From Malaciobacter mytili LMG 24559 (GTDB lineage Bacteria > Campylobacterota > Campylobacteria > Campylobacterales > Arcobacteraceae), in NCBI RefSeq assembly GCF_003346775.1, contig NZ_CP031219.1:682001-746000 (forward strand): a stretch of DNA of 64,000 nucleotides. The letters are read 5' to 3'. A model generated the notes under the pieces. That model was not told the DNA's origin. It saw nothing but the letters and a program-made list of their open reading frames with translations, and searched no databases. Shown here in pieces: positions 1-64,000 of the stretch (positions within the stretch are counted from its first letter, which is position 1; every line of letters begins with the position of its first letter). A program made the translations under genes and the position numbers.

Positions 1-812
1 CGAAAATTTATTTATTTTATAAAGATGATATTAGGTTATGTGGAATAGTTACATCTGCTAACTTTACTATTCGTGGATTAGTTAGTAATCACGAAACAGG
101 AATAATAACAACATCAAGTCAAACAATAGAAACTTTAGAAAATGAATTATTATCAAGTATAGACTATGTTAGTTTATCAGAATATCAAATTAAACAACTT
201 TGTGTAATTGCTGAAAAAATGAAAAATGAAAAAAGATTTGAATTTCAGAAAGATATTGATATTAGATTAGAAAAAAATATTGAAAAGTTATGTACTCCAA
301 GTAAAGGTAATAAAAATATAAAATTAAAGGAAAATGCTCAATATTTTATTAAAGTATCAGGAGTTAAAGATAGGCCTATATTGCCAGCAGATAAAAGAAA
401 AATCAATGAACCTCATACGGTCTTACATTTTGCAAGAGAACCTAAAAAAATAAAAAATGGAGATTGTTTATTGGAAGTTGCAGTAGGAGGAAAGTGTTTT
501 TTAAGTTACTATACTAAAGCAAGTAATGTTTTTTTCAGAACAGAAAAAGAACAAGAAATAAATAAAGATTATAAAAGATGGCCATTTTATATTTATGCAA
601 ATAATTTGTCTCTTAATTTTGGTGAAAAATGGTTTGAAACTCCATTATATTATGAAGATGTAATAAAAGGTTTTAAAAATAAATTTCCAAATTGTTATAT
701 AACTTATGCAGGAGGAAACTCATTAAAAGGCGCAATACAATTAGGGAATAGTTATATTCAAGTAACTAAAGAATTTGGTGAATATGTAAAAGAAATAATA
801 GATAACCAATAA
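1..812 (+). CDS. Phospholipase D-like nuclease, C-terminal part (5' truncated by window)
   Basis: The reading frame is open from base 3, so the gene starts before the window; the ATG at 219 is internal. The first residues read KIYLF, then SANFT, RGL and NHETG. This matches the HxKxY...SxNxT..G...N.E pattern of the PLD-type (HKD) domain in NgoFVII-like restriction enzymes and PLD-linked helicases; the motif histidine lies just outside the window. The last 150 or so residues (HFAREP, NNLSLNFGEKWF) form a separate domain that I do not recognise. Likely a DNA-processing or restriction nuclease, but the catalytic half cannot be inspected. It is followed by alr in convergent orientation after a 130-base AT-rich gap. 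Confidence 0.6.
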   Translation, partial: KIYLFYKDDIRLCGIVTSANFTIRGLVSNHETGIITTSSQTIETLENELLSSIDYVSLSEYQIKQLCVIAEKMKNEKRFEFQKDIDIRLEKNIEKLCTPSKGNKNIKLKENAQYFIKVSGVKDRPILPADKRKINEPHTVLHFAREPKKIKNGDCLLEVAVGGKCFLSYYTKASNVFFRTEKEQEINKDYKRWPFYIYANNLSLNFGEKWFETPLYYEDVIKGFKNKFPNCYITYAGGNSLKGAIQLGNSYIQVTKEFGEYVKEIIDNQ

Positions 813-942
813 GAGATAATATTTAATTTTGTTTAGAATTATTTCATAATTTAATATTATTAATAATTTTATAAATAAATAAATTAATTTAAAGATTTTA
901 TTGAATAGTTTATAAAGTTTAAAATATATAATTAAAGAGAAA

Positions 943-1968
943 TTATTTTGTAATCTCTCTTCTTATATCTTTACTTAAAGTTGTAATAATTTCATAGCTT
1001 ATGGTATTATGAATTTTTGCAAGATTTTTAACATTATCAAATATGCAAACTTCTTCTTCATTACTATTTAAAGTTAAAAAATCCATTGAAACTCTACCTA
1101 ATACTTTAAAACCTTTTGGTGTTGTATAGTGTTGATTTTCATTTAATCTTAAAAATCCATCACCATAACCAATATCATATGTTGAGATACTTATATCTTT
1201 TTTAGAAGTATAAGTTCCTCCATAACCAACACTTTCCCCCTTTTTTAGTATCCTCGAAGATACTTTATTTGCCCATAAAGACATAATTGGTTTTAAATTA
1301 GGTAAAGTTTTACTATTTGTTTCAAGATAGCCATAAGTAGCAATACCCACTCTTACAAAGTCATCTTCTATACTTTTGTGTCTAAATAAAGCAGAAGAAT
1401 TACAAGAATGAAAAGCAGGAAGCTTTATAGAAAACCTTTTGCAGATTTTTTTTACTTCTTCTTTTATCTTTGAAAAAAGTAAATTTTGTTGTTCAAAATC
1501 TTTGCTTAATATATTATCAGCGTTTTTATGATGAGTAAAAACTCCTGTTATATTTATGTTTTTTTCCACTAATTTAAAAAAAGTATCTTCTAATTGTTCT
1601 GGTAAAATACCATTTCTATGCATACCTGTATCTACTTTTATATGAACATTTATATTATTTGGCAAATCTTTTATTAATTCAAAACAATTTAAAGCAAAAT
1701 GAAAATTATGATGAAAATTATTGAAGTTTTTATTTGAAAGAACTAAAATATAATCAAAATAATCTTTTATCTTAAGTGCTTCTTTGAAGTTCTTTACAAC
1801 AGCTTTTTTTATGCCAAACTCTTTTAATAAACTAGAAATCTCTATAATTCCATGTCCATAAGCATTGTCTTTTAATACAATTGCAACTTTTTGTATTTTG
1901 CCAGCTTGTTTTAAAATTAGATTTAAATTATGAAATAAATTTTCTTTATGTAGTAAAATTTTTGCCAT
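943..1968 (-). CDS. alr: Alanine racemase
   Basis: PLP-dependent interconversion of L- and D-alanine. The N-terminal motif KDNAYGHG carries the PLP lysine (K33). The C-terminal domain has VGYGGTY, with the catalytic tyrosine region, and GRVSMD, both conserved in Alr. At 341 residues it is near the family length. The start is ATG at 1968 behind AGG about 8 bases upstream. It is the last gene of a minus-strand run with a sodium/alanine symporter, a DadA-like dehydrogenase and RidA. That context suggests catabolism, racemising imported L-alanine for DadA, rather than only peptidoglycan supply. A strong hairpin lies between it and the symporter, so its expression may be partly uncoupled. Confidence 0.93.
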
Positions 1969-1986
1969 TTTTATTACCTTTTATTT

Positions 1987-2021
1987 AAATATCATAAGAA
2001 TCTTCTCTTCTTATGATATTT
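1987..2021 (-). terminator. Intercistronic hairpin between symporter gene and alr
   Basis: Perfect 14-base inverted repeat (1987-2000 and 2008-2021, arm AAATATCATAAGAA) with a 7-base loop, overlapping the symporter stop codon. It lies in the 42-base gap before alr. The minus-strand transcript continues with AAATAAAAGG, not a clean U-run, so attenuation or an mRNA 3'-end stabiliser is as likely as full termination. Confidence 0.55.
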
Positions 2022-3339
2022 TATTAAAATAGATATTTGTCTCTTTTTTAATTACTTTATATAATAAAAGCAATGCTATTAAGTTAGGAATAGCCATAAG
2101 CCCATTTGCCACATCAGAAAAATTCCATACTAATTTTAACTCAGCAATAGCACCTAGCATAATAAAACATAAAAATAAAAATCTATAAAATTTTACAGAT
2201 TTTTCGCCAAAGGCATATTCAAAACCTTTTTCTCCAAAATATGACCAACCTAAAAGTGTAGAATAAGCAAAAAATATAGTTGTTATAAAAACTACAAAAG
2301 CACCAGTTCCTCCAAGAAAAAATTCAAAACTTTTTATAGTTAATATTCCAGCACTACCACCTTCTAACCAAATAGGAGACATTAAAATTATAATTGCAGT
2401 CATTGTACAAACAAATAAAGTATCTATAAGTGTTTGAAGCATAGAAACTAAAGCTTGTTTTACAGGTTCACTAGTTTTAGCAGCAGCTGCAACTATAGCA
2501 CTTGAACCTAAACCAGCTTCATTTGAAAAAAGTCCTCTTGATACTCCCATTCTAATAGCTGCTACAACTGCTGCACCTGCAAATCCACCTGCTGCTGCAA
2601 AAGGAGAAAAAGCATATTTAAAAATTAGCTCAAAAGCAGTAGGTACTTTTTCAAAGTTTGTTATGATAATAAACATTGCAGTACAAACATAAATTAAAAC
2701 CATTACAGGAGAAAAATATGATGTAAATTTACCAATTGATTTTATCCCTCCCATTAAAACCAAACCTGTTAATACAACCAAAATAATACCTGTACCCCAA
2801 GTTGGAATTTGTATTTGCTCTAATAAAATCGCAGAAACGGCATTTGATTGAGTCATATTTCCAACCCCAAATGAAGTAATAAAAGTTAAAATGGCAAAAA
2901 TCATAGCAAGCATTGGCATATTTAAACCATTTTTTATATAATACATAGCTCCACCTTTATAGCCATTTATGCCTTTTTCTCTATATTTTACTGCTAAAAT
3001 GGCTTCAGAATATTTTGTAGCCATACCAACCAAACCAGTAATCCACATCCAAAAAATAGCACCTGGTCCTCCCAATGCAATAGCCGTAGCTACGCCTACA
3101 ATATTTCCCGTACCGACTGTTGCTCCTAATGAAAGCATTAATGCAGAAAAGTGTGAAATATCACCTTTTGCATCTTTATCTTTTGAAAAAAGAACTTTTA
3201 AAGCATGTCCTAAAGCTCTAATTTGTAAACCTCTTAATTGTATAGTTAAAAAAAGACCAACTCCCACAAGTAAAATTAGCATTGGTGGTCCCCAAACCAA
3301 TGAAGAAAGTGAACTTAGAACATTATTAAGTGTTTCCAT
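2011..3339 (-). CDS. Alanine/glycine:cation symporter (AGCS family)
   Basis: Inner-membrane sodium-coupled importer of alanine or glycine. The 442-residue protein has about 10-11 hydrophobic segments and the AGCS signatures GATVGTGNIVGVATA (about residue 72), GGPGAIFWMW and SNEAGLGSS. Length is normal for DagA/AlsT. The ATG at 3339 has AAGGAT upstream and begins 3 bases after the dadA-like stop, so the two are co-transcribed. Between a dehydrogenase and a racemase for alanine, it most likely supplies the substrate. Which amino acid and which stereoisomer it moves cannot be read from sequence. Confidence 0.9.
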   Translation of the reverse strand: METLNNVLSSLSSLVWGPPMLILLVGVGLFLTIQLRGLQIRALGHALKVLFSKDKDAKGDISHFSALMLSLGATVGTGNIVGVATAIALGGPGAIFWMWITGLVGMATKYSEAILAVKYREKGINGYKGGAMYYIKNGLNMPMLAMIFAILTFITSFGVGNMTQSNAVSAILLEQIQIPTWGTGIILVVLTGLVLMGGIKSIGKFTSYFSPVMVLIYVCTAMFIIITNFEKVPTAFELIFKYAFSPFAAAGGFAGAAVVAAIRMGVSRGLFSNEAGLGSSAIVAAAAKTSEPVKQALVSMLQTLIDTLFVCTMTAIIILMSPIWLEGGSAGILTIKSFEFFLGGTGAFVVFITTIFFAYSTLLGWSYFGEKGFEYAFGEKSVKFYRFLFLCFIMLGAIAELKLVWNFSDVANGLMAIPNLIALLLLYKVIKKETNIYFNKIS

Positions 3340-3342
3340 GAT

Positions 3343-4581
3343 TTATCCTTGATAGAAGCTTGAAAATAATAAAATATCAATATTAGTTTCATTTTTTTTA
3401 TTTATTGTAATTAGATCATTGATAATTTTTCCAATTGCAGGTGCAAAAGTAATTCCCAACCAACCTAAACCAGTTGCATAGACTAAGTTTTTATATGTTT
3501 TATCAAAACCAATTATTGGCATATCATTTATAGTTAAGGGCCTAAATCCAGCCCATTCTTCTATATTTTCTTTTTTAAAATCTTCTGTATATAAAGAAAG
3601 ATTTTTATATATACTATTAATTTGTTTTTGCACTATATTTGGGTTTGTGGAGCCTATTTCAAGTTTTGAAGTTATTCTTACAGTATCTCGTCTTGGAGTC
3701 ATTGCTATAAATAAATCAGCAAAAAGTGCGCAAGTTTTAGGTTTTTGTTCTTCTTGCATTGTAAAAGTTATACTATATCCTTTTGCAGGAGTCATTAAAA
3801 ATCTATTTTGTGCTTGTTTTGCTAATGTATCATCAAAACCTGTTGAAAGAATATAAGTTTGAGCACTATATGAAGATTTTGAAGTATAAATTTTTGATAT
3901 TTCATTATTTTCAAATTCAAGTTTAGTAACTTCTTCATTTAGTAAAAATTCAACATTATTTTTTTCTAAATATTTTTTTAATTCAACTACAAATTCTGTA
4001 GGGTCAAGATGCCCATTTTCTTTTAATAAAAAAGAGCCAATAACTTTATCATTTATAATTGGCATATATTCTTTTGTTTTTTCTTTTGAAAGAATTTCAA
4101 CATTATGTGTATTTTTATATATTTGAAGTTTTTCATTAAAGTTTTTTTCTTCAGTATATACTAAAAGTAAACCATCTTCTTTAAAATAAAAATCCATACC
4201 ATCATTTTCTAACATATCTTTGTAGATATTTAAGCTTAACTCTCCATATCTTTCAAATAGTGCTAAAGTTCTTTTAAGTCTTTCTTGTGTAGCACTAGCA
4301 GCAAACTTGTAAAGCCATTTATATAAATGCAAATCAAGACTTGGATGAATATTTACAGGTGATTGTCCCTTAATCATAAGTTTTAAAGTATCTAAAACTA
4401 CTCCTGGATTACTTAAAGGAGCTTTTTTAAAAGCAGATAATAAACCAGCATTTCCAAAGGAAGCACCATCAGTTAGATTATTTTTATCTATTATTGTTAT
4501 AGTTCTTCCACTTTTTTGTAAGCAGTATGCGCACATTAAACCAATCACTCCTCCACCTATGATAATAATATCTTTTTTCAT
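3343..4581 (-). CDS. dadA: FAD-dependent D-amino-acid dehydrogenase (DadA family)
   Basis: Predicted to oxidise D-amino acids to 2-oxo acids plus ammonia, passing electrons to the membrane quinone pool. The N-terminus IIIIGGGVIGLMCAY is the Rossmann FAD motif (GxGxxG, about residues 6-20). The C-terminal block AGFRPLTINDMPIIG followed by TGLGWLGITFAPAIG matches DadA-type DAO enzymes. 412 residues is the usual length. ATG at 4581 is preceded by AGGAGC. The gene lies 21 bases after ridA and 3 bases before the symporter. DadA-like hydroxyproline or glycine oxidases share this fold, so the substrate is inferred from the neighbours. Confidence 0.85.
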   Translation of the reverse strand: MKKDIIIIGGGVIGLMCAYCLQKSGRTITIIDKNNLTDGASFGNAGLLSAFKKAPLSNPGVVLDTLKLMIKGQSPVNIHPSLDLHLYKWLYKFAASATQERLKRTLALFERYGELSLNIYKDMLENDGMDFYFKEDGLLLVYTEEKNFNEKLQIYKNTHNVEILSKEKTKEYMPIINDKVIGSFLLKENGHLDPTEFVVELKKYLEKNNVEFLLNEEVTKLEFENNEISKIYTSKSSYSAQTYILSTGFDDTLAKQAQNRFLMTPAKGYSITFTMQEEQKPKTCALFADLFIAMTPRRDTVRITSKLEIGSTNPNIVQKQINSIYKNLSLYTEDFKKENIEEWAGFRPLTINDMPIIGFDKTYKNLVYATGLGWLGITFAPAIGKIINDLITINKKNETNIDILLFSSFYQG

Positions 4582-4602
4582 AAAAGCTCCTATTAAAATA
4601 TT

Positions 4603-4974
4603 TTATTTTTTTGCAATTGTTTCTATTTCAATTAAAGCCTCTTTTGGTAGTCTTGAAACTTCATAGGTTGTTCTTGCTGGAAAAGGGGGAGTAAAGTATT
4701 CATTATAAATTTTATTTACTATTTCAAAATCATCTAGATTTTTCAATAATATAGTAGTTTTTACTATATCTTTCATTTGTAAATTTGCTTCTTCTAAAAT
4801 ATATTTTATATTTTGTAAGGCTTGTCTAGTTTGACTAGCAATATCTTCTTTTATTAAAGAAGTATTACTATCAATAGGTAATTGTCCAGAGACAAATATA
4901 AATTCATCTTTTTCAACAGCTTGAGAATAAGGTCCAATTGCACTTGGTGCATTTTTAGAAAAAATCTCTTTCAT
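4603..4974 (-). CDS. ridA: RidA family 2-iminobutanoate/2-iminopropanoate deaminase
   Basis: Hydrolyses reactive enamine/imine intermediates made by PLP and FAD amino-acid enzymes. The 123-residue protein has the family N-terminus [12 protein letters not shown], the central VSGQLP and the C-terminal [13 protein letters not shown] with the catalytic arginine. It is the first gene of the D-alanine cassette, directly upstream of dadA, which releases 2-imino acids; the pairing makes biochemical sense. Start ATG with AAAGGAT upstream. A promoter for the whole run is visible in the intergenic region with the divergent regulator. Confidence 0.92.
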
Positions 4975-5004
4975 AATTTTATCCTTTATTTTTTTATTTT
5001 ATGC

Positions 5005-5033
5005 AGTATATAATAAAAAATTATCAATGTAAA
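5005..5033 (-). promoter_or_regulatory. Predicted promoter of ridA-dadA-symporter-alr
   Basis: On the minus strand the sequence reads TTTACA (5033-5028), 17 bases, TATACT (5010-5005), a good sigma-70-type match starting transcription about 25-30 bases before ridA. Confidence 0.55.
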
Positions 5034-5065
5034 GATTTTTTATCAAAAAAAATAAGATTTTTTAT
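5032..5065. promoter_or_regulatory. Direct repeat in divergent intergenic region, candidate regulator site
   Basis: The 12-mer AAGATTTTTTAT occurs at 5032-5043 and again at 5054-5065. The 22-base spacing is about two helical turns, and the first copy touches the -35 element of the ridA promoter. A likely place for the divergently encoded DauR-type regulator to bind. AT-richness makes chance repeats common, so this is tentative. Confidence 0.3.
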
Positions 5066-5085
5066 TATAAAAAACTTATCTTTAC

Positions 5086-5114
5086 TTGACAATTACTCTC
5101 AAATCTTCTATAAT
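5086..5114 (+). promoter_or_regulatory. Predicted promoter of DauR-like regulator gene
   Basis: Consensus sigma-70 elements: TTGACA at 5086-5091, a 17-base spacer and TATAAT at 5109-5114, about 35 bases before the TTG start. Confidence 0.75.
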
Positions 5115-5149
5115 TGGATATTTAATTTATAATATATAGGATTATTTAT

Positions 5150-5806
5150 TTGAATAAAAATATTGAAAAATTTATTACAATTGCTGATTTCTTAAGTGAA
5201 GTATTAGGTCCTAATACGGAAATAGTATTACACAACTTAACAAATTATGAAAAATCAATAGTTCATATTATAAATGGACACATAAGTAATAGAAAAATTG
5301 GTGATTCTATTACAGATTTAGTTTTAGAGTTTATTGAAAATGAATCAAAAGGGAATCAACAATATGTATGTAATTATAATTCTAAAAATATAAATGGAAA
5401 ACTTCTTTATTCTTCTACTTATTTTATTCGAGATGAAAACAATACAATTGTGGGGGCTTTATGCCTAAATTCTGATTATGAAAAAGTTGAAAAATCTTTA
5501 TCTTTTCTTAGTTCTTTATTACCTAATTATGTAGAAAAAAAATCTTTGAAAACTGATATTAAAGAGAATTTAACTTCAAATCTTAAGGAATTAACTTTAA
5601 ATAAAATAGATACAATTATTAATCAATTTGAAGTACCTGCTAATAGAATGACTACAAAAGAAAAAACAGAAGTAATTCAAACTTTAAATAGTTCAGGAAT
5701 TTTTAATACAAGAGGAGCTGTTCAAAAGGTTGCTCAAAGGTTAAATATGTCTGAACCTTCTATTTATAGATATATAAATAAAATTAAAAAAAACAAAACT
5801 ACTTAA
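5150..5806 (+). CDS. YheO/DauR-type PAS-HTH transcriptional regulator
   Basis: The N-terminal domain (about residues 1-115; FLSEVLGPNTEIVLHNL, VGALCLNSD) is the YheO-like PAS domain. The C-terminal 60 residues (SSGIFNTRGAVQ, VAQRLNMSEPSIYRYI) are the HTH_22 helix-turn-helix. DauR of Pseudomonas, which represses D-arginine catabolism, has this architecture. Divergent transcription from a D-amino-acid cassette makes it the likely local regulator, with an amino acid or related metabolite as ligand. It starts with TTG at 5150, supported by AGG 9 bases upstream and a consensus promoter. Its stop overlaps the galE stop by four bases on the opposite strand. Confidence 0.85.
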   Translation: MNKNIEKFITIADFLSEVLGPNTEIVLHNLTNYEKSIVHIINGHISNRKIGDSITDLVLEFIENESKGNQQYVCNYNSKNINGKLLYSSTYFIRDENNTIVGALCLNSDYEKVEKSLSFLSSLLPNYVEKKSLKTDIKENLTSNLKELTLNKIDTIINQFEVPANRMTTKEKTEVIQTLNSSGIFNTRGAVQKVAQRLNMSEPSIYRYINKIKKNKTT

Positions 5807-6828
5807 ATATATAAATTTTTTTCCCATATATAAGAACTAAAACAAATTATTTCTAAATTATCATATTTAGGTTTCCATTTCATTTTACTTTTAAGTTTTT
5901 TGGTATTTGAAATAAGAATTGCGGGATCACCTTCTCTTCTATGAGTATTTACAGTTTTTATATTTACTCCTGAAACCTTTTTCATTGTTTTAAGTACTTC
6001 TTTAACCGAGTACCCATGACCATAACCTACATTAAAGATGTCACTTGGATTTTCATCTAAGTAATCAATAGCTTTAATATGTGCATCTGCTAAATCATCC
6101 ACATGAATATAATCTCTAACTCCTGTTCCATCATATGTGTTGTAGTCTGTACCAAAAATATTTACAACATCTCTTTTTAAGCTTGCACATTCCGATGCAA
6201 TTTTAATTAAGTGAGTTGCTTCAGGAAATGATTGTCCAATTTGTGGTTTTAGATTTTCCTTTTCATAGTATATATCTGCTCCAGCTACATTAAAGTATCT
6301 AAATATAACATATTTTAAATCTTTATATACTCTAGCTGTATCTTGAATGATTTTTTCACTCATAAGTTTACTCATTCCATATGGATTAATAGGATTTGTT
6401 TCTAAGTTCTCTTCAATTCCCTTTTGTGAGATATTTATAGGATTTCCATAAACAGCAGCAGTGCTTGAAAAAATAAACTTTTTTACTCCATGTTCTGCAG
6501 CACATTTGATTAAATTTGTTGTATTATTAGTATTATTTAAATAATATTTAATTGGATTTTTAATACTTTCGTAAACAACTATACTAGCTGCAAAATGAAG
6601 CACAGTGCTAATATTGTTTGTAGAAAAAATATTTTCAATTTCTTCAAATTCTTTTAAATCTATTTTAATAAATTCAAAATCTCTTATAGTTTTTAACTTA
6701 TCAAGTATTTCTATATTTCCTGTTGATAAATTATCAATAACAATAATCTCATTATTAGTTTCTTTTAATAATTGTTTTAGAACATGTGAACCAATATATC
6801 CTGCTCCACCAGTTATTAGTATTTTCAT
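5803..6828 (-). CDS. galE: UDP-glucose 4-epimerase
   Basis: Extended SDR that interconverts UDP-glucose and UDP-galactose (or the N-acetyl forms). Evidence: NAD motif TGGAGYIGSH at residues 7-16, the SSTAAVYG block with the catalytic serine/threonine, NPYGMSKLMSE with the YxxxK pair, GTGVRDYIHVDDL and the late RREGDP block. 341 residues is typical. It faces away from the polysaccharide operon beginning at 7085 and probably feeds it with nucleotide sugars, though it has its own promoter. The 3' end runs 4 bases into the convergent regulator gene. Confidence 0.95.
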   Translation of the reverse strand: MKILITGGAGYIGSHVLKQLLKETNNEIIVIDNLSTGNIEILDKLKTIRDFEFIKIDLKEFEEIENIFSTNNISTVLHFAASIVVYESIKNPIKYYLNNTNNTTNLIKCAAEHGVKKFIFSSTAAVYGNPINISQKGIEENLETNPINPYGMSKLMSEKIIQDTARVYKDLKYVIFRYFNVAGADIYYEKENLKPQIGQSFPEATHLIKIASECASLKRDVVNIFGTDYNTYDGTGVRDYIHVDDLADAHIKAIDYLDENPSDIFNVGYGHGYSVKEVLKTMKKVSGVNIKTVNTHRREGDPAILISNTKKLKSKMKWKPKYDNLEIICFSSYIWEKNLYI

Positions 6829-7084
6829 AAATAATTATTATTCCTCTATTTTAATAGGTTTGTATATATAAAATCATAGTTAATTATAATTCATTTTATA
6901 TAAAAAAGAGACAATTTTACTTTGTTTAAACTTTATTTTCACTTCATAGAATAATAGAATAGAATTTTTTATTATTTTTAAATAAATAAATAGTTATTTA
7001 TTATACACTTTTATTATATTTTAATGAAAATAATATTAGTATAATTGCCTTTTTAAAATATAAAATAATGTATAAGGTTTTTAT

Positions 7085-8041
7085 TTGCTAATACTTGGAG
7101 AGAAATACAATTTATCTAAAAAAGAGTTTAATGAATTGGAATATAATTTTGAAAAAATTTATAAAATAAATATTTTTGAAAATAATTTTGATGATTTGAA
7201 ATGCAAAGTTTTAGAGTATGTAAATAAAAATCCTTCTAATATAATAGTACTTAATTTTGATGAAGAGATTTCTACAAAACTATTTGAGTACTTAAAAAAA
7301 TTAAACTATTCTCATATTGAATTTTATACTTATTCTAAGTTTTTATCAAAGTTTTTCAATAGATGCCATTTGGAATATTATAATGACAATTTTACTTTAT
7401 ATGAACAAACACAATCTAATTTATTTAATCGCTTTTTAAAAAGGGCATTTGATATTTTATTTTCTATCTTTGCTATAATTTTACTTATTCCTGTGTATAT
7501 ATTGATTTTTTTACTTATTAAGATAAAGTCTCCAGGTGCTCCTGCTGTTTTTGCACATAAAAGAATAGGCAAAGATGGTAAATTTATAAAAGTTTATAAG
7601 TTTAGAACAATGGTTCCTAATGCTGATAATATTTTAAAAGATTGGTTAAATAATCATCCTAATATAAAAGAAGAATTTGAAAAAGATTTTAAATTAAAAG
7701 ATGACCCTAGAATTATTCCAGGTATTGGAGAAACTTTAAGAAAATTAAGTATTGATGAACTTCCGCAGTTTTTTAATGCTTTTCTAGGAGATTTATCTAT
7801 TGTTGGTCCACGACCTATTGTAGAAGAAGAACTTCCAAAATATGGAAAAAACGTTGTAAAGTTATATAGTGTTAAACCAGGAATAACTGGTTTATGGCAA
7901 GTAAGTGGAAGAAATAATATTACTTATGAACAAAGAGTTGCTTTAGATATGAAATATATTGATTCTCAATCATTATTAAAAGATATAAAAATTATTTTTA
8001 AAACTGTATTTGTTATTTTATTTAAAAATGATACTTACTAA
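7085..8041 (+). CDS. Polyprenyl-phosphate sugar-1-phosphate transferase (initiating transferase)
   Basis: Starts polysaccharide repeat synthesis by moving a sugar-1-phosphate to undecaprenyl phosphate. The C-terminal half is the bacterial sugar transferase domain: one membrane segment (about residues 125-150, IFAIILLIPVYILIFLL), KRIGKDGK, YKFRTM, DELPQFFN, GPRP and KPGITGLWQVSGR. The N-terminal 115 residues are a reduced soluble domain without the four membrane helices of full WbaP/WcaJ proteins. TTG start at 7085, supported by AAGG 7 bases upstream. First gene of the capsule/O-antigen operon; substrate unknown. Confidence 0.88.
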   Translation: MLILGEKYNLSKKEFNELEYNFEKIYKINIFENNFDDLKCKVLEYVNKNPSNIIVLNFDEEISTKLFEYLKKLNYSHIEFYTYSKFLSKFFNRCHLEYYNDNFTLYEQTQSNLFNRFLKRAFDILFSIFAIILLIPVYILIFLLIKIKSPGAPAVFAHKRIGKDGKFIKVYKFRTMVPNADNILKDWLNNHPNIKEEFEKDFKLKDDPRIIPGIGETLRKLSIDELPQFFNAFLGDLSIVGPRPIVEEELPKYGKNVVKLYSVKPGITGLWQVSGRNNITYEQRVALDMKYIDSQSLLKDIKIIFKTVFVILFKNDTY

Positions 8042-8062
8042 TATTTTGTAAAAAGGTTTAAA

Positions 8063-8953
8063 ATGCAACAAAATGAATATATTGAGAATAAAGATATAAT
8101 TGATTTAAAAAAGATTTTTAAAATAATATATAAAAATATAAGATTTGTATTGTTATTTACAAGTTTTGTAGTTATTGTTGCAATTATTTATATATTTATA
8201 AAAAAACCTATATATCAAGTTGAATCAAATATACAAATAGGGCATATAGAAAATAATTTAATAGCACGACCTGAAGTATTATCAAAAAATGTGCAATTAT
8301 ATTTTAAAGTTAAAGATACTGAGCAAAATAGTAAATCATATGTTTCTGAACTTACAAAAATTAGACCTTTTGAGATAATGAATTTTATAACAATACAAAC
8401 ACAAGCCTATACAAATGAAGAAGCATTGAAAAAAAATCAAGAAGTTGTTTATTATATACAAAATTTATATCAAGATAAAATTGAACAATATAAAACAAGT
8501 ATAAAAACTCAAATTGAAATTAATAAAGCTAAAATTATTGCAATTGAAAAATTTCAAAAACAGGATTTACAAGAACAAATTGAAATACTAAAAAAAGAAA
8601 AAAGTAGTTTAATAGATGCAAAACTATTAGATAATACTTTTCTTGAGGATAGAAAAAGAACTCTAAAAATAGAAGTTCTAAATAAATTGCAATATCAATT
8701 AAATATAGAACTATTTGATAAAAAACAAAAACTGGAAAAAGAAATACAAAATTTAAATTTTCAATTATCAGAACAAAATATAAAAAACTCTGAAATTGTT
8801 GGAGGATATTTAATTTCTGACAAACCAATAAAGCCTAAAAAATTATTAATTATTCTAATCTCATTAATAATTGGATTTATATTAGCATTATTGATTGTTT
8901 TTATTAAAGAATATATGTTTTCAAACAAAGCTATAGATAATAAAAAGATTTAA
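8063..8953 (+). CDS. wzz: Wzz-type polysaccharide chain-length determinant
   Basis: Inner-membrane co-polymerase that sets polymer length. It shows the Wzz layout: a short cytosolic N-terminus, TM1 at about residues 28-48, a mostly helical periplasmic region rich in Q/K/E coiled coil (about 120-255), then a proline-rich entry PIKPKK and TM2 at about 265-285. No C-terminal kinase domain is present, so it is the Wzz type rather than a full Wzc. Lies 21 bases after the initiating transferase and 1 base before hddC. Sequence is weakly conserved in this family; the call rests on topology and context. Confidence 0.8.
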   Translation: MQQNEYIENKDIIDLKKIFKIIYKNIRFVLLFTSFVVIVAIIYIFIKKPIYQVESNIQIGHIENNLIARPEVLSKNVQLYFKVKDTEQNSKSYVSELTKIRPFEIMNFITIQTQAYTNEEALKKNQEVVYYIQNLYQDKIEQYKTSIKTQIEINKAKIIAIEKFQKQDLQEQIEILKKEKSSLIDAKLLDNTFLEDRKRTLKIEVLNKLQYQLNIELFDKKQKLEKEIQNLNFQLSEQNIKNSEIVGGYLISDKPIKPKKLLIILISLIIGFILALLIVFIKEYMFSNKAIDNKKI

Positions 8954-8954
8954 T

Positions 8955-9644
8955 ATGGAAGTAATAATACTAGCAGGAGGATTTGGAACAAGACTACAAA
9001 GTGTTGTAAAAGATATACCAAAACCTATGGCAGATATAAATGGATATCCTTTTTTAAAATATGTTTTTGATTATTTATCAAAGTATAATATAACAAAAGT
9101 GATTTTAAGTGTAGGATATAAACAGGAAATTATAAAAGAATATTTTGAGACTTCTTATAAAAATATTAATATAGTTTATTCTACTGAAAATAATCCTTTA
9201 GGTACAGGAGGAGCTATAAAAAAAGCATTGAATTATTGCACAAATAGTAATACAATAGTGCTAAATGGAGATACCTTTTGTAATATTCAATTAGATGAAT
9301 TTGTAAATAATTCTATAAAAGATAGTGATATGAGTATGGTTATAAAGAAAATGAAAAAATTTGATAGATATGGTAGTGTAGAAATCAAAGATAATAAAGT
9401 AATAAATTTTAAAGAAAAAATGTATTATAAAGAAGCATTTATAAATGCAGGTATTTATCTAATAAAAAACAAAATATTTGATAGTTATACCTTGCCAACA
9501 AATTTCTCTTTTGAAGAATTTTTAGAAAAAAATATCAGAAACCTTAATATTTATTCTTATAAAGAAGAAGATAATTATTTTATAGATATTGGAATTCCAG
9601 CAGATTATGAAAAAGCAAAAAATGATTTTAAGGATATATTTTGA
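8955..9644 (+). CDS. hddC: D-glycero-alpha-D-manno-heptose 1-phosphate guanylyltransferase
   Basis: Nucleotidyltransferase making GDP-D-glycero-alpha-D-manno-heptose. The N-terminal LAGGFGTRL is the pyrophosphorylase signature, followed by KPMADINGYPFL and LNGDTFC with the metal-binding aspartate. The 229-residue size and the ADINGYPFLKY block are characteristic of HddC/WcbM. Overlaps the next gene, hddA, by four bases. In C. jejuni the order is hddC-gmhA2-hddA; here no isomerase gene lies between them, so GmhA and GmhB activities must come from elsewhere. Confidence 0.85.
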   Translation: MEVIILAGGFGTRLQSVVKDIPKPMADINGYPFLKYVFDYLSKYNITKVILSVGYKQEIIKEYFETSYKNINIVYSTENNPLGTGGAIKKALNYCTNSNTIVLNGDTFCNIQLDEFVNNSIKDSDMSMVIKKMKKFDRYGSVEIKDNKVINFKEKMYYKEAFINAGIYLIKNKIFDSYTLPTNFSFEEFLEKNIRNLNIYSYKEEDNYFIDIGIPADYEKAKNDFKDIF

Positions 9645-10642
9645 TTATCTCTAGGACACCCCATAGAATATCTTTTTTTGGTGGAGGCACTGATTATCCT
9701 GCATATTATAATGAATATGGTGGAAAAACTTTAGGTGTTGCAATAAATAAATATTCATATTTAAATGTAAGAAAATTACCACCTTTTTTTATGCATAAGC
9801 ATAGAATTGTATATTCAAAACAAGAAAATGTATGTAATATTAATGATATACAACATCCAAGTGTAAGAGAAACATTAAAATATTTTAATGTAGATTATGG
9901 CTTAAGTATTCATCATGATGGAGATATTCCTGCAAGAAGTGGAATGGGAAGTAGTTCTGCATTTACAGTTGGTCTTGTAAATAGTTTAAATGCTTTAGAA
10001 GGAAGAATGTCTTCTAAAAGTGAACTTACTAAAAAAGCAATATATATTGAGCAAAATCTAATAAAAGAAAATGTTGGTAGTCAAGATCAAACTTTTGCAG
10101 CTTATGGAGGATTTAATTTAATTAATTTTTTACAAAATGGAGAAATTAGTGTAAATCCTATTATTTTAAATAAACAAAGAGTTGCAACTTTTCAAAACAA
10201 TATAATGTTATTTTTTAGTGGATTATCAAGAACTGCATCTGAAGTTGTAGAAGAACAAATAAAAAATACACAAATAAATGTTCCAAATTTAAATAAAATT
10301 AAAACTCTTGTAGATGATGCTTATAGAATTTTAATTGATGAAAAAAGAGATTTAAGAGAATTTGGTGAGTTACTAAATTATACTTGGCAACTTAAAAAAA
10401 AGCTTTCTAGTAAAATATCAAATGATGAAATTGATAATATGTATGATAAAGCTTTAAAAGCTGGTGCGATTGGTGGAAAACTACTTGGTGCTGGAGGTGG
10501 CGGTTTTATGGTTTTTTACGTGGAACAAAAAAATCAGCAAAAAGTGTTAAATGCATTAAATGGTTATTTGCATATACCATTTAATTTTGATTTTGATGGA
10601 TCAAAAATCATAGTATATGAGCCAAATTATAAGGAAAAATAA
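9641..10642 (+). CDS. hddA: D-glycero-alpha-D-manno-heptose 7-phosphate kinase (GHMP kinase)
   Basis: Phosphorylates heptose 7-phosphate at C1 with alpha configuration, the committed step to GDP-heptose. GHMP kinase motifs: RTPHRISFFGGGTDYP at the N-terminus, GMGSSSAFTVG (motif 2, about residues 105-115), and GGKLLGAGGGGFMVF (motif 3, about residue 280). 333 residues agrees with HddA. It starts at TTG 9641, whose second and third bases are part of the hddC stop TGA, giving tight translational coupling. Good match to Cj1425-type kinases as I recall them. Confidence 0.87.
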   Translation: MIISRTPHRISFFGGGTDYPAYYNEYGGKTLGVAINKYSYLNVRKLPPFFMHKHRIVYSKQENVCNINDIQHPSVRETLKYFNVDYGLSIHHDGDIPARSGMGSSSAFTVGLVNSLNALEGRMSSKSELTKKAIYIEQNLIKENVGSQDQTFAAYGGFNLINFLQNGEISVNPIILNKQRVATFQNNIMLFFSGLSRTASEVVEEQIKNTQINVPNLNKIKTLVDDAYRILIDEKRDLREFGELLNYTWQLKKKLSSKISNDEIDNMYDKALKAGAIGGKLLGAGGGGFMVFYVEQKNQQKVLNALNGYLHIPFNFDFDGSKIIVYEPNYKEK

Positions 10643-10643
10643 A

Positions 10644-11804
10644 ATGAATTATGAATTAGCGTATTCAACATTTGATGAAAAAGAAAGAAATGCTATGTAC
10701 AAGATAATCCAAAGTGATATGTTTACAATGGGTAAAAATGTAAAAGCTTTTGAAGAAGAATTTGCATTATTTTTTGGTAAAAAATATGCAGTAATGGTAA
10801 ATTCAGGTAGTTCTGCAAATTTAGTAGGTGTAGCTTCTTTATTTTATAAAAAAGAAAATCCTTTAAATAGAGGTGATGAGGTGATTGTTCCTTGTATTTC
10901 ATGGGCCACTACATATCACCCTTTACAGCAATATGGATTAAAGTTAAAATTTGTAGATATTGATTTAGAAACACTAAATTATGATATAGAGGAATTAAAA
11001 AAAGCAATTACTCCTAATACAAAGATGATAGTTACTGTTTCTATATTAGGAAATCCAAATTATTATGATGAAATAGAAAAAGTTTGCGAAGAAAATAATA
11101 TTATACTATTTGATGATAATTGTGAAGCAATGGGTGCTAAATATAATGGAAAATTTACTGGTACAAGTGGATTAATTAATACTTATTCTACTTTCTTTTC
11201 ACATCATATTTCTACTATGGAAGGTGGATTGATTTTAACAGATGATTATGAAATATATTGTTTATGTAAATCTTTAAGAAATCATGGATGGACAAGAGAT
11301 CAAGAACCTGATAGTCCTATTTACGAAAAAAAAGGCGATGATTTTTTTGAAGCATACAGATTTATATTACCTGGATATAATGTAAGACCAGGTGAGCTTC
11401 AAGGAGCCATAGGCTTGGAGCAAATAAAAAAGTTACCAGATATGCTTATACAAAGAAGAAAAAATGCCCAATATTTTGTATCTAAGTTTAAAGATGATAA
11501 AAGATTTATTATTCAAAAAGAAGTTGGAGAAAGTAGTTGGTTTGCATTTACTCTAATTATTAGTCCAAATAGTAATCTAAAGAGAGATAGTGTTTTTATG
11601 GCTCTTAAAAAAGCTGAAATTGGTTATAGAATAATTACAGGTGGAAATTTCTTAGAGCATGATGTTATAAAATATTTTGATTATGAAGTTACAAAATCAG
11701 AAAATGCAAGTTATGCACATAATTATGGATTTTTTGTAGGAAATTCACCACAAGATATGACAAAAGAAATAGATTTACTATACAAAACATTGAAGGATTT
11801 ATAA
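10644..11804 (+). CDS. ColD/RfbH-like PLP-dependent sugar 3-dehydratase (DegT fold)
   Basis: DegT/DnrJ fold protein of 386 residues. The position that in aminotransferases holds the PLP lysine reads FFSHHISTMEGG, i.e. His-His in place of the lysine. That substitution is the hallmark of ColD (GDP-4-keto-6-deoxymannose 3-dehydratase) and of RfbH/E1-type 3-dehydrases, not of aminotransferases. Much of the chain (FTMGKNVKAFE, SWATTYHPLQQYGL, NPNYYDEIEK, LPGYNVRPGE) also resembles ColD. Predicted: PMP-dependent C3 deoxygenation of a GDP-4-keto sugar, here probably a heptose. An ATG exists at 10617, but AAGG at 10631-10634 favours ATG at 10644. Co-transcribed with the heptose genes. Confidence 0.8.
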   Translation: MNYELAYSTFDEKERNAMYKIIQSDMFTMGKNVKAFEEEFALFFGKKYAVMVNSGSSANLVGVASLFYKKENPLNRGDEVIVPCISWATTYHPLQQYGLKLKFVDIDLETLNYDIEELKKAITPNTKMIVTVSILGNPNYYDEIEKVCEENNIILFDDNCEAMGAKYNGKFTGTSGLINTYSTFFSHHISTMEGGLILTDDYEIYCLCKSLRNHGWTRDQEPDSPIYEKKGDDFFEAYRFILPGYNVRPGELQGAIGLEQIKKLPDMLIQRRKNAQYFVSKFKDDKRFIIQKEVGESSWFAFTLIISPNSNLKRDSVFMALKKAEIGYRIITGGNFLEHDVIKYFDYEVTKSENASYAHNYGFFVGNSPQDMTKEIDLLYKTLKDL

Positions 11805-11805
11805 A

Positions 11806-12744
11806 ATGAATTATAATATTTTAGTTACAGGAGGAGCTGGATATTTAGGTTCAATACTAGTTCCTGAATTATTAAAACTTGGTCATAAAGTTACAGTATT
11901 AGATACATTTATATTTGGTCAAAACTCTTTGGCAGATGTTTGTTTTATGGATAATTTTAATGTTGTAAGAGGAGATGCTAGAGATGTTAATCTTTTAAAA
12001 AAGCTTACAAAAGATATTGATATTGTAATACCTTTAGCAGCATTAGTTGGAGCTCCATTATGTAATAGAGATGAAATTGGAACAATAACAATTAACAGAG
12101 ATGCTATTGAAACATTATGTAAAGTATTATCAAAAGAGCAAAGAATACTTATGCCTGTAACAAATAGTGGATATGGTATAGGACAAGATGGCGTGTATTG
12201 TACAGAAGAGACACCTTTAAATCCTATTTCAACTTATGGAAAGACAAAAGTTGAAGCTGAAGAAATAATTTTGCAAAGAGAAAATTCTATTAGTTTTAGA
12301 TTAGCAACTGTATTTGGTATGAGTCCAAGAATGAGATTAGATTTACTTGTAAATGATTTTACTTATAGAGCGGTAAAAGATGGGTTTATAGTTATATTTG
12401 AAGGTCACTTTAAAAGAAATTATATACATATTAGAGATGTAGCAAGAGCTTTTATTCATGGTATTGATAATTTTGATAAAATGAAAGGAGAGGCTTATAA
12501 TGTTGGTCTTTCTGATGCAAATCTTTCAAAATTAGAACTTTGTGCAAAAATAAAAGAACATATTCCAAACTTTACAATTATGGAAGCTGAAATTGGAAAA
12601 GATCCTGACCAAAGAAATTACATTGTTTCAAATGACAAAATAGAAGCAACAGGATTTTACCCACAATTTAGTCTTGATATGGGTATAAAAGAACTTATTA
12701 AAGGCTATACGATTATTAATAATAGTAAATTTAGTAATGTTTAA
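11806..12744 (+). CDS. GDP-heptose C4 dehydrogenase-like SDR (Cj1427 type)
   Basis: NAD-binding extended SDR: TGGAGYLGS at residues 8-16, a NSGYGIG block, STYGKTK with YxxxK, then FRLATVFGMSPRMRLDLL and YNVGLSDANLSK. From memory these blocks match C. jejuni Cj1427, which oxidises C4 of GDP-D-glycero-manno-heptose to the 4-keto form. This fits the order here: HddA/HddC make GDP-heptose, this enzyme makes the 4-keto sugar, and the ColD-like dehydratase needs a 4-keto substrate. Starts one base after the dehydratase stop. Generic epimerase/dehydratase activity cannot be excluded. Confidence 0.78.
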   Translation: MNYNILVTGGAGYLGSILVPELLKLGHKVTVLDTFIFGQNSLADVCFMDNFNVVRGDARDVNLLKKLTKDIDIVIPLAALVGAPLCNRDEIGTITINRDAIETLCKVLSKEQRILMPVTNSGYGIGQDGVYCTEETPLNPISTYGKTKVEAEEIILQRENSISFRLATVFGMSPRMRLDLLVNDFTYRAVKDGFIVIFEGHFKRNYIHIRDVARAFIHGIDNFDKMKGEAYNVGLSDANLSKLELCAKIKEHIPNFTIMEAEIGKDPDQRNYIVSNDKIEATGFYPQFSLDMGIKELIKGYTIINNSKFSNV

Positions 12745-13684
12745 TACTGAAAGTAACATATATGTAGCAGGACATACGGGTCTTTTAGGTTCTGCAATAG
12801 TTAAAAAATTAAAAGAAAATGGATATAAAAATATTATTACTAAAACACATAAAGAATTAGAATTAACAGATAAATTAGCTGTTAATCACTTCTTTAGTGA
12901 AAATAAAATTGAATATATTTTTTTATGTGCAGGAAAAGTAGGTGGTATAATAGGTAATAAAACCAATCCTGCTTTATATTTACATCAAAACCTTATTATA
13001 CAAGATACTATATTTGAAATGGCAGTAAAATATAATGTTAAGAATGTAGTTTTTTATGGTTCTTCTTGTACTTATCCTAAAATTTGTCCTCAGCCTATAA
13101 AAGAAGAATATTGGCTTACCGGAGCTATTGAAGAGACAAGTATGGGATATGCAGCAGCAAAAATCGCTGGAATAATTGCTTGTAAATCATACAATATACA
13201 ATATAATACAAATAGATTTATTTGTGTTATCCCAAATTCAATGTATGGACCAAATGATAATTTTGATTTAGAAAATTCTCATGTTTTTTCAGCACTTATT
13301 CGAAAATTCCATGAAGCTAAACAAAGAGATGATAAATCAATTACACTATGGGGAAGTGGTACTCCAAAACGTGAGTTTATTTTTAGTGAAGATGTTGCTG
13401 ATGCTTCTATTTTTTTAGTAAAAAATTCTAATAATTTAGAAAATAATTTTTATAATCTTGGAACAGGTGTAGATTATTCTATAAAAGAACTTGCAAAGAA
13501 TATTGCAAAAATTGTTGAATTTGATGGTGAAATACTTTGGGATACAACTAAACCAGATGGAACACCTAGAAAACTTTTGGATAGTTCAAGATTTTTATCT
13601 TTAGGATGGAAGCCTAAAATAAATTTTGAAGAAGGTTTAAAAATTACTTACAATTGGTACAAGGATACTTATGCAAATACTTGA
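12737..13684 (+). CDS. GDP-L-fucose synthase-like epimerase/reductase (Cj1428/Fcl type)
   Basis: SDR of 315 residues with YVAGHTGLLGSAI (NAD(P) motif), GKVGGI, YGSSCTYPK and YAAAKIAG (catalytic YxxxK); these are Fcl/WcaG signatures. In C. jejuni the homologue Cj1428 reduces a modified 4-keto GDP-heptose at C4. Here it may reduce the 4-keto group, or a side-chain ketone made by the transketolase pair. Start ATG at 12737 overlaps the preceding stop by 8 bases without a clear ribosome site, so coupling is expected. No gmd gene for GDP-mannose 4,6-dehydratase is in the window, which argues against ordinary GDP-fucose synthesis. Confidence 0.82.
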   Translation: MFNTESNIYVAGHTGLLGSAIVKKLKENGYKNIITKTHKELELTDKLAVNHFFSENKIEYIFLCAGKVGGIIGNKTNPALYLHQNLIIQDTIFEMAVKYNVKNVVFYGSSCTYPKICPQPIKEEYWLTGAIEETSMGYAAAKIAGIIACKSYNIQYNTNRFICVIPNSMYGPNDNFDLENSHVFSALIRKFHEAKQRDDKSITLWGSGTPKREFIFSEDVADASIFLVKNSNNLENNFYNLGTGVDYSIKELAKNIAKIVEFDGEILWDTTKPDGTPRKLLDSSRFLSLGWKPKINFEEGLKITYNWYKDTYANT

Positions 13685-14498
13685 AACTTTAAAAGAAAAA
13701 TCTAAATTTATAAGAATTGAAACTTTAAAAATTCATAAATTAGCTCCTGAAACAAGAGTCTCTTCTTCTTTATCTCCTATTGAAATCTTTGTTTGTTTAT
13801 ATTATGGAAATATTATAAACTTTAATGCAAAAAATCCTGAAGATGAAAATAGAGATAGATTTATTATTTCAAAAGGTCATGGCTCAATTTCAATGTATCC
13901 TTTACTTGCTGATTTAGGTTTTTTTGATAAAGATGAGTTAAAAAATGTTTGTAAAGACAATACTTTTTTAGGAGCTATTCCTGATCCTATAATACCAGGT
14001 TATGAAACAATAAATGGTTCTTTAGGACATGGTTTGGGAGTTGGTTGTGGTATGGCTTTGGGTTTAAAATTAAAACAAAAAGAAAAAAATGTAATAGTTT
14101 TAACAGGTGATGGAGAACTTAATGAAGGTTCTAATTGGGAAGCCATAATGTTTGCACCACAACATAATTTAGATAATCTTACTTTAATCATAGATTATAA
14201 TAAAGTTTCAATGTTAGATTTTAGTAAAAATATTATTGATTTGAACTCTTTAAATAAAAAATTTGAAGCTTTTAATTGGGATGTATATGAAATAGAAGAT
14301 GGTCATAATGTAAAAGAAGTATATACTACTTTAAATAGTGCCATAAAAAAAAGAAATGCTAAACCAAAAGTAGTAATAGTAAATACTATAAAAGGTAAAG
14401 GTGTGCCTTTTCTTGAAACTCACTCTTTAAGTCATATATTATCTATAAAACCTGAAGATATTGATAATCTTATTATGGAGATAGAAAATGCAAAATAA
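13671..14498 (+). CDS. Transketolase N-terminal (TPP-binding) subunit
   Basis: 275-residue protein equal to the PP half of transketolase. Motifs: SKGHGS (about residue 66), GSLGHGLG, and the TPP/Mg site GDGELNEGSNWEA (about residues 145-157) followed by NLTLIIDYNK. The C-terminal GKGVPFLE is also typical. The matching Pyr half is the next gene, overlapping by 11 bases. AAGGA at 13661-13665 fixes the start at 13671, inside the end of the reductase gene. A split transketolase within a sugar-nucleotide operon suggests a dedicated two-carbon transfer onto a sugar carbonyl rather than pentose-phosphate metabolism. Confidence 0.88.
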   Translation: MQILETLKEKSKFIRIETLKIHKLAPETRVSSSLSPIEIFVCLYYGNIINFNAKNPEDENRDRFIISKGHGSISMYPLLADLGFFDKDELKNVCKDNTFLGAIPDPIIPGYETINGSLGHGLGVGCGMALGLKLKQKEKNVIVLTGDGELNEGSNWEAIMFAPQHNLDNLTLIIDYNKVSMLDFSKNIIDLNSLNKKFEAFNWDVYEIEDGHNVKEVYTTLNSAIKKRNAKPKVVIVNTIKGKGVPFLETHSLSHILSIKPEDIDNLIMEIENAK

Positions 14499-15408
14499 AG
14501 CAATGAGAGATGTTTTTTTAGAAACTTTATATAAAGAAATGAAAACTAATAAAAAGATTTTTTTTGTAGCTGCAGATTTTGGCTCTCCTGTATTAGATAA
14601 AATACGAGAAGATTATCCTAATAGATTTATAAATGTTGGAATTGCAGAACAAAATTTAGTAAATGTATCTACAGGTCTAGCTTTAGAAGGATTTATTGTT
14701 TATGCATATGCAATTGCACCTTTTATTACAATGAGATGTTTTGAACAAATAAGAGTTAATATTGCTATTCTTTCTCAATTAAAACCAATGAATATAAATT
14801 TTATAGGTGTTGGTGCAGGAGTGAGTTATACTATGAGTGGACCAACTCATCATTGTTTAGAAGATTTATCAATTATGAATACTTTACCTAATATGGAAGT
14901 TTTTTCTCCTGCTGATTATATAACTGCTGAAGCTTATGTAAAAAGGTCTTTAAATATTAAAAAACCCAAATATATAAGATTAGATGCTAAACCAATGATA
15001 GCAATAGAGAAAAAAATAAATAATTTTGATAAAGGTTTTAGAGTTTTAAAAGAGGGTAATCATATAGCTATTATCTCCACTGGATATATGACTCAAAAAG
15101 TTATTGAAATTGTAGAAAAATATAATATAAAAGTTATTGATTTATATATAATTAATAATTATGATAAAGTATCTCTTAAAAAAGAGTTAGAAGAAGTAGC
15201 AACAATTATAACTATTGAAGAAGGTTTTAAAAATAGTGGTGGAGTTGATGCTGAAATAAATTTTAACTTTAAAGATGATAAAAAGATTATAAATTTAGGT
15301 TTTGAAAAAAAATATACTTTTGAAATAGGGGATAGAGAATTTGTACACTCTAAAAATGGGATTGGAAAAGAAGATTTAATTAATATAATTAATAAAATTG
15401 TAGAATGA
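14488..15408 (+). CDS. Transketolase C-terminal (pyrimidine-binding) subunit
   Basis: 306-residue partner of the preceding gene. It has FFVAADFGSP, then VGIAEQNLVNVSTGLALEG carrying the glutamate that activates the TPP aminopyrimidine (about residue 55), YAIAPFITMRCFEQIR, and a SGPTHHCLEDLS histidine block. The second half is the transketolase C domain with the ITIEEGF motif. Together the two subunits make one complete enzyme. Close relatives in polysaccharide loci are usually annotated only as transketolase; acceptor and donor are unknown. Overlaps Wzx by four bases. Confidence 0.87.
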   Translation: MQNKAMRDVFLETLYKEMKTNKKIFFVAADFGSPVLDKIREDYPNRFINVGIAEQNLVNVSTGLALEGFIVYAYAIAPFITMRCFEQIRVNIAILSQLKPMNINFIGVGAGVSYTMSGPTHHCLEDLSIMNTLPNMEVFSPADYITAEAYVKRSLNIKKPKYIRLDAKPMIAIEKKINNFDKGFRVLKEGNHIAIISTGYMTQKVIEIVEKYNIKVIDLYIINNYDKVSLKKELEEVATIITIEEGFKNSGGVDAEINFNFKDDKKIINLGFEKKYTFEIGDREFVHSKNGIGKEDLINIINKIVE

Positions 15409-16643
15409 AAAAATCAATAGTTAAAATAACATTTGTACAATTATTATTACTATTAATACCAATAACAGTAAATATATATTTATTAAGAATAATATCTTTA
15501 GATGTATATGGGCAATTTATATTTTATCAATCTGTATTTAATTTTTTATCAATTTTAATTAATTCAGGGTTAGCAAATGACTCTTTAAGAGATTTGTCGT
15601 TTCATTATGGTAAAGAGAAATTTATAATAAAATTAAATGAATATATTAGTGCAAAACTCTTTTATTTAGGACTTTCTATAATATTTTGTCTAATAGTGTC
15701 TTTAAATAATAATTTTAATAATATTTTATTTTACGTATCCTTTACTTATCTTTTTTATTTTTTCTTTGACTTTATGATTTTATATCAAGTAATGGATAAA
15801 ATAGGTACGAATTTAAATATAAATTTAGTATCTTTTTTATTTACAGTTTGTGGTTTATTTCTTTTTGTACAAAATGATAGTGATATTATATATGTTCCTT
15901 TAATTGCAACTATTCCTTTTATAATAATTAATTTTCTAGTATTAAGTCTTATTTTAAAAAAGAATTCTTTTTTCTTTAAATTTAATATTTCTTTATTAAT
16001 TTGTAAAATAAAAAACAATTTAAAAATTATGGTATCAAATATAATTAGTGCTATTGTAACAAAAGGTATTTTTATATTTATTGGGATATTTTTAGATATG
16101 AGAGCTGTGGCTGTCTATTCTGTATTAGACCAAATAGTAAGAGCTCCTTTGATATTTATAAATAGGTATAGTTCATTATTTACGCCAAAAATTACATCTA
16201 AGATATTATTAAATGATTTAGTTGGGGTTAAACTTTTATTTTCTAAGATATTTATGAGTGTTTTATTATTATCAATATCTACAATAATAATATTAATGCA
16301 ATTATCTGATTTTATATTACCTTTCTTTTTAAAAGAAAACTATAATGAAACTATTAAAACACTTTTTTTTATAATGCTTTTATGCATACCTTTAATATCT
16401 CTAAGTTCATTGTGTTCAGTGCAATATCATATTAATTTACACAATGAATATTTAATTTTTAGATATTCATTATTTTTATTGTTTTTAGGTTTTCCTTTAA
16501 TTTTACTATTTATGTATCTATTTCAAATTTATGGTTTAATTATATGTTATATAACTATCGAATTTTTAGTAACATTGTATTTTTTTATAAAATTAGAATT
16601 TAATCCAATAAGAGTATTTTATGAGTATATCCATGTTAAATAA
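15405..16643 (+). CDS. wzx: Wzx-type polysaccharide flippase
   Basis: 412-residue protein with about 12 hydrophobic helices and almost no charged loops, typical of the MATE-like polysaccharide exporters that flip undecaprenyl-linked repeat units. The N-terminus ITFVQLLLLLIPITVNIYLLRIIS and the following YGQF resemble the first helix of Wzx proteins, and an ITSKI block follows. Very AT-rich with Ile/Leu/Phe bias. It starts at ATG 15405, overlapping the transketolase stop. The adjacent polymerase-like gene supports a Wzx/Wzy-dependent pathway. Confidence 0.78.
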   Translation: MKKSIVKITFVQLLLLLIPITVNIYLLRIISLDVYGQFIFYQSVFNFLSILINSGLANDSLRDLSFHYGKEKFIIKLNEYISAKLFYLGLSIIFCLIVSLNNNFNNILFYVSFTYLFYFFFDFMILYQVMDKIGTNLNINLVSFLFTVCGLFLFVQNDSDIIYVPLIATIPFIIINFLVLSLILKKNSFFFKFNISLLICKIKNNLKIMVSNIISAIVTKGIFIFIGIFLDMRAVAVYSVLDQIVRAPLIFINRYSSLFTPKITSKILLNDLVGVKLLFSKIFMSVLLLSISTIIILMQLSDFILPFFLKENYNETIKTLFFIMLLCIPLISLSSLCSVQYHINLHNEYLIFRYSLFLLFLGFPLILLFMYLFQIYGLIICYITIEFLVTLYFFIKLEFNPIRVFYEYIHVK

Positions 16644-17787
16644 AAAATATAATATTCTTCTTCTTTTTTTTATGTTTTCAAGTATATTTATACAAATTCC
16701 TATAATTGTATTAGCAAATGGTATTTCTAGTATAAAGTCATATCATATTGTTATACCTATTTTATTTTTAATTATTTTAATTAGATTAAAAATAGTATTT
16801 TTTAAAAATGATGTTTTTTTATTTTTTTTATTTTCTTTAATGTCAGCTATTATCAATGGTTTTATCTTTGGTTTTAATATGCTAGCTGCTCAAGCTTTAT
16901 TTTGTATATTGACATATTATATGGCTATAAATATAGCCTATTATATAAAATTAACTGATTATTATAAAATTTTAAAAATTATTACAATAGTTTTTGTTTT
17001 AGCTGTTATTATAAAAAGTTTTTATTATTATGAAGCTTTATCTATGGTATATGATACTAGGCAAGCTACACTTTCTATTCCCTTTTGGTTAGTTGGAGGG
17101 GGACATAATTTAGAAGTAACATATATTGCTTTTTTAGCAATATTTTTTATAAAAAGAAAAGCTATATTTTATATATTACTTACTATTGTTGCATTTTTTT
17201 CTATAATATATTTATCAAGAATTGGTATGATAGAAGCAGTTATGCTACTATTTTTTAGATTAACTCTTAATATGTCTAAAAAAAAGATATTTATAGTTAT
17301 TTGTTGTATTTTTCTTGTTTTTTTACTTTTAATACTTAATATTAATTTTGAAAATTCAAGCTTATTAGATAGATTTATTAATATATCTAAGGAATTACAA
17401 AATACAAAAGAAGGTAGAGGAATGTTATGGTTTGCTGCTTTTGAATTATTACAATCTAATTTAAATGGATATGGAATTGGTAATTCTATTTTAATGGCAG
17501 AAGATATTCTAAATAGAAATTTTATAGAAAATAACTTTCATAATTTATATTTACAATACCTTTTGGATTTAGGTATATTACCACTTTTAGTCTATTTATA
17601 CCTAATATTAAAAAGAGCTATTTCTTCTAAAATAAAAGAATTTAAAATATTTTTTATACTATTTATTATGATATCTTTTGTTCAATTTACAGGTTATGAT
17701 GTAGTCTTTTGGTTTTTCTTAGGATTACATGATGCAATAAATAGAAAACTTTATTTACAAAAAAACCAAAAGGAGGTTTTAACTTGA
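16621..17787 (+). CDS. wzy: Wzy-type O-antigen/capsule polymerase (O-antigen ligase fold)
   Basis: 388 residues with 10-11 predicted membrane helices and one larger periplasmic loop containing GRGMLWFAAFELLQSN and NFHNLYLQYLLDLG. The E.R..mW..a......G.G...........HN..lq.l...G pattern is that of Wzy/WaaL proteins. The start overlaps the flippase gene by 23 bases; an alternative ATG lies at 16633. Polymerase rather than ligase is inferred from its position with Wzz and Wzx in the same operon. Confidence 0.75.
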   Translation: MSISMLNKKYNILLLFFMFSSIFIQIPIIVLANGISSIKSYHIVIPILFLIILIRLKIVFFKNDVFLFFLFSLMSAIINGFIFGFNMLAAQALFCILTYYMAINIAYYIKLTDYYKILKIITIVFVLAVIIKSFYYYEALSMVYDTRQATLSIPFWLVGGGHNLEVTYIAFLAIFFIKRKAIFYILLTIVAFFSIIYLSRIGMIEAVMLLFFRLTLNMSKKKIFIVICCIFLVFLLLILNINFENSSLLDRFINISKELQNTKEGRGMLWFAAFELLQSNLNGYGIGNSILMAEDILNRNFIENNFHNLYLQYLLDLGILPLLVYLYLILKRAISSKIKEFKIFFILFIMISFVQFTGYDVVFWFFLGLHDAINRKLYLQKNQKEVLT

Positions 17788-18605
17788 AAACTATACCTGT
17801 TAGTGTTATTATATCAACATACAAAGGAAATAAGGCATTATATTTAAAAGAATCATTAGATAGTTTAAATAATCAAAGTGTAATTGCAAGTGAGATTATA
17901 TTAATTATAGATGGACCAATAGATAGTGAACAGATGAATATAATAAAAGATTTTAAGTATGCTGGAAACTTTCGATATTATCAACTAGAAGAAAATAAAG
18001 GATTAGCCTATTGTATGAATTTAGCCTTAACTTATAGTACAAATGAAATAGTAGCTAGGATGGATGCTGATGATATATGTTTTTTTAATAGATTTGAAAA
18101 AGAGTATAATAAATTAAAAGGTAATAAGAATTTGGTTTGTTGTTCTTGGCATGCAGAGTTCACAACTAGTATAAATAATATTACAGCTTTAAAAAAAACA
18201 CCAGAATTTGATAAAGATATTAGGAAATCTATAAAAATTAGAAATATTATATCTCATCCTACTATTATGTTATATAAAGATATTTTTATAAAAAATGGTG
18301 GCTATAATGAAAAAGTAGGTATGCTAGAAGATTATGAGTTACATTTAAGATTACTTAACAATGAAGTAAACTATTATTGTATTCAAGAGCCTTTAGTATA
18401 TGTAAGAACAGATGAAAATCAATACTCAAGACGAGGTGGCCTAAAATACTTAATAAATGAGTATAAATTTAGATATATGTGTTATAAAGAAAAATATATT
18501 TCATTGAAAAATCTTTTTATAACTATAATAATATATACCTTTCTTAGGATGTTTCCAGCTAAGCATAAACATCTTCTTTATAGATTTGTTAGAACTAATA
18601 AATAA
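17784..18605 (+). CDS. Family 2 glycosyltransferase
   Basis: GT-A fold transferase: VSVIISTYKGNKALYLKESLDSL at the N-terminus, GLAYCMNLAL, and the metal-binding DxD motif in ARMDADD (about residue 95); EDYELHLRLL later contains the conserved acidic pair. 273 residues, no membrane anchor except a short hydrophobic patch near the end. TTG start at 17784 with a strong AGGAGG at 17771-17776; its T and G overlap the Wzy stop. It is the only glycosyltransferase in the operon apart from the initiating transferase. Sugar specificity unknown. Confidence 0.85.
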   Translation: MKTIPVSVIISTYKGNKALYLKESLDSLNNQSVIASEIILIIDGPIDSEQMNIIKDFKYAGNFRYYQLEENKGLAYCMNLALTYSTNEIVARMDADDICFFNRFEKEYNKLKGNKNLVCCSWHAEFTTSINNITALKKTPEFDKDIRKSIKIRNIISHPTIMLYKDIFIKNGGYNEKVGMLEDYELHLRLLNNEVNYYCIQEPLVYVRTDENQYSRRGGLKYLINEYKFRYMCYKEKYISLKNLFITIIIYTFLRMFPAKHKHLLYRFVRTNK

Positions 18606-18707
18606 AAATAATAAAATTTTGTATTATGACACTTTTATACACAGAAGAAAAGAGATAATAAATGCTACAAATCAGCTAATAGAAATTTCTTCTTCTATTT
18701 CTATATT

Positions 18708-18740
18708 AAAAAGCTTAAGACCCTGTACATTAAGCTTTTT
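18708..18740. terminator. Bidirectional terminator after polysaccharide operon
   Basis: Inverted repeat AAAAAGCTTA (18708-18717) and TAAGCTTTTT (18731-18740) with a 13-base loop. A-run on one side and T-run on the other make it usable from both strands, ending the polysaccharide operon and the nik-GNAT operon. It touches the GNAT stop codon. Confidence 0.75.
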
Positions 18741-19297
18741 TAATACTCCATATAACTTGTACTAAGATTTTTATATTCATAAGATTGAGCCGGTATAAGT
18801 TTTTGCATATGTATAGTTTCCCAAATACCTTTTTCTTCATAAGTGATTTCAAATCCCATCTTTTTCCAAAAACTAAAACCTCCATCTAAAAAATAATGAG
18901 TATGTAAATAAAGCTTTTGGTAGTTCTTTTTTAAAGCAAATAGAGTTGCTAAATTAAAAAGTTTTGAAGCAATTTTGTATCTTCTATATTTTTTTAAAAT
19001 ATAACATCTTCCAATTTCTGCAAGATTTTCATTTTTATAATACTTTTTTAAAACTTCTATTCTATTATCATATGCAGATATACTAATGGAACCAACTATT
19101 TCATCTTTTTCATTTAATGCTACAAAAAAAGCATTATTTTTATCTTTTATCAGTTTATCTAGTTTTAAAGCTAAAACTTTATATTGTTTAGTTGTAATAC
19201 GGGTAGAATAATTACTATAGCACTCTTGCATAATAAAAGTTTTTGCTTTTAATGTTAAAGCCTTATCAACTTGTTTAAAAGTTATATTTTCTATCAT
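18740..19297 (-). CDS. GNAT-family N-acetyltransferase
   Basis: 185-residue acetyltransferase fold. The acetyl-CoA site lies in EIGRCYILKKYRRYKIASKLF (about residues 92-112), equivalent to the R/Q-x-x-G/A loop, followed by YLHTHYFLDGGFSFWKKMGF. FFVALNEKDEIVGSISI is the core beta strand. It begins 9 bases downstream of nikE behind AAAGGA, so it belongs to the nickel-importer operon. Whether it acts on a metallophore, a protein or an antibiotic is not visible. No homologue of known function recognised. Confidence 0.75.
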   Translation of the reverse strand: MIENITFKQVDKALTLKAKTFIMQECYSNYSTRITTKQYKVLALKLDKLIKDKNNAFFVALNEKDEIVGSISISAYDNRIEVLKKYYKNENLAEIGRCYILKKYRRYKIASKLFNLATLFALKKNYQKLYLHTHYFLDGGFSFWKKMGFEITYEEKGIWETIHMQKLIPAQSYEYKNLSTSYMEY

Positions 19298-19306
19298 TTT
19301 TTTCCT

Positions 19307-20026
19307 TTATATGTGAATAACAGCTTGTATCAAAGCTTTTGTATAAAAATGTTTTGCATTTTTAAGATTATTTATATTTAAAGTCTCAACAATATTTCCT
19401 TTATATAAAACTGCAATTTCTTCACATAAAGCACTTGCACTCTCTAAATCATGGGTAATAAAAAAGTATGTAAGATTTTTTTCTTTTTGTAATTTTTTAA
19501 GAAGTTTTATAATTTGAGTTTGAGTATAAATATCTAAAGCATTTAATGCTTCATCTAAAATCAAGATTTGAGGGTTTGAAAGTAAAGCTCTTGCTATACA
19601 TACTCTTTGCACTTGACCTCCACTTAATTCATGTATATAGGAGTTAAGTACCCAACTAGGTAGCTCGACTTGTGTTAAAAGTTCTTCTATTTGTTTTAAA
19701 GTTATTTGCTGTTTTTTTTGCCAATAAGGCTCTTGTAAAGCTTCTATTATTTTAAAGTTAGGATTTATTGAGCTTCTATAGTCTTGAAAAACTATACTAA
19801 TTGCACTTTTATTCTCTTTTAGCCAACTTTTTAGTTTTTTATTTTCTATATAAATTTCTCCAAAACTAGCTTCTTCAAGGGCCAAAATAAGCCTACCTAA
19901 AGTACTTTTCCCACTACCACTTTCTCCTACAAGTGCTAATGCTATACCTTTTTTTACTTCCAAATTAATATTTTTCAAAACCTCTTTTTGCTTATAATTT
20001 TTAGAAAGATTAGTTATTTTAAGCAT
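19307..20026 (-). CDS. nikE: Nickel/peptide-type ABC transporter ATP-binding protein (NikE-like)
   Basis: 239-residue ABC ATPase: Walker A GESGSGKSTLG (about residues 34-44), Q-loop FQDYRSSINP, signature LSGGQVQR, Walker B ILILDEALNALD and H-loop FITHD. The Q-loop sequence and the absence of a long C-terminal extension fit the OppF/NikE branch. Overlaps nikD by 13 bases. With NikD it forms the ATPase pair driving nickel import. Confidence 0.88.
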   Translation of the reverse strand: MLKITNLSKNYKQKEVLKNINLEVKKGIALALVGESGSGKSTLGRLILALEEASFGEIYIENKKLKSWLKENKSAISIVFQDYRSSINPNFKIIEALQEPYWQKKQQITLKQIEELLTQVELPSWVLNSYIHELSGGQVQRVCIARALLSNPQILILDEALNALDIYTQTQIIKLLKKLQKEKNLTYFFITHDLESASALCEEIAVLYKGNIVETLNINNLKNAKHFYTKALIQAVIHI

Positions 20027-20778
20027 GATAAAAACCTTTGTGAAAGTTCTTTTCTTGTTTTTATTAGATGTTTTGTGTATTCGCTTTGGGGATTATTGAA
20101 AATAGTCTCACATTGATTGTATTCTATACTTTTTCCTTTCTTTATTACTAAAATTTTATTTGCAAGTTTTGAAACTAAAGCTAAATCATGTGAAATAAAA
20201 ATAAGAGTTTTATTTTTTAGATTTTTAAAGATTTCAAGGAGTTTTCTTTGCGTAATTACATCTAAAGAAGAAGTGGGTTCATCTGCAATTATTAAAGGAG
20301 TGTCTTGTGCCAAAGCTATGGCTATCATTACTCTTTGCAATTGTCCTCCACTTAACTCATTTGGATAACTTTCAAATACTTTTTTACTATCTTTTATATC
20401 CATTTTTTCTAACCAACTAAGAGCAATTTCTTTAGCTTTTTTTTTATTTTTTTCTTCTAGGCTTTCTAATATTTGTGCACCTATTTTATACATAGGATCA
20501 AAGGCATTTATTGCTTCTTGTAATATAACAGCTATTTTTTTACCTCTTATATTGCAAGAGCTATTTAAAATCTCTTGCTTTTCTAGAAGAATATTTCCTT
20601 TTGCATTTAAATTTGAAGGTGTTAAATTTAAAATAGTTTTACAAAGTAAAGATTTTCCACTTCCACTTTCTCCTATTATTCCTAAAACTTCTCCTTTTTT
20701 TAATTCGAAATTTATATTTTCTAATAATAAGAGTTTTTTATTTGTGATATTTAGATTTTTTATTACTAAAAAACTCAT
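20014..20778 (-). CDS. nikD: Nickel/peptide-type ABC transporter ATP-binding protein (NikD-like)
   Basis: 254-residue ABC ATPase with GESGSGKSLLC (Walker A), VILQEAINAFDPMYKIG (Q-loop region, typical of OppD/NikD), LSGGQLQRVMIA (signature), LIIADEPTSSLD (Walker B) and FISHD. It overlaps nikC by four bases and nikE by 13. The order binding protein, two permeases, two ATPases is that of nikABCDE. Confidence 0.88.
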   Translation of the reverse strand: MSFLVIKNLNITNKKLLLLENINFELKKGEVLGIIGESGSGKSLLCKTILNLTPSNLNAKGNILLEKQEILNSSCNIRGKKIAVILQEAINAFDPMYKIGAQILESLEEKNKKKAKEIALSWLEKMDIKDSKKVFESYPNELSGGQLQRVMIAIALAQDTPLIIADEPTSSLDVITQRKLLEIFKNLKNKTLIFISHDLALVSKLANKILVIKKGKSIEYNQCETIFNNPQSEYTKHLIKTRKELSQRFLSCLK

Positions 20779-21614
20779 ACTCGTTCCTTTTTGTAAAATT
20801 TAGGGTCTAAAGTATCTCTTATACTATCTCCTAAAAAATTAAATATTACAACAATTATAAGAATAGTAAGACCTGGAGCTACCATTTGTAAAGGGGCAAT
20901 ACTCATTACATTTTTAGCTTCATTTAGCATCATTCCCCATTCCGGTGTTGGAGCTTGAATACCAAGCCCTAAAAAAGATAAAGCTGAAATACTTAAAATT
21001 ACTCCACCTATATTTAGTGTTGCAAGAAGTGCAATATCACATAAAATTAAAGGTAAAAGATGGTTTTTTAGTATTAAATAAGATGGTGTTCCCAAAACTT
21101 TTGAATATAAAATAAAATTTTCATTTTTATATTTTAAACAAAAAGTATAAATCATACGAGTATGCCAAGGAACTTTTGAAATAATATTAGCAATAATAAT
21201 ATTTTCTATTCCTGCTCCTAGTATTCCTACAATAGCTAACATCATAAGCTCACTTGGAAAAGAAAGCATTAGGTCGCATAGCCTCAAAATAGGTGTTTCT
21301 AATCTTTTAAAAAAGCTTGCTAGAAGTCCACAAACTAAACCTAATAATATAGTAATAAACATAGCAAAAATAGCTAGAAAAAAAGTTGTTCTTATAGCAA
21401 AAATGAGTCTTGAAGCAATACATCTTCCCAGATGGTCACTACCTAAAGGATAATTAGTACTCCAAGGTGCAAATTTCTCATTTAAATTTGGTAAAAGTGG
21501 GTCATGTGGTGCAAAATAGGGTGCAAAAAGTCCCAAAATAATGATAAATAATATTATAAAAATACATACTAAAGAGATAGGGTCTTTAATTATTTTATAA
21601 AAAAAATTTCTCAT
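20775..21614 (-). CDS. nikC: Nickel ABC transporter permease NikC-like
   Basis: 279-residue inner-membrane permease of the OppBC family, five or six helices. The N-terminal APHDPLLPNLNEKFAPWS and YPLGSDHLGR are typical of DppC/NikC, and the EAA loop (YSKVLGTPSYLILKNHLLP) contacts the ATPases. The late block APTPEWGMMLNEAKN is also conserved. Overlaps nikB and nikD by four bases each. Specificity is inferred from the NikA-like partner. Confidence 0.88.
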   Translation of the reverse strand: MRNFFYKIIKDPISLVCIFIILFIIILGLFAPYFAPHDPLLPNLNEKFAPWSTNYPLGSDHLGRCIASRLIFAIRTTFFLAIFAMFITILLGLVCGLLASFFKRLETPILRLCDLMLSFPSELMMLAIVGILGAGIENIIIANIISKVPWHTRMIYTFCLKYKNENFILYSKVLGTPSYLILKNHLLPLILCDIALLATLNIGGVILSISALSFLGLGIQAPTPEWGMMLNEAKNVMSIAPLQMVAPGLTILIIVVIFNFLGDSIRDTLDPKFYKKERV

Positions 21615-22534
21615 CTAACTTCTTTTAATCTTGGATCTGTTAGTTTTATATATGCATCTGTAATAAAGTTAAAAAATATAAATAAAACAGCCATAAAAAG
21701 TACATAAGCTTGAATTATTGGGTAATCCCTATTAAAAATAGCTTCAATACAAAGCCTTCCTAAGCCAGGTAACCCAAAAATATTTTCAACAATTACTGTT
21801 CCTGCTAAAAGTTTAGGAATACTCATTGCTAAAGCCACCAAAAAAGTAGGTAAAGCATTTTTAATTTGATGTTTTAAAATAAGAACTTTTTTTAAACCTC
21901 TTGCTTTTGCATAGTAAATAAACATAGTTTCTCTATTTTCTATTAAACTATTTCTTATCAATCGAACAAAAGTAGCTGTATTATGAAAAGCTAAAGTAAT
22001 AGAGGGCAAGATAATGCTACTAAATGATTCAAAACCTCCTGTTGGAAATAAATTAAAATGCAAAGCAAAAATCCATATAAGTAGTAGTCCCAACCAAAAA
22101 CTTGGAGTTGCCATAGAAACAAAAGTTATTGCTCTTAAGATTTTATCAAATAAACTTCCTTCAAATATAGCACATAAGATACCAAAGCTTAAACCTAAAC
22201 TAATTATTAAAAAAAGTGAAAATAAACTTAAATAAAAAGTAGTAGGAAGAGCTTTTAGAAGCTCTTCATTTACAGAAGTTTTAGTAATATAACTTATTCC
22301 AAAATCTGCTTTTGATATATCTTTTAACCAATCAAAATATCTAATAAAAAGAGGTTTATCTAGTCCTAACTCTTCTCTCATTTGCTTTATTGCTTCATTT
22401 GTTGGTACTACATCATTTACTCTTAAAGCAACTTCAGCAGGATCATTTGGACTTAAATTTACCAAAATAAAACAAACTAATGAAATGGCAATTAAAAATA
22501 TAAAAAAAAGAAAAAGTTGTTTTAAAAAGCTCAT
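21611..22534 (-). CDS. nikB: Nickel ABC transporter permease NikB-like
   Basis: 307-residue permease. VNLSPNDPAEVALR followed by LGLDKPLFIRYFDWL is the DppB/NikB N-terminal periplasmic block, and YYAKARGLKKVLILKHQIKNALP is the EAA motif. The ending VFMAVLFIFFNFITDAYIKLTDPR is typical. Starts 4 bases after the nikA stop. Heterodimerises with NikC. Confidence 0.88.
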   Translation of the reverse strand: MSFLKQLFLFFIFLIAISLVCFILVNLSPNDPAEVALRVNDVVPTNEAIKQMREELGLDKPLFIRYFDWLKDISKADFGISYITKTSVNEELLKALPTTFYLSLFSLFLIISLGLSFGILCAIFEGSLFDKILRAITFVSMATPSFWLGLLLIWIFALHFNLFPTGGFESFSSIILPSITLAFHNTATFVRLIRNSLIENRETMFIYYAKARGLKKVLILKHQIKNALPTFLVALAMSIPKLLAGTVIVENIFGLPGLGRLCIEAIFNRDYPIIQAYVLFMAVLFIFFNFITDAYIKLTDPRLKEVR

Positions 22535-22538
22535 TTAA

Positions 22539-24122
22539 CTACTTTTTAAAATACATTTTTTCAAAAGCTATTTCATATTGAGAAGGATTAAATGTTACAC
22601 CTTCTAATGTAGTTTTATGTACTGCTTTTGTTCTTGAGTAACTTAAAGGAATATATACACTTTGATTATGAATATACTCTAAAATTTCTTTATATTTTTT
22701 TTGTCTTACTTGTTTATTTTCTTCTATTAAAATAGCTTTTATTTCTTTATCTAACCAAGCTTTTTTTTCTAAACCATATTGTGCTTGATAGTCTCCATGT
22801 GTTGGAAGCCTCCATGATGAAACAAAAGATTGTGGGTCATAAGGTAATCCCCAAGATAAAGAATATTGTAAATCAAAATCACCACTTTTTTGTCTATTTA
22901 AAAAAGCTTGTTTCTCTTCTCCAATTATTTTTAAATCAACCCCAAGAGTTTTTAAATTACTTTGTATATATTCACTAATCATTTTTTCTTGTGCATTGCT
23001 TATATTATAATAAAGTTTTAAACTTAGTGTTTTTCCATCTTTTTGTAAAAAATTTGTTTTTTCATTTAATTGCCAACCGATATTCTTTAATATCTCTTTT
23101 GCTTTAGTTATATTAAATTCTTTATTTTCTAAGTTTATATTACAATATGGAATAGAAGTAGAAAAAAGTCTAGTTGCAACAGTTTCTGTATTATTTAAAA
23201 TACCTGATACAATAGCTTGCTTATCTATTGCATATTGAAGTGCTTCTCGAATTTTTAAATCTTTTGTAAACTCTTTATTTGTATTTAATAATATTGCCCT
23301 TGAAGCTATTGGATTACTTAATTTTGTAGCAAATTTATTTTGCTTTTCAAGCATTGAAAAAGCATTTATATCTATCATATCTCCATCAGCACCAAAAATT
23401 AGGTCTATTTCTCCTTTTTGAAGGGCTAGTAATATTGCTTGATGGTCGGGCATAACTCTCCATTTAACTGATGAAATTTTAGTTTTCTCATTCCAATATT
23501 TTAGATTTCTTTCAAATCTTGCAAAAGCATTTTTCTTATGTTCTTTAAGTACCCAAGGTCCTGTTCCCACATAGCAAGAAATAGAGTTTTTTGTTTCATT
23601 ATTTATAAAACATTGAGGTGCAAGAAATCTAAAAGGTCTAGTCATAGAAAGTTCTGTTAAAGTTGGATAATAAGCATTTTTAAGATTTAATTTAAAAGTA
23701 AAAGTATCTATAACTTCTGTTGAGTCTATAACATTTATAAGTTCTAACCAAGCATGTCTAGTTTTATTTCTTAAAATTGCATCAATATTTTCTTTAACTA
23801 CTTGTGCATTAAAAACTTCTCCATTACTAAAAAGTACATCTTCTCTTAGATAAAAAGTGTAAGTTTTACCATTATTGCTTATTTGCCACTCTTTTGCCAA
23901 CCAAGGCTGTATTCCTTTATTTGTATTTAAAACTAAAGGTTCAAATACCATATTTTGTGCTGCCATTTCTCCACTATATAAGTGAGGGTTTATATTTCTT
24001 ATATCTTTAGTACTTGCATATACTAATTCATCTTTTTTTATATCTTGATTTGTACAACCACTAAAAAATAAAATAGATATTATTAAAACTATGATATTTA
24101 TAAAAAATATACTTTTTTTCAT
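22539..24122 (-). CDS. nikA: Nickel-binding periplasmic lipoprotein (NikA/NikZ-like)
   Basis: 527-residue solute-binding protein with a lipoprotein signal (ISILFFSGC, cysteine about residue 23). It follows E. coli NikA closely as I recall it: NPHLYSGEMAAQNMVFEPL, PWLAKEWQIS, RHAWLELIN, RPFRFLAPQ (arginine at the Ni-metallophore site) and RLPTHGDYQAQYGL with a histidine at the position of NikA H416. Campylobacters call the equivalent system nikZYXWV. First gene of nikABCDE-GNAT; ATG behind AAGGAAAC. Nickel would serve urease or hydrogenases encoded elsewhere; a related di-/oligopeptide role is less likely. Confidence 0.87.
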   Translation of the reverse strand: MKKSIFFINIIVLIISILFFSGCTNQDIKKDELVYASTKDIRNINPHLYSGEMAAQNMVFEPLVLNTNKGIQPWLAKEWQISNNGKTYTFYLREDVLFSNGEVFNAQVVKENIDAILRNKTRHAWLELINVIDSTEVIDTFTFKLNLKNAYYPTLTELSMTRPFRFLAPQCFINNETKNSISCYVGTGPWVLKEHKKNAFARFERNLKYWNEKTKISSVKWRVMPDHQAILLALQKGEIDLIFGADGDMIDINAFSMLEKQNKFATKLSNPIASRAILLNTNKEFTKDLKIREALQYAIDKQAIVSGILNNTETVATRLFSTSIPYCNINLENKEFNITKAKEILKNIGWQLNEKTNFLQKDGKTLSLKLYYNISNAQEKMISEYIQSNLKTLGVDLKIIGEEKQAFLNRQKSGDFDLQYSLSWGLPYDPQSFVSSWRLPTHGDYQAQYGLEKKAWLDKEIKAILIEENKQVRQKKYKEILEYIHNQSVYIPLSYSRTKAVHKTTLEGVTFNPSQYEIAFEKMYFKK

Positions 24123-24150
24123 TTGTTTCCTTTTTATAAGTGCTTATTTT

Positions 24151-24180
24151 TTGTATTATAATTTCATTAGTTTTATACAA
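24151..24180. promoter_or_regulatory. Inverted repeat upstream of nikA, candidate operator
   Basis: TTGTAT (24151-24156) and ATACAA (24175-24180) are separated by 18 bases. A TATAAT-like -10 for nikA (minus strand, 24160-24155) overlaps the left arm. NikR operators are widely spaced inverted repeats, so this could be a nickel-responsive site; the match is weak and not to a fixed consensus. Confidence 0.3.
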
Positions 24181-24232
24181 GTATTAGTTTTTTAGCTTCT
24201 TATGTATTTTTAGAACAAATAAAAAATTTTAG

Positions 24233-24272
24233 CTTTTTAAATTTACTTGTCTTGACAAGTAAATTTAAAAAG
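24233..24272. promoter_or_regulatory. Long palindromic operator, candidate MarR site
   Basis: Perfect 19-base inverted repeat (24233-24251 and 24254-24272) with a 2-base centre; inner arm TTTACTTGTC / GACAAGTAAA. It contains the -35 element of the MarR gene promoter, the arrangement expected for autorepression by a MarR dimer. It could also form an mRNA hairpin for transcription coming from either side. Confidence 0.6.
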
Positions 24273-24280
24273 AGTATAGT
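24252..24280 (+). promoter_or_regulatory. Promoter of marR-SDR operon
   Basis: TTGACA at 24252-24257, 17-base spacer, TATAGT at 24275-24280, 20 bases before the start codon; the -35 box lies inside the palindrome. Confidence 0.75.
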
Positions 24281-24299
24281 TTTACTTTAAGGAGGAAAG

Positions 24300-24731
24300 A
24301 TGAACTTTGATATGAATAGTTCTTTAGGTTTTATTTTAAATAAAACAGCATTAGCTTCAAAAATGCAGTTTAATGAAAGAATAAAAGAGTTTAATATTTC
24401 ACCCGAACAATGGTCTTTAATTTTTCGTGTAGTGGAAAATGAAGGCCTAACACAAAAAATGTTGTCTGATTCTACATATAAAGATCAAGCAAATATTACA
24501 AGAAGTATTGATAGGTTGGAAAAAAAAGGTTTTTTATTAAGAGTTTCAAATGATGAAGATAGAAGAGTAATAAATATTTTTCCAACACAAAAATCAAAAG
24601 AGTTAGTTAAAAAAGTAGTACCTATTTCTACTGAATATAATAAATTTTTATCAAAAGGTTTAACAGATAGTGAATATAACTTGCTACTTGAATTATTAAA
24701 TAAAGTATATTTAAATATACAAAGGAGATAA
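24300..24731 (+). CDS. MarR-family transcriptional regulator
   Basis: 143-residue winged-helix protein: ISPEQWSLIFRVVENEGLTQKML (recognition-region start), DQANITRSIDRLEKKGFLLRV (recognition helix and wing) and DEDRRVINIFPTQ (wing beta hairpin with DxRR). Preceded by AAGGAGG and a promoter embedded in a long palindrome, so autoregulation is likely. Two bases upstream of an SDR gene that it probably controls. Inducer unknown; MarR proteins often sense phenolics, electrophiles or oxidants. Confidence 0.87.
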   Translation: MNFDMNSSLGFILNKTALASKMQFNERIKEFNISPEQWSLIFRVVENEGLTQKMLSDSTYKDQANITRSIDRLEKKGFLLRVSNDEDRRVINIFPTQKSKELVKKVVPISTEYNKFLSKGLTDSEYNLLLELLNKVYLNIQRR

Positions 24732-24733
24732 GT

Positions 24734-25447
24734 ATGAAATTAGAAGATAAAGTTGCCTTTATTACTGGTGCAAATGGTGGTTTAGGAAGAGCATTTGTAA
24801 AAGAGTTATTAAATCAAAATGTAAAAAAAATATATTGTGCTGTAAGAGATACAAAAAGCTTAGATGAGATAAATAAGCTTTCTTCAAAAATAGAAGTAAT
24901 TGCTTTGGATATTACAAATAAACAAGAAGTTCAAAAAGTAGCTTCAACAGTTGAAAATATAGATATTTTAATAAATAATGCAGGAGTAAATAGTGGTAAA
25001 AGAGTCTTTGATGAGACTAAAATAGATTTTGAAGTAAATTTATTTGGTACTTTAAACTCTTGCCAAATTTTAGGTAATAAAGTAAATACTTTAGGAGCAA
25101 TTGTAAATATTAGTTCAATTTTAGCTTTAATAAACTTACCTGTGATGGGACTTTATTGTGCTTCAAAAAGTGCTTTACATTCACTTACACAAGCCCTAAG
25201 AGTAGAATTTAATAAAAAACAAGTTGAGGTATATGAAGTTTTACCTGGGCCTATTGATACAAATATGACAAAAGGACAAGATTTACCTAAAACACAACCA
25301 AGTGATATTGTAAATGAAGTAATAAACGCCCTTGAAAATTCTCAATATGAAATATATCCTGATGGTTTTTCTAAAATGGTAAAAGAGAGATTAATTAGTG
25401 ATAAAGAGCTATTAGAAAAAGAGTTTGCTCAATCAATAAATTATTAA
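24734..25447 (+). CDS. Short-chain dehydrogenase/reductase
   Basis: Classical SDR of 237 residues: TGANGGLGRAF (NAD(P) binding, residues 12-22), LINNAGVN, NISSILAL and YCASKSAL (catalytic Y-x-x-x-K about residue 140), then PGPIDTNM. It follows marR by two bases behind AAGGAG, forming a two-gene operon. Substrate is unknown; pairing with MarR suggests a detoxifying carbonyl reductase. Confidence 0.85.
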   Translation: MKLEDKVAFITGANGGLGRAFVKELLNQNVKKIYCAVRDTKSLDEINKLSSKIEVIALDITNKQEVQKVASTVENIDILINNAGVNSGKRVFDETKIDFEVNLFGTLNSCQILGNKVNTLGAIVNISSILALINLPVMGLYCASKSALHSLTQALRVEFNKKQVEVYEVLPGPIDTNMTKGQDLPKTQPSDIVNEVINALENSQYEIYPDGFSKMVKERLISDKELLEKEFAQSINY

Positions 25448-25574
25448 TTGTAACTAAACTTCATATCTAAACTTAAATTATACAAAAATTTTAATATTAA
25501 AATCCCTATATAATAAAAGATTGGTTATTATTTATACTTATTAACGTTTAGTCTTTTATTTGAGGGATTATTTT

Positions 25575-27989
25575 TTGTTTAAAAATTCACTTTTTGTAAA
25601 AATATTGCTAATTTTCACACTTCCAGCATTAGGTATTTTATATTTTAGTACACTATTAGTTTATGATAAAATTAATACTTTAAGTGATATAACTAATATT
25701 CAAAAAGATATTAGATATATACTTTATACAGAAAGACTAATTAACTCTCTTCAAAAAGAAAGAGGCTTAGCAGTAATTTATCTTACATCAAAAAAAGATA
25801 AAGAAAAATATATATTGCAAAAGAAAAAAACTGATAGTTATTATAAAGAGTTTTTAGAAGAGATAGAAAATATCAATAAAAATATAAAACAACTAACTTT
25901 TAGTGTACCAAAAATACAAAAGATTTTCTCAAATTTTTCATTTTTAAGACAGCAAATTGATACTCAACAATTAGATGCTTATAGTGTAATTTTAGAGTAT
26001 AGTTATATAAATGAATCTTTACTAGATACTATTTATGCAATAAAACCTATTAATAGTGCAACAAAATTTAATACAAAATTTTCATATATAGTAAATATTT
26101 TATTAGCAAAGGAGAGTGCAGGTGTTGAAAGGGCATTAACTTCAATAAATATAGTTTTAAAATCAATACCAGAAGATAATTATAAAAAGTTACTTCATAC
26201 ATATTCTACGCAAAAGATAAATTTAAAAGAATTTTTATTAAAAGCAGATATAGAAGAAATAGAGTTTTATAATAAATTACAAAATACTTTGTACACAAAA
26301 AAAGTTTATGAAATTCGAAATAACTTAAAAGAATTAATTTTAAATAATAAGTTAGATATTCAAACTTGGTGGGAAATATCTACTTTAAGAATAGAAGATT
26401 TAGGTAAACTTCATAAGTTTGTAAGTTCTGATATTTTAAAACTTTCGCAAAAAATACAAAAAGAGGCTACAACTTCGCAAATCTTAAGTTTATCTTTTCT
26501 TTTTATCTGTTTTGCAACACTAATTAGTCTTTTATTTGTTTTAAAAGCTATTGTTTTTAATCAACAAAAAAATTTTAATAAGTTAGAAAAACAACAAAAT
26601 ATATATAAAATTTTAAGCAGAGTAAATAAACTGATTTTAAAAGTAAAAAATAGAAAAAAACTTTTTATAAAAGTTTTAAATAGTATAGATAATATTGAGC
26701 CCGATATTAAACTAAGTATGATTTACAAAGTTAAGAAAACTCAAAAAAGATTACTTATAGCAAAAGGTGAAAACTCTTTAAAACTTGAATTTGTAGAAGA
26801 TGAAAATACAAAAAACTGTGTAGTTAAAAGGGCTATTGTTTCAGGAAAAAATATTATATTAAACTCAAAAATAGAAAAAGTATGTACTTTAACACCTAAA
26901 TTTATCAATGAAAATCACTTAGAATCAGTAGCTGTATTTCCTATAAAGAAGTTTGATAAAATTGTAGCTTTATTAGTTCTTTTTTCAAATAATAAAAACT
27001 TTTTTGATAATGAAGTACAAATACTTTTTAATAAGATGATTATTGATATTGAGTATGCACTAGAAAAAATTGATTATGAAAAAAATAAAGCAAAACAAGA
27101 AGAAGAGCTAAGAATAGCTTCATATGCTTTTGAATCAAATGAACCAATGATTATTACAAATCATGAAGCAAAAATAATCAATGCAAATCAAGCCTTTTGC
27201 AAAGTTATGGGATATGAAAAAAATGAAATAAAAGGTAATAATCCAAAGATTTTCAAATCAGAGGAACATTCTGATGAGTTTTATCATAATATGTGGAATT
27301 CTATTTTGACAAAAGGAACTTGGAGTGGGGAAGTATATAATAAGAAGAAAAATGGTGAGAATATTATTTTAAAAGCAACAATTACTGCAATAAAAGATAA
27401 ACAAGGAAATATAAAACATTATTTATCACAATATAATGATATAAGTGAACAAAAACTAAAACAACAATATTTAGAATATCAAGCAACCCATGATAGCTTA
27501 ACTGCACTTCCTAATAGATTGCTTTTATTTGATAGAATTAAGCACTCAATCAATAAAATAACTAGACACAAAACTTATGGAGGGATAATTTTTATTGACT
27601 TGGATAATTTTAAAACTATAAATGATACTATGGGGCATGAAACAGGTGATATATTATTAAAAGAAGTTTCAAAAAAACTTCAAGAAACAGTTAGAAAAGA
27701 AGATACTATTGCAAGAATTGGTGGTGATGAATTTATTGTTTTAGCTGATTTTATAGGCACTGACAAGGCAAGTGCAAGAAATAATATGCAAATTTTAGCT
27801 TCAAAAATAAAAGGTGCTTTAAATAATATTCACACTATTAATGGCTATGCAAATATCTCTACTCCTAGTATAGGAATAACACTATTTAATAATGATTCTT
27901 TTAATGAAAATGAATTAATTAAGCAAGCTGATACAGCAATGTATCTAGCAAAAAGAGCAGGAAAAAATACAATTAAGTTCTTCGAATAA
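25575..27989 (+). CDS. NIT-GAF-PAS-GGDEF diguanylate cyclase
   Basis: Membrane sensor predicted to make cyclic di-GMP. Order: TM1 (about 5-27), a periplasmic NIT domain (about 40-280; RLINSLQKERGLAVIYL is its hallmark), TM2 (about 300-325), GAF-like domain (about 340-490), PAS (about 510-625; FESNEPMIITN, KMWN/TKGTWSGE) and GGDEF (about 640-800). The active site GGDEF and an inhibitory site RKED five residues before it are both intact. NIT domains in some proteins sense nitrate/nitrite. A TTG at 25560 opens the frame, but GAGGGA at 25562-25567 points to TTG 25575. Stands alone. Confidence 0.85.
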   Translation: MFKNSLFVKILLIFTLPALGILYFSTLLVYDKINTLSDITNIQKDIRYILYTERLINSLQKERGLAVIYLTSKKDKEKYILQKKKTDSYYKEFLEEIENINKNIKQLTFSVPKIQKIFSNFSFLRQQIDTQQLDAYSVILEYSYINESLLDTIYAIKPINSATKFNTKFSYIVNILLAKESAGVERALTSINIVLKSIPEDNYKKLLHTYSTQKINLKEFLLKADIEEIEFYNKLQNTLYTKKVYEIRNNLKELILNNKLDIQTWWEISTLRIEDLGKLHKFVSSDILKLSQKIQKEATTSQILSLSFLFICFATLISLLFVLKAIVFNQQKNFNKLEKQQNIYKILSRVNKLILKVKNRKKLFIKVLNSIDNIEPDIKLSMIYKVKKTQKRLLIAKGENSLKLEFVEDENTKNCVVKRAIVSGKNIILNSKIEKVCTLTPKFINENHLESVAVFPIKKFDKIVALLVLFSNNKNFFDNEVQILFNKMIIDIEYALEKIDYEKNKAKQEEELRIASYAFESNEPMIITNHEAKIINANQAFCKVMGYEKNEIKGNNPKIFKSEEHSDEFYHNMWNSILTKGTWSGEVYNKKKNGENIILKATITAIKDKQGNIKHYLSQYNDISEQKLKQQYLEYQATHDSLTALPNRLLLFDRIKHSINKITRHKTYGGIIFIDLDNFKTINDTMGHETGDILLKEVSKKLQETVRKEDTIARIGGDEFIVLADFIGTDKASARNNMQILASKIKGALNNIHTINGYANISTPSIGITLFNNDSFNENELIKQADTAMYLAKRAGKNTIKFFE

Positions 27990-28108
27990 TTTTCTTAAAT
28001 TTACATAAAAAAATAAAAATAATTTAAAAAACTAAGGAAAAGTCACTTTTAAGTCTCTTTAGGTAGTTAGCATTTATCATGAAAAAATGTTGAACAAAAG
28101 GATAACAA

Positions 28109-30229
28109 ATGGGGACATATAGTTTAAAAACAAAATTATTAGTTTTGATTTTTATTAGTGTGGGTATCTCTTTTGGGATATTAGGGTATCAAAATGCATC
28201 AAATTCTTATGAATCAAAATCTACTTTAGTAAAAAACAAAGAGATTAATACTTCTAGGAATATTGCTGAATATCTAGATATTTATTTTAACTCAAAAATT
28301 ACTATAGTTAATACTATTGCAAAAGAGTTAGAAAAAGAAGAGATGAGTGTTCACAATAAAGGTATTTTCAAAATATTAGAACTTGGAAATAGTGCAGGCG
28401 AGTTTGGTCTGTTTTTTCTTGGTTTTTCAAATAATGGAAATGAAGTTGAATCAGGTGGAAAAACTTTAACATTGGAAAAAGACAATTTTGATGCTAGAAA
28501 AAGACCATGGTTTAAGCAAGCAGTAGAAAAAAAAGCTTTAGGAGTTACAAAACCTTATTGGGGTAAAACTTTAAATACTTATGTTGTAACTTTATATAAG
28601 CCTATTTTTAAAAATAATGAAATTGTTGCAGTATTAGGTGCAGATATTGCTTTAGATGTTTTAATAAATAAACTATCTTCTTCTGATATTACTGATGGTG
28701 GATATGCTTATGTAGTTGATAATGATGGAGAAATTTTAATACATAAAAATAAAGAGTTTATGGGAAAAACTACTAAATTTTTAGAAAAGATTAAAACAAA
28801 TGAAGAGGGATATATTGTTGAAGATGAAGATGGCGTAGAACAACATATTTTCTTTGAAAAAATAAAAAGTTTAAATTGGTATATTTTTATTAAAGTTGCA
28901 GAAGAACATATCTTTGGTCAAATAAATAAAGAAATTCAAAAAACAGTTATTTTATTTGTTATTTTACTATCAATAATTCTTTCTATTTTATATTTATTTT
29001 TAAATAAAGCCTTAAGTGCTTTAGGTAAATTTGAAAGTGGACTTTATTCATTTTTTAGCTATTTAAAAGGTGAAAAAGATAATGTGGAGAGATTAAATAT
29101 TACTTCAAATGATGAATTTGGAAAAATGGGAAAAATCATTGATGAACAGATGATATTAGTTGAAAAATCAAAGCAAGAAGAAGAAAAACTAATTCAAAAT
29201 GTTAAAGAAATAGTTACTTTAATAAAAGAAGGAAACCTTTCAAAAGATGTAACTAGAAGTAGTTCAAATAAATCTTTAAATGAGTTAAAAGATATTTTAA
29301 ATGAGATGATTTTAACAATTAGAAGAGATGTAAACTCTAATATAAATGAAATAAGAGATATTTTAGAAAACTATTCAAAACTTGATTTTACTAAACATAT
29401 AGAAAATCCAACTGGATCAATTGCAATAAAAGTAAATCAACTTTGTAATATTATTACTAAAATGTTACAAGTAAATAAACAAAATGGAGAGTTTTTAAAT
29501 GAAAATTCACAAAATTTACTTGAAAATGTAAGAATATTAAATAAATCATCAAATGATACAGCAGTATCTTTAGAAGAGAGTGCTTCTGCTTTAGAAGAAG
29601 TAACAAATACTGTAAAAGCAAATACTCAAGATATTCAAGCAATGACAGAGTTCTCAAATGAATTAACATTTGCAATTTCAACAGGTGAAGATTTAGCAAA
29701 TAAAACAGTTAGTGCTATGGATGAGATTAATGAAGAGACAAAATTAATTGAAGAAGCAATATTAGTAATAGATCAAATAGCTTTTCAAACAAATATTTTA
29801 TCACTTAATGCCGCAGTTGAAGCAGCCACAGCAGGTGAATCTGGAAAAGGTTTTGCAGTAGTTGCACAAGAAGTGCGAAATCTTGCAAATAGAAGTGCTG
29901 AAGCTGCTAAACAAATAAAAGAGCTTGTAGAAAAAGCTTCTACAAAAACTAATAATGGAAAAATCATCGCTGATAATATGATAGATGGATATAGAAAATT
30001 AAGTATAAATGCAGAAAAAGTTACAAAAATTATTGCTAGTATTTCAACAGCTTCAAAAGAGCAAAAGATAAGTATAGAACAGGTAAATGATATGATAAAT
30101 AGAATTGACCAACAAACTCAACAAAATGCTTCAGTAGCAAGTGAGGCTCAAAATATAGCAATTGCAACTTCTCAAATGGCTCAAGAGATTTTAAATGCTG
30201 CCAATGAGAAAAAATTTCATGAACAATAA
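28109..30229 (+). CDS. Methyl-accepting chemotaxis protein, dCache-type
   Basis: 706 residues: TM1 (about 10-28), periplasmic double-Cache domain (about 35-270; [18 protein letters not shown]), TM2 (about 280-300), a HAMP-like linker and the cytosolic signalling domain, whose tip reads [20 protein letters not shown] and [15 protein letters not shown]. The Cache ligand site has F where the amino-acid-sensor motif has Y (FDARKRPWF), so the ligand may differ from its paralogue. Convergent with a paralogous MCP; the two share a nearly identical DNA block. Promoter not obvious; AAGGATAACA precedes the ATG. Confidence 0.92.
29769..29910 (+). repeat. Left copy of long inverted repeat in paralogous MCP genes
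   Basis: The 142-base segment encoding the signalling tip of the plus-strand MCP matches, in reverse complement, bases 30574-30715 of the minus-strand MCP, with five differences counted by eye. Flanking parts of the two genes are far less alike. Confidence 0.85.
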
Positions 30230-30255
30230 GATACAAGTTTAAAACTTGTATCTTA
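30227..30255. terminator. Bidirectional hairpin between convergent MCP genes
   Basis: Perfect 14-base inverted repeat TAAGATACAAGTTT (30227-30240) / 30242-30255, one base apart, so the actual loop opens some inner pairs. It begins at the stop of one MCP gene and ends two bases before the other. No long T-run follows. Confidence 0.6.
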
Positions 30256-30257
30256 AC

Positions 30258-32384
30258 TTACTCTCTAAACTTCTTTTGATTAACTGTATCTAAAATTTGT
30301 TGAGCAATATTTGAAGTGCTTATTGCAATTTCATGTGTTTGAGCTGCAACAGAAGCATTGTTTTGTGTTTGTTGATCTAGTTTTGTAATAACATCATTGA
30401 TTTGTTCGATGCTAATTTTTTGCTCTTTAGAAGCTTCAGAAATATCTTTTATTACCTGAGTTGTTTTTATAATATTCTCATTTAATTTAGTATATCCTTG
30501 AATCATACTATCTGCTATTTGTTTACCGTTATCTGTTTTAAGTGTAGCACTCTCAACCAACTCTTTTATCTCTTTAGCAGCTTCAGCACTTCTACTTGCA
30601 AGATTTCGCACTTCTTGTGCAACTACTGCAAAACCTTTTCCAGCCTCTCCTGCTGTGGCTGCTTCAACTGCGGCATTAAGTGATAAAATATTTGTTTGAA
30701 ATGCTATTTGATCTATTACAGTAATTGCTTCAGCAATTGCCTGTGTTTGTTCATTTATTTCATCCATAGATTTAACAGTTGATGTTGCAAGCTTATGCCC
30801 TTGTGTAATTGAAGAAGATAACTCTTTTGAATGCTCAGACATATCAGTAATTCTATTTGTATTATTGATAATTGTACTAGTGATTTCTTCTACTGCTGCA
30901 GCTGTTTCTTCAAGTGAAACAGCAGTTTGATTTGAAGCTTTATTTAAAATATTAACATTATGTAATAAAGTTTTAGAGTTTTTATCTAAATTTAAACCAT
31001 TTATTTTATTTTCTCTTAACATAGCATTTATAATATTACATAAGTTATTTAATCCTTCTGACACTTTTCCATCTGGATTATCTATTAAATTTACAAAGTT
31101 TAGTTTTGCATACTCTTCTAATACTTTTAAAATAGGATTAATATCACTATTAACATTTGCATTAATAGTTGTAATCATCTCATTTAAAATATTTTTTAAA
31201 TCATTTAAAGCTTTATTTGAAGTAGAAGCTTTTACTAAAATATCTAATTTTCCATTATTGATATGATTTACAACATTTTTAACTTCTTCAATTAGTTGTC
31301 TATCTTCATCAAAACTTTTTGCAATAAGTTTCATCTCCTTATCAATAACAGCAGACATATTTCCAAACTCATCTTTTGTTTTAATATTTAATTCTTTTAT
31401 CTCTTTTTCTTCGCCTTTTAAATATTTAAAGAAAAAGTTAAGCCCTTCTTCAACCTCTTTTAATGGAGAAAGAAGTTTTACCATTGTATAAAATAAAATT
31501 GCTAAAATAATAACTAATAGTACAATATATAAAATCACTTCTTTAATTATATTGCTATTTATTTCATCAAAAATCTCTTTTTTATCAAGTTGAACTTGTA
31601 AATACCAACCTGTAATAGGTATTTGCTTATAAGCAACTAATAGTTCTTTACCTTCATATTGTGCTTCACCAAAACCTGATTTTTCATCATTTTTTACTTG
31701 TTTAAAGATACTGTTTTCTTTTTCAAGAAGTTCTTTTTCTTTATGAATTAAAGTATTACCTTTTTCATCAAGTAAGTAAGCAAATCCTGTAGTTTTTAAT
31801 TGTACATTTAATACAGTATCAACAATTGTATCAATAAAAATATCAGAAGCAACAACTCCTAGTAATTTACCATCTTTTTTTAGTGGACTAAATACAGTTA
31901 CAACTAATTTTTTAGTTGAATAATCCACATAAGGTGCAGTAATTCCAGATGAATTCATTTGTACTGCTTGTTTATACCAAGGTCTTTTTCTTGGGTCATA
32001 ATCAGTTGTTGAAGTTGTTCTTATTGTTCCATCAGACATTAAATAATCTCCATTGCTTTCAAAACCTATATATAAATCAACAAACTTACCTGATAATGAC
32101 CCCAATAGTAGTTTTTGAAGAATATTTTGATTATTTACATTTAATTCACTCTCTTCTGCTGGCATTTGATTTGTAACTGCTTCAACAATATCTATTTTTG
32201 ATTGTAAATAGCTATTAATAAATTTCGCACTATCAAATGCTAAATCTAACTCTTTTTGTTTTATTGCATTATATTGAGATTTATATTCTCCTTGAGCATT
32301 ATAAAATCCCAAAACAATAAAAGACAAAGAAATACTTATAAATATAAGTAATAGAACCTTTGATTTAATACTATTAGTTTTCAT
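30258..32384 (-). CDS. Methyl-accepting chemotaxis protein with amino-acid-type dCache domain
   Basis: 708 residues, same layout as the convergent MCP: TM1, double Cache (about 35-275), TM2 (about 280-302), signalling domain (about 470-700). In the Cache domain YDPRKRPWY keeps the Y-x4-R-x-W-Y core of the dCache amino-acid motif, and ASDIFID supplies the downstream aspartate. An amino acid ligand is therefore plausible. No CheR/CheB pentapeptide at the C-terminus (ends QKKFRE). Start ATG at 32384 is preceded by AAGGATT. Confidence 0.92.
30574..30715 (-). repeat. Right copy of long inverted repeat in paralogous MCP genes
   Basis: Reverse complement of 29769-29910 with five differences. The 663-base interval and opposing orientation make a substrate for inversion or gene conversion. 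Confidence 0.85.
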
Positions 32385-32511
32385 ACTAATCCTTTACTAT
32401 TTCCTTTGATATTGTAATATACATTAATTACATTTTAGTGTCATAAAGTGTATAAAAAGTAGTATAGTATAAAAAATTGATTTTTTGTAGAGTTTAATTT
32501 TAATTTTGCAT

Positions 32512-32547
32512 AAAAAAAGGCCGGAAGCCTAAACTTCCGACCTTTTA
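32512..32547 (-). terminator. Rho-independent terminator of atpE
   Basis: The minus-strand RNA folds as AAAAGGUCGGAAG / CUUCCGGCCUUUU with a 6-base loop and one G-U pair, followed by a run of U residues. Clear intrinsic terminator 28 bases past the atpE stop. Confidence 0.9.
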
Positions 32548-32575
32548 GAGTTTATAAAATCTGTAATTTTATAAA

Positions 32576-32890
32576 TTACCCTAAGAATGGGTTTGCATAT
32601 AATGCGATCATCGCAATAACTAATGCATAAATAACTTGAGCTTCGATCATCGCTAATGCAATGAACATAGTAGTCATTAATTTTGAACCTAAACCTGGGT
32701 TTCTAGCAGTACCAGCAATAGTTGCAGCAGCAGTGTTACCCATACCAATAGCACCACCTAATGCAGCAAGACCAAGACCAATACCTGCAGCAACTACAGA
32801 GTAAGCTTTTAAAGTTTCATTTGCAACTGCACCATCAGCAGCGAATGCAAAACCAGCAATAGCTAGCATTAAAAGAACGATTTTTTTCAT
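32576..32890 (-). CDS. atpE: F-type ATP synthase subunit c
   Basis: Proton-translocating ring subunit. 104 residues: a leader-like N-terminus (MKKIVLLMLAIAGFAFA), helix 1 with the glycine-rich packing motif GIGLGLAALGGAIGMG, the polar loop ARNPGL and helix 2 with the ion-binding glutamate in MIEAQVIYAL. The N-terminal extension and the position away from other atp genes are known features of Campylobacterota atpE. Codon use is GC-richer than neighbours, as expected for a highly expressed gene. AAGGAA precedes the ATG; own promoter, structured leader and terminator. Confidence 0.97.
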   Translation of the reverse strand: MKKIVLLMLAIAGFAFAADGAVANETLKAYSVVAAGIGLGLAALGGAIGMGNTAAATIAGTARNPGLGSKLMTTMFIALAMIEAQVIYALVIAMIALYANPFLG

Positions 32891-32918
32891 TCTATATTCC
32901 TTATTTAAATTTTTACTT

Positions 32919-32974
32919 TCAAAGTCTGTTCGGCTTGCGTATCCCTACTTATCACTTTGATTGGGCAGATTATA
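32919..32974 (-). promoter_or_regulatory. atpE promoter and structured 5' leader
   Basis: On the minus strand TATAAT occupies 32974-32969. Transcription should start near 32962, immediately before a hairpin with arms TCAAAGT (32960-32954) and ACTTTGA (32925-32919) closing a 28-base loop that is unusually GC-rich for this genome (contains AGGGATACGCAAGCCG). About 70 bases of leader precede the start codon. It may stabilise the mRNA or be regulatory. Confidence 0.5.
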
Positions 32975-33078
32975 CAAAACTTAAATTTAAAATTACTTTA
33001 TAAAAAGAAAAAAAATAGTTTAAAATTACATTTTGTAACATTATTTTTTCTCTAATTTTATTTTTGATAAAAGTTTTG

Positions 33079-33084
33079 TATAAT
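33079..33084 (+). promoter_or_regulatory. -10 element of AsmA-like gene
   Basis: TATAAT at 33079-33084 within GTTTTGTATAATC, the same 13 bases that form the atpE -10 region on the opposite strand. 30 bases before the start codon; no clear -35. Confidence 0.45.
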
Positions 33085-33113
33085 CAAATAAAGTTTCAAA
33101 CAAAAGGATCCAA

Positions 33114-34685
33114 ATGAAAAAAGTTTTTCTTTTTTTTATTGCTTCAATATTTATATTTTTAGGTTTATTATATGCACTATTATTTACGCCTATTGGGAAT
33201 TCAACTGTTGCTTCATTAATTCAAAATAGTGTAAATAGCAAAATAGATGGTAAATTTGAAGTAAAAGAGTTTTTACTTACAACTTCTAATATAAAATTTA
33301 TAGCTACTATTGATGATAATTCACAAATAGATATTATTGGCAAGTTAGCATTACTTAAAAAAAGAGTTGATTTAAATTATGAAGTAAATATTAAAGATTT
33401 AGCAAAACTTGAAAAGTATACAAAACAAAAGTTAAATGGTAAATTTTTTACAAAAGGTACTGTTTTGGGAGATGAAAAACTAACTATTGTTAAAGGTATA
33501 AGTGATATTTTTGGAAGTAAAACTACATATGATGTTAAACTTGTAGATTTTAAACCTTCAAATATTGATTTTTTTGTTGATAATGCAAAAATACAAACAC
33601 TATTATATACTTTAAACCAGCCTGTTTTTGCCAATGGTGATTTATCTATTAATGGTAAAATAAAAAATGCAAATATCTTAACATTAGATGGGATAATTGC
33701 AACAGTAATTACAAATGGTAAAGTAAATAATGCAATTGTAAATCAAGCATTTAATCAAAATTTAAAAGCACCTTTAGAATTTAAAGGGGATATTGTTACA
33801 ACTTTACAGCCAAGTAAAGCAGTTACAAAAGTTGATTTTTTTACAACAATGGCTAATCTTATAGTAAAAGAAGCAACTGTAAATCTTTCTAATATGAATA
33901 TTAATAGTGATTATTTACTAAGTATTGCAGATTTATCAAAGCTTTATGATGTAACTCAAACTAAAATGAGAGGTATTTTAAATATTGCGGGTAACCTTGA
34001 AAAAACTCCAACTTCTACAAAAGTTACAGGTAATTCAAAACTTCTTGATGGAACTTTAGATTTTGAGTTATTAAATGATAATTTTAAAGCAAATATCAAA
34101 CAAATTGATATTAAAAAACTTACATATATGATGTATTATCCAGAGTTTTTCACTTCAAAAGCTGATGTAAATCTTGCATATGATTTAAAAGAGCAAAAAG
34201 GTGAAGTATTAGGGAATCTAACAAATGGACAGTTCTTACCAAATGAATATTCAAAACTAATTAATACTTTTGCAAAATTTGATATTACAAAAGAGATTTA
34301 TGAAAAAATAGATCTAAAAAGTAATATTGATAAAAAAGTTATCTCTTCAACTATAAATATGAAAAGTAATTTAACTTCTATTGATGTAACAAAAAGTATA
34401 GTAAATTTAGATAAATCAACTATTGATGCACTTATTAAAACAGAATTAAAAGGTATAAAATTTGATACTGCGGTTACAGGAAATTTAAATTCTCCAAAAG
34501 TTTCTGTTGATACTACTGAGTTATTAAAAATGAAACTAAAAGAAGAGAGTGAAAGAGCTATTAAAAAACATTCTAAAAAATTAGAAGAAAAACTAAAAGA
34601 GAAGCTAGGTGAGGAAGCAGGTTCTCAAACTACACAAGATATTATTAAAGGATTTAGAGAATTCTTTGGTAATGGAGAGAGATAA
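33114..34685 (+). CDS. AsmA-like / bridge-type lipid transfer protein
   Basis: 523 residues with one N-terminal membrane anchor (about 1-22), then a long periplasmic region of repeating beta strands (many LxINGxI and DINIK-like segments) and a charged helical C-terminus (KLKEESERAIKKHSKKLEEKLKEKL). This resembles the AsmA/TamB/YhdP group of envelope proteins that bridge inner and outer membranes and move lipids. No diagnostic catalytic motif; family assignment is by architecture. Single-gene unit with AAAGGATCC before the ATG; a weak hairpin follows. Confidence 0.55.
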   Translation: MKKVFLFFIASIFIFLGLLYALLFTPIGNSTVASLIQNSVNSKIDGKFEVKEFLLTTSNIKFIATIDDNSQIDIIGKLALLKKRVDLNYEVNIKDLAKLEKYTKQKLNGKFFTKGTVLGDEKLTIVKGISDIFGSKTTYDVKLVDFKPSNIDFFVDNAKIQTLLYTLNQPVFANGDLSINGKIKNANILTLDGIIATVITNGKVNNAIVNQAFNQNLKAPLEFKGDIVTTLQPSKAVTKVDFFTTMANLIVKEATVNLSNMNINSDYLLSIADLSKLYDVTQTKMRGILNIAGNLEKTPTSTKVTGNSKLLDGTLDFELLNDNFKANIKQIDIKKLTYMMYYPEFFTSKADVNLAYDLKEQKGEVLGNLTNGQFLPNEYSKLINTFAKFDITKEIYEKIDLKSNIDKKVISSTINMKSNLTSIDVTKSIVNLDKSTIDALIKTELKGIKFDTAVTGNLNSPKVSVDTTELLKMKLKEESERAIKKHSKKLEEKLKEKLGEEAGSQTTQDIIKGFREFFGNGER

Positions 34686-34697
34686 AATTCTCTCTTT
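34676..34697 (+). terminator. Weak terminator after AsmA-like gene
   Basis: AGAGAGA (34676-34682) pairs with TCTCTCT (34689-34695) across a 6-base loop, then TT. Short stem. Confidence 0.4.
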
Positions 34698-34720
34698 GTC
34701 TTTAAATTTCAATCCATTTT

Positions 34721-34733
34721 GATAATCATTGTC
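34721..34733. promoter_or_regulatory. Fur-box-like site upstream of iron operon
   Basis: GATAATCATTGTC differs at one position from the second part of the classical 19-base Fur consensus (GATAATCATTATC). It lies 81 bases before an imelysin gene, a family repressed by iron in several bacteria. A weaker TTGATAATAA at about 34778-34787 may extend the control region. Confidence 0.55.
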
Positions 34734-34813
34734 ATTTTTAAGTTATATTTAATTATATTTTTGTTTTAATTTCATATTGATAATAAATATTAAAATTAAA
34801 AAAGGAAATATAA

Positions 34814-36169
34814 ATGGCATTTTCTAAATCGAAAATCTTTGTAGCATCTTTATCTATTGCTGCGACTATCGCACTTACAGGTTGTACAGCTTCTCAAGTG
34901 CATACAAATGAAGCTAATAAAGTTACAGCAAGTCAATTATTAAACTCTTATGCAAATATTGCTTATGCAAATTATAATGATGCATTAAAAGATGCAAAAC
35001 AATTAGATAAAGCAATTAATAACTTTGCAAATAATCCAACTTCTAGAAATTTAGAATTAGCAAAAGCTGCTTGGTTAAAATCAAGAGAGTCTTATGGTCA
35101 AACAGAAATTTTTAGATTATCAAATGGACCAATTGATGCTGAAGAAGGATGGGTAGCTGAAGCTTATGGTTCTTTAGAAGGTCAAATCAATGCTTGGCCA
35201 CTTGATGAAAATATGATTGATTATACAATTGATGCAAATGGTAAAAAAACATCTGGTAATATTATTGATACTAAAGGTAATTTTAACCCAGGGGGAGAAG
35301 AAAGTACAGTTGTTGATGTAACAAATATTTCAGTTGATGCTTTAACTGCTTTAAATGAAAATGGTGGAGAAGCAAATGTTAGTACAGGTTACCATGCAAT
35401 TGAATTCTTATTATGGGGACAAGACCAAGATTATTCAAACTTTATTAAAGATTCGATAACTAAAGGAGCTTTAGTTGCTGGACAAAGACCACTTAGTGAT
35501 TTTACATCTGATGTAGATGCACCTAGAAGATTAACTTATTTAAAAGCTGCAAGTTCAAAAATTGTTTCTGATTTACAAACTGTAAAATCTGCTTGGGAAA
35601 AAGAAGTAAATGGAAATAATGGATTATATAGAGCTGCATTATTAAATACTTTAACAGGAAAAGATTCTTCTAAAAATATCTCTGAAAAAGATGCCTTAAG
35701 ACAAATTTTTGCGGGAATGGGTGTATTTATTAAATCTGAACTTGCAAATGAAAGAATTGCAGTTGCTGTATTAACTCCAAGTGAAGAAGATGAACACTCT
35801 TGCTTCTCTGATAATACTCATAGAGATATTGTTACAAATTACCAAGGTTTTAAAAATGTTTTAATGGGAACTTATAATGGTAGAGTTTTTGGTAAAGCTG
35901 CAATTGATATGCTTGATGCACAGTCAAAAGAAAGAATTTTAAATTTAATGGCATCTATTGAAGATAAAATTTCAGATATTGATGTAATTGCAAAAACATC
36001 AAGACACTTTGACTATCAAATTCAACCAAATGACCCTCAGTCAAAAGTTATTGTTAAGCTTAAAAATGAGCTAAGAAAACTTGGAGATGAAATGGTAAAT
36101 GTTGCAAAAGCAAATGGAATTGAGTTATCAACAGATGATGTTACAGATCCAGAAGAAACAAAAATCTAA
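34814..36169 (+). CDS. Imelysin-family iron-regulated lipoprotein (IrpA-like)
   Basis: 451 residues with lipobox ALTGC (cysteine about residue 24), so anchored in the periplasm. The imelysin GxHxxE motif is intact in GYHAIEFLLWGQD (about residues 194-206), and RPLSDF and NERIAVAV are typical of the IrpA branch. These proteins take part in iron uptake, though the exact reaction is not settled. First gene of a five-gene unit with a Fur-like site upstream; AAAGGAA precedes the ATG. Confidence 0.85.
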   Translation: MAFSKSKIFVASLSIAATIALTGCTASQVHTNEANKVTASQLLNSYANIAYANYNDALKDAKQLDKAINNFANNPTSRNLELAKAAWLKSRESYGQTEIFRLSNGPIDAEEGWVAEAYGSLEGQINAWPLDENMIDYTIDANGKKTSGNIIDTKGNFNPGGEESTVVDVTNISVDALTALNENGGEANVSTGYHAIEFLLWGQDQDYSNFIKDSITKGALVAGQRPLSDFTSDVDAPRRLTYLKAASSKIVSDLQTVKSAWEKEVNGNNGLYRAALLNTLTGKDSSKNISEKDALRQIFAGMGVFIKSELANERIAVAVLTPSEEDEHSCFSDNTHRDIVTNYQGFKNVLMGTYNGRVFGKAAIDMLDAQSKERILNLMASIEDKISDIDVIAKTSRHFDYQIQPNDPQSKVIVKLKNELRKLGDEMVNVAKANGIELSTDDVTDPEETKI

Positions 36170-36173
36170 TTTA

Positions 36174-37535
36174 TTGTTAAAACGAATACTATTTTTTAAA
36201 AGTCTTGTAGCAGTTTTTGCTACAGGACTTTTTGCCGTTAATAGTAATAAAGAAGTTTTTACAAATAAAATAGAAAAAAACAGTATATTTAAATCAATAA
36301 AAGGTTTAAATAATGAGCAAATAGATAGATTTATATTAGGTAAAAGTTTTTTTAGAATTCCTTGGGTTGAATCTCCAAGTGCTACAACTGCAAGGGATGG
36401 TTTAGGTCCTTTATTTAATGCAAATACCTGTATTTCCTGTCATCCCGCAAATGGAAGAGGAGTTTTATATTCAAAAAATAATGAACTTTCAAGAGATTTA
36501 GTTGTTAGACTTTCAATTCCTTCTAATAATTCAAAAATGCATCAAGAAGAATTATATAAAAATGGATTTGTAAAAGAGCCAATATATGGGGCACAATTAT
36601 CTATAAATGGTGTTCATGGGGTAAAATATGAGGGAAAACCTACTTTAGAATTTAGTGAAGTAAAAGTAACTTTTCCAGATAAAGAAGTAGTAACACTTTT
36701 AAAACCTAAATACTCTTTAAAAGAGTTAAATTATGGAAAAATGCAAGATGATGTTATTGTCTCTTATCGAATAGCTCCAACTCTTATGGGGATGGGTTTA
36801 ATTGAATTAATTTCTAATGAAGCAATTTTAGCAAATGAAGATATTGAAGATAAAAATAATGATGGAATATCAGGAAAAGCAAATAGAGTTTATTCTGTAT
36901 TAACAAAAAAAATTGAACTTGGACGATATACTTGGAAAGCAAGTACAGCAACTGTTTTAGAGCAAATTGCAGGAGCAATGCACAATGATATGGGACTTAC
37001 AACACCTTTACATCCTTATGAAAATTGTACTAAGGCACAAAAAGAGTGTAATGAAGCAATAATAGCTGACAAATATGAATTTGATGTTACAGAAGATAGA
37101 TTAAAATCTATTGAATATTATCTTACTCATTTGCAAGTTTATAAACCCAAAGAAGATGAAAATTTTAAAAAAGGTTTAAATTTATTTAAAAATATTGGTT
37201 GTGCTTCTTGCCATATAACTAGCTTTGAGACAAAAATTGGAGAAATTAGACCATATTCTGATTTTTTATTGCATGATATGGGTGAAGAGTTAGCAGATGG
37301 AAGAGTAGAATTTAAAGCAACAGGTAGTGAATTTAGAACTGCACCTTTATGGGGTTTAGCTTTACATGAAAAAATAAATAATGAAAAACCAAGACTTTTA
37401 CATGATGGAAGAGCAAGAAACTTTCAAGAGGCAATTTTATGGCATGGTGGTGAGGCAACTAATGCCAAACTTAACTATATGAATCTATCAAAAGAAAAAA
37501 GAGAAGAGTTAATTAAATTTTTAGGAACACTATAA
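36174..37535 (+). CDS. Di-haem c-type cytochrome oxidoreductase (DHOR/DUF1111 family)
   Basis: Periplasmic electron-transfer protein of about 453 residues. Two haem sites CISCH (near the N-terminus, FNANTCISCHPANGRG) and CASCH (late third), plus FRTAPLWGLALHE and LLHDGRARNFQEAILWHGG near the end. These blocks belong to the DHOR family commonly found beside imelysin genes. The frame opens at 36099 inside the imelysin gene, but the signal peptide (LLKRILFFKSLVAVFATGLFA) begins right after a TTG at 36174, which I take as the start; no strong ribosome site is visible, so coupling is likely. It could supply or remove electrons for iron reduction. Confidence 0.82.
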   Translation: MLKRILFFKSLVAVFATGLFAVNSNKEVFTNKIEKNSIFKSIKGLNNEQIDRFILGKSFFRIPWVESPSATTARDGLGPLFNANTCISCHPANGRGVLYSKNNELSRDLVVRLSIPSNNSKMHQEELYKNGFVKEPIYGAQLSINGVHGVKYEGKPTLEFSEVKVTFPDKEVVTLLKPKYSLKELNYGKMQDDVIVSYRIAPTLMGMGLIELISNEAILANEDIEDKNNDGISGKANRVYSVLTKKIELGRYTWKASTATVLEQIAGAMHNDMGLTTPLHPYENCTKAQKECNEAIIADKYEFDVTEDRLKSIEYYLTHLQVYKPKEDENFKKGLNLFKNIGCASCHITSFETKIGEIRPYSDFLLHDMGEELADGRVEFKATGSEFRTAPLWGLALHEKINNEKPRLLHDGRARNFQEAILWHGGEATNAKLNYMNLSKEKREELIKFLGTL

Positions 37536-38473
37536 TGAAAAAGATTTTTATAATATTAGCTTTAGCTTTTGGTTTTAGTTATGCAAATACATTTTCAAAT
37601 ATTTTAACTAATGTATCACTTCCAAATGTTAATAAAGCAATAAAAAATGCACAAGATTTAAAAAGCAATTTTAAAAAAGAAGATTTTGAAAAATTTGTAA
37701 TTTCTTGGAAAAAAGTTCAGGCTTTGTATCTTGCAGGTGATATAAATGAAGATTATATTGATACTCCAAGATATGTGGATATTTTCCATCATGGAAATGA
37801 AGATATTACCAAACAATTAAATAGAGCAATAGCTTCAAATGAAGAAGCAAGTCTTGCTTTATTTAAAAATTCAAATAAAAGTATTAATGCAGTTGAGTAT
37901 ATTTTATATAAAGATGAAACTTTAACAAAAAGAGAAAAAGAGCTATTAACTGTAATGCTTGATGCAATTATTTCTCATTTAAATGATATTAAAACAGTTT
38001 ATACTACATATTTACAAGGTAAACAAAAAGATGAAAAATGGGGAAATGCAGTAATTATTAATGCTTTAATTGATGGAACATATAAACTAAAAGAGTGGAG
38101 AGTAGGAGACCCTGCTGGACTTTCAAGAAAATATAGAAATAACCCTGATAATAGTAGAGGTGAGTATTATTTATCAAAGCAAAGTTTTGCTGCAATAAGA
38201 GCTATTTTAGATGTACATGAAGAAGTAATGGGTGAAAAAAATTTCCCAAATTTTGCTAGTATGGCAATAGATGGTGGAGCTAAAAAACAAGTTGAAGAAG
38301 TTAGAATTGCTTTAAAAAATTCTATATATGAACTTAATAAACTACAAAAAGAGGATTTTTCAAAAGCTCAAAAACTATTTGAAGCTTTAAGTATTTTTCA
38401 CAATACTTATTATTTATCATTAGTTGAACAATTATCAGTAACTGCAAAAATTTTAGATGCGGATGGTGACTAG
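37535..38473 (+). CDS. Second imelysin-family periplasmic protein, degenerate motif
   Basis: 312 residues with a Sec signal (MKKIFIILALAFGFSYA). The fold markers are present: W-x-K-V at FVISWKKVQ, PRYVDIFHHG, and LKEWRVGDPAG. However, the GxHxxE site reads SINAVEYILY, with serine and asparagine in place of glycine and histidine. Metal binding may therefore differ from the first imelysin. ATG overlaps the DHOR stop by one base (TAATG). Confidence 0.75.
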   Translation: MKKIFIILALAFGFSYANTFSNILTNVSLPNVNKAIKNAQDLKSNFKKEDFEKFVISWKKVQALYLAGDINEDYIDTPRYVDIFHHGNEDITKQLNRAIASNEEASLALFKNSNKSINAVEYILYKDETLTKREKELLTVMLDAIISHLNDIKTVYTTYLQGKQKDEKWGNAVIINALIDGTYKLKEWRVGDPAGLSRKYRNNPDNSRGEYYLSKQSFAAIRAILDVHEEVMGEKNFPNFASMAIDGGAKKQVEEVRIALKNSIYELNKLQKEDFSKAQKLFEALSIFHNTYYLSLVEQLSVTAKILDADGD

Positions 38474-39378
38474 TGGATTTTTTTGCACTTGAGTATTTTG
38501 TAAACCCTAATAAAAGAGTATATTGGGGATTTTTATTAAGTTCATTATTTATTGCAATAATCTATTTTTATTTTTCAAAAGATAAAAATTCAAAACTTTT
38601 ATACTCAAAAAAATATTGGTTTCACCCAAGTGCAAAACTTGATTATAGTTATTTTATTCTTTCTTATTTTATTAAGTTATTTATGATTTATCCAATAGTT
38701 GTAAGTGCAAAAACTGTTGCACTTGCAATTAATAAACTACTTATGAATGAGTTTGGATTTTTTTATACAAACTTATTTTCTTATGAAACTATTATAGTTT
38801 TATATACGATTTGTCTATTTTTAGTAAGTGATTTTACTAGATATTGGACACATAGATTTTTACATACTATTCCTTTTTTATGGCATTTTCATAAGGTACA
38901 TCATAGTGCAAAAGTTTTAAACCCTCTTACTTTTTACAGAGTTCATCCAATTGAAAATATACTTTTTGGATTTAGATACTCTTTAAGTATAGGCTTTGTA
39001 ACGGGAATTTTTATTTATTTTTTTGGTGCAAAACTTGATATTTATTCTATTTTTGGAGTAAATATTTTTGTTTTTATTTTTTCATTTTTAGGCTCAAATC
39101 TTAGACACTCTCATGTGAAATTAAGATATTTTGCCTTTTTAGAAAAATGGTTAATCTCTCCTTATATGCACCAAATACATCATAGTAAAAAACATTTTGA
39201 TAGGAATTATGGTGGCTATTTAGCTATTTGGGATAGGATGTTTAATACTTTAACCCTTTCAAATGAGGTTAAAACATTGAAATTTGGATTAAGAAAGGAG
39301 CAAATGAGTCAATATACATCTATATTTAAATTACTTATTACTCCTTTTATTACTTTTACTCAAAGGAACAAAATATGA
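38473..39378 (+). CDS. Membrane fatty acid hydroxylase / sterol desaturase-like di-iron enzyme
   Basis: 301 residues, four or more membrane helices and the histidine clusters of this superfamily: HRFLH, HFHKVHH and HQIHH, with HSH in between. These ligate a non-haem di-iron centre for lipid hydroxylation or desaturation using oxygen. GTG start at 38473, overlapping the preceding stop. Its presence between imelysin and peroxidase genes is unusual; it may modify membrane lipid under iron limitation, or use the cluster's electron carriers. Substrate unknown. Confidence 0.82.
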   Translation: MDFFALEYFVNPNKRVYWGFLLSSLFIAIIYFYFSKDKNSKLLYSKKYWFHPSAKLDYSYFILSYFIKLFMIYPIVVSAKTVALAINKLLMNEFGFFYTNLFSYETIIVLYTICLFLVSDFTRYWTHRFLHTIPFLWHFHKVHHSAKVLNPLTFYRVHPIENILFGFRYSLSIGFVTGIFIYFFGAKLDIYSIFGVNIFVFIFSFLGSNLRHSHVKLRYFAFLEKWLISPYMHQIHHSKKHFDRNYGGYLAIWDRMFNTLTLSNEVKTLKFGLRKEQMSQYTSIFKLLITPFITFTQRNKI

Positions 39379-40541
39379 AATATATAAAATTAATAAGTGC
39401 ACTATGTATAAGTGTATTTATTTTAACTGGTTGTAAAGAGCAAATACAACCTTCAAAAGAAGAACTTGCTAAGCTTCAAGCAAAAAAAGAAGTTTTAGGA
39501 AAAGTTCTATATTTTGACAAAAACCTATCAAAAAATAGAACACAAAGCTGTGCGACTTGTCATAATCCAGAAGTTGGATTTGTTGATAATAGAGATAATA
39601 CAGTAAATTCTATGGCTTCACTTGGAGATGATGGGAAATCTCTTGGGGATAGACAAGCTCCAACTGCCTCTTATGCAAAGTTTTCTCCAAAATTTCATTA
39701 TGATAAAAATAAGAAAAAATATATTGGTGGACAGTTTTGGGATGGTAGAGAGGCAACTTTAGCTGGACAAGCAGGTGGACCACCATTAAATCCACTTGAA
39801 ATGGGAATGCCAAATAAAAAAGCAGTAGTTGAAAGATTAAAAGAAAATGAGTTTTATAAAGAGCAATTTAAAGAGATTTTTGGTTTAGAGATATTTAATT
39901 CAAATGATGAAGCTTATAGTGCTATGACTCAAGCTATTGAAGCTTTTGAGATGACAAAAGAGTTTGCTCCTTTTGACTCTAAATATGATAGGTATTTAAA
40001 AGGTGAGTATGATTTAACACCTTTAGAAGATTTAGGAAAATCAATCTTTTTTTCAAATAATAATAACTCTTGTGCAAATTGTCATGTTTTAAAAGGTGAA
40101 GATAAAGAGGGAGAAACTTTTACAAATTATGAGTATCATAATATAGGAACACCAATAAATCACCAATTAAGAGCTAAAAATGGTGTAACTGCAATAGATA
40201 ATGGTTTATTAAATAATCCAGCTGTAAAAGATGAATCACATAAAGGAAAATATAAAGTTCCAACTTTAAGAAATGTGGCAATTACTGCACCTTATATGCA
40301 TAATGGAGTATTTAAAGATTTAAAAACTGTTGTTGAGTTTTATGATAAATATAACAATAAAAATAGAAATATTAATCCAGAAACAAATAAAGCTTGGGAT
40401 AAAGCAGAAGTTGAAGAGACAATTTCACTTGAAGAGTTAAAAGCTAAAAAACTAAGTGATAGAAAAGTAGAAGCTTTAGTTGCTTTTATGAAATTACTTA
40501 CTGATAAAAGATATGAACATCTACTAGAAGAGAATAAATAA
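39375..40541 (+). CDS. Di-haem cytochrome c peroxidase family lipoprotein (CcpA/MauG-like)
   Basis: 388 residues with lipobox ILTGC (about residue 20). Two haem motifs, CATCH (about residue 60) and CANCH (about 236), then VPTLRNVAITAPYMHNG, the family block near the C-terminal haem. RQAPTASYAKFSP and FWDGREATLAGQAGGPPLNP are also characteristic. It reduces hydrogen peroxide or performs MauG-like oxidations in the periplasm. Overlaps the hydroxylase gene by four bases; last gene of the iron-regulated unit, ended by a strong terminator. Confidence 0.87.
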   Translation: MKYIKLISALCISVFILTGCKEQIQPSKEELAKLQAKKEVLGKVLYFDKNLSKNRTQSCATCHNPEVGFVDNRDNTVNSMASLGDDGKSLGDRQAPTASYAKFSPKFHYDKNKKKYIGGQFWDGREATLAGQAGGPPLNPLEMGMPNKKAVVERLKENEFYKEQFKEIFGLEIFNSNDEAYSAMTQAIEAFEMTKEFAPFDSKYDRYLKGEYDLTPLEDLGKSIFFSNNNNSCANCHVLKGEDKEGETFTNYEYHNIGTPINHQLRAKNGVTAIDNGLLNNPAVKDESHKGKYKVPTLRNVAITAPYMHNGVFKDLKTVVEFYDKYNNKNRNINPETNKAWDKAEVEETISLEELKAKKLSDRKVEALVAFMKLLTDKRYEHLLEENK

Positions 40542-40563
40542 AAAGCGAAATTTTTCGCTTTTT
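40540..40563 (+). terminator. Terminator of imelysin operon
   Basis: AAAAAGCGAAA (40540-40550) pairs perfectly with TTTCGCTTTTT (40553-40563); the T-run completes an intrinsic terminator directly after the peroxidase stop. Confidence 0.88.
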
Positions 40564-40659
40564 ATAATATAAATATAAAATCTAAAATATATTATTTTTT
40601 TAAGAATTTTAAAACCATCTGCCATATATACTTTAAATATATAAAAAATGGAGAAGATT

Positions 40660-41367
40660 ATGAGTAAAAAAAGAGTGCTAATAACAGGAGGAAATAAAGG
40701 AATAGGTCTTGCAGTTTCACGAGCAATGTTAGAACTAGGACATGAGATTATTGTTATTGCAAGAGATTTTTCTGATTTTCCTCTTGGTGGTTTACCAGAT
40801 GTTACAGAAATTGAGTGTGATTTATCAAAATTAGAGACTTTACCAGCACTTGTAAAAGAGGTTGGAGAAGTTGATATTTTAATTAATAATGCAGGATATA
40901 TGCAACCAAAATATACATATGACAACTATCCTGTGGAAGCTAGGGAACATATTATGAATGTGGACTTATATGCTCCTGTTGAGCTTATAAATCTATTTAG
41001 TGAAGCAATGAAAAGAAAGAAATATGGAAGAATAGTAAATACAGCTTCTATTGCTGGACAAATAGGTCATCCTGATGTTTGGTATGGAATAGCTAAAGCT
41101 GGACTTATAAATGCCACTAAAATTTATGCAAAATTATTGGGAGCAGATGGAATAACTGTAAATTGTGTTGCTCCAAGTCCAACTGAAACAGATATGCAAA
41201 AAGATAACTCGGAAGAAAGAAAAAAAGAGTTTAAAAAGACAGTAGTAAGCGGTAGATTTGCCCAAGCAGAAGAGGTTGCTAAAGCTATTGTTTGGTTAGC
41301 TACTGATTGTCCAGAATATATAACAGGTATATGTTTAGATATTAATAATTGCTCTTATCCAAGATAA
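40660..41367 (+). CDS. Short-chain dehydrogenase/reductase (FabG-like)
   Basis: Classical SDR of 235 residues: TGGNKGIGLAVS (cofactor site), LINNAGYM, NTASIAGQ and YGIAKAGL (catalytic YxxxK), VAPSPTETDM. GGAG at 40650-40653 selects ATG 40660 rather than the ATG at 40648. 3-oxoacyl reductase or another carbonyl substrate is possible; gene context gives no pathway. A very large hairpin follows. Confidence 0.85.
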   Translation: MSKKRVLITGGNKGIGLAVSRAMLELGHEIIVIARDFSDFPLGGLPDVTEIECDLSKLETLPALVKEVGEVDILINNAGYMQPKYTYDNYPVEAREHIMNVDLYAPVELINLFSEAMKRKKYGRIVNTASIAGQIGHPDVWYGIAKAGLINATKIYAKLLGADGITVNCVAPSPTETDMQKDNSEERKKEFKKTVVSGRFAQAEEVAKAIVWLATDCPEYITGICLDINNCSYPR

Positions 41368-41379
41368 GTTATTTTTATT

Positions 41380-41433
41380 GAAAAGAAGTTTTTTGCTTAT
41401 GTACTATTTGTACATTTTGCAAAAAATCTTTTC
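41380..41433. terminator. Large imperfect hairpin between convergent genes
   Basis: Outer arms GAAAAGAAGTTTTTTGC and GCAAAAAATCTTTTC (two-base bulge) enclose an inner stem ATGTAC/GTACAT with a 5-base loop. Lies between the SDR and the minus-strand OB-fold gene; probably a bidirectional terminator. Confidence 0.55.
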
Positions 41434-41503
41434 ATCTTAAATTTGTAAAAACTATTTTTAAATCTTACCTATCTTAAAAAAGTTAGAAAACTAAAAATAA
41501 TTC

Positions 41504-42187
41504 TTAGTTGATTTTCTCAAATTTAGCATTTACACCAATTACTTTATATTTAAAACCATATCCATAATCAACATCTGTATTTACTGTTCCAATTACTTTT
41601 ACTTTATCACCAATAGCAACTTTTTCATCTTCATTAGGTGATCTAAAAATAACTGCATCTTTCCCATTACTAATTTTTATCCAAGTATTTCCAAGAACTT
41701 TATTTGAAACTTGTAATACTTCACCTTCAATTTCCACATTTTTATTTTTAAATTCATCTTTTTTTGTATATAGTTCAGCAATATTTGTTTTTAAAGCTTC
41801 CCCTTTTGCAATAATAATATCATCAAATTTTGGAGTAGGTTTTTCTTTTATCATTTGCCCATGAATTCCATGTACATTTGAAGGTTTTTGATTTGGCAAT
41901 TCAGCAAACATTATTTTATCAAAAGTTTTATCTAAAGATTTACTTTTAAAATTTTCCATCCACATTTGTTCTCTAATTGAAATTTTATCACCTACTTTTA
42001 ATTGTGTTTGTGGAATAGCAGCCCAATAGCTGTCTTTTTCATCTTTAATTTTTACATATGTATATCCACCGCTATTTTCAAATTCTAAAACTTCGCCATT
42101 TCTTACTTTTGAATCTGCTAGAGCACTATTTAGTGATAATAAAACTCCAATACAACCAACTGTTATTTTTTTTAGCATTCTTTTCAT
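41504..42187 (-). CDS. Periplasmic OB-fold protein with two domains (NrfJ-like)
   Basis: 227 residues: signal peptide (about 1-24, ending LNSALA), first domain (about 25-97; NGEVLEFENSGGYTYVKI, YWAAIPQTQLKVGDKI) and second OB-like domain (about 140-225; VEIEGEVLQVSNKVLGNTWIKI, GDKVKVIGTVNTD). The pattern GYTY...WAAIP occurs in NrfJ-type proteins near cytochrome c nitrite reductase in proteobacteria; function is unclear. No Nrf genes are adjacent. Likely exported; may bind haem, metal or nucleic acid, none of which can be shown here. Confidence 0.65.
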   Translation of the reverse strand: MKRMLKKITVGCIGVLLSLNSALADSKVRNGEVLEFENSGGYTYVKIKDEKDSYWAAIPQTQLKVGDKISIREQMWMENFKSKSLDKTFDKIMFAELPNQKPSNVHGIHGQMIKEKPTPKFDDIIIAKGEALKTNIAELYTKKDEFKNKNVEIEGEVLQVSNKVLGNTWIKISNGKDAVIFRSPNEDEKVAIGDKVKVIGTVNTDVDYGYGFKYKVIGVNAKFEKIN

Positions 42188-42353
42188 CCTTAAATAATAT
42201 TTGTTAAAAAAATTAGGTTAAATATTTTATATTAATTTAACTTTATGCAAACTTTTTATTGTAACTTTATAATATTTGTCTTATAATATTAGAGTAATAA
42301 AAGCACATAAAATAAGACATTTTGGGACTATTTTACCACTAAAAAGGCTATTT

Positions 42354-43667
42354 GTGAAAAATTTTGTAATATTTTTTTTAATTTTTTCTTTTTTTTCAAA
42401 TCTTTATGCCCAAAAAGTTTTAACAATTGAAGATTTATATAATAATATAATAAAAACAAAGCATAATATAAAAATTTTAGATGATTACTTAAATGTGGAT
42501 AATAAAAACTATAAAATAGAAAAAGCTTATTCTTCAAATCTAAATGGTCTTTATTCACAAAACAATTATAACTTCTCAATAGTAATAAGACAACTTTTAA
42601 ATACAAATCAAGTTTTATCACCAAAACAGACTTCAAAACTTTTAGAAGAAGAAGAAAAGTTTATACAAGAGGATTTAAATGAAGCTTTGTTTTATCATAG
42701 TTCAATATTATATTTTAAAATATTAACTTTACAAAAAAGCCTAAATATTGCAAAATCAAGAAAAAATCTAATTTTAGAAGTACATAAATTAATTTCAAAA
42801 AGGGAAAAGTTAGGTATTTCTATTGAAAAAGATTTAGATAAACTAGAAAATGAACTAACAGGAGTAAATCTTGATATGCTTAGGTATCAAGAAGAGATTA
42901 ATTTAAAAATAAATGAATTAAAAACTATTTTAAAAATAGAAGAAGAGATTACTTTAAGAGATTATGCTTTTGATGAAGAGTTTTTTAAAATAGATGAAAA
43001 ATTAGTTTCTTCTTATTTATTAACAAATACTTCTTTTAATAAATTTTCAAATTTTTTAGCAAAGAATTTTATTGATAACTCCACACAATTAGAGATCTTA
43101 ATTGAACTTATAAAAGCAAAAGAAGAAATAGTATCTAAAAAAATCACAAACCAAAGCTCTTTATTGAAGAGTTCTACTTCTTTTGATAGTTCTAAAAAAG
43201 AGTATAAACCTTGGGAAGATAATGAGTTTGAAAAAATAGTTAATGAAAAGCTTTCTTTATATAAAGATGCAAAAGTTACTATAAAAAGTGAACAAAATAA
43301 AGCAGAATTACAAAATCTTATTTTTACTTCAAATAATACAAAAACTAAAATACTTAAAAATATTAGATTAACATTAGAAAAGGTTTTATCTTATTATAAA
43401 ACAATTCAATATACAAATATCTCAAATCAAAATGCCACAAATAATTATTATAAAATAAGAGCTTTATATGAAAATGGAACTACTAATATACAAGCTGTTT
43501 TAAATGCCCAAAATAGTATGTTAATTGCTTTAATAAATAAATATAGTGCAAACTATGATTATTTACTTTATATAATTACTACTTTTTATGATAGTAAAAA
43601 TATAGAGCTTTTAATAGATAAAAAGAAAAAAGAGATATTTGTTTCAAATTTAAAAGCTACTTTTTAA
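42354..43667 (+). CDS. TolC-like outer membrane efflux protein
   Basis: 437 residues: signal peptide (KNFVIFFLIFSFFSNLYAQ) then long amphipathic coiled-coil helices with the TolC repeat pattern (LYNNIIKTKHNIKI, ALFYHSSILYFKILTLQKSLNIAK, ALYENGTTNIQAVLNAQNSMLIA). Forms the trimeric exit duct for efflux or type I secretion. The frame opens at TTG 42276, but GTG 42354 with AAAGG upstream gives a proper signal peptide. No inner-membrane pump or membrane-fusion gene is next to it, so the partner is elsewhere. Ends overlapping the convergent EamA gene by 11 bases. Confidence 0.72.
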   Translation: MKNFVIFFLIFSFFSNLYAQKVLTIEDLYNNIIKTKHNIKILDDYLNVDNKNYKIEKAYSSNLNGLYSQNNYNFSIVIRQLLNTNQVLSPKQTSKLLEEEEKFIQEDLNEALFYHSSILYFKILTLQKSLNIAKSRKNLILEVHKLISKREKLGISIEKDLDKLENELTGVNLDMLRYQEEINLKINELKTILKIEEEITLRDYAFDEEFFKIDEKLVSSYLLTNTSFNKFSNFLAKNFIDNSTQLEILIELIKAKEEIVSKKITNQSSLLKSSTSFDSSKKEYKPWEDNEFEKIVNEKLSLYKDAKVTIKSEQNKAELQNLIFTSNNTKTKILKNIRLTLEKVLSYYKTIQYTNISNQNATNNYYKIRALYENGTTNIQAVLNAQNSMLIALINKYSANYDYLLYIITTFYDSKNIELLIDKKKKEIFVSNLKATF

Positions 43668-44544
43668 AAACTTTTATATTATTTAAAATTTTAACTGCAT
43701 AAATAGTCATAACTGTTCCTAAAATTATCGATAAACTAATATGCTCTTTTAAAAAAATTACACTAAATAAAATTGCAAAAAATGGAACTAAAAATACAAA
43801 AGAACTAACTTCATTTGCTCCAAGTTTTTCAATTCCTACAAAATATACTGTTGTTGCAAAAGTAGTAGAAATAACTGATAATATCAAGATATTTACCCAA
43901 AAAATCCAATCAAAACTTTGGTAATTTATTGCTTTAAAATCTAAGAAAAAAATCACTACTAAAATAGTAGTTATCACATACATATAAAAAGTAAAAACCA
44001 TTGGTGAAGTTTTTGTACTTCTTGAACTAATTATAGTTAATATTGCCCAAAGTAGTGAACCTGCTAAAAAATAAGCATTGTAAATTGTAAATATTTGTTC
44101 AAAATTAAAGCTCCAAACTTGAAGAATAGTTAAAACTCCAATAGCTCCCACACCTAAAGCTAAAAAATCTTTTTTTTGAATTTTTTTATTAAAAAAAATC
44201 GCCATAATTAAAAAAGTATTTATTGGTATTAGTGTAGTTACCAATGCTCCACCTAAACTTGCAGTTCCAAATTTTGTTCCTAAAAAATAACATTTCATAT
44301 ATGCTATCATAACAAGTGAGGCTAAAAAAGCCAAAAATAGACTTTTTTTATTTATATAAAAATATTTTTTTGCAAAAATTAAAATAGGTGTTAAAGTAAG
44401 TAAAGTAAAAATATTTCTAAAAAATATTAATTCATATTCATTTATATAAGAACTTAGCACTTTTGCATTTACCCAAGAAGCTCCCCATCCTGCCATAGCA
44501 AAAATCATCATAATGTAAAATATATTTTTATTTGTTTGTGTCAT
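43657..44544 (-). CDS. EamA/DMT-family transporter
   Basis: 295 residues, ten helices in two EamA repeats. First repeat: AGWGASWVNAKVLSSYI, FRNIFTLLTLTP, GTASLGGALVTTLIPI. Second: the EKLGANEVSSFVFLVPFFAILFS block. Drug/metabolite transporter superfamily, probably exporting amino acids or other small metabolites. It lies 43 bases downstream of an AraC regulator on the same strand, which may control it. Confidence 0.85.
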   Translation of the reverse strand: MTQTNKNIFYIMMIFAMAGWGASWVNAKVLSSYINEYELIFFRNIFTLLTLTPILIFAKKYFYINKKSLFLAFLASLVMIAYMKCYFLGTKFGTASLGGALVTTLIPINTFLIMAIFFNKKIQKKDFLALGVGAIGVLTILQVWSFNFEQIFTIYNAYFLAGSLLWAILTIISSRSTKTSPMVFTFYMYVITTILVVIFFLDFKAINYQSFDWIFWVNILILSVISTTFATTVYFVGIEKLGANEVSSFVFLVPFFAILFSVIFLKEHISLSIILGTVMTIYAVKILNNIKVFKK

Positions 44545-44587
44545 TTATTTACTTTTTATTTTTATCTTATAAAAAAAGAAAAATTAT

Positions 44588-45376
44588 TTATAGAACAATA
44601 TTGCTATTTTTTACAAAAGCAGGAGTATATCCATAAAGCTTTTTAAAGTTTCTTGTAAAGTGAGATTGATCACTAAAACCAGCTTGCATACTAGCTTGAG
44701 AAAGACTAACTCCATTTTTGATAAGTTTTATAGCCTTATTAACTCTTTCATTTATTATAAAATTATGTGGAGTTATACCAAGTTCATTTTTAAATACTCT
44801 TAAAAAGTGAAATTTACTCATATTTGCATTTGATGCTAAAATATCTAAATCAAATTCATAGTCAATACAATCTTGGATAAATTCATAGCTTCTTTTTACA
44901 ACTTTTTTATTATCAAAAATATGAAAATCTTTTTTTGTTTGAGAAGTATAATTTATAATTAAATATGATAAGGCATCTATTAAAAGAGTTTGTGTTTGTA
45001 AAAAATCTTCATTTTTATAAAAACTAAGAAAAAATTTATGCAATTTAAAAAATAGAAATTTATCATTTATTATATGTTTTTCAAAAAGTGGAACTTTTTT
45101 TTCAAAATATATATCTTCATATAAAGAACTTAACATTTCCACGCTAGGATAAAAGTTAGCATGAGACCACGAAGTTGCAACTCCTCCATGGACTTCTCCT
45201 GGATTATTTACCCTTGAAGTAAACTCATATGAATCATAAGTTTGATTTGAGTTAAAAGTTTTTAGCATTCCTTCATAAGTTATACCAATAGTATAAGTAT
45301 CATGAAAGTGCTTGCTAAAGTTATCATTTGATAATCTAACACTTTCAAAAGTAGTATTTAAAAGTAATTTTTTCAT
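44588..45376 (-). CDS. AraC-family transcriptional regulator
   Basis: 262 residues. N-terminal AraC-type cupin (HFHDTYTIGITYEG, NPGEVHGG, about 20-70), C-terminal double HTH (about 160-258): LDILASNANMSKFHFLRVFKNELGITPHNFI, then ASMQAGFSDQSHFTRNFKKLYGYTP. This is the subgroup often next to LysE/EamA exporters, fitting the downstream transporter. Lies 45 bases after the Fur-family gene, possibly in one transcript. Confidence 0.87.
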   Translation of the reverse strand: MKKLLLNTTFESVRLSNDNFSKHFHDTYTIGITYEGMLKTFNSNQTYDSYEFTSRVNNPGEVHGGVATSWSHANFYPSVEMLSSLYEDIYFEKKVPLFEKHIINDKFLFFKLHKFFLSFYKNEDFLQTQTLLIDALSYLIINYTSQTKKDFHIFDNKKVVKRSYEFIQDCIDYEFDLDILASNANMSKFHFLRVFKNELGITPHNFIINERVNKAIKLIKNGVSLSQASMQAGFSDQSHFTRNFKKLYGYTPAFVKNSNIVL

Positions 45377-45421
45377 CTTTTAATTTTATCATTTAATATG
45401 GGAAAATATAGAATAATATTG

Positions 45422-45790
45422 CTATTTTTCTAGACATAAAGGACAGATTCCTTTAATTATAATATTATCAATTTCATGTTTTGGAAGTTTTAATTCAAGT
45501 TCTTGTGGAATACACTCAATACTTGAGCATTTTGAACAAATAAAGTGAGCATGAGGATTATTTTGTATTTCATAATATCTTTTTTTATCATTTGATTCAA
45601 AGCTACTAATAATATGCTCTTCTTCAAATTTTGTGATATTTCTATAAAAAGTAGCTTTATCCATTGATAAACTATTTTTTACTTCTTCATAGCATAAAGG
45701 TCTATTTGAATTTATAAATATTTCTAATATTGCTTTTCTAGCAGTCGTAAGTTTTAAATTTTTTTTGTTTATTAATTTTTCTGCATTCAT
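45422..45790 (-). CDS. Fur-family regulator, Zur-like
   Basis: 122 residues: winged helix (LTTARKAILEIFINSNRPLCYEEV, MDKATFYRNITKFEEE) and dimerisation domain with NPHAHFICSKC and CPLC, the four-cysteine structural zinc site. Context with a ZnuA-like binding protein, divergent and 118 bases away, suggests Zur. PerR or Fur identity is not excluded because the sensory ligands cannot be assigned by eye. Two related candidate operators sit in the shared intergenic region. Confidence 0.8.
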   Translation of the reverse strand: MNAEKLINKKNLKLTTARKAILEIFINSNRPLCYEEVKNSLSMDKATFYRNITKFEEEHIISSFESNDKKRYYEIQNNPHAHFICSKCSSIECIPQELELKLPKHEIDNIIIKGICPLCLEK

Positions 45791-45833
45791 AAAAAAGATT
45801 ATATCAACTTTTATTTAAAATAGGGTTATAAAT

Positions 45834-45851
45834 TTGCGACTAAGTTGCGTT
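45834..45851 (+). promoter_or_regulatory. Candidate Zur operator, copy 1
   Basis: TTGCGACTAAGTTGCGTT. The reverse strand of 45879-45896 has the same pattern; both fit TTGCRAYYRAGTTGCRTT. Position is between the zur-like and znuA-like genes. Confidence 0.4.
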
Positions 45852-45878
45852 AAAGTTTTTATATATTAATATTCGCTA

Positions 45879-45896
45879 AATGCAACTCGATTGCAA
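45879..45896 (-). promoter_or_regulatory. Candidate Zur operator, copy 2
   Basis: On the minus strand it reads TTGCAATCGAGTTGCATT, containing a 5-base palindrome TGCAA/TTGCA. It ends 12 bases before the znuA-like start and overlaps the leader just upstream of the ribosome site, suited to repression. Confidence 0.4.
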
Positions 45897-45908
45897 AAAG
45901 GAGAATTG

Positions 45909-46820
45909 ATGAAAAAATTATTTTTACTTTTTCTAGCTTTAAATTTTTCACTATTTGCTAAAGAAGTAACAGTTAGTATACTTCCTCAAAAATATTTTGT
46001 TGAAAAAATTGCTAAAGATAAAATATCTGTAAATGTTATGGTGCAACCAGGTTTTTCCCCTGCTACTTATGAACCAAAAACTTCTCAAATGAGAAAACTT
46101 GCAAATTCAAAAGTATATTTTTCTATTGGTGTACCTTTTGAAAAAGCTTGGCTTGAAAAGTTTAAAAATGCAAATAAAAATTTATTAGTAGTTGATACAA
46201 CTGAAGGTATTGAAAAACTTCCTATGGCTAAACACTCACATGAAGAAGAACACGATGAGCATAAACACGATGAACACAATCATAATAGTGACCATAAGCA
46301 TGAGCAAGACCATGAAGATGAACATGAACATGAAGGCTTAGACCCACATGTATGGTTAGACCCTATATTAGTAAAAATTCAAGCTAAAAATATCTATAAA
46401 ACTTTAGTAAAAATAGATGAAGCAAATAGTGAGTTTTATCAAACAAATTATGAAAATTTTATTAAAGAATTAGATAGTTTATATTTACAATTAAAAGAGA
46501 TTTTAACACCTGTAAAAGATAGAGCTTTTATGGTATTTCATCCTTCTTGGGGATATTTTGCTAAAAGATTTACTTTAGAACAAATTGCAGTTGAGGTTCA
46601 AGGAAAAGAGCCTAAGCCAAATCAATTAGTAGAATTAATAAATGAAGCAAAAGAGCATAATATAAAAATAGTTTTTGTAGCACCTCAATTTTCACAAAAA
46701 AGTGCAAAAGTTATTGCAAATAGTATAAAAGGTGATGCAGTTATTATGGATCCCTTAGTAGAAAACTGGAAAGAAGGACTTATAAAGACTTCAAAACAAA
46801 TAGTAGATTCTTATAAATAA
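45909..46820 (+). CDS. ZnuA-like metal-binding periplasmic protein, non-canonical ligands
   Basis: 303 residues with signal peptide (about 1-17) and cluster A-I fold. A histidine/acid-rich loop (about 109-142) precedes LDPHVWLDP, and FHPSWGYFAKRF follows; the loop is typical of zinc proteins such as ZnuA. But the first metal histidine of the usual SPHxYEP block is alanine (GFSPATYEP), and the late acidic ligand region reads FVAPQFSQK. So the site is not standard. AAAGGAG at 45896-45902 selects ATG 45909 over TTG 45891. No ZnuB/ZnuC genes follow. Confidence 0.75.
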   Translation: MKKLFLLFLALNFSLFAKEVTVSILPQKYFVEKIAKDKISVNVMVQPGFSPATYEPKTSQMRKLANSKVYFSIGVPFEKAWLEKFKNANKNLLVVDTTEGIEKLPMAKHSHEEEHDEHKHDEHNHNSDHKHEQDHEDEHEHEGLDPHVWLDPILVKIQAKNIYKTLVKIDEANSEFYQTNYENFIKELDSLYLQLKEILTPVKDRAFMVFHPSWGYFAKRFTLEQIAVEVQGKEPKPNQLVELINEAKEHNIKIVFVAPQFSQKSAKVIANSIKGDAVIMDPLVENWKEGLIKTSKQIVDSYK

Positions 46821-48214
46821 TGTTAAGATATTTATATATTCTTTTTATAACACAAAGCATAGTTTTTTCTTGTGCTTTGTGTACAATTTATTCTCCTGAA
46901 ACAAAAGTTTCATTAAAAGTTAATTCAACAGATACAAAAATTACTTCAATGGATGTAACTTGGATATTAACTCCTGAATTTACCAATCAACTAAAAGAGA
47001 TATATGATACAAATCTAGATAATACTCTAAATAAAAATGAATTAGAACTTATTCAAAAAGCATTTGTAGATTATGCAACCTTAAAAAACTTTATGACACA
47101 TATTTCTTATGGTCAAACTATCAATAAAGAAGTTTCTGATAAAGTCGAAGTTTATAAATATGAAACAAAGATTATTAATGGAATTTTACATTTTTTTTAT
47201 TCTATAAAACTTGATTATAATATACAAAATGATTATAGTTTTTATGTAAGTATAAATGATGATGAAAACTATTTTGTTTTACTTTTACAAAAAGATTATT
47301 TAGTATTTAAAAATAAAGCAAAAATCGCAAAAATTGTAGATAATCAAAGTGTAGTTTTCTTAATCTCAAATGCTAATATAACAAAAAATGAAGAAAAAAA
47401 AGAGATAAAAAGTGAACAAAAACTAAAAGAAAAAAAAGAACCAACTCTTTTAGATAAATTTATTTTAGAAGTAAAAAAATATCTTTTAGAGGTTCAAAAG
47501 GGAAATACATTAGCTTTATTTACTTTATTATTTGTTTCTTTTATCTATGGAATTATTCATGCTTTAGGTCCAGGTCATGGAAAGACTTTAGCTTTTTCTT
47601 ATTTTACTTCAAATAAAAGTAGTTATAAAAAGGCTTTTATTATCTCTTTATCTTCAGCTTTTATACATATTTTAACAGCTTTGATTTTAGTTTTTATTTC
47701 TGTTTTTATTTTAGAAAGCCTTTTAAGTAATTTTGTAAATGATAGTATAAAAGCTCTTACTCAAATTTCAGCAGTTTTAATAATGCTATTGGCCTTTTAT
47801 ATTCTATTACAAAAGTTAAATAATAAAGGTTGTTCTTGTAGTAGTTGTTCAAATAAAGGTATTTCTTGGAGTATTAAGCCTTCAAATAACCTAAAAGCAA
47901 ATAATAATATTAGCTTTCAAAAATCAAATAAAAAAAGTGATTTATATTTTATTTTAACAGCAGGTCTTATCCCTTGTCCTGGTACAGTGATTTTATTTAT
48001 TTATGCTTTTGTACTAAAAACATATTTTGCTGTAATTCTAGCTTCTTTTTCAATTAGTTTAGGTATGGGCTTGGTAATTTTTGCAAGTTCTTTTTTGGGA
48101 GTGAGTTTACATAAACTAAGTGATAAATCCCATAAACTAACAAATCTTTTAGAATTAATCTCTCCTATAATTATGTTTATTTTAGGACTTTTATTACTAT
48201 TTTCTGCAAAATAG
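46820..48214 (+). CDS. DUF1007-NicO fusion, nickel/cobalt-type metal transporter
   Basis: 464 residues. Signal peptide, then a periplasmic DUF1007 domain (about 20-190) with an EF-hand-like DTNLDNTLNKNE, a charged linker (about 195-215), then six helices with the NicO/RcnA signatures HALGPGHGKT, SSAFIHILTAL and TAGLIPCPGT. A cytosolic loop has CSCSSC. NicO proteins export or import Ni/Co and related metals. ATG overlaps the stop of the znuA-like gene by one base, so the two are translated together; it may replace ZnuBC or act as an efflux arm. Confidence 0.85.
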   Translation: MLRYLYILFITQSIVFSCALCTIYSPETKVSLKVNSTDTKITSMDVTWILTPEFTNQLKEIYDTNLDNTLNKNELELIQKAFVDYATLKNFMTHISYGQTINKEVSDKVEVYKYETKIINGILHFFYSIKLDYNIQNDYSFYVSINDDENYFVLLLQKDYLVFKNKAKIAKIVDNQSVVFLISNANITKNEEKKEIKSEQKLKEKKEPTLLDKFILEVKKYLLEVQKGNTLALFTLLFVSFIYGIIHALGPGHGKTLAFSYFTSNKSSYKKAFIISLSSAFIHILTALILVFISVFILESLLSNFVNDSIKALTQISAVLIMLLAFYILLQKLNNKGCSCSSCSNKGISWSIKPSNNLKANNNISFQKSNKKSDLYFILTAGLIPCPGTVILFIYAFVLKTYFAVILASFSISLGMGLVIFASSFLGVSLHKLSDKSHKLTNLLELISPIIMFILGLLLLFSAK

Positions 48215-48242
48215 ATTAGAAGAAAATCTTCTTCTAATCTAT
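48211..48242. terminator. Terminator of znuA-NicO unit
   Basis: Perfect 14-base arms ATAGATTAGAAGAA (48211-48224) and complement (48229-48242), 4-base loop, starting at the stop codon. No T-run after it. Confidence 0.65.
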
Positions 48243-48354
48243 ATAAAACCAATAAAAAAGTTTATATATTTTAAATATTTAAAAATCTATAAAGTAAATC
48301 TTTATCTTTTTTTTAATAATATTAAAAATTATTTATATATAATTGGAGTTTAAA

Positions 48355-48690
48355 TTGATTAAAAAAGAAAATATTGCTAATGTAAAAAAAAAGAATTTAA
48401 ATGAAATAAAAAGTAAAATTCATAGTTTAAATCTTTGTTTAAAAGAGTTAGTAAAAGATATTAAAACTTGTGAAGAAGATTTAAAAAATATTGATACTAA
48501 AGAATTGAAGAATATACTATTTTATAAATCAAAACGACAATTGCAAAAAGAATATATTAAAAAATGTTTGGAAGAAAAACTAATAAAAAATAAAGAAATA
48601 AAAGAAAAGAGAGTAAATTTTAATGATATATTTTTATTTACTTCCCTTCTTTTACCTATTTTGATATTTTTAATATTATTTTTAAGTTGA
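48355..48690 (+). CDS. Small hypothetical protein with coiled coil and C-terminal membrane anchor
   Basis: 111 residues: about 85 of Lys/Glu/Leu-rich helix (heptad-like; CLKELVKDIKTCEEDLKNI), then a single hydrophobic segment DIFLFTSLLLPILIFLILFLS at the very C-terminus, a tail-anchor topology. TTG 48355 is preferred over TTG 48343 because GGAG lies at 48345-48348. I recognise no family. Convergent overlap of 9 bases with the PLP enzyme gene. Confidence 0.6.
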   Translation: MIKKENIANVKKKNLNEIKSKIHSLNLCLKELVKDIKTCEEDLKNIDTKELKNILFYKSKRQLQKEYIKKCLEEKLIKNKEIKEKRVNFNDIFLFTSLLLPILIFLILFLS

Positions 48691-50190
48691 AAAATATTTT
48701 TCAACTCTTTTAAACTCATTTATAATCTCATCTAAGTTCTCAATTCCAACAGAGATTCTAAGTAGGTCTATTGGTAAACCAATTTGTTTTAGAAATTCTC
48801 TTCCTTTTGTTGTTTGAATATAATCATAATGAGCTAAATATACATAAGGCATAAGTAGTGTAAATTCTGTACCTAAACTAGGACCTTTTGCAAAATTTAA
48901 ATTATCATATATAGTTTTAAAATCTTTATTAAAAGTAACAGAAATAAGCCCTGAATATGACTCCTCATCTATCATAGCTACTTTATAATTTTTTTCATTT
49001 TCACTGCTTAAGCAGTAGTAAATTTTATCAATATAAGAACAAGTTTTAAAAAACTCTACAAGTTTTTTAGTATTTGCACTTATTTTTTTTACTCTACTTT
49101 TATAGTCTTTAATCTCATAAGCTAGTCTTTGAATATCTTTTATATAAACCATTTCTAGGTGCTTAAAAAACTCCCCTTGCATATGAGAAATTTTAAAGTT
49201 TTCATTTAATATAACTGCTCCCATTAAAACATCAGCATTTCCACAGGCAAATTTTGTAAGTGATTCTACAAAAATATCCCCATAAGGTTTAAGGTTTAAA
49301 TTATAAGGAGTTGCCAATGTGGCATCTATTACAAGTGGAATATTATATTTATCACATAAGCTTCTAAGTTTTACTAAATCTACACTTTGAAGTAGGGGAT
49401 TAGTTGGTATTTCAGTAATTATGGCTGAAACATTTAATCCATACTCTTCTAAATAGTTTTCAAGTTTATCCAAATTAGAAATATCCAAAAACTTTTTTGT
49501 TCTATTATAGTGATGTTCCACTATATTCATAGTATCAAGATATAACCAACCAAGTTGAACTAAAATAGTTCTATTGTTTTTTTCTTGTATTTTTTTTAGC
49601 CCTCTAATCACTGAATAAATAGCATTCATTCCAGAAGGGGCAAGTCCTACATTTGATATAGGTTGATTATAAGCTTGTGCTAAAGTCTTTTTTATAATCT
49701 CTAAGGATATTTCTTCTTTTTCTAGTTCTTCTTGATGTTTATGTTTTAAAACTCCTACTTCAAATAGATAGTCTTGAGCAAATCTTGAAGAGAGATTGCA
49801 ACCCACATGTTGAATAAAAGTAAGAACTTTTTGAAGTTGTGTAGTACCTCTTAAAACTAAAATTACTCCAAACGGTTCTTCAATATCTATTTTATTATGA
49901 ATAAAATATTTACTACTAACTATTTTTACAGCTTCTTGTGAAGAAAGCAATACTACTTCATAATTATTGCTTACTTTGTACTTTTCTTTTATATAATTTG
50001 CTAGTAGTTTTAAATATGGATGAAGTACAAATCTAGGATAAGCACTTTTTATCTTTTCTAAAATTTCAGGAGTTTGTTCTTCATAATCAATAACATCTTG
50101 CAAGCTTGGCATACTAACTGAAACTGCATGGATATTATTTATAGGAAGAGTCTCCCCACAAGGAATATGTGTAAAAACCGAATCTTTCAT
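48682..50190 (-). CDS. Cystathionine gamma-synthase-like PLP enzyme with fungal-type N-terminal region
   Basis: 502 residues, about 110 longer than usual bacterial MetB. The N-terminal part INNIHAVSVSMPSLQDVIDYEE ... YPRFVLHPYLKLLA resembles the N-terminal block of fungal cystathionine gamma-synthases as I remember them (HAVSVSLPTW..VIGYEE, YPRFF). The catalytic half has SGMNAIYSVIRG, ITEIPTNPLLQSVDL, VIDATLATP and the PLP lysine in ESLTKFACGNADVLMGA. Predicted to join O-acyl-homoserine and cysteine. Starts 4 bases after the neighbouring MetB/MetC-like gene, so both act together in transsulfuration. Confidence 0.75.
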   Translation of the reverse strand: MKDSVFTHIPCGETLPINNIHAVSVSMPSLQDVIDYEEQTPEILEKIKSAYPRFVLHPYLKLLANYIKEKYKVSNNYEVVLLSSQEAVKIVSSKYFIHNKIDIEEPFGVILVLRGTTQLQKVLTFIQHVGCNLSSRFAQDYLFEVGVLKHKHQEELEKEEISLEIIKKTLAQAYNQPISNVGLAPSGMNAIYSVIRGLKKIQEKNNRTILVQLGWLYLDTMNIVEHHYNRTKKFLDISNLDKLENYLEEYGLNVSAIITEIPTNPLLQSVDLVKLRSLCDKYNIPLVIDATLATPYNLNLKPYGDIFVESLTKFACGNADVLMGAVILNENFKISHMQGEFFKHLEMVYIKDIQRLAYEIKDYKSRVKKISANTKKLVEFFKTCSYIDKIYYCLSSENEKNYKVAMIDEESYSGLISVTFNKDFKTIYDNLNFAKGPSLGTEFTLLMPYVYLAHYDYIQTTKGREFLKQIGLPIDLLRISVGIENLDEIINEFKRVEKYFST

Positions 50191-50194
50191 TTTT

Positions 50195-51349
50195 CTACTT
50201 TTGTACTGCTTGTTTTATATCTTCAATTAAATCTTGAACATTTTCTAAACCAATAGAAAATCTAACTGTACTATCACTAATACCAATTGCAGCTAATTCC
50301 TCTTTTGAAAAGCTTGCATGAGAGATTTTTGCTGGAATTTCAACTCTTGAATCAGAACTTCCAAAAGAGCATTTTTCACCAAAAATTTTACTATTTTCTA
50401 TAAACTTTTCAGCAAGTTCAACACTTGTAAAATCTACACAAAATACTCCTGGAATATAGCTCATTTGTTTCTTTGCCAATTCATATTGTGGATGCTCTTT
50501 TAATGCAGGGAAAGTTACACTTTTTATATAATCTTGAGTTTTTAAAAATTCTGCAATTTCTAAAGCATTTTTTTCATGTTCTTGCATTCTTATTTTTAAA
50601 GTTGGAATACCAAGTGAAATTAAAAATACATCCATTGGATTTTGGCTTCTTCCATGTGCGTTTGCATAGTAATGAATTTGTTCACTTAACTCTTTTGTTT
50701 TAGCTACTATTGCACCTGCTACTACACTTCCATGCCCAGAAATATATTTAGTAGTTGAAAATAAAGAAAAATCAGCACCAAATTCAAGTGGTCTTTGAGA
50801 AATAAATGTAGCAAGTGAGTTATCAACTGCAAAAAGTGCATTGTATTTATGGCTAAGTGTTGATACTTTTTCTAAATCTATTATTTTAAGACCTGGATTT
50901 GTAGGACTTTCACATAAAACCAATTCTATTTTATTGTTTTTTAATATCTCTTCTAATTGTTCAAAATCTAAAAAATTTGCAAAGTGAACTGTAATATTAT
51001 ATTTTTCTTTAAATACTTTTAATAATCTAAATGTTCCCCCATAGCAATCAGCTTCTACTAAGATATGAGAGTTTGCTTTTAAAACTGTTTCAAATAAAAG
51101 TGCAATAGTTGCTATTCCTGTATGTGTACATACACATCCAGCTGCACCTTCCACATGTGTAAAAAGGTTTTCTAGCATCTCTCTTGTTGGATTATCACTT
51201 CTTGTATAATCGTAAATTTTATCACCATTTTGTTTTTTTAAATCAAAGGTTGCGGTATTATATATTGGAAAGTGTGAAGCACCACTTTTATCTTCAATTG
51301 GTGCAAATTTTGCTATATGACTTAAGGCTGTTTCTATATTCTTGTACAT
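50195..51349 (-). CDS. Cys/Met-metabolism PLP enzyme (MetB/MetC family)
   Basis: 384 residues, normal length. Motifs: YTRSDNPTREMLE (phosphate-binding region), ESPTNPGLKI, VDNSLATF and the PLP lysine in STTKYISGHGSVVAG (about residue 200), then IGLENVQDLIEDI. Cystathionine beta-lyase, gamma-lyase, gamma-synthase and O-acylhomoserine sulfhydrylase share these. With the adjacent gamma-synthase-like gene, a beta-lyase role in methionine synthesis is the simplest reading. No SAM or T-box riboswitch upstream. Confidence 0.82.
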   Translation of the reverse strand: MYKNIETALSHIAKFAPIEDKSGASHFPIYNTATFDLKKQNGDKIYDYTRSDNPTREMLENLFTHVEGAAGCVCTHTGIATIALLFETVLKANSHILVEADCYGGTFRLLKVFKEKYNITVHFANFLDFEQLEEILKNNKIELVLCESPTNPGLKIIDLEKVSTLSHKYNALFAVDNSLATFISQRPLEFGADFSLFSTTKYISGHGSVVAGAIVAKTKELSEQIHYYANAHGRSQNPMDVFLISLGIPTLKIRMQEHEKNALEIAEFLKTQDYIKSVTFPALKEHPQYELAKKQMSYIPGVFCVDFTSVELAEKFIENSKIFGEKCSFGSSDSRVEIPAKISHASFSKEELAAIGISDSTVRFSIGLENVQDLIEDIKQAVQK

Positions 51350-51448
51350 TTATTCCCCATCTTTGTTACTTTAATAATCTATAATATTTTACAATAAAAA
51401 TAATTATATTTCATTATATATTTTAAACTCATTTTTTATTTAAGGTTT

Positions 51449-53092
51449 TTAATTATTTAAAATCTGTTTTTCTCTATATACTAAATAAGGGTCTTTGTAA
51501 ACATCTTCTTTATATAGTTTTTCTCCATGTTTTACTATTAAAGCTTTTATATCTGTTTTTTCTATAAAAAACTCTTCATATGTAAACTTTGCTAAACAAA
51601 AAGCAGCTTTTACTTTATGATAGGTATTTGTACAGATTATTATGCCTTCCTTTTCTAATAGATTTTTTAATAAACATATAAAATCAATACTTAATAAAGA
51701 GGGGTTAAGATTGTGTAAAAAAGCATCTAAAAATATAATATCAAACTTTTTATTTAGGCTTTTAATTGTATGCCTTGCATCTCCTAAAATTAGATTTAAT
51801 TCGTTTTTTTCATCTTTATAAAAAGAGGTTTTGTAAATAGTATTTAAGATATTTTTTTCATCTTCATTTTCATTTAAATTTGCACTAGCTTTAATAATTT
51901 GTCTATTTAAATCCAAAGCAGTGATTTTTAAGAAGTTCTCTTTTTTCTGTTTTATACATAAAAGTGAGTTATATCCCATACCAAAGCCAATATCTAATAA
52001 CTCAACATCTTTTTTTTCAAGTTTTTGTATTAATTTTGATTGTTTAATAAAAAGTTCTTTTGCTTGAACATATGCTCCACTTTTAGGATGATAATAATCT
52101 TTATAAATTTTATCCCAAATTGTTTTGCTTTTATCTTCTAAAGAAAAGATATTTTGTTTTGGTAAAACTAAATTTTGTTTATTGATAAATTCGCCTTGAT
52201 AATAGTCTCTATATAACATACTTTGAGTTACATATTCTACAAATTGTCCTTTTTGCATATGCCAAAGGGGAGCTATAAGTTCTTCTTTTAAAGTATCAGT
52301 TGAAATTCTAATTATTGGTATATGGTTTGGTATATGTCTAATTAGATTTATAAGTTCTTCTGCATATTCATATTCATTTAAAGTTTTAAAAGGCTTTTTA
52401 ATATATTCTTGATGTAATTGAGTATTTTTTATAATATGTAAATTGTGTATTTTTATACCGTCAATATCCATTTTTACCAGTTGTTTTATACAACTTTCCC
52501 AATCTTGTCTTGTTTCATTTGGAAGACCTATTATAATATGTGCAAAAACTTTTAATCCCGCTTTTTTAATATTTTTAATTGCATCAAGACTACATTTACT
52601 ATCGTGTCCTCTATTTATTCTTTTTAAAGTATTATCATTTAAAGTTTGAATTCCTAAATCAATATATACATCAATTTCTTGATTTAATTCTTCTAAATAC
52701 TCAAGAGTTTTTTTACTTAAACAATCAGGTCTTGTCCCTATACTAATTGCACTAAAGTTTTCTTTTGATAAAAGTTGAGAATAGGTTTTTTTTTGATTTA
52801 TTACAGAAGTAAAAGTTCCTGTATATGCTTGAATATATAGCATAAATTTTTTAGCTTTATATCTTTGTTTTGCAAAAGAAATCCCATAAGTTATCTGTTC
52901 TTGAATATTTTGTGCATTTAAAGTTTGCACAGCTCTTGCTGCATTTGAGGGACAAAAAGTACAGCCACCTTTCCCTTCTTCATCTCTATTTGGGCAACCT
53001 AACTCTAAGTCTATTGGAATAGAGTGTAAAGTTGTACCATATTTTTTACTCATATATGTTTTAAAACTATAATAAGGTAGGTTTTGACTCAT
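51449..53092 (-). CDS. YhcC-type radical SAM protein fused to MnmC-like methyltransferase
   Basis: 547 residues. The N-terminal 300 residues belong to the TIGR01212/YhcC radical SAM family: LELGCPNRDEEGKGGCTFC (Cx10-11CxxC cluster), AYTGTF, ISIGTRPDCL, GIQTLNDNTL and HIIIGLPNET. The C-terminal 230 residues are a SAM-dependent methyltransferase: LDIGFGMGYNSLL (motif I), ALDLNR and DIIFLDAFLHNLNPSL, akin to the DUF752/MnmC1 domain. Both halves are normally separate. Function of YhcC is not established; fusion with a tRNA-wobble-like methyltransferase hints at RNA modification. Confidence 0.82.
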   Translation of the reverse strand: MSQNLPYYSFKTYMSKKYGTTLHSIPIDLELGCPNRDEEGKGGCTFCPSNAARAVQTLNAQNIQEQITYGISFAKQRYKAKKFMLYIQAYTGTFTSVINQKKTYSQLLSKENFSAISIGTRPDCLSKKTLEYLEELNQEIDVYIDLGIQTLNDNTLKRINRGHDSKCSLDAIKNIKKAGLKVFAHIIIGLPNETRQDWESCIKQLVKMDIDGIKIHNLHIIKNTQLHQEYIKKPFKTLNEYEYAEELINLIRHIPNHIPIIRISTDTLKEELIAPLWHMQKGQFVEYVTQSMLYRDYYQGEFINKQNLVLPKQNIFSLEDKSKTIWDKIYKDYYHPKSGAYVQAKELFIKQSKLIQKLEKKDVELLDIGFGMGYNSLLCIKQKKENFLKITALDLNRQIIKASANLNENEDEKNILNTIYKTSFYKDEKNELNLILGDARHTIKSLNKKFDIIFLDAFLHNLNPSLLSIDFICLLKNLLEKEGIIICTNTYHKVKAAFCLAKFTYEEFFIEKTDIKALIVKHGEKLYKEDVYKDPYLVYREKQILNN

Positions 53093-53233
53093 AGTTATCC
53101 TTTGAAAAAAGGATTATATAAAAATAGTATTGAAATTTTTAAAATTATTTATGAATTAAAAAAAATATATAATAGAAATAATATAAGATAAATTTTGTCT
53201 TGTTTTGTTATTTTACAAATAAAAAGAGTTTTT

Positions 53234-54694
53234 ATGAAGTTAGATGAATTAGTATTACAAACAAATTATTTAAATAGTGTAGATGAAGATTTATACCAAC
53301 TACTTAAACCAACTCCTTTAAATAAAGCTTTTTTAATCTCATACAATAAAAAAATGTGTGATGAAATAGGTCTTGATTATAGTGAGTGTGAAAGTAAAGA
53401 TTTTGTAGATTTTATTAATGGAAAAAAAGTTTTAAAAGGTTCTATTCCATACTCTATGGTATATGCTGGGCATCAATTTGGCTATTTTGTTCCACAATTA
53501 GGAGATGGAAGAGCTATAAATCTTGGAAGCATAAACTCTTGGCATTTGCAAACTAAAGGTTCAGGTTTAACTAAATATTCAAGACAAGGAGATGGAAGAG
53601 CAGTTTTAAGGTCTTCTATTAGAGAATATATTATAAGTGAAGCTATGTATGCACTTGATATTCCCACAACAAGAGCTTTAGCTTTAATTGGCTCACAACA
53701 TGATGTATATAGAAATATGTGGGAAGCAGAAAAAGGTGCAATTGTATTAAGAGTATCTCCTTCTTGGATAAGAATTGGAACTTTTGAATTTTTCGCAAGA
53801 ACTAAAAATTCTAAAGAAAATTTATTAAATTTAGCAGATTTTGTAATAAAAGAAAATTATGCTCATTTATTAAATGAAGAAAATAAATATCAAAAAATGT
53901 TTTATGAACTAGTTGATAAGACAGCAGTTTTATTGGCAAAATGGCAAGTATATGGGTTTATGCATGGGGTTATGAATACAGATAATATGAGTATTGCTGG
54001 AGTTACTATTGATTATGGTCCTTTTAGTTTTATGGACTATTTTGAAAAACATTGTATTTGTAATCATACAGATGTGGAGGGAAGATATTCTTATAATAAT
54101 CAACCTTTTATTGCAAAATGGAATTTAAAAGTATTAGCCTATGCTTTAAAACAAATAGCTAATTTAGATGAAATGTTAGAATATTTAGAAAGCTTTTTTT
54201 CTCAGCATGAAAAGGCATATTTGGAGTTAATTTGCGAAAGATTGGGGCTTGATTCAACTTTAAGTGGTGATAGATACCTTGATTTAATATTAAAACTTTT
54301 AGATACTTTAGAAAAAACAAAAATTGATTATAATGTGTTTTTTTACTTGCTAACTCAATTAAAAGATTATGAAGATATTAGTTTAATTTTAGATAATTGT
54401 ATTTATCCTGCTTTTATGAAAGAGTGGTTTAATGAATATAAAAAAGCGATTTTAATAGACCCAAGAAGTTATAATCAAAGAGTTGAAGCTATGAAAAAAG
54501 TAAATCCTAAATATATTATTAAAAATTATATGCTTCAAGAGGCAATACAAAAGGCACAAGAAGGAGATTTTACTTTAGTAAATGAGTTATTAAATATTGC
54601 TCAAAACCCTTTTGATGAACATCCAGCTTTTGAACGATATTCAAAACCTACACCTATAAATTTAGCAAATATTAGACTTTCTTGTTCTTCGTAG
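53234..54694 (+). CDS. selO: SelO/YdiU protein adenylyltransferase
   Basis: 486-residue pseudokinase-fold AMPylator. Motifs: YAGHQFGYFVPQLGDGRA, LQTKGSGLTKYSRQGDGRAVLRSSIREY, GVMNTDNMSIAGVTIDYGPFSFMD (metal/ATP site) and C-terminal IRLSCSS, where eukaryotic SelO has selenocysteine and bacteria have cysteine. It transfers AMP to protein Ser/Thr/Tyr in redox homeostasis. The frame opens at 53195, but ATG 53234 matches the family N-terminus. Single-gene unit. Confidence 0.93.
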   Translation: MKLDELVLQTNYLNSVDEDLYQLLKPTPLNKAFLISYNKKMCDEIGLDYSECESKDFVDFINGKKVLKGSIPYSMVYAGHQFGYFVPQLGDGRAINLGSINSWHLQTKGSGLTKYSRQGDGRAVLRSSIREYIISEAMYALDIPTTRALALIGSQHDVYRNMWEAEKGAIVLRVSPSWIRIGTFEFFARTKNSKENLLNLADFVIKENYAHLLNEENKYQKMFYELVDKTAVLLAKWQVYGFMHGVMNTDNMSIAGVTIDYGPFSFMDYFEKHCICNHTDVEGRYSYNNQPFIAKWNLKVLAYALKQIANLDEMLEYLESFFSQHEKAYLELICERLGLDSTLSGDRYLDLILKLLDTLEKTKIDYNVFFYLLTQLKDYEDISLILDNCIYPAFMKEWFNEYKKAILIDPRSYNQRVEAMKKVNPKYIIKNYMLQEAIQKAQEGDFTLVNELLNIAQNPFDEHPAFERYSKPTPINLANIRLSCSS

Positions 54695-54797
54695 GATTAA
54701 AAATTAATCCTACTTTTGTCTAATTCTAATATGACAACTTACACATTCATTAAGTAAAAAGAAGTAAGTATTTGTGTCATTATATATTTAACTAGTG

Positions 54798-54806
54798 TGT
54801 TATAAT
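54798..54806 (+). promoter_or_regulatory. Extended -10 promoter of DUF2798-marR unit
   Basis: TGTTATAAT at 54798-54806 is an extended -10 (TGN-TATAAT), about 73 bases before the start; no matching -35. Confidence 0.4.
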
Positions 54807-54878
54807 AAATAATAAATTATTGATATAAATTTAACCACAATTTAGTTATATTTTCAAAAATTAATTTAAGAGGTTATT

Positions 54879-55106
54879 TTGATAAATAAAAAATATAGAA
54901 GATTGCTATTTTCTTTTTTGATGGCACTTTTTATGACATTTATTATGAGTTTTGCTATTACTTTTTTAAATCTAGGATTTATTGATACTTTTATATATAT
55001 GTGGATTACTGCATTTTACAAAGCATTTTTTATTGCTTTTCCAATTGTATTTTTTGTGGCACCCTTTGTAACTAAACTTGTTGATTTTTTAATAAAAAAA
55101 GATTAA
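54879..55106 (+). CDS. DUF2798 small membrane protein
   Basis: 75 residues with two hydrophobic helices: LLFSFLMALFMTFIMSFAITFLN and FIAFPIVFFVAPFVTKLV, with WITAFYKAF between. This is the DUF2798 pattern; role unknown. TTG start at 54879 with AAGAGG at 54868-54873. It precedes a MarR gene by 25 bases and is probably its regulatory target or partner. Confidence 0.75.
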   Translation: MINKKYRRLLFSFLMALFMTFIMSFAITFLNLGFIDTFIYMWITAFYKAFFIAFPIVFFVAPFVTKLVDFLIKKD

Positions 55107-55131
55107 AATAATAGTTATTTAAAGAATTTTT

Positions 55132-55608
55132 ATGAATCCAAAGTCACAAAATTTAGAGCCAATAATTTTTGAAAAACTCACAACAAATCCAATTTTTACT
55201 CTTGCTTCAAAAATATATCAGATAAATGACATCTTAAAAAAAGAAATTGAAAAAATTTTAAAAAAACATCAATTAACTTTTTATGAATTGGAGATTTTAG
55301 TTGTTTTACATGAAAATGAAAATGATTTTTTAAAGCCAAGTGATTTATATAAAAAGTTGCTTTTTTCAACAGGTGGAATTACAAAGCTTATTCAAAGATT
55401 GGAAAAAAAGAACTATATAACAAAAGAGATATTTTTAGATGATTTAAGAACAAAGCCTATTAGTATTACTACTAAAGGTGAACAAGTAGTTTTAGAAGTC
55501 TTTCCTAAAATATTAAAAATTGAAAAAGATGTTTTTTCTAAATTAAATAAAGAAGAAATTAGTAATATAAGTAATAGTTTGGAAAAGTTGATTACTCTTT
55601 CAAAGTAA
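55132..55608 (+). CDS. MarR-family transcriptional regulator
   Basis: 158 residues: LTFYELEILVVLHENENDFLKPSDLYKKLLFSTGGITKLIQRLEKKNYI is the winged-helix core (recognition helix STGGITKLIQRL), followed by the wing LDDLRTKPISITTKG. A slightly longer N-terminus than usual. Convergent with a DoxX gene across a strong bidirectional terminator. May control the DUF2798 or DoxX gene. Confidence 0.85.
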   Translation: MNPKSQNLEPIIFEKLTTNPIFTLASKIYQINDILKKEIEKILKKHQLTFYELEILVVLHENENDFLKPSDLYKKLLFSTGGITKLIQRLEKKNYITKEIFLDDLRTKPISITTKGEQVVLEVFPKILKIEKDVFSKLNKEEISNISNSLEKLITLSK

Positions 55609-55630
55609 AAGAATTCTTCTTTTACTTTGA
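55600..55630. terminator. Bidirectional terminator between marR and doxX
   Basis: Perfect 14-base arms TCAAAGTAAAAGAA (55600-55613) and complement (55617-55630), 3-base loop; includes both stop codon regions. Confidence 0.78.
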
Positions 55631-56017
55631 ATCAAATGCTATTTTACCTGGCCCTAAAAATAGGATAGCAATACAACTAAATATGTAAAAATAGATAGTT
55701 TCTAAAACAGGTGCACCAAACTTATTTAAAAGGAAAATATCATTTGGATGTACTAAATAAATTGCTGTTAGCATTGTGCAAAGTATAGTAAAGGCACTTA
55801 ATCTTGTCATATATCCAAAGATTAAAAATATAGGGGCTAAAACTTCACCAATATAAACTCCATATGCTAAAATTTCGGGTAAATTTTTTTCAACTAACAT
55901 ATTTTCAACAAAACTAACCCCATGGATAATTTTTGCATAACCATGAAAAAGCATTAAAATAGCTACTGTTAGCCTTAGTATTAGTTTCCCAATATCAGAA
56001 TCAGTTGTTCTATTCAT
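55622..56017 (-). CDS. DoxX-family membrane protein
   Basis: 131 residues, four helices: LILRLTVAILMLFHGYAKI, EILAYGVYIGEVLAPIFLIFGYMTRLSAFTILCTML and FYIFSCIAILFLGPGKIAFD. GYAKI..G and the EV-AP block are DoxX signatures. DoxX proteins take part in quinone or sulfur redox processes; the local role is unknown. Last host gene before the prophage. Confidence 0.85.
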   Translation of the reverse strand: MNRTTDSDIGKLILRLTVAILMLFHGYAKIIHGVSFVENMLVEKNLPEILAYGVYIGEVLAPIFLIFGYMTRLSAFTILCTMLTAIYLVHPNDIFLLNKFGAPVLETIYFYIFSCIAILFLGPGKIAFDSK

Positions 56018-56213
56018 AATATATACCTTTATAAATCATCAATTTTAAATTATGCACTAGATGAACTTAAAACTTTCTAATAATCATTCTTAAAAACAAG
56101 TAATATTCATAATTATTCAGAAAAATTTAATATTTACTAAATAAATATTTATTTTTATTACTATAATTTGTAGACTTACTAAATATTGATACTTCACTAT
56201 TAATGTAAGGTAG

Positions 56214-56230
56214 TGTATAAAAAGTAAGTG
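56214..56230 (+). mobile_element. Probable left end of Mu-like prophage
   Basis: Mu-type elements end in TG...CA and carry transposase sites close to the tip. TGTATAAAAAGTAAGTG starts here; its AAAAAGTAAGTG recurs at 56303-56314. It is the first such motif after host sequence. The exact tip and the 5-base target duplication cannot be confirmed because the right end is outside the window. Confidence 0.45.
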
Positions 56231-56314
56231 CCATTCCAAAGGCAATTTTTTAACAAACCTACCATTTTATAGGAGTTGTAGCATTTTTTACTTTATGTTG
56301 TAAAAAAGTAAGTG
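56219..56314 (+). repeat. End repeat AAAAAGTAAGTG, two copies
   Basis: Identical 12-mers at 56219-56230 and 56303-56314, 84 bases apart; candidate transposase-binding sites. Confidence 0.55.
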
Positions 56315-56354
56315 TTCAAAAACAACTATATATTGTTCAATAAGTGTTCAAAAA
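56310..56354 (+). repeat. End repeat AAGTGTTCAAAAA, two copies
   Basis: Identical 13-mers at 56310-56322 and 56342-56354, 32 bases apart (three helical turns); the first copy overlaps the 12-mer repeat. Candidate transposase or repressor sites. Confidence 0.55.
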
Positions 56355-56575
56355 ATTAATCTATCTTTTAAGCTTCGATTATATCAATTATCTTTCGAAT
56401 ATTATGTATGAATATTAAAAAGTGTTTTAAGTTGTAAAATCGTGGTAATGTAATGTAGTAATGTAACTAATGTAACTAGTACATATTTGCTTTTAAAAAG
56501 TGTTAAGTGTTACATTATCAAAATATAATAAGTAACTCTATCCACTTTTTAAATGCAAATATTATTTAGATTATA

Positions 56576-56917
56576 TTATTCATAATTGAAAGCGTTTAGA
56601 TGAAGTGTGTGATCATAACCAGCTGCTAATGAGTTAGCTGCACTAAAAAAATGTTGTTCTAAAGTAGAGTAAGGGTCATCAAAATCATAAACAGCTTTTG
56701 AAACACCTAGTCTATTATAGCTTTTTAGTTGACAATCCAGAGTAAAGTCTTGGCCTCTCTTGATTACTTTAATGGTGTAATTGTGAATATATTTTTCAGA
56801 TATTCTTGGCAATCCACATAGTTGAAGTATATCTTCATACTCAAGGATTTGTGAAATTACATATTCTTCATCTTTGTCTACATGAATAATTAAGTTGCAA
56901 ATACCGTAGTTTGACAT
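56576..56917 (-). CDS. Hypothetical prophage protein
   Basis: 113 residues, no recognised family; acidic, with several His/Tyr (YDHTLHLNAF at the end). Alternates hydrophobic and charged segments as in a small alpha-beta protein. It lies 10 bases after the repressor gene on the same strand, so it is expressed in the lysogen and may influence immunity or host functions. First gene inside the left end. Confidence 0.6.
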   Translation of the reverse strand: MSNYGICNLIIHVDKDEEYVISQILEYEDILQLCGLPRISEKYIHNYTIKVIKRGQDFTLDCQLKSYNRLGVSKAVYDFDDPYSTLEQHFFSAANSLAAGYDHTLHLNAFNYE

Positions 56918-56927
56918 AATGAGTTTC

Positions 56928-57584
56928 CTAAAATGGTCTTATTTTTGCTCTTACTATACCTATAATAGAAAGTGCATCCATCTCTTCTTGGTTCTCTAAC
57001 AGTATATCTCCTGAAAATTCATTTTCACTTTTTAATTTAATCCATTTAAAGAAGGGATCTGCTTCATATCTTTTTATATATACTTGTCCATTTATATTTG
57101 CAACTACTACATCATTGTTCTGAGCTTCGTTTTTTCTTTCAAGTATTACCATCTCACCATTTTGAATAAATGGTTCCATTGAGTCACCAGTTACTTTTAT
57201 CATATCAAGGTTTTTAAACTGTTTTAATCCTAATGATTCTAAGAAGCCTTTATCGAATAACATTGGCACTACATTTGAGTGTCCATTTATTGCACCACCT
57301 CCAGCAGCTGCATATACATTTGGATAATAGTTAACGGTAATAGCTTCAGTTGATACTTCTTTTACAGATGTATTGTTGAACATTTCTCCATTTCCTGTTA
57401 ATAACCAATTGATATTTATATTTTCACCATCACATATTTCTGCAAATTTTTCTGTCATAGTTTTTTGTGATGTCATAAAATTGTTTACATTTTGTCTTGA
57501 TACTGAATATTTTTTTACAATATCAGCATTTTTAATACCAATAAATTCTATCGCGTCACTAAATCGTTTACTTAATTTTGTCAT
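56928..57584 (-). CDS. LexA-like (S24) prophage repressor
   Basis: 218 residues. N-terminal HTH (about 1-65; NADIVKKYSVSRQNVNNFM), hinge with a possible self-cleavage site Ala94-Gly95 (YAAAGGG), and S24 peptidase domain with catalytic Ser135 (GDSMEP) and Lys171 (YIKRY). Keeps the early promoter off; autocleavage would link induction to DNA damage. Phage Mu c repressor is not an S24 protein, so immunity works differently here. AAGGGC precedes the ATG. Confidence 0.9.
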   Translation of the reverse strand: MTKLSKRFSDAIEFIGIKNADIVKKYSVSRQNVNNFMTSQKTMTEKFAEICDGENININWLLTGNGEMFNNTSVKEVSTEAITVNYYPNVYAAAGGGAINGHSNVVPMLFDKGFLESLGLKQFKNLDMIKVTGDSMEPFIQNGEMVILERKNEAQNNDVVVANINGQVYIKRYEADPFFKWIKLKSENEFSGDILLENQEEMDALSIIGIVRAKIRPF

Positions 57585-57624
57585 TTAAAGCCCTTAAAAT
57601 AGGTATTTGAATAATTATGGAAAT

Positions 57625-57662
57625 AAATTATTTACAAAATGCTTGACAAATGTAAATAATTT
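57625..57662. promoter_or_regulatory. Prophage operator palindrome
   Basis: AAATTATTTACA (57625-57636) and its exact complement TGTAAATAATTT (57651-57662) flank 14 bases that contain the early -35 box. Expected repressor site. Confidence 0.65.
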
Positions 57663-57671
57663 GTTTATAAT
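57643..57671 (+). promoter_or_regulatory. Prophage early promoter
   Basis: TTGACA at 57643-57648, 17-base spacer, TATAAT at 57666-57671: full consensus on both boxes, overlapped by the operator. Confidence 0.85.
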
Positions 57672-57677
57672 TTCGAT

Positions 57678-57905
57678 ATGATTTCTTACACATACGAAAG
57701 AAATTATATCACAAATTAAAGCAAATTTATAAATATATATTATAAATTCGATGTTCTTTAACATTTCAACCAGTAGCAACGCAAACGATGACTGGCTAAA
57801 AATTCTAACTAATGTGAGGTAGGACTGTTGTGTAACATTAGGAGTAAGTGTATTTATATTTGAGTCACTATTTGGTGGTTCAATAGTGAATATAAAGGAG
57901 TTGAT
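57678..57905 (+). other. Long structured leader of prophage early transcript
   Basis: About 228 bases between the predicted start site and the first gene. Three hairpins: CCAGT/ACTGG (57770-57795), CTAATGT/ACATTAG (57809-57841) and TCACTATT/AATAGTGA (57865-57889). A 12-codon frame GTG (57848) to TAG (57886) has AGGAG upstream and ends inside the third hairpin. Could be a leader peptide, attenuator or small RNA. Confidence 0.4.
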
Positions 57906-58145
57906 ATGAAAAAATTTAATAAGTTAACTGAGTTGTGTAAAAGTAGATGTTTTAATCTTAGTTTAACTTGGCAAAAAATGACAGATTGGTCTGTTGAGAT
58001 TTATGTAGGTTACAGTAGTGGAAGTTATGAAAAAAAGTTTTATACTGATGGACATTCAAAGAAAAAAGATGCAATAAAAGAAGCAATAAAATATATGAAC
58101 GAACTTGATAAAAAAGGAGCTATTACTATAGCTCCTCAGTTTTAG
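57906..58145 (+). CDS. Small hypothetical prophage early protein
   Basis: 79 residues, basic, no recognised family (SLTWQKMTDWSVEIYVGYSSGSYEKK, then a helix KKKDAIKEAIKYMNEL). The beta-rich start and helix resemble small phage regulatory or anti-host proteins in general only. AAAGGAG and a strong upstream promoter support expression. The gene's last codons overlap a hairpin and the convergent gene. Confidence 0.6.
   Translation: MKKFNKLTELCKSRCFNLSLTWQKMTDWSVEIYVGYSSGSYEKKFYTDGHSKKKDAIKEAIKYMNELDKKGAITIAPQF
58116..58135 (+). terminator. Hairpin at 3' end of early gene
   Basis: GGAGCTAT (58116-58123) and ATAGCTCC (58128-58135), 4-base loop, followed by TCAGTTTTAG. Possible terminator separating the leader gene from the transposase unit. 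Confidence 0.5.
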
Positions 58146-58336
58146 TCTTGTTTTATGTAATAGCCTAAAGGAAACTCTCCTGGACTAATGTTTCTTTTTA
58201 AAAACTCATCTGATAAGGCATTGTCATACTCTTGCCAAATACTTGGATGAGTTTTTTCTAAAACTTTTAGAAGAGCTGCTATTTTTGCATCGGTAATGCA
58301 CTCTTCACTTTTAAGATATTCTTCTGAGCTGTTCAT
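58142..58336 (-). CDS. Small hypothetical prophage protein, divergent from Ner-like gene
   Basis: 64 residues, acidic helical N-terminus (SSEEYLKSEECITDAKIAALLKVLEK), no known family. It has AAGGA 8 bases before the ATG and its own promoter, so it is probably real. Its stop overlaps that of the plus-strand gene by four bases. Divergent promoters with the Ner-like gene suggest a role in the regulatory switch. Confidence 0.6.
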   Translation of the reverse strand: MNSSEEYLKSEECITDAKIAALLKVLEKTHPSIWQEYDNALSDEFLKRNISPGEFPLGYYIKQD

Positions 58337-58372
58337 ATTTAAGTCCTTTTTGTTGTGTTTTGTTGCGAATTT

Positions 58373-58401
58373 ATCATAGCAAACAAGGGCTTAACTGTGA
58401 A
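58373..58401 (-). promoter_or_regulatory. Predicted promoter of 64-residue minus-strand gene
   Basis: Minus strand: TTCACA (58401-58396), 17 bases, TATGAT (58378-58373). Confidence 0.5.
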
Positions 58402-58403
58402 TA

Positions 58404-58431
58404 TTGATAAGAGATAATAGTTTGTTATAAA
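58404..58431 (+). promoter_or_regulatory. Predicted promoter of ner-like/transposase operon
   Basis: TTGATA (58404-58409), 16 bases, TATAAA (58426-58431). Its -35 box is 2 bases from that of the divergent promoter, so one bound protein could affect both. Confidence 0.5.
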
Positions 58432-58458
58432 TGTTTTAAAGTAAGTTAAAGGAAAATA

Positions 58459-58704
58459 ATGAAAAAAAGTTTAAAAGATATGAATTTACGTGAACGATTT
58501 GATTCACGTGGTTTTTCTCCCATGGCCTATGCAAAAGCTTTTGGAGTAGATAGAAGTACTTTATATGATGTATTTAAAGGTAATTCAACTGGAACAAAGC
58601 AAAGCAATAAAAAAAGTGGTGATGTACGTAAGATTATTGCACAGCTTAAAAAAGATAAGGTTTGGATAGGACCACTTCCATGGGAGAAAAAAGAGGAGCA
58701 ATAA
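58459..58704 (+). CDS. Ner-like HTH regulator
   Basis: 81 residues: RERFDSRGFSPMAYAKAFGVDRSTLYDVFKGNSTG is a helix-turn-helix of the Ner/Cro kind, followed by a basic tail and WIGPLPWEKK. In Mu, Ner lies just before the transposase gene and turns early transcription down; same position here, one base before the transposase start. AAAGGAAA precedes the ATG. Confidence 0.8.
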   Translation: MKKSLKDMNLRERFDSRGFSPMAYAKAFGVDRSTLYDVFKGNSTGTKQSNKKSGDVRKIIAQLKKDKVWIGPLPWEKKEEQ

Positions 58705-58705
58705 A

Positions 58706-60802
58706 ATGGAATTTACAAGTAAAAAGTTACAAGACTTATTAGAATTATCTCATGTAGCTTTAGTTAATGCATTGAAAAATATTCCTTGCAAATCTAAAAA
58801 AATTGAAAGTTCTACAAGACCTGTCAAACATTATCAGTTTGAGGATTTACCTAAGCGTTATCAAAAGAAGCTTGAGAAACATGGATATAAACTAGAGACA
58901 AAAGAAGAGACTATTAATATTGGCTTTACAAGTGTTTATTTGACTGCAAGTAAACACAAAAGAGAAAAGGCAATTTTAAAATGTCAGTTTATTGAAAAGT
59001 ATTTTAAACGTGATGACAATATGAACCAAGAGCAGTGGTTGAGACATATACTAAGAGTAAGTATTGATTTTGATGTGCTTGGAAAGGTATCAACTAAACA
59101 GCTGAATGATTGGATAGCCAAATATAAAGCTGCTAAACAAGCTGGTACAAATGTTGTTGAAGCTTTTATTGATAGACGAGGTGCAAAAGCTGGAGCTGGT
59201 GTTAAGAGTTTAAGTGAAGAGATGAAAAAGGTTGCAGAAGCTTACTTTATCAAAGATACATTTATTCAGATAACTGATGTGCATTTGAATATGCTTGATA
59301 AGTTTGGTGAAACATTACCATCATATGATGTTTTATTGAATTATTACAAAGAGTGGAAGCGAGATAATCCATTACTTTATGCATTTGCACAATCACCTGA
59401 TGGTGCAAAGAATAAGTTTAAACCAGCAGTTGGAAATATGAGTGCGAAAGCCAAGCATAAAAACCATTATTGGGAACTTGACTCGACACCTGCAGATATT
59501 ATATGTGAAGATGGAAAGCGTTATGCTATTATGGCTGCAATGGATGTTTATTCAAGAAGAGTGGTTTTTCATGTAGCTGAAACATCTAACTCTTATAGTA
59601 TTGCACAGCTTTTAAGAAAAGCCATACTTACACTTGGTATTCCACAAAATGTTATTATTGATAATGGTAAGGATTATACATCAAATCACTTTATGAGTGT
59701 TTGTTATAACTTAAAAATTAATCCTATCATTGTACCACCATTTAGTGGAGAGAAAAAGCCACATATTGAGAGAGTTTTTGGAACATTATCAAGACAGCTT
59801 TTTATGCAAGTAGCTGGATTTGTAGGAAGTAATGTATCTCAAAGAGAAAAGATACAAGCAAGACAATCTTTTGCACAAAAGGTTAACTCTATTGAGGCAT
59901 GGAGAGCTTTACAGAGTAAAAAGACACCTGATGAGAGAAAGCAAATAAGAGATGCTTGGAAGATTAAAAAAGAGAACTTAGGTTTAGAGCTGAATGTTTT
60001 AAAAACAGCAAACGAACTGCAAGATATGTGTGATAAATGGGTTCATAGAATTTATGAGCGAAAAGTTCATAAAAGTATTGAGATGACACCTGTTGCAAAG
60101 TGGCAACAATGTGTGATTCCTGCTGAGAGTATTTCCGATCCAAATATGTTGAATTTATTACTTGGTGAAAGTGTTATTAGAAAAGTAGGAAAAAAGGGAA
60201 TTAGTTTTGATAAGTGCAATTATGCACATGAGAAACTAATTGAGCATTTAGGAAAAAGTGTTTTTATCTTGGCTCCTGATGATATGGGATATATCTTTGT
60301 TCATGATATGAATATGAATTTCATTTGTATAGCTGAAGATTTAGAACATACTGGACAAAGTAGAGCAGTGTCTAAAAAAATTGAGAGTAAATGGAATGCA
60401 CTTACACGGCATCTTGACAAAATGTTAAAAGAAGCTAAGAACTTAGCTGATGTAACAATTGAAACAAGAATAGAAAATATCAAAGATGAAGTTGATACTT
60501 ATACAATAACAGTTCCAAAGCAAAGTGAGATGATTGATGCATTGAAAAGAAATGCACTAATTATTGAAACTGAAGATTTGAAAGCTTTAGAAAAATCAAA
60601 CAAATTTGACTTTAAAAATAAAGATGAAAGTGGAAAGCCAACTAAAGTATTGCCAAGCGGAAGACCACCTTTTAAATCTAAAGTTGAAAGATTTGTTTGG
60701 GTTCTTGAACACCAAGACAAAATGAATGATAGAGACAAAGTATTGATGGATAAACATCCTGATTTAGTAGAGATTGCAAAACAACAATTAAAAATATCAT
60801 AA
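58706..60802 (+). CDS. MuA-type DDE transposase
   Basis: 698 residues, close to MuA. N-terminal HTH region that binds element ends (about 1-70), a helical domain, then the integrase-fold core with catalytic D about 258 (ELDSTPAD), D about 319 (IIDNGKD) and E about 355 (KPHIERVFG), a D-35-E spacing. The Mu-type C-terminal beta-barrel and a basic tail follow. Carries out replicative or conservative transposition of the prophage. All catalytic residues intact. Followed by the MuB-like gene after 10 bases. Confidence 0.93.
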   Translation: MEFTSKKLQDLLELSHVALVNALKNIPCKSKKIESSTRPVKHYQFEDLPKRYQKKLEKHGYKLETKEETINIGFTSVYLTASKHKREKAILKCQFIEKYFKRDDNMNQEQWLRHILRVSIDFDVLGKVSTKQLNDWIAKYKAAKQAGTNVVEAFIDRRGAKAGAGVKSLSEEMKKVAEAYFIKDTFIQITDVHLNMLDKFGETLPSYDVLLNYYKEWKRDNPLLYAFAQSPDGAKNKFKPAVGNMSAKAKHKNHYWELDSTPADIICEDGKRYAIMAAMDVYSRRVVFHVAETSNSYSIAQLLRKAILTLGIPQNVIIDNGKDYTSNHFMSVCYNLKINPIIVPPFSGEKKPHIERVFGTLSRQLFMQVAGFVGSNVSQREKIQARQSFAQKVNSIEAWRALQSKKTPDERKQIRDAWKIKKENLGLELNVLKTANELQDMCDKWVHRIYERKVHKSIEMTPVAKWQQCVIPAESISDPNMLNLLLGESVIRKVGKKGISFDKCNYAHEKLIEHLGKSVFILAPDDMGYIFVHDMNMNFICIAEDLEHTGQSRAVSKKIESKWNALTRHLDKMLKEAKNLADVTIETRIENIKDEVDTYTITVPKQSEMIDALKRNALIIETEDLKALEKSNKFDFKNKDESGKPTKVLPSGRPPFKSKVERFVWVLEHQDKMNDRDKVLMDKHPDLVEIAKQQLKIS

Positions 60803-60812
60803 GGAGATATAT

Positions 60813-61517
60813 ATGCAGCATAAATTTATTACAACAGATAATTATATTATGTGCTTAGAAGCACTTAAAGAGTTAAAAGATTTACCAAGAGATATGGAAA
60901 AAATGGGCTTATTTTTTGGAAATGCGGGAAGAGGTAAAAGTTTAATTATTGAAAGATTATCAGCAGAACTAGATGCTGCTTTAGTTAGAACTCTTGGTGG
61001 ATGGACAGCTAAAAGTATGCTTATAGATATATGTTTTGAGTTAGGTTTGGATGATAAAGGATCGACTGCAACTTTACAAAATAGAGTAATTGATGAATTA
61101 ACTGAGCATCCAAGAATTTTGATAATTGATGAAATAGATACTTTATTTGAAAACAATAAAAGGATTTTACTTGTAATGCTAAGAGATATACATGATGTTG
61201 CAAAGACACCTATTGTTTTTACAGGAATGGAACAATGTGAAAAGAAGTTTAAAAAAGATGCACATTATTATGATCGATTTGCAAGAAAAATTAAGATGAT
61301 TCCTACTACTTTAAATGATATACGAAGATTATGTGATAGTTCAACAATTAAAATTGAAAATGATTTAGTTGAATATTTACATAATAAGTATAGAAATTTT
61401 AGACCAATAAAAGTTCTAATTACTGCCCTTGAAAACTATTGTGAACTTAATGATTATGATAGTGTTGATTTAAAAACTTTTAAAGCAAGTGAAGTGGAGA
61501 AAATAAATGAACATTGA
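60813..61517 (+). CDS. MuB-type AAA+ ATPase, target-DNA activator
   Basis: 234 residues: Walker A GNAGRGKS (36-43), Walker B ILIIDEID (102-109), and VFTGMEQCEKKF sensor region. It delivers target DNA to the transposase and gives target immunity in Mu. Shorter than MuB (312), lacking the N-terminal HTH domain, as in other D3112-like phages. AAGGAG precedes the ATG. Overlaps the next gene by 11 bases. Confidence 0.88.
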   Translation: MQHKFITTDNYIMCLEALKELKDLPRDMEKMGLFFGNAGRGKSLIIERLSAELDAALVRTLGGWTAKSMLIDICFELGLDDKGSTATLQNRVIDELTEHPRILIIDEIDTLFENNKRILLVMLRDIHDVAKTPIVFTGMEQCEKKFKKDAHYYDRFARKIKMIPTTLNDIRRLCDSSTIKIENDLVEYLHNKYRNFRPIKVLITALENYCELNDYDSVDLKTFKASEVEKINEH

Positions 61518-62427
61518 AAAAATAGAGGTAAAAATTTGGAAGTATATAAGACGAAAAAAGTTTTTTGTATTTTCTGATGCAATGCTTGTTACAGGTGCAA
61601 CTATTGAGTACTTATTAAATGTATTAGCACAGTATGAATCAAAAGGCTTTATTCGACTTGATAATAATCCTAAAACTATTACAAATAGAATGTATAGTGT
61701 ATTAAAAAGACTAGATTTAAATATAGGGAATATTACTAAAACTTCAAAAAGTGGAAGTAAATCATTAACTCCTTTTCTTAAAGTTTTTTCATTACTTGAT
61801 ATATCACAAGAAGAGGTTTCTTATACTTTTTTATTTTCAAAGAGTAAGTTATTAGGTAGTACTTTTAAACAGGCAATTAAAAAGCTTGAAAAAATTGAAT
61901 TATTAATAAAAAAAGAGAAAGAGGGATATGTTCCTAGAAACTATAAAGGTTCTTTTGAAATAAATAAAAATATTTATATTCAAATTAAAAACTTAATAGC
62001 AAAAAAAGAGTATCAACAAATAAATTCTTTAATAGAAAAGGGAGTGGTTTTAAAGGTTATAAAACCCAAAAAAGAAGAGTTTGAAAATGATAAATATAAA
62101 AGAGCTTCTAAAAAATTTGAATATACATTGAAAAATAAAGGAGAAACAGAAAAAAGTAAGCTAGAAGATACTTATAAAAAATCAAGTGATTATAAAAATA
62201 AAATGTCAGTTATAAAAGAAACTGATAAGAACTTGGGACGAGCAGAATTAGTTAAATTAGTAAATGTTTCAAAAGCTACTATTAGTTTAATTATAAGAGA
62301 AAAATACCCTAATCCAAAAAAAATGATTGATAATATTTATAGAAAAATTAATAGTACAAAAATTATTGGTGTTGAAGCTAAAACAACAAATTTAAAAGAA
62401 CTTGCAAAGGAGATTGAAGAACTATGA
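61507..62427 (+). CDS. Prophage protein with N- and C-terminal HTH-like segments
   Basis: 306 residues, basic, rich in Lys. N-terminal winged-helix-like segment (residues 1-70; FSDAMLVTGATIEYLLNVLAQYESKGFI), a second one around 95-150, a charged middle and a C-terminal HTH (GRAELVKLVNVSKATISLIIREKYPNP). Position directly after MuB suggests the N-terminal DNA-binding function missing from the short MuB could be here, or it is a separate regulator. No family recognised. Confidence 0.6.
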   Translation: MNIEKIEVKIWKYIRRKKFFVFSDAMLVTGATIEYLLNVLAQYESKGFIRLDNNPKTITNRMYSVLKRLDLNIGNITKTSKSGSKSLTPFLKVFSLLDISQEEVSYTFLFSKSKLLGSTFKQAIKKLEKIELLIKKEKEGYVPRNYKGSFEINKNIYIQIKNLIAKKEYQQINSLIEKGVVLKVIKPKKEEFENDKYKRASKKFEYTLKNKGETEKSKLEDTYKKSSDYKNKMSVIKETDKNLGRAELVKLVNVSKATISLIIREKYPNPKKMIDNIYRKINSTKIIGVEAKTTNLKELAKEIEEL

Positions 62428-62540
62428 ATACAGGAATAATATTAGTGATAAGTATATTATGCTTTATTGTTGGTTTTATATTAAATGAGGTGCTACGAAG
62501 TAGAAAAGAAGATAAAGAAAAAATACCATTCAAGGAGTAA
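62424..62540 (+). CDS. Small single-pass membrane protein
   Basis: 38 residues: hydrophobic segment ILVISILCFIVGFIL (about 6-20), then a basic tail RSRKEDKEKIPFKE. ATG at 62424 overlaps the preceding stop (ATGA). Its end supplies the AAGGAG ribosome site of the next gene. Plausible by coupling; unknown role. Confidence 0.5.
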   Translation: MNTGIILVISILCFIVGFILNEVLRSRKEDKEKIPFKE

Positions 62541-62544
62541 TTAT

Positions 62545-62760
62545 ATGAATGATACAAAAGTATATACAAGTGAAGATGGAAGTATTGCTATCCAAAGTGA
62601 AGGGCAAGAGATAAATGTATCCTATGAAGCTAGTAAGGATATACTAATAAGACTTTGCAGCCTTCATGGATGGAAAATAAAAACTGATTGTAATTTCAGA
62701 TATGGTTATTTGGGTATTGCAAATAGTAACTTAGAAGATGGATTGATACCTACTAAATAA
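62545..62760 (+). CDS. Small hypothetical prophage protein
   Basis: 71 residues, no recognised family (VYTSEDGSIAIQSEG, RLCSLHGWKIKTD, ending DGLIPTK). AAGGAG at 62532-62537 selects ATG 62545; a longer frame opens at 62485 but its extra residues are the shadow of the membrane peptide gene. Confidence 0.6.
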   Translation: MNDTKVYTSEDGSIAIQSEGQEINVSYEASKDILIRLCSLHGWKIKTDCNFRYGYLGIANSNLEDGLIPTK

Positions 62761-62796
62761 AATCAAAAAAGAAATTTAAATGTTAAAAATTCATAG

Positions 62797-62839
62797 AGGG
62801 CTTAACTGCCTTAGATAAAGCATTGTCTAAAAAAGCCCT
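62797..62839 (+). terminator. Two-tier hairpin between small prophage genes
   Basis: Outer arms AGGGCTT (62797-62803) and AAGCCCT (62833-62839) enclose TTAGA (62811-62815) / TCTAA (62826-62830); T-rich bases follow. Terminator or processing site within the early operon. Confidence 0.5.
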
Positions 62840-62887
62840 TTATTGAGTTTTACTCACATTTTAAAAGCAAAAAAGAAAGGAAAAAAA

Positions 62888-63163
62888 ATGAATAGAGAAA
62901 AGTTTGAAAGAGCAAAAAAAATTGATGATGAGTTAAAAAAGATAAAGAAGTTGTATGAACTACTTTATAAGTATAAAAGCTTTAAAGATAATCACTCTTG
63001 TCATGGTGTACAGCTAGTTTCAGCAAGTGAAAATAGAGGTATAGGGTTTGAAGCAGAAGGAAATATTTTTTCAAAAGAAGATATAGACAAAATTGTAAAT
63101 ACAGTTGACCACATTTTAATAGCAAAAAAAGTAAAGCTAGAAAAAGAATTTAAAGAAATTTAA
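62888..63163 (+). CDS. Small hypothetical prophage protein, coiled coil
   Basis: 91 residues: helix EKFERAKKIDDELKKIKKLYELLYKYK, central CHGVQLVSASENRGIGFEAEG, C-terminal helix. AAGG at 62877-62880 selects ATG 62888 rather than the ATG at 62843. No family recognised. Followed by DUF3164 gene after 9 bases. Confidence 0.6.
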   Translation: MNREKFERAKKIDDELKKIKKLYELLYKYKSFKDNHSCHGVQLVSASENRGIGFEAEGNIFSKEDIDKIVNTVDHILIAKKVKLEKEFKEI

Positions 63164-63172
63164 GGAGTAAAA

Positions 63173-63859
63173 ATGGCAGTAATTGTGAATGGGAAATGGC
63201 AAGACAAGGAGGGGAACTTTAAACACCCTGATATGGTTAGAGTTGACAAGCAAATAGAAGATGAGCTTGTTGAAGGGTTAGTAGAGTCTGCATTGGTTCT
63301 GCACAAACAAATGAAAGATTTTAAAATTAAAGCTTTTGCTGAGTGCTATGCATTTGTTGACTTACTTAGAAAAGAATATGAGATGGAACGAATTACTAGC
63401 ACTGTAGGAGCTGTAACTTTAAAAAGTTTCAATGGAATAAAAGAGGTGCAAATCCAAGTTGCAAAGTTGATTACTTTTGATCAAAAGCTAACTCTTGCAA
63501 AAGAAAAGATAGATGAGTACTTAACTCATAAAACAGAGAACTTAGACTCAGAAATCCAAACACTAATTACAAGAGCTTTTGATGTGAAGAATGGAAAGGT
63601 TGATGCAAAGCAGATTATAGGTCTTAAGTCATATAACATCACTCATCCAAAATGGAAAGAAGCAATGAGTATGATTGATGAAGCTACAGAGATTGCAGGA
63701 ACTAAATCATACATTAGATTTAAGCAAAGAGCAGGACTTAAAATAGATGGTGGAATGGAAACTATTGTTTTAGATTTAGCAGCACTTCCAGTTGAAGAAA
63801 GTGAAATTCAAACAGTTAAAAAAGAGCTTGTAAAAGAAAAGCAAGGAGATAATCAATGA
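63173..63859 (+). CDS. DUF3164 Mu-like phage protein
   Basis: 228 residues, matching DUF3164 of transposable phages as I recall them: FKIKAFAECYAFVDLLRKEY, ITFDQKLTLAKEKIDEYL, ITRAFDVKNGKVDAKQIIGLKSYNI and GTKSYIRFKQRAG. Its function is not established; it lies in the early region near Gam-type genes. AAGGAG precedes the ATG, and its stop overlaps the amidase start by four bases. Confidence 0.82.
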   Translation: MAVIVNGKWQDKEGNFKHPDMVRVDKQIEDELVEGLVESALVLHKQMKDFKIKAFAECYAFVDLLRKEYEMERITSTVGAVTLKSFNGIKEVQIQVAKLITFDQKLTLAKEKIDEYLTHKTENLDSEIQTLITRAFDVKNGKVDAKQIIGLKSYNITHPKWKEAMSMIDEATEIAGTKSYIRFKQRAGLKIDGGMETIVLDLAALPVEESEIQTVKKELVKEKQGDNQ

Positions 63860-64000
63860 AAGTAGCAGTAATAATTGGACATAGTGAAACATCAAAAGGA
63901 GCTAGAAATAGCTCTTATGATGTAAGTGAGTTTGATTTTAATCAGAAGTTAGCTCATGATATAGAGCATAATTTTTGGAAGTTAAATCCTGAAGATGAGA
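63856..64000 (+). CDS. N-acetylmuramoyl-L-alanine amidase, N-terminal part (truncated by window)
   Basis: 48 residues are visible: VAVIIGHSETSKGARN with the zinc-ligand histidine region, then YDVSEFDFNQKLAHDI, the start pattern of amidase_3-type enzymes. Likely the phage endolysin. ATG at 63856 with AAGGAG at 63843-63848. Continues past the window edge. Confidence 0.75.
   Translation, partial: MKVAVIIGHSETSKGARNSSYDVSEFDFNQKLAHDIEHNFWKLNPEDE

Follow-up and report, generated by a model that had tools for sequence, protein, structure and literature searches.

A probable exchangeable accessory gene on the antisense strand of the early operon in a Malaciobacter mytili Mu-like prophage

The locus examined lies in Malaciobacter mytili LMG 24559 within a stretch of 64,000 nucleotides (C1:682001-746000 of a 3.0-Mb genome in two contigs; hereafter the window), and forms the left part of a Mu-like prophage whose right end falls past the window at an estimated position of ~C1:770,400. 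From left to right, the order was found to be: S24 repressor gene (−), early promoter Pe (+), e79 (+), m64 (−), Ner-like gene (+), and the MuA and MuB genes. An earlier note on this DNA had proposed a Mu-like phage with an S24 repressor, and this was borne out by a MuA-type DDE transposase (58706..60802, +; rve and Mu-transpos_C; phrog_310, 3.6e-73), a MuB-type ATPase (60813..61517, +; TniB/AAA_22; phrog_296, 1.6e-30) and a Peptidase_S24 domain in the repressor; a transposase that carries the Mu C-terminal domain, with a MuB-type ATPase next downstream, was taken as the mark of a Mu-like phage. The prophage genes recognised were those of transposase, MuB, endolysin, head protease, tail sheath, tape measure and baseplate, the last four of which represent a Mu-type head and tail module downstream in the same stretch. 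The open reading frames were likewise located as the note had described (e79, 57906-58145, +; m64, 58142-58336, −; Ner-like gene, 58459-58704, +), with e79 and m64 converging such that their stops share 4 nt (58142-58145), and the transcripts of the two genes would overlap in antisense. The early region of phage Mu follows the same plan, with a divergent repressor and Pe, a ner-like gene, and transposase A followed by B. Phage Mu is not known to have an S24 repressor or an antisense gene between Pe and ner.

Relatives of the prophage were collected by several searches. When 104 genomes of the family were searched for the transposase, full-length relatives of 51-64% identity were recovered in seven other genomes, one of which carries a second, broken transposase copy; an alignment search yielded eight loci from genome contigs, some of which are the same phages, as well as 80 that were kept from IMG/VR, about 15 of them close. 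A scan of viral contigs by transposase alone gave no match. A profile of the Ner-like protein had matches in 18 genomes out of 398 from the order. Among the named relatives are Aliarcobacter vitoriensis, Arcobacter sp., Sulfurimonas sp. and Campylobacteraceae MAGs. The comparison panel comprised 38 oriented loci, with Pe identified in 27; these relatives are not independent, and counts based on them overstate the number of independent events.

The repressor (56928..57584, −) is of the LexA/CI type and matched Peptidase_S24 (PF00717, 1e-17; 64.3 bits, above the curated cut-off of 23.3) and the phrog_4 repressor family (1.2e-31). A 113-aa minus-strand gene without a family match follows it (56576-56917), and another S24 repressor-like gene, which shares 33% identity with the first across 159 aa, is located beyond the window near the right end of the prophage (L044:17713-18360; C1:769713-770363). 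Pe (57643..57671, +) matched the sigma-70 promoter at 12 of 12 positions and was detected at the corresponding position of another 26 loci. It is overlain by a 16-nt inverted repeat (57621..57666; 15/16 complementary, 14 nt apart) that we interpret as the probable operator of the repressor. No second copy of this sequence was found near m64 or ner, and control of the m64 promoter by the repressor was dropped for that reason. By eye, the operator-like sequences over Pe sorted with the N-terminus of the repressor (GAAACAATTTGTTT versus TGTAAATAA), the groups being the Pe regions of L037, L038 and L087 versus those of L036, L039 and L043.

The leader downstream of Pe has a boxA-like sequence, TGTTCTTTAACA (57752..57763, +), whose 9-nt core is that of the host rRNA leaders; the exact core was obtained in 0 of 300 shuffles, and TTGAGTTCTTTAAAAAC is common to all six host rRNA leaders. 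In L040 and L087, the match to the host rRNA boxA sequence extended to 17 of 17 positions, 62-63 nt after the Pe −10 element. When the 27 leaders were compared, the core was exact in seven, had one mismatch in six and had two or more mismatches in 14, and is thus a feature of many leaders and not of all. Antitermination at boxA is established for rRNA operons and lambdoid phages. The rRNA-type boxA at Pe could allow RNA polymerase to continue as far as ner; passages of PMC11893012 describe lambda-type antitermination in non-lambdoid coliphages. A structured leader RNA between Pe and the first hairpin (see below) was also suspected by eye and was rejected, as its folding energies did not differ from those of shuffles (mean z −0.23 for 15 of 17 leaders, two being skipped for length). 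Separately, the Pe leaders of L038, L040, L081, L082, L087 and L090 were seen to have a short stem, variable in sequence, that encloses a TACCAAGAAAAGAAAA-like loop; by eye, the stems covary.

The first early gene, e79, was predicted to encode a dsRBD-like fold (alpha-beta-beta-beta-alpha, pLDDT 74). Double-stranded RNA-binding domains headed the list of structural neighbors at Z 7.9, with HPF/YfiA, T7 gp1.2 and SPO1 Acb4 close behind at 6.5-6.7, values below 8 that may reflect merely a common arrangement. Foldseek gave no match at E 0.001 or better, Pfam gave no dsRBD match, and comparison with the sequences of solved structures returned repeat-protein noise alone. Relatives of e79 were detected in one IMG/VR contig and in 2 of the 104 family genomes, with a 40% match in Tenacibaculum phage pT24 and no match among plasmids. 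An e79-like domain was also observed within a 148-aa protein of a related prophage (L041:2648-3094, −), which suggests that e79 belongs to a domain family reused in the early region.

Homologues of m64 were found at the same place and on the same strand in L037 and L039 (54% identity) and in L095 (60% identity), where the gene adjoins an e79 homologue (69% identity) with the two still converging. Since the L095 transposase is merely 34.5% identical to that of the window, the e79 and m64 pair has moved between phages. The dN/dS ratio of m64 was 0.18 (L037/L039), 0.27 (window/L037) and 0.12 (window/L039), and that of e79 was 0.11 (window/L095), all loose estimates as dS is large in the distant pairs and not computable for one. 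The C-terminus of m64 is conserved as SPGE..LGY. From these comparisons, m64 is a real protein-coding gene under purifying selection. It was present in 3 of the 104 family genomes, each with a prophage of this kind, and in one IMG/VR contig; no relative was detected among annotated phage records. A candidate paralogue in the host genome was discarded, as the 37-nt match at C1:577067 falls by chance in an unrelated gene. Searches of Pfam, PHROGs and NCBIfam together with structure comparison revealed no family match and no DNA-binding or regulator signature for m64, which was predicted with low confidence to form two helices without structural match. A terminator-like hairpin and T run for the m64 transcript (58114..58137, −) lie within the 3′ end of e79, and the hairpin at the e79/m64 junction had a z of −4.05.

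The joint and convergent occurrence of e79 and m64 in the window and L095 would fit a matched pair in which one product inhibits the other (e.g., a lysogen defence protein and its early inhibitor), for which the inhibition of Tha by Ith provides a precedent in the account of PMC11087260. However, m64 stands beside an unrelated 68-aa plus-strand gene in L037 and L039, there was no toxicity match, and defence models matched none of six proteins, m64 included; a matched pair is thus unlikely.

The position held by m64 was examined across the panel by scoring minus-strand open reading frames between Pe and the transposase gene (ATG start, at least 60 aa, SD match of 5/6). Under these fixed criteria, such genes were present in 13 of the 27 phages (14 ORFs) and lacking in the other 14, at a density of 0.45 per kb; the transposase genes, by comparison, had a single such ORF on their minus strand (0.018 per kb). 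Four of the 14 ORFs are m64, and the remaining ten have no relatives among the 14 (E 1e-3); two of them, in L094, overlap each other. Two longer minus genes, related to each other, occur in L087 and in L089, a locus in which no Pe was identified. The convergent stops lie close together: of the 15 pairs analysed, 14 overlap by 0 to 33 nt and the other by 80 nt, and the best junction hairpin had a z of −2 or lower in nine. The finding that related viruses hold quite different genes in this slot points to an exchangeable gene rather than a second on/off switch. A plus-strand gene of about 60 aa (family F2), absent from the window, was also noted directly upstream of the Ner-like gene in L035, L037, L042, L077, L081, L084 and L090, where it is conserved.

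A two-tier hairpin, in which UUAAGUCCU-loop-AGGGCUUAA is flanked by a second stem across a small internal loop, was identified upstream of ner and found to be repeated ahead of the first early gene in several phages. In the window, the first copy (57849..57894, +), a UUGAG variant with a computed fold, is just before the SD of e79, and the second (58329..58404, +) is between m64 and the Ner-like gene. For the pairing analysis, 26 hairpins were found by a fuzzy match to the right arm, with the left arm picked by TTAAG and pairing; left out were (i) the near-duplicate or duplicate loci L083, L085 and L089, (ii) fuzzy hits outside any inverted repeat, and (iii) the variants L043 e1, L042 e1, the first L036 copy, L095 and the first hairpin of the window. 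This selection of arms is biased and inflates both the pairing of the inner stem (233 of 234 positions over nine pairs) and the z of the hairpin fold; we therefore relied on the outer stem and its ratio of G-U to A-C. The outer eight pairs were paired at 191 of 208 positions (150 Watson-Crick and 41 G-U, against six A-C and 11 other), and two adjacent pairs vary among the elements as CC/GG, TC/GA, CT/AG and TT/AA. When the arms were shuffled among elements, pairing reached a mean of 182.6 and a maximum of 189 of 208; thus, covariation as such is modest. A DNA palindrome, by comparison, should give G-T and A-C at about equal frequency, and the excess of G-U indicates that the hairpin acts as a plus-strand RNA.

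An alternative is that the hairpin serves as a DNA operator for Ner or the repressor, as inverted repeats between divergent promoters often do, and the m64 promoter itself forms part of the conserved right arm. This is improbable given that (i) G-U outnumbers A-C by 41 to 6 in the outer stem, (ii) the distance between the arms varies from 5 to 78 nt, and (iii) the element also precedes genes that lack a minus promoter, and occurs in contigs without a seen transposase. Ahead of the first early genes, the 3′ strand of the hairpin reaches almost straight into the SD, from which the most likely role, as a guess, would be protection or processing of the 5′ end of the early gene block. Rfam gave nothing at gathering score in nine loci and two chance-level matches in the window region. 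The exact 19-mer GGGCTTAACYGTGAATATT occurs once in the genome itself and in five IMG/VR contigs: L087 and L090 of the panel, the Mu-like L176, and L177 and L178. The last two (motif at 11121 and at 1658, −, respectively) have the hairpin-promoter element with no transposase in the stretch examined; in L177, the element is accompanied by a minus gene resembling the one in L089, which is followed by a ParA-like gene. Searching with a gapped hairpin pattern gave no match when the loop range was short and returned three contigs when it was widened. As a side observation, a TTGCGAATTT-like sequence recurs in the hairpin loops of L037, L042, L043, L080, L084 and L161, and resembles the reverse complement of TTCGCAAAAT, a motif over Pe in L042 and L080.

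The earlier note had further described m64 and the Ner-like gene as a second divergent pair, with −35 boxes 2 bases apart, that forms a second switch before ner. The spacing was confirmed when the rightward promoter was taken as TTGATA/TATAAA. The m64 promoter (58373..58401, −; −35 TTCACA, 17, −10 TATGAT; 10/12) falls within the right arm and loop of the second hairpin, while a doubtful rightward ner promoter (58404..58431, +; TTGATA-16-TATAAA) also scored 10/12, with 8.3 expected from shuffles. Promoter-like matches in this AT-rich region were not clearly above chance (16 found versus 10.9 ± 3.7 expected), such that conservation must decide, and best sites barely exceeded shuffles (mean excess of 0.34 on the plus strand and 0.72 on the minus strand in the 11 elements with a minus gene), such that position counts more than score. 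On this basis the leftward promoter passes and the rightward one fails. A minus −10 of TANNAT was present at a fixed position of the right arm in all 11 elements beside a minus gene and in none of the 15 others, and under a different filter this fixed site again ranked first among minus promoters in 10 of 11; the rightward site scored only 3-8 in the other 25 elements. By this conservation, the leftward m64 promoter is real. TANNAT was also seen by eye in three further IMG/VR elements, L176-L178.

Thus, what stands of the second divergent pair is a minus gene with a conserved promoter of its own, and the promoter on the ner side does not extend to the relatives. A switch in which the products of m64 and the Ner-like gene regulate their shared region, with ner read from its own promoter, would draw on the 10/12 rightward site of the window, 2 bases from the m64 −35, and on the Ner-like product being an HTH protein (phrog_925, 1.6e-5). 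No Ner model was matched in Pfam, PHROGs or NCBIfam, the only named family being BcepMu gp16 at 21.5 bits, below its cut-off of 34, and the label Ner is here positional. The two-switch design was not upheld: the rightward promoter is unconserved, 14 of 27 phages lack a minus gene by the fixed criteria, and m64 has no DNA-binding signature, its two predicted helices are without match, and elsewhere it is replaced by unrelated proteins. We assign this design a low probability; nonetheless, the window site leaves room for a separate ner start, which counts against the accessory-gene model below. The temperate phage P22 likewise has a second divergent control region (immI, mnt/arc), whose products are both repressors; m64, unlike these, has no sign of being one. 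Lastly, the short length of m64 and its lack of a family match might suggest a decayed or chance ORF without consequence. This is very improbable, as the gene is conserved in four phages, its dN/dS is low and its C-terminal SPGE..LGY is conserved.

Overall, we consider it fairly probable that m64 is an exchangeable accessory (moron-type) gene placed antisense in the early operon, on in the lysogen and shut off by Pe. The gene, its promoter and the RNA pairing rest on comparison, and it is from these that we infer the expression outlined here. In the lysogen, the S24 repressor would silence Pe, and m64 would be transcribed from its own promoter to its own terminator. Upon induction, Pe, presumed to be stronger and boxA-modified, would transcribe through e79, the terminator hairpin and the whole of m64 in antisense; m64 would be shut off by promoter interference once Pe fires, and ner, MuA and MuB would be switched on from Pe by read-through. 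Early gene blocks open with the conserved RNA hairpin ahead of the ribosome-binding site. The presence of the hairpin element with a minus gene in contigs without a seen transposase was also counted in favor of the accessory-gene model, as was the restriction of the repressor operator to Pe. Weighing against it are the two or more mismatches to the boxA core in 14 of the 27 leaders and promoter scores that by themselves hardly exceed those of shuffles.

In the literature searched, neither this slot nor the hairpin was found to be described for Mu-like phages. A close likeness is to the noncontiguous operons of staphylococcal phage 80alpha, in which, according to passages of PMC11087260, tha/ith are subject to mutual exclusion by antisense transcription. 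Both systems would have a small antisense gene with its own promoter inside a long phage operon; here, the gene and its promoter are conserved, and read-through from Pe to ner is predicted. In 80alpha, lysogenic and lytic expression are mutually exclusive via antisense transcription (PMC11087260), a pattern that would be predicted here as well. The antisense gene described for 80alpha is a lytic-phase gene inside the cI operon, whereas here it lies inside the lytic operon, and, as far as tested, the proteins here bear no relation to Tha/Ith. Pseudomonas phage Fc02, a transposition-type (B3-like) phage, is described as carrying olg1/gene 10, a lysogen-transcribed exclusion gene opposite the ner-side early genes (PMC9936078). 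Its antisense genes, as given there, lie wholly over coding genes and are transcribed from the region of the repressor promoter; unlike these, m64 is located ahead of ner and is furnished with a promoter and terminator of its own. A Mu-like prophage of the same bacterial group, AMLP1 of Arcobacter butzleri, is reported in PMC2147049, and some panel members may be close to it.

If the accessory-gene reading is right, prophages could carry lysogen-only genes without a dedicated repressor, antisense placement in the lytic operon being sufficient. The variable slot (13 of 27 occupied) would then supply a list of small, uncharacterised proteins from a little-studied group of bacteria as candidates to test for roles in defence or phage exclusion, and the hairpin and rRNA-like boxA would be testable cis signals in Mu-like phages. 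A broader and more tentative possibility is that temperate phages of the Campylobacterota share a portable early-operon module, consisting of a leader whose boxA mimics that of rRNA, a cis-acting two-tier RNA hairpin at the start of each early gene block, and, flanked by two such hairpins, an exchangeable convergent pair. Its minus-strand member would be a lysogen-only defence or exclusion gene, switched off through collision with lytic transcription. Were this true, the hairpin would represent a new class of RNA, and new anti-phage genes could be sought in the slot.
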